DNA of 14,682 nt from contig JALLPB010000558.1 of the NCBI GenBank assembly GCA_036939975.1, positions 1-14,682 on the forward strand. Direction: 5' to 3'. The position numbers and the translations under genes are program-made. The DNA is from Cyclostephanos tholiformis. Taxonomy: Eukaryota > Bacillariophyta > Thalassiosirophyceae > Thalassiosirales > Thalassiosiraceae. Below, piece by piece: positions 1-14,682 of the stretch. Under the pieces are notes generated by a model, which ran no database searches, was not told the DNA's origin, and saw only the letters and a program-made list of their open reading frames with translations. Position 1 is the first letter of the stretch; the number at the start of each line of letters is the position of its first letter.

Positions 1-41
1 TGTCGAGGGACATGTTTTGACCAAAAGAAATTCAAAAGAAA

Positions 42-52
42 TTTGGCGGGAA
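42..52 (+). promoter_or_regulatory. E2F-like element upstream of the SLC35 gene
   Basis: TTTGGCGGGAA is a perfect match to the classical E2F/DP binding consensus and lies about 140 bp upstream of the transporter start codon. What is seen is only the 11-base match. Use of the site is inferred, and one match in a GC-rich flank could be chance. Confidence 0.3.
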
Positions 53-192
53 GTGGTGCTTAAACCCCGGCCTATGATACAGTATTTTTTGTCATCGAGG
101 GAACACAAGAATAGAAGAGAAAAAAAAAGAGGGATGACGCGCGAGACGCCGACCGTCGAGGAATTCAATTCACGCATCATACATCAACTAGA

Positions 193-1032
193 ATGGACGT
201 AAGGCCGGAAAACACCACGGCGACGACCGCACGCGCAATGTCTGCGGAGGGAGGGATGGAGGATGTCGCGTCGGACCGCCCGTCGCTCGCGGCGTACTAT
301 GACAACGACGACGACTGCGGCCGAGTGAGACGCCGGCGACGTCCTCAATCGTCGTCGTCCGACCACGACGACGACGATTCGACGACTGGGGGGGAAGGAG
401 CAGTCGTCGTACGCCGATCGGCCGCGTTCGAATGCGCGCCGAAGATTGGCGGGAGTGGGAGGGGGGTGGTGGGTGACGGTCCCCTCCTCCTCGTTTGTTC
501 GATCGGCATAACGTCGTGTTACCTGTGGTACGGCACGTTGCAGGAACGATTGTTTCGCTTGTATGACGACCATGACGACGACGACGACGGAGTAGGGAGA
601 GGGGGAGGGGGAGGAGGAGGAAGGGATGAGGGGGGGGGGAGTATGACTCTTTTCCTATTGGCGACGGGAACGTTCTCGTCGTTTTTGCTATCGTATGGGT
701 GGATCATTGTGGGGCGCATCCTATCGTCTCCACCATCGTCGTGCATAGACAATGTCAGCGGTCGCGAGGGATCAACGGCAATCGCTGGAAAAGGAGGAGG
801 GGTCGGGGAGTACACGAATGGAGATGACGACTGCGATACACTCGATCATCCCCTCATTATACTCACGTCACTAACGTACCTACTGGCAATGTCGGCGTCG
901 AACGAATCGTTGCATTACGTATCGTACCCCACCTGCGTGCTGGCCAAGAGCTCGAAGCTTATACCCACCATGGTTGTTGGTTGGATCGCTGATAAATGGT
1001 CCGGCAGGGAGTCGTCGTTGTCATCGTCGACG

Positions 1033-1066
<34 letters not shown>

Positions 1067-1896
1067 TGCATCGACGACAACGACACGCTCCCGATTGTGG
1101 CGGTCATCACGATGATGGGGGCATCGATGCAATGGAATTGATCGGGGCGGGTCTTATCACGACCGGGATTATATCGTTTCAGTACGTTCAATTACACAAG
1201 AGGCGGTCGACGAACGACGATGAGGATACCGTCGGGGGTCATGGCTTAGGAGGAGGAGGAGGGGGAGACTCGCCATACGGACTCGCGTTGTTGGGATTAT
1301 CCCTCCTCATGGACGGGTTGATGGCGGCCTGTCAGAATGCTCTTAAGCGTGGTGGTAGTGGCGGCCGAGGAAGGAGGAGGGGGAGAAGTAGGGGGGAGGG
1401 GGAGGGAGGATCCGACGAGGACGACGGCGGCATACTAGTCCCACTCCCAACGACGTCATATCGCAGAAGGCCGCCAAGCGCCATGGAGACAATGCTGTAC
1501 ATAAATCTGTACGCGACGTTGATGTTGCTTCCGGCTTCGTATTATGCCGGACAATTCCAACGCGGGATAGACGCGATGCTATCAAAGCACAAATCCATGT
1601 TGTTATTGCAACTCAATATATCGGCATCCTTGGGTCAGGTCTTTGTCTTCCTGACCGTACATCACTTCAGCCCACTCACATGCACGACCATCACCACCAC
1701 GAGGAAATTCTTCACCATACTTTTGAGCGTATATAAATTCGGGCACGTATTGAGCGTGGTTCAGTGGTTCAGCGTCGCGTTGGTATTCGCTGGCCTGTAC
1801 ATGGAAATCGTCGCCAAGTTATTCGAGAGGGGGGGGGGGAGAGGAGGACGATCATCTGGGGATACGAAGATCAGCGAGAAGAGGAAAGAGGAATAG
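193..1896 (+). CDS. SLC35B1/UTR1-type nucleotide-sugar (or ATP/ADP) transporter, ER type
   Basis: Membrane antiporter of the drug/metabolite transporter superfamily, SLC35B branch. Members carry UDP-sugars or ATP/ADP between cytosol and ER/Golgi lumen. The 567-residue frame is uninterrupted. About ten hydrophobic segments are visible, starting near residues 98, 151 and 221. Family signatures are the YGTLQE stretch after the first segment, SYPTCVLAKSSKLIP (244-258), the TTITTTRKFF motif (498-507) and the following FGH-LS-QW stretch. The last five residues are KRKEE, a KxKxx di-lysine retrieval signal, which points to residence in the ER. It is longer than typical relatives (about 320-350 residues) because of an acidic N-terminal extension of about 95 residues and low-complexity Gly, Ser and Asp loops between membrane segments. 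The first ATG of the frame is used as start; M16 and M22 are alternatives. Whether it carries UDP-galactose, UDP-glucose or ATP cannot be decided from sequence. Confidence 0.92.
1011..1066. repeat. TCG/TCATCG microsatellite inside the transporter gene
   Basis: Tandem TCG and GTCATC units encode a Ser run between predicted membrane segments 4 and 5. The reading frame is kept. Such tracts are likely to vary in length between alleles. Confidence 0.85.
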
Positions 1897-2305
1897 AGAG
1901 ATCCCACAAACACCGTAAGTACAATTTCCCTTGAACTATCCGAAAGTGGCATGACGTCGAGGTCTCGTCCTTTGGTGTTACCAATTTGACGGTTTCAAAC
2001 CTCAACTTTTAAGCTAGAAGCAACTAGAAAGGGATTGAAAAATTGTCCAGTCAACAATTTAGTGGCACAGTATAAAATCTTTTGTATGAACGTCGATGGG
2101 GACAAACTTTGAGTGTGCGTGGCTTAAATTTCACCAAGGATCTAATAAAGCAAATTTTCCAATAAACGAAGTTAGGAGTGAGTATAATTCGGGTGCATAA
2201 TTACTAGGTCCTATTTTGCGATTGCGGGGATGCAAGCCTTAGTTTCTGATTGAACAATTAATTTTTTAACACACCACTCCGATTGATAAGCATCGATGTT
2301 TGTTT
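1897..2305. other. Convergent intergenic spacer (shared 3' flank)
   Basis: This 409-bp AT-richer stretch lies between the stop of the plus-strand transporter and the stop of the minus-strand BRCT gene, so both 3' untranslated regions must lie in or across it. A consensus-like splice donor (GTAAGT) occurs at 1915-1920, just after the transporter stop. I see no RNA gene, long frame or repeat here. Confidence 0.7.
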
Positions 2306-5300
2306 TTACATTTGCGACTCGCTGACAACACAATTGAACAAGTTACTTTGACTTGACTTTTTCGGGTGATATCCAAGTTTGTAGAAGTCCTTGCAACACA
2401 GCAACACAATATTTCCCTGAAGGTTTTTTTCATCAACTACAATTTTAGCAGACGATGGACAGTCGACCAACTCATTGCCTCCGTGAGATTCCTATCATTA
2501 AAAAAATTAACGTTGAGCGTAGAGCTTTAGGGGAAGCAGAATCGCGCAAATAATACGAGCTCCTCACCAATACTTGTATTTCCAGTTTGAAGCTGTTTCC
2601 TTTATTCTCCCAGACAATACCAATAATTCTTCCGAATGAGGTTGCTTTGACACCTCGACTGAATTGGACGAGGTCCCCGACCTCATATCTAACACCAGCC
2701 TCTTTGATAGAGTAAAGGACGCATGGATTGCTCATACTAGTGCGATCAAAAGAAATCATGTATCGGACGTCTCCAAAAGGCAAGCGTTTCCGCTGAATGA
2801 TAGACTGGTGTGCCCATGCAAGATCTAAGAGAGGAACTTTATTATCAATGTGCTGTGTCAGTTTCGACACATAACCAGGAACTGAAACCACATGAGGCGG
2901 AAGTTCAGTTGACGCGGCCAAGCAACAATCGATTTTAACTTTATCGCCTTTAGGGATGTCAGAAAGTACTACGGCCCCACACGCAGTGAGAATCGTTTTC
3001 CTTAAGAGAATTCGGATGAGAAAAAAATTACGTGACTTTGATTAAAACGTCTACAAAATATAAGCACTGGACTCACCAAGCAATTTGGTCCTTTCCGTCG
3101 ACCGCCAAAGCAATGGTCATGCCATGGAAAATAGTTTCACCTTCCCCCTTAATGCGTCCTGGAGGATCCCAAGAACGTGCAGCTGATGCGCGTTGCAAGG
3201 TAAAGAACCCTCGTGATAAGTCGAGTCCGAGTGGTAGTCTATGTCTGGTGTAGAGCTCCGAGTCAAATGGCTTCGCTGCTCCATGATCTAAAAACTTTTG
3301 CTCCAAATCTGCGAGCCATTGATAGTGCAACAAAGGCGTCCCCAAAGAATTTGCGAGAATATACTTTGGTTTCCTCCAACTTGTATAGTCAGCAAGGAAG
3401 AAGACTTTTGCGCGTGCAGTTGATAGATTCAATGAATTGTGGTCGACGATTTCCCCACCTTGAGACAAAACCGTTTGTTAGATCCATTGACATGAGCAAT
3501 GCGCCATCCCGCATCAGTTGAAGCGATAAATTACTCACCAAGTTTCTTAATTTTTTCAGGGGTGTTCTCAGGAGCAGAGGAGTAAAAGAATTCTTGAATT
3601 TCATGAAGCATACAGCTTTAGAAGTGTTATAGAGACTCCAGAAACAGTGCATAAAAAAGAACTCACTGTAGCCACTAAGCGGACCGATAGGACCCCCTGC
3701 AATGCGCCTGCTGAAGGAAAGAAGACTAGTAGGGACAACAGCCTGAGTCTGAGACGAGTGAAATGATGGCGATGGAGTATCCTCTTCAAACTTTTCGACT
3801 CTTTGTCTCTTCGCTGCACTGGGGCCCTTTTTTGACCCGTGGGTGATTTCCCTCTTTGACAAAGAGTCAAGTTGACTTTTCTTCTTGGGAGTTTTTGCCT
3901 TTGAATCAGACTTCAATTCTGGTTGGAATGGCGGTGTGACTGGGCTAACCTGATACGTACTGGTAGCCCGACGAGACCGCACAGTAGAACTTAAGAGAAA
4001 GATAAATATAAGAACAAGTGCTTATACGGAGAACACAAAACGGAACGCTCCATGCGTACCTTTTGCCATGCTTAGCATCACGGTATTCAAGATTTTCATC
4101 CACAGCACGTTCGAGAACAGGCAAGATTGCGTCAAATGAGTCCGCATGATCAGAACACAAACTGGACAATTCTTTCAGCAGACTAATTTCTTTGAGCACA
4201 CATAAGACAACTTGTTCTTCGGTCAGATAATAGTCTGTTCCTAGTTGACCTTCTTGGACACCTTTTGAGCTTGGGGGGACGTAGCACCAATTTCTTATTG
4301 ATAATTTATCTCTGTAACGCTCGTGCCTCCAAGCAATGTTAGTCACGTCCCCCCCTTGGTCCTTCAAACAATTCCATAACGGTTGGAATAAAGACCCTAC
4401 GAAACGATCATGATCACCTGCACGCATGAAGTTTGATAGAATACCAATTATAGTTCGTGCGGAGGCAAGCGTAAGAATATTTCCACGTGCTCTATCACAT
4501 CGCGGATCACCATGGCGTCGGTGATTGGAGTCTTCCATGTGTTGGTCGGCTTTGCTATTCTTCAGATCAGTCACGGTGGTCTCACTGAGCGATTCATCTA
4601 AGTCACCACGTGCTGTAGCAGCGGCGATCACGTCATTAAAACAATCAAAGAAATGAATTCCAAGCTGTGTTCCTGCGTGCGTTGCTCCGTCTTTTGGTAC
4701 ATAGACTTGAACCAAAAAATGCACGAACTGTTATGTAGTATACAGATGCAAGAGCTCATAAAAAACATAGCAATGTAATTACCTTTATTATGTGGCTCAG
4801 GTCCACAAACGTATTTCCAACCAAGTTTCTGTAGCCTCTTCCAAATATCAACGTTTGACATGTTACTGCTGCTTTTATTCCTCCTCACACTCTCATTTCT
4901 ACTCTTCGTACCTTTCGATCGATTGGCCATAAGGGGTGTTTCGTCAGAATCTCTGTCACCACACACTTCTGCGCTGTGGACCAATCCTGTTTCCACCTTC
5001 TTGGCTGTACTAGAACTAAACGATGTGCCGAGCATAGTTTTGCCCGAGGAAGATGGTTTATTCTTGAGAGCAGAAATGAGAACCTTATCGTCACTTTCAT
5101 CTCCGCTGTCGCTTTCAGATCCAGTGCGTTTCTTCCTTTTGGTGGCCGTAACTGTAGGAGGTGTGCGTTTTTTTAACGCAGGCGGAGTTTCCTTCGCTGT
5201 CGCCGTCGAAGTCTTCAATCCCACACCTAATGCCCCTTTCATCTGAGCAATGACCACAAATTGCTTGTCCAAAAGAATATTTTTCTCCTTGATTATTTCA

Positions 5301-8245
5301 TCCTTTTGTTTGACTAGATCCTCGGCAAACTTGAGCTGGGTAAGTAACTTATTCTTCTCTTGGTTCAGCTTCTTAACGGATGCCTGATATGATTTCTTCA
5401 ATTGCGCTATTTCATCTGACAACTGTCTATTGCGAGAGACGTTATTCTGTATCTCTCTGGCGATAGGTAATATGTCATTTATCTCTCTCAGCTGTTCTCG
5501 AATTCGTTGGTCGGTTTGAGATTGCTGATGATCGACGACGGCATTGGTGTCATCAACATCGTTGGGTTGGTCCACGAACCGTCGGCTAATTTGAGGTCCC
5601 TGATCGTCAGAGGAATCGTCCTCGCTATCGCTGAATTCGGCCTCAGATGATGAATCTTTACGCTCGTATCTAAGGACCTTTGGTTTGATCACAGCCCCGT
5701 CGGTGCTCCTAGCCTTGGGTTTACTTTCGTTTGTCCACTTGAGATTGGAATCATTGTGCGCCGATGTCAAGGTGCCGCGAGAAAGGCGCTTGAAAGCAGA
5801 GGTCCGCTTGTTCATTTCGCTCTCGTCTTGGGTATCCTCAATAGAGTCATAACCATCATTGCTATGATCAATACCTGGCAAAGAGGTATCCTCCGATCCA
5901 TCGTCTACTTCACCACCATTAAAACTTTCATTACTAACAGTACTATCCATCGAACTCTTTTGTATGGGCTTAAATGATGGTATTTGCAGACGTGGGGAGC
6001 TGATGTAATTGGATGTCTTGTCATCCTTTCGACGAGCGCTGGTCATCCACGCAGCCTTCCCTCCACCACTGTTGTCACGACGGGATGGCGATGTTGATTT
6101 CATTACATTCATGTTGTTTACGTATTCTTCTTCAATAGCAACAGTAGTGGCGTGATCATCATTCGATAATGCGAAATGGATCATTTGTGTTGGGTCATCG
6201 AGCGCCTTGTTACGAAAACCACAGCCGTCATTCGACTTGGGGGGAGACGGGGAGGCAAGAAGTAAATCTTGTGACAGTTGTGTCGTTGCTTCGTCTCTAA
6301 CATCTCCCACCTTCTCAACATTTTCGTCGACGCCGTCGTCGTTGCAAGTCGTCTTCACCTTCGGCGATGGCGATGAATCTACCCCTCCATAAGAATGGTC
6401 CATAGGGTAAGAAATGTGCAACAACGAACCGTTTTCCGGGGTTTGTTTCATAATGCCGGGAGGTGGACTTATATCTTCATCGTTACAGACGACCTCTCTC
6501 TCTTCGATGACAAATCCATCGTTTCCGTTAGGTTGTTTCGCGTACGTCTGCTCATTCTGATATTTAGGCATCCACACATCCTTCTCGACCACGGATGCCT
6601 CAGGACCGGAGATGTGGGCTTTCATTGCCGGATTCTGGCCCTTCGAAGGATCGTCGACCGAGGACGAGGCGGCGGGAGGAATGGCTTGAGATGGCGCCGT
6701 GGGGAGCATCTGAGTTTCACAGTCATATACGGACCACCCCTCTGAACCAGACGGGACAACAATATCCCCCCCGTTAGTGCCCTCAAAGTGATTTTGACTA
6801 TCATCCTCGGAATCACAACCAATACTGGCACAACTTTTATTGATCAACGCTTCTTCTAGCTGAATATTTGAAGTGGACACCTCATCAGTCTGGACAGCAT
6901 CAAGCGCATACGTTTTAGCAGCGGGCGACATCTCACGCGGCCGTTGCTCAACTTCCTTCGGTTCATTTTCTAATTCAGAATCATCCGAATCCATCTGTGT
7001 GGTCTTGAGAGGCATCGAACATTCGCCAGTCAACGCAATGCTGTCGCTTCTAACCTCTTCCTTGTCATTCTCCGTAAGCTCTTGATTAATAGGGGAAGGA
7101 TCACCACCTGCGGTGGGATGGCGATGATATGATGATGCCGAGTCGTCGACTTGCTTCATATCGACGGACGATCCTCCGTCGGGCAATGTCTCGAGCTGCT
7201 CCGTCGGGGGCGAGGACGATGCCGTCGGCTTCTCGGGGGTAGAATCGCTACGATACACTCCTCGGCCTTTCTCGTTCATGACGGGATGGTCATACTCGGG
7301 CTCTGTCAATCCTGAAGGCATCGTATCCATCGCATGATACGAGTCGGCGGCGGGGGGCGTCGTCCTCGTCGTCGCGACGGCCTCCTCGATAACGGGCGAA
7401 GGCATCATCCCCCGCTCCTCGAGATCAACGATGACGTCCTTCAATGTTGGTCTCGCTCTCTCCTCCTCGTCCTTATCATTCCCTTCCATTCTCGTCCCCC
7501 CCCCCCACCCCTCGACGATATTACCGAATTCCTCCATCACCGTGCCGCCGTCATCTTCGCCACCGGTGCGTTGAATGCCGCCATATTCGTCGTCGTCGTC
7601 ATCGTCGTCATCGGCCGCGGCCTGGGTAAGGAGTCCGAACGATGCATACCCCCCCCCCGTCTTTGCCCCCGCATCACCGTCCCGAATTCGGATCATCGTT
7701 CGCGCCCCCCCGCCCCCATCCAATTCGTCGTCTTCCATTCCCGCGTCCGACAATTCATCGCGGACAATATTATTAATATTGGACGATCCGTCGGGACCTT
7801 CGTCCTTCGCATGTTCCTCCATCGTCATGGTATCCATCGTACCCTCCCTCTCCCGCCACGCCACCGACGGAGACGACGACGAGGATTTCCTTCCACTCCC
7901 CCCCGCGTCCGTATCTACCCGAATACGGGTCTGAGATTGAGTCGTTGGTTGAGTCCGAAACCGATCCTCGTCGTTTTCGTCGTCGTCGTCGTCGTCGTCG
8001 TCATCGCCGTCGTCGTCCCGTGTTCGTTCCTGCCGAGCCCCGACGTCGTCATACTCCTCCCAGCACCTACCGCAGTAGTAATCGCCGGGATTGTCAATGT
8101 CCTCCTCGCAGCTCGGTCCGGTGTCGCCGCATGTTCGGCACGTCGCGCATGATGGCGACTCGCCGTGATCGTCCTCGAATTCGGAATGGGGGAGACGACC
8201 GCTGCCGTCCCCCTCCGTCCAACGACACTCGTCTTCTTCATTCAT
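2306..8245 (-). CDS. Large tandem-BRCT protein with Cys-rich finger, SQ/TQ-rich region and BAH-like C-terminus (candidate 53BP1/Rad9-like checkpoint mediator)
   Basis: Seven exons, read on the minus strand: 8245-4783, 4705-4060, 3989-3667, 3592-3539, 3458-3077, 3000-2568, 2491-2306. All six introns are 70-80 bp with GT...AG ends, mostly GTGAG donors. Every junction restores frame, giving 1829 codons including TAA. Domains: Cys33, 36, 39, 46, 58 and 61, a putative zinc finger ending in a YYCGRCW motif; an acidic, low-complexity region to about 905 with 13 SQ/TQ sites; a coiled coil about 905-1003; a first W..L..LGW...YVP unit 1132-1185 and a second near 1275-1330 (YVPP at 1296-1299); a basic NLS-like stretch (AAKRQR); BRCT1 about 1466-1555; an RLPLGLDL linker resembling the YLLPAGYS linker of 53BP1; BRCT2 about 1600-1690; and a BAH-like fold to the end (VGDLVQF, then FGRIIGIVW). 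Known tandem-BRCT mediators bind phosphopeptides at damaged chromatin and are substrates of ATM/ATR kinases, so a nuclear checkpoint or repair role is inferred. The BRCT calls are strong; the BAH-like and GW/YVP calls are weaker. Confidence 0.85.
7978..8016. repeat. TCG/CGT trinucleotide repeat coding for Asp (minus strand)
   Basis: A run of TCG units on the plus strand reads as GAC codons in the minus-strand BRCT gene and makes an Asp tract just after the N-terminal Cys-rich finger. A shorter tract of the same kind lies near 7585-7612. Confidence 0.85.
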
Positions 8246-8532
8246 GATGATTGATGCTGTGCCTGCGCTTCGTCGTGTATGGTTGGTTCATATGATATAT
8301 ATTACGTTGCGTCACGTGAAAGCTGAATCTTTTGCGGAAGAGTTTCTCCAAAGAGGAAATACTACTTTACATTGTCTTGGGGGGTCAAAATGAGGGAAAA
8401 CGACTGGGGTCTCAAAATTTACTCCAAAAATTATGATGTTCCAATCGAGGTACAAATAATAAATTAGGTATAGTAGGTAGTTTAGTCCTCCCCCCCTTAC
8501 ATACTTACTTACCTATATATTAAGAGTGATCG
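8246..8532. promoter_or_regulatory. Divergent (head-to-head) promoter region with a CACGTG box
   Basis: Only 287 bp separate the start codons of the minus-strand BRCT gene and the plus-strand acetyltransferase, so both promoters must share this space or overlap. A palindromic CACGTG G-box/E-box, the usual bHLH or bZIP core, lies at 8313-8318, about 70 bp from the BRCT gene start and 215 bp from the acetyltransferase start. The region is AT-rich compared with both genes. No clear TATA box can be assigned to either side. Shared regulation is inferred. Confidence 0.55.
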
Positions 8533-8782
8533 ATGTTGTGGAACACAACCGACCCCCCGCCGCTCCTGCCCACACGCACACGCACCACCATGGTCGGCGT
8601 CCCCTTGCCATCGATGCCGATATGCCTACTACTTTTGACATGCGTAAATCGCGCGCGATGCTGGTCCACCCCTCTCACCACGACGATGATCCGCGATCCG
8701 TCGTCGTCGTCGTCGTCGTCGTCTTCCCTCCATCGTTCGTCGTCCCGCCAAGAACGTCCCGCTCGTCGTAGCGGCGGTCGGA

Positions 8783-8814
<32 letters not shown>

Positions 8815-8925
8815 TCCTCGTCGCGTCCGACGCGGCGACCGCCGCGCGGGATCGTCGTCCTCGCCTCCTCCCCCCCCCCAACGAGCTTCGACAATGATGT
8901 CGATGTCGTCGTCATCGACGACGAC

Positions 8926-8957
<32 letters not shown>

Positions 8958-9735
8958 CGTCGTCGCGTACGACGATTACGTCGTCCGTGAGGTCACTTGC
9001 AGGTCGAGGGCCCTGGACGTGAGGGTATTTCGCGGATTCTCGCGCACGGCGCTCGAATACATCGAGGATCATCGGCGATCCGTCGTCGTCGGCGTCGGCG
9101 ACTTCGGAGGCGGAGGAGGAGGACGCGTGGGCATCGATCCCGCGATGTCCGAGGAGGAGGCGATCGATCGTCTGATGCGCGATCACGACGTGGATGGGAA
9201 ATACGTCATGGAAGGACCACGACGCGGCATCGACACCGACGAGGATGGGCCGTATCACGTCCCGGAAACGTACTTCGTCGCGATATACAACGGTACCGAC
9301 CGCGACATGATCGATTCGTTCGATAGGTCGAACGGCGTAGTCGGCGTGGTGAGCGCGCAGCCCCGTCGGGGGGGGATATCGTCGCTCCTCCCTCGCGACC
9401 ACGTTTACGTCGCCAACATGAGGGTCGACGAGAGGATGCGTCGACGGGGGGTGGGAACGGCCCTGCTCGCGTCCGTGATTACATGGAATAACAGCAACGA
9501 CGACGAAGACGACGAAAACGAAGACGAAAACGAAGACGAAAACGAAAACGAAAATGAAAACGAGGGGCCCGGTTGGAGTGCGCGCCACAAAAAAGAAACG
9601 TTGACGATCGCGCCGCCGTTGATTCTGTCGGTGGACAACGATAATTTAGGGGCCATACGATTGTACGAGAGGCTCGGCTTCGATTACCTGGAGCGGAATA
9701 GTCATTTCTGCGTCATGATATCGCGGGCGTCTTAG
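8533..9735 (+). CDS. GNAT-family N-acetyltransferase, possibly organelle-targeted
   Basis: The C-terminal half is a GNAT (Gcn5-related) acetyltransferase, which moves an acetyl group from acetyl-CoA to an amine. Motif A is clear: strand VYVANMRV (291-298), then the R/Q-x-x-G-x-G/A pyrophosphate loop RRRGVG (303-308) and TALL. The C-terminal motif VDNDNLGAIRLYERLGF (367-383) is the standard helix-strand signature that carries the conserved Tyr. An acidic Asp/Glu/Asn insert (323-344) sits between motif A and the C-terminal strands. The first 130 residues are low complexity, with Ser and Asp runs. A hydrophobic stretch (PICLLLLTC) ending near RARCWS resembles a secretory or bipartite plastid signal. 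The start is uncertain: ATG at 8533 gives 400 residues, but ATG at 8590 (M20) has a better context (ACCATGG) and places the hydrophobic stretch nearer the N-terminus. The substrate cannot be predicted. It is transcribed away from the BRCT gene and ends 148 bp before the tubby-like gene. Confidence 0.88.
8700..8822. repeat. Two TCG trinucleotide tracts coding for Ser
   Basis: Nearly pure TCG repeats at about 8700-8723 and 8783-8822 encode two Ser runs in the N-terminal region of the acetyltransferase. They also open long false frames on the opposite strand. Confidence 0.85.
8916..8957. repeat. GAC/GAT trinucleotide tract coding for Asp
   Basis: An uninterrupted run of GAC and then GAT codons encodes about 14 Asp residues (around 129-142) ahead of the acetyltransferase domain. 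The GAT part is a pure microsatellite. Confidence 0.88.
9499..9564. repeat. GACGAAAACGAA-type tandem repeat coding for an acidic insert
   Basis: Imperfect six- and twelve-base units of GAC, GAA and AAC codons encode the Asp/Glu/Asn insert (residues 323-344) within the acetyltransferase fold. Confidence 0.85.
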
Positions 9736-9883
9736 TGGCGACAAGTGAGTTCTTAGGGCTACGTCTATACAACAATATACTTTTAAATTTTGGGTCCGGG
9801 AAAAATTTCAAACGGGGGGGTTTTCGCTTCGTTTTTTTTTTTCTTTTTCCGCCGAGATCTCGGGAGCGGAAACTGTTCCTTGG
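9736..9883 (+). promoter_or_regulatory. Short spacer and presumed promoter/5' leader of the tubby-like gene
   Basis: This 148-bp spacer separates two genes on the same strand and must hold the 3' end of the acetyltransferase and the start region of the tubby-like gene. It contains a long T tract (9832-9848, broken by one C) about 40 bp before the first ATG. No TATA box is evident. Confidence 0.4.
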
Positions 9884-12105
9884 ATGATCCCCCCAGCACC
9901 CATCAGTATAAGAGCAATGGATTCCTCGGACAATGACGCCTCTCGATCGATCATGCTCAGACGGCAGAGAGAGGCGGCCCTGCGAAGGCGCTCGTATCAA
10001 ATGCCGCCAAAAAGCGATGAAAATTGCGAGGACGGCTGCCGTTCTGCCGCGCCAATGCGCCGAATAGGTTCGGCGTCAACGATCGCGGTGGAAGACGTCA
10101 TGGCTTGGGAGGAGGCGAAGAAGAAGGAAAGGATCGAGGCAAGGATCAAGGAGGAAGGGATCAGGAGAGCCAAGGAAGCCAAGATGAGGGCCGAGGCGTT
10201 GGTGGTGGAAGAGGAAGAAAGGATCCGAAGGCTGGAATTTGAAAAGTACGAAAAGCATAAATTAGACATCCGAAGAAAGCTGGAGGCGGATGAAATGGAA
10301 AAGGCGGCGCGCAAATTAGACGAGGAGAAGGCAGAGAAGCGGAGACTGGCAGAGGCGATAGCCGAAGCTGAGCGATTAGAGAGGGAGATGTTGGAGAGGG
10401 AAAGGTTGGCGAGGGAGAAGTTGGAGAGGGAAAGGTTGGAGAAGGAGAGGATGGACAGGGAGAGGATGGATAATGATAGATTAGAGAAAGAGAGGTTGGA
10501 GAGGGATAAAATGACAAATTTGGAGAGGAGACTGGCCGAAGCCGAGAAAGCAAGGATGGAGGCTGAACGACTTGCCGAGCGTGCATGCAGGATGGAGCAA
10601 CTGCTATCTATGGAGAGTCGGTCCAGCGCTCCCAGCGCTCCCCCTCAGACGAGTGGAAGTATTGACCTCAAATGCAACCCCGTCTCTGGAAGAGCAACAA
10701 ACCCCGACTCGAAAAATGAATACCCCAACGGTAATGGAACGAGAATGGTCCACCTCGCAAATTTCGCAATATCAGATGGAAAGACAGGGCAGGCGACGGT
10801 CTCCGATCACGAAGTTCAGGGACGATCAACTCAAGACATGACAGGCAGTAACAGCGGTTATCAGCGGTACTTGGCGACATTTCACCAGCCATCCAGTGTC
10901 GGCTATGACGGAATTAGTGGAGGAGAAAGTGGCACGCATGCCCCTTCAGAGTCGTCTGAAGGGTACAGTCCCAGCGATTGTACGCCGATGTTTCAACCCG
11001 GCCCGAACAGACCGACAACTGCTCCTATGACAAAATCACCAGAAAAAAAATGCCAAAAGATCAAACGCAGCGTTTCAACACGATCCTTGATGTTTGCAGA
11101 TACCGTCGCAACAGAAGAAATGAAGACATCGGAATCGTTCAGTAATGACGCACCTCGTCAGGAAGGTTCAAAACTCCCCTTAGAAAAAATCCAATCCCTT
11201 CAGCATATCACATCCATTGACAGTGTGAATCTCGGTGACCCAATATTTATGCGCTATTTTCTAATGAAGCCGTGTCCCAGAGGATTGGGAATGATCCAAT
11301 GTTACGTAAGGAGGAATAAGGGTATCAAAAACGCGTTGTTCCCTGAGTATCGGATGCACCTCAAAGGCAGCGATGGAAAATCTCAGACGTTCCTCATGAC
11401 GTCGAAGAAGCGTGGTACGATGTCTCTTTTTACTCCACTGCTTAAATTTCATCGACAAAATTACCAACTCTTCTTCCACTAGTTGGAAACACAACTTCCA
11501 ACTACCTCATTTCCATGAGCAGGAACGATCATGATAAGAACAGCGACAGCATCCTTGGAAAGTTGAGGAGCAATTTCTTGGGGACAGAATATCACATTTA
11601 TGATAACGGGAAGAACCCAGAATACGAAGAAGTATTCTTCGACGAGAAGAATGACGGAGAAATCCGCTGTGAACTAGGTGTTATACTGTATGCTGCCAGC
11701 ACCTCGCTCGGGTCCAAGGGTCCGCGCAAAATGAAAGTATGTATTAGCAAAGTAGACGAAGATGGCCTCCCGCTGAAAGTGTGGAATCCAACGAAGAAAG
11801 ATGACGAGTCAATGGCGAACTGCTTGAAGAAAGAAACGAGATCCTTTGACAAACTTTACCTTCTATATAATATGCCCCCCAGCTGGAACGATGAAGCGGG
11901 GACATGCGTGCTTAATATCAACGGCAGGGCGACCATGGCAAGTGTAAAGAACTTTCAACTTTGTACGCATGACGAACAAAATATTATGCAATTTGTAAAG
12001 ACAGGCAGCGACGAATTCAGCTTAGTAGTGCAGTGGCCGATGTCTCTGTTTCAAGCATTTGCAGTGGCGTTGTCATCATTTGATTCCAAGCTTGGATGTG
12101 ACTGA
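9884..12105 (+). CDS. Tubby-like protein with charged helical N-terminal half
   Basis: Two exons, 9884-11414 and 11483-12105, are separated by a 68-bp intron with a GTACG donor and a CCACTAG acceptor. Joining restores the conserved TSNYLIS strand and gives 717 residues. Residues about 452-717 form a full tubby C-terminal domain: DPIFMRYFLMKPCPRG at its start, the basic SKKR segment (507-510) in the strand where tubby binds PI(4,5)P2, GKLRSNFLGT (536-545), GPRKM (590-594), SVKNFQL (664-670) and the terminal SSFDSKLGCD. Known tubby/TULP proteins bind phosphoinositides at membranes and act in ciliary trafficking or signalling; the role in this organism is unknown. Residues about 70-243 are almost entirely charged helix with pentads of the LERER type (165-209). 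Residues 244-450 are Ser/Thr/Pro-rich and probably disordered. M12 (ATG at 9917, context GCAATGG) is an alternative and perhaps better start. There is no F-box like that of plant TLPs. Confidence 0.95.
10376..10510 (+). repeat. 15-bp tandem repeat coding for LERER-type pentads
   Basis: Nine consecutive 15-bp units encode five-residue blocks such as LEREM, LERER, LAREK, LEKER, MDRER and LERDK (residues 165-209 of the tubby-like protein). The units are diverged but all stay in frame. A five-residue period does not fit the seven-residue period of a classical coiled coil. Confidence 0.85.
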
Positions 12106-13020
12106 GTATGGCGTCAGGGTCCTCCCTTTTCTTAATGGTACAAAACATTTAAGATTCAATGAACAGAACCGCTGAGCATATTTGAAGCTGTGATCTTCTT
12201 TTCAGAGACAACCCTCACCCTAACCGTGAGAATGACAACGCCGACACTAGATATCAGGGTGCTGATCACGTCGACGGCAACTAATGTACCTAGTGTAAAC
12301 CTCAGACGGGAGCAGTAAGAACAGTAAATTTCATCCGTGAAATAAATCGCAGTTCCCCAACATAGTTAAGGTTCCACTACGAATGATTCACTCGATGTGA
12401 AGATGATACCTCTCATTTTTAAAACTGAAAAAAATGATGATGCTAACTCCGCCAAGGGGAATAGGATGAGCTCAATTTTTAAACCACTGCCCCACCGCCC
12501 CACCGCCTATTACAACGGTGACCTTCTCTGTCAGGGCAATGTCCAAATAGCAGCTTTATAGAGGGAAATATAAACATTATCGAGTTCTTTGTAGGAAGGT
12601 TTAATTGCAATGTACATCCTGCCTGTATGCTAGCTCCACCTCCATTTGGAAAGAATGCAAATTGTCCAAGTGTAACAAAAAAGAGTGTGCCATTTGCCTA
12701 ACCATGCATAACATTGCATTGGAAGCATTTCTCTCTGCAGGAATGAGCTGTCTCTTTTATGAAATGTACTTGAAAGGATTTGGGTGGACATTATTCCCAA
12801 ATTGAGCTGTGGCAGATTAATTAAGTGTGAGATCACTTCTCATCTTAAAACCCTTCTTACAATGAAACCAAATCCCATCCAAAAACAGATCAGCGATGTC
12901 ATTAAAGTTACAAAGGATGTATCTACTGCTATTTGGTCCTGGAGTGGCACTCGGGTACTTTCCTTGAGTATCCCAATCTGCCATTTGCAACTGAGGATTC
13001 TGTAAAAACAACTGGTGGAC
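12106..13020. other. AT-rich intergenic stretch without a supported gene
   Basis: After the tubby-like stop the sequence loses the GC-rich, trinucleotide-repeat character of the genes. The first part must contain the 3' untranslated region of the tubby-like gene. A short CCCCACCG duplication lies near 12488-12505. Open frames here are short. One with several Cys residues (about 12605-12805) and a piece near 12945-13020 reading EYPNLPFATEDS in one frame may be upstream debris of the NUMOD3 remnant, but neither can be assigned to a family. No tRNA or rRNA was seen. Confidence 0.5.
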
Positions 13021-13318
13021 ATGTATGATTATGTAGTGGAAAAAAGGAGGAGGGAACTAAGCAAGAGCAACCCAAGGGGACCACCATCTGAAGAAACTAA
13101 AGCCAAAATGAACAAGCTAAAGGGACCAATGTTGGAAAACCAAAAAAGCCAAAAACATTGCCCTAAAACGCATGCCGAGGGGACCAATGTTGGAAGAACA
13201 CAAAGCCAAAATGAGCAACACTCAAAAGGGCAAGCCTAGAGCATCACCCTCCCTAGCAAGAATAAAAAATAAAGGACAGTGTAAGAACATCTACATGGCC
13301 ACCATAAATCATTGGTAG
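13021..13318 (+). pseudogene. Frameshifted remnant with NUMOD3-type DNA-binding repeats
   Basis: Three NUMOD3-like units are visible. The first, GPPSEETKAKMNKLK, lies in one frame. The second starts as GPMLENQK in the same frame and continues as AKNIALKRMPR in another. The third, GPMLEEHKAKMSNTQKGKP, is in the second frame, which stays open to TAG at 13316-13318. The frame change lies in or near an A6 run (13142-13147). NUMOD3 motifs are short DNA-binding helices found in GIY-YIG and HNH homing endonucleases and similar mobile or nuclease genes. No nuclease domain is visible and the upstream sequence is closed by stops, so this looks like a broken fragment. A sequencing error or an unrecognised intron could also explain the frame change. 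Confidence 0.6.
13122..13195 (+). repeat. Direct repeat GGGACCAATGTTGGAA in the NUMOD3 remnant
   Basis: An identical 16-bp unit occurs at 13122-13137 and 13180-13195, 58 bp apart. Each copy encodes the start of a NUMOD3-like unit (GPMLE), so the repeat reflects duplication of the protein motif. Confidence 0.85.
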
Positions 13319-13356
13319 CCTTTATCATCCCTTAAAATCATATTTGCAATCCCTAA

Positions 13357-13602
13357 GAGATCAAAGGAAATTGCCTATTGTAGTGGTGAACAATTTTTTA
13401 ATTCAGGCACTAGTTAACCTGGCAACAATGAGCTTATCTGGCAAACAGATCACAGAAAATTGCCATTTTGTGGCAAAGTTAGTGTTGGGAATTATTTTTG
13501 AATTCAGGCCCTAGTCAATCTGGCAACAATGAGTCAATCTGGCTATTTTTGGCATCAGTCAATCTGGCAAATGCTATGTAGAAATCAGAGATCAAAGGAA
13601 AT
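13357..13602. repeat. Cluster of imperfect direct repeats in AT-rich DNA
   Basis: Two roughly 52-55-bp imperfect copies lie at 13391-13442 and 13489-13543, sharing TTCAGGC-CTAGT followed by CTGGCAACAATGAG and TCTGGC. The element GTCAATCTGGC recurs at least three times up to about 13569. The 15-mer GAGATCAAAGGAAAT flanks the group on both sides, at 13357-13371 and 13588-13602. The copies are too few and too uneven for a CRISPR array, which would in any case not be expected here. Confidence 0.75.
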
Positions 13603-14583
13603 CGACTGAAATGCGCATAGTGAAGAAATCTACCTTGGTATTCTAGGCTTGATGACATGCTGTCTACACACAAAAGCTGAAGGAAGACCATGAAAAGGGA
13701 GATAATTATTGCATGGAAGTAGAGCGGACTGGCAAATATTGAGCTTGGAGCATTTTTGTTCATTTCTAAGCGACTTCAGCTCATATTAATTCCATAATGT
13801 TGGCACTAATTTTTTGCTTTTCTGGGAGCCTGTTCTTTACAATATGAGTAGCATGGTAATTATTAGCTAGAGTAATATTGTGTTCTTTAAAAATCTAATA
13901 AAAACCTCTTGTTCATTTTCTACATAGGAATAAGAACAAGTGGATGATGAATGTCCACAACAACAAAAAAAGAACACCACCATGGTTGAGCCGCTCGCTG
14001 GGTCTGGCGGCATGGCTACAGCAAACAAGGCAAAACCCTCGTGGTTCCATCTTTGCGATGGGATTAACGATGGCTATGTCAAAGGATTTTTCTAATTATG
14101 TAAATCGGCTGAGAAAAAATAATTTAATAAACTCATCAATTAATTCAACTATACCATATTTTCGATCATGATCCTCTGGTGCCCCCTGATGTGTTATTTT
14201 ATTATTTTCCTGGTTAAACTACTTTTCTACAGTTTTCTACATAAGAATCTCCTTTTTTTTGAGCTAGGTACTCTACCTAGTTAAATTTTTGCACACCTTT
14301 GCGCACTCAGAGAGTGGCGGAAACAATGTTTTCTAAGATTTTTGGTGAGAGGAATTCGCCCAAAACAAGCAAATACTATTTTTAGTATCGTGCTATCGTA
14401 TTTTCTAGACAATTTTTGTATGAATGCACTACCTATAAAAGCCCCCCCCCCCTTTGCCTCATCCCCTGTTACCAGAAGGTTGGTTAATGGTGTTTCTCAG
14501 GGTGTGATTTTTATGAGAGAGATAATATTACTCTGCAACCCCGTCATGGTTATGTGTGTGATAGCACATGTTGTAACATTTCG
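13603..14583. other. AT-rich stretch without a supported gene
   Basis: No recognisable protein, tRNA or rRNA was found. A locally GC-richer block at about 13975-14075 supports two short overlapping frames. One begins at an ACCATGG context (13982) and reads 37 residues, including KPSWFHLCDG, before a stop at 14093-14095. A C10 homopolymer lies near 14443-14452. Confidence 0.45.
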
Positions 14584-14647
14584 CATGTTTTTATTCCCAC
14601 GCAGTCAAGTTCCATCATGTTTTTATTCCCGCGCGGTCGATTTCTAT
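14584..14647. repeat. Two-copy 32-bp tandem repeat
   Basis: Adjacent 32-bp units at 14584-14615 and 14616-14647 share the start CATGTTTTTATTCCC and then diverge slightly (ACGCAGTCAA against GCGCGGTCGA). Only two units lie in the window, and the repeat sits near its right edge. Confidence 0.75.
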
Positions 14648-14682
14648 CGTACCATTAAATGTTAAAAATTGTACGTAGGAAT

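Follow-up and report, generated by a model that had tools for sequence, protein, structure and literature searches.

A gene of the diatom Cyclostephanos tholiformis, contained in the 14,682-nucleotide stretch of DNA analysed here (the window), encodes a protein that probably (with a chance of about 0.6) serves as a DNA-damage scaffold working like 53BP1, Crb2 and Rad9, with an accessory domain set of its own. By its sequence, the protein is the product of one gene and has a 53BP1-type BRCT pair whose presumed phosphate pocket holds an invariant Ser and an invariant Lys. S/T residues that precede Q are selectively conserved, a C-terminal SQ is common among relatives, and no Tudor domain is detectable.

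The coding region (2306..8245, minus strand, with the stop codon ending at 2306) comprises seven exons and encodes 1828 aa (Table 1). The reading frame is kept across all six introns, each of which is GT-AG and 70-80 bp long, and the deduced protein is nearly identical to a partial public C. tholiformis protein, P0001 (1530 of 1541 aligned residues, 99.3%), so the model proposed by the first-pass annotation is sustained. Exon 4 is missing from the P0001 model and present in relatives with complete first BRCTs; because these relatives retain it, the exon 4 of the annotation is right and the public P0001 model probably wrong. The 3463-bp first exon followed by short exons, and the 1400 residues between the N-terminal finger and the BRCTs, could be taken as signs of a wrong gene model joining two neighbouring genes, but the entire length is found in one ORF, labelled complete, of an MMETSP transcript (P0003, 2288 aa) that carries finger, arm, BRCTs and C-terminus. 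In addition, the finger-to-BRCT order is the same in P0002, and the order from arm to C-terminus is the same in P0004 and P0024. Since finger to C-terminus lie within one transcript, a single gene is indicated; separate genes for the finger/acidic part and the BRCT part, which the annotation had considered, are ruled out by P0003, and the joining artefact is rejected as extremely improbable unless transcripts differ in C. tholiformis.

Table 1. Features of the window protein and their positions in the window
Feature	Residues	Position in window	Strand	Basis
Whole coding region		8245-4783, 4705-4060, 3989-3667, 3592-3539, 3458-3077, 3000-2568, 2491-2306	minus	7 exons
N-terminal Cys-rich finger	33-61	8063..8149	minus	core common to P0002, P0003
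Acidic arm, presumably disordered, bearing the majority of SQ/TQ sites	98-805	5831..7954	minus	composition, SQ/TQ counts
Conserved TQ/SQ pair	511-519	6689..6715	minus	each kept in 10/11 covering rows
Conserved helical, coiled-coil-like segment (by eye), SQTD start	905-1012	5210..5533	minus	family profile
GW1 stretch	1131-1192	4593..4855 (intron 4782-4706)	minus	family profile
GW2 region	1230-1369	4062..4481	minus	family profile
53BP1-type tandem BRCT	1472-1712	2733..3685 (introns 3666-3593, 3538-3459, 3076-3001)	minus	Pfam, family profiles
S1482, candidate phosphate-binding serine of BRCT1	1482	3579..3581	minus	invariant column S11 of A7
K1527, equivalent of Lys of 53BP1 RTRKY	1527	3364..3366	minus	invariant column K56 of A7
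Conserved C-terminal domain (BAH-like in the first-pass annotation)	1727-1821	2330..2690 (intron 2567-2492)	minus	family profile
C-terminal SQM, directly before stop	1826-1828	2309..2317	minus	SQ common among relatives

A protein search with residues 1130-1828 as the query recovered seven relatives (P0001-P0007), and two more protein searches with rearranged profile queries led to a set of 43 proteins. Four organisms are named among the relatives, all of them Thalassiosirales: P0001 is from C. tholiformis, P0002 from Stephanodiscus triporus and P0005 from Thalassiosira exigua, and P0022 is a Thalassiosira rotula transcript (by taxid). The most distant members of the set are P0024 and P0043, and P0024 has GW1, GW2, the BRCT pair and the C-terminal domain in the same order as the window protein; P0010 (770 aa) likewise runs GW-GW-BRCT-BRCT-C-terminal domain, and the P0005 model is without GW1. 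Three of the profiles used below are A1, made of seven closer sequences including the window; A7, which contains 8 of 12 aligned BRCT rows, the distant P0024 and P0043 among them; and A8, which contains 9 of 11 C-terminal rows, closer copies having been dropped from the latter two.

The tandem BRCT that had been proposed for the C-terminal part was recovered by Pfam. In the portion of the window protein from the BRCTs to the C-terminus, PF00533 is matched at E 9.6e-7 and, below the cut-off, BRCT_3 (PF18428) at 5e-5; a scan of all 1828 aa yields 8.3e-5 for the former and 0.0011 for the latter; PF00533 is matched in 7/7 members of A1, window included. When A7 is compared with the PDB, three 53BP1 chains are on top (6.5e-8 to 7.9e-8), aligned to positions 19-238 of the profile, which include both repeats plus the LPxG linker. 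They are followed by Mdb1 (0.0043, about 7x10^4 times above the E-value of 53BP1), TopBP1 (0.0057, positions 5-164), Crb2 (0.010) and MDC1 (1.6), and the matches of Mdb1, Crb2 and MDC1 each cover a single stretch of 31-48 positions. Direct alignment of A7 with the 53BP1 sequence by hhalign gives E 1.2e-9 and a probability of 96% over 180 columns at 23% identity, and A7 scores 35.0 bits on 53BP1 versus at most 4.3 bits on ORFs of eight other BRCT loci of the diatom's own genome, an uneven control in that each six-frame ORF is one exon and possibly includes no more than one BRCT. Of the eight A7 members, seven match BRCT_3 (lowest E 3.2e-8) and the remaining one, P0043, is without the second repeat; BRCT_3 is also the best Pfam family of 53BP1 itself (9.6e-40), as the family of its second repeat; it is not exclusive, as another BRCT protein of the diatom's genome matches it at 3.6e-4 and prefers BRCT_2 (4.4e-11).

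The position of 53BP1 at the head of these matches depends on the depth of the profile. The window BRCT-to-end piece alone finds only Mdb1 in the PDB (E 1.4) and no 53BP1, and A1 lists TopBP1 (0.05) and Crb2 (0.2) with 53BP1 absent, so 53BP1 leads only after distant members join the profile. The assignment of the BRCT pair to the 53BP1 type is well supported via the family rather than the window sequence alone. The comparison of the pair with 53BP1 and Crb2 that the first-pass annotation had called for comes out in favour of 53BP1 (6.5e-8, against 0.010 for Crb2), and its proposal of a 53BP1/Rad9/Crb2-like candidate is upheld by the first place of 53BP1 among solved structures with A7 and by the BRCT_3 family common to both.

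Within the first repeat, S1482 and K1527 each fall in a column that does not vary across the 8 rows of A7. In both the PDB profile match and hhalign, K1527 is aligned with the Lys of the 53BP1 motif RTRKY, a residue that we take to be K1814, and S1482 is presumably the second phosphate-binding residue, a role known from BRCT structures. According to the accessible part of one report, K1814M is a phospho-binding mutation of 53BP1 (PMC5065530). The equivalent of 53BP1 T1812 is Lys in 9/12 rows and Asn, Arg or Thr in one each, and the residue after the conserved Ser is Gly in the 11 other rows and Ser in the window protein; the Lys at the T1812 position and the Ser after S1482 count against a perfect pocket. 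The phosphate-binding Ser/Thr and Lys expected in BRCT1 of a 53BP1/Crb2/Rad9-type protein appear to be in place, in a pocket that is a presumed one.

Upstream of the BRCTs, a long acidic region rich in SQ/TQ sites is present, as had been described: residues 1-1230 contain 19.7% D+E and 11.5% K+R, and the window protein has 21 SQ/TQ sites, 14 of them before residue 1130, compared with a shuffle expectation of 11.5 +/- 3.0 (21 was attained in 0.5% of 2000 shuffles). Among 15 sequences, the excess over shuffles reaches p <= 0.02 in seven and not in the other eight, several of which are fragments. Conservation of the sites was assessed outside the domains, with the window and P0001 rows left out, sites with fewer than four rows dropped, and a residue counted as kept if S/T occurs in at least 80% of rows; S/T is kept before Q at 9/15 sites versus 34/183 other S/T, with a Fisher p of 9e-4 that is optimistic because the rows are related and the arm alignment is uncertain. 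With the window and P0001 counted, the best-kept sites are T511 and S519 (10/11 rows each), T655 (12/12), S658 (11/12), T805 (12/12), S909 (12/12) and T1451 (13/13). The arm resembles those of 53BP1, Crb2 and Rad9 in carrying many sites of ATM/ATR type. TP/SP sites are also conserved, suggesting that cell-cycle kinases act on the protein too. The helical segment was recognised by its profile in 14/44 sequences, not including P0024, and the SQ at 909 within it is kept in 12/12 covering rows.

When the window protein, P0002, P0003, P0004 and P0024 were scanned over their full length with Pfam, no Tudor domain before the BRCTs came up at E <= 10 in any of these five members, nor did one in P0008, P0010 and P0043, which may be incomplete, in keeping with the first-pass annotation; this test is not strong, because the whole-protein scan missed the P0004 BRCTs, which were found when their region was scanned alone. 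A much diverged Tudor domain, or a Tudor-like fold within the GW stretches, may have escaped detection, and as far as tested the protein would lack the tandem Tudor that lies upstream of the BRCTs in 53BP1, Crb2 and Rad9. Pfam scans of the same five members also found neither the FHA domain expected of an MDC1-type protein (whole-protein scans) nor the RING finger expected of a BRCA1/BARD1-type protein.

The GW stretches presumably occupy the position of the tandem Tudor of 53BP1. They match no significant Pfam family, and a profile that spans GW1 and GW2 (A3) has no match in the PDB. Two GW/YVP domains had been suggested at this place, and both stretches are indeed there; that they are one domain present twice is a more tentative proposition, for which hhalign of GW1 against GW2 gives P 0.0017 for one comparison and an HH probability of 6%, and, within a small set of sequences, the GW1 profile reaches the site of GW2 in two proteins, P0029 (0.0071) and P0028 (0.084). 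An identity as MBD was rejected, as the diatom's genome has MBD matches and hhalign shows no similarity to them. A search of this genome for further copies of GW1, GW2 and the finger returned, beyond the window, only one 26% match (E 3.85), and no second copy of the finger was found.

The N-terminal Cys-rich finger was likewise confirmed, with six Cys (33, 36, 39, 46, 58 and 61) and a core, C-x2-C-x5/6-C-x11-C-x2-C, common to the window protein, P0002 and P0003; its Pfam matches all lie below the cut-off, the best being that of the P0003 copy to zf-P11 (0.0098). Residues 1-200 of P0004, P0006, P0007, P0024, P0042 and P0012 are devoid of CxxC, although the sequences of some of these may begin too far downstream, and the finger therefore seems not to belong to the core; finger-profile matches to P0004, P0006 and P0007 were discarded as forced alignments. 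The unusual domain order noted at the outset holds as far as tested.

The domain that follows the BRCTs is real and conserved as far as P0024 (family profile E 6.7e-12, set of 44 sequences), but the BAH label given to it earlier gained no support. Pfam BAH (PF01426) at E <= 10 matches this domain in 0/9 members, the profile of the domain has no match in the PDB at E <= 10, and its hhalign alignments to L014, a locus that matches BAH weakly, were made for two stretches, are eight residues long each and score 14.8 and 12.9 versus best shuffles of 14.6 and 21.8 (20 shuffles each). Weak Pfam matches to KIF2A-like_1st (0.021), ABC1 (0.11) and KOWx_SPT5 (0.12), each in one of nine members, are taken as chance or as a common SH3-like core.

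A C-terminal SQ common to the family is a new observation, absent from the first-pass annotation. Sixteen sequences have the C-terminal domain and 14 of these run in frame to its end, P0009 and P0011 being excluded because their frames depart from the family sequence within the domain. SQ is present in 12/14 C-termini, window included (10/12 if window/P0001 and P0017/P0022 are each counted once), and 10 of the 12 SQ-bearing C-termini stop one residue past the Q, as SQM, SQI, SQR, SQQ or SQL. In P0015 the end is two residues longer, the P0002 model runs on for 89, and P0024 and P0026 are without the SQ. This end is similar to the tail of H2A.X, but the similarity is no more than a lead, given that SQ[E/D]-hydrophobic has one residue more; the one H2A recovered from the incomplete assembly of the diatom's own genome ends without SQ.

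In a scaffold of the proposed kind, the C-terminal SQ and the conserved SQ/TQ sites along the arm would become targets of ATM/ATR-type kinases after DNA breakage, and the 53BP1-type BRCT pair would then bind a phospho-SQ ligand, either gamma-H2A.X or, as yeast Rad9 does, the pSQ/pTQ of another molecule of the protein. Self-association may be aided by the conserved helical segment, chromatin might be held by the GW stretches and the C-terminal domain, and phosphorylated SQ/TQ pairs could recruit effector kinases. Each of these binding, phosphorylation, oligomerisation and checkpoint steps is one that we infer from sequence. Self-binding is thinkable because, as described in the available portion of one paper, the BRCTs of Rad9 bind its own Mec1/Tel1-phosphorylated SQ/TQ cluster (PMC2916856).

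Other functions could be imagined for such a protein. It might be a different kind of tandem-BRCT adaptor (of the TopBP1, Mdb1/MDC1 or BRCA1/BARD1-like sort) whose resemblance to 53BP1 reflects general BRCT similarity, as might be concluded from the closer sequences alone, with which TopBP1 is first and 53BP1 absent, and from the matches of Mdb1 and TopBP1 to A7. We consider this quite unlikely: no other protein comes near the E-value of 53BP1, whose alignment takes in both repeats plus the LPxG linker, where Mdb1, Crb2 and MDC1 match one stretch each; BRCT_3 is shared with 53BP1; and FHA and RING are absent from the scans of the five members.

It is also possible, if rather doubtful, that the protein works like MDC1, with the BRCT pair reading gamma-H2A.X and the SQ/TQ arm docking FHA-domain proteins to amplify the signal. 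The invariant Ser and Lys of BRCT1 and the conserved TQ sites T511, T655, T805 and T1451 would suit such a role, as would the placement, in the accessible text of one study, of diatom proteins within a stramenopile RC H2A and H2A.X clade (PMC12459048), but MDC1 is far behind 53BP1 in the search with A7 (1.6 versus 6.5e-8), no FHA domain was found in the five members scanned, and the sole H2A recovered from the incomplete assembly is without SQ. A BRCT-bearing chromatin, replication or transcription factor outside the damage checkpoint, with incidental SQ/TQ sites, would be consistent with the GW stretches and C-terminal domain having no known-family match in Pfam or the PDB and with the conserved TP/SP sites that suggest cell-cycle kinases; the selective retention of S/T before Q (9/15 versus 34/183) and the type of the BRCT pair make it improbable. 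A damage-response scaffold of the 53BP1 kind is our preferred explanation.

If this reading is true, such scaffolds may reach beyond animals and fungi, and the presence in diatoms of a BRCT pair of the 53BP1 type would mean either that this class of mediator originated far earlier or that it had a second origin in another supergroup. For comparison, a survey of 47 species, in the part of it accessible, dated TP53BP1 to animals (PMC3969565). In the literature searched, which lay mostly outside subscription journals, no paper joins BRCT, diatom and 53BP1, and none of the titles listed describes such a protein. Such a pair would also point to the Tudor histone reader as a replaceable part, and the protein offers a concrete candidate for the handling of DNA breaks in diatoms, open to testing in species that can be transformed. 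Conservation extends to both the GW stretches and the C-terminal domain, neither of which has a match in the families searched. A bolder combination of these elements, which we offer as a speculation and think unlikely to hold as a whole, is that a 53BP1-type mediator predates the split of animals and fungi from other eukaryotes, that diatoms kept its BRCT pair and SQ/TQ arm while new GW domains came to read chromatin in place of the Tudor pair, and that phosphorylation of its own H2A.X-like SQ tail lets a neighbouring molecule bind this tail through its BRCT pair, allowing spreading without a histone mark.

Among known systems, the TopBP1 BRCTs are the third-ranked molecule in the PDB with A7, much weaker than 53BP1, and the many-BRCT architecture of TopBP1 is absent in the diatom protein. 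Fission yeast Mdb1 and human MDC1 can be compared in the BRCT1 region (RRTHKFLLATSLGIP vs WRKPKYILANSLGTP), but they are weaker overall, and MDC1 carries an FHA domain of a kind that was not found in the five members scanned. Crb2 (Rhp9) of fission yeast and Rad9 of budding yeast have an SQ/TQ arm and a BRCT pair in common with the diatom protein, and the close pair T73/S80 of Crb2 resembles T511/S519 in spacing; they differ in that the sequence match is a short one, that no Tudor was found here and that an extra domain follows the BRCTs here. In the accessible sections of the respective papers, Crb2 T73/S80 recruit Chk1 (PMC3390401), and the tandem BRCTs of Crb2 and Rad9 are paired with phosphorylated H2A and their Tudor domain with H4K20me2 (PMC11143218). 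Since Tudor, a defining part of the 53BP1/Crb2/Rad9 family, was sought and not found, the diatom protein is described as 53BP1-like and is not filed as a member.

Human 53BP1 (TP53BP1; BRCT pair in PDB 1gzh, 1kzy and 5ecg) differs from the diatom protein in its tandem Tudor, which was not found here and at whose position the GW stretches presumably lie, and the family of the diatom protein has a conserved domain after the BRCTs and, in some members, an N-terminal finger. The equivalent of T1812 is Thr in one of 12 rows. In common, both have a tandem BRCT with a similar linker (NYLLPAGYSL in 53BP1, HRLPLGLDL here) and BRCT_3 as its second repeat, the Lys of RTRKY is conserved in the family of the diatom protein, and 53BP1 carries a long SQ/TQ-bearing arm, as the diatom protein does.

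The public model of the gene (P0001, ACHAXA_005930, Cyclostephanos tholiformis) is flagged as partial; it is missing the 54-bp exon 4, and with it the conserved Ser and the first BRCT strand. The genes beside the locus are listed below, as is a further BRCT protein encoded in this genome. The open frame of that protein extends past the BRCT and takes in a weak match to protein kinases (Pkinase 0.0015, under the cut-off), so that it is possibly a BRCT-kinase fusion. The Tub-family neighbour probably contains an intron near 11446-11480.

Genes neighbouring the locus and a further BRCT protein in the assembly (G000)
Feature	Location	Strand	Remark
UAA-type nucleotide-sugar transporter gene	window 115-1896	+	neighbour
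GNAT acetyltransferase gene	window 8590-9735	+	neighbour
Tub-family protein gene	window about 9915-12105	+	neighbour; read in two frames
BRCT protein (L010)	G000:C493, 1-2094	-	BRCT_2 4.4e-11

Elsewhere in this genome, an ORF with a weak BAH match (L014, G000:C353; 0.002, under the cut-off) contains the ATP-binding motif GPPGTGK and appears, by eye, to be ORC1-like; a second stretch resembling the weak BAH match was also seen by eye. MBD-family matches (0.00027 to 0.0027) occur in four ORFs (L015-L018); by eye, L016 also contains CXC-type Cys repeats and L017 two further stretches, one Tudor-like and one DNA-methyltransferase-like.

The sole H2A found in the assembly (L011/L013, G000:C306) ends in LPKKSATK, without an SQ motif, and an ORF that looks H2B-like by eye adjoins it on the opposite strand. 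No H2A.X was found in this assembly, perhaps because the assembly is incomplete.

TP/SP sites are conserved at residues 602, 665, 719, 1028 and 1403 of the window protein, in addition to the SQ/TQ sites, and could be CDK sites, which are known from Rad9.
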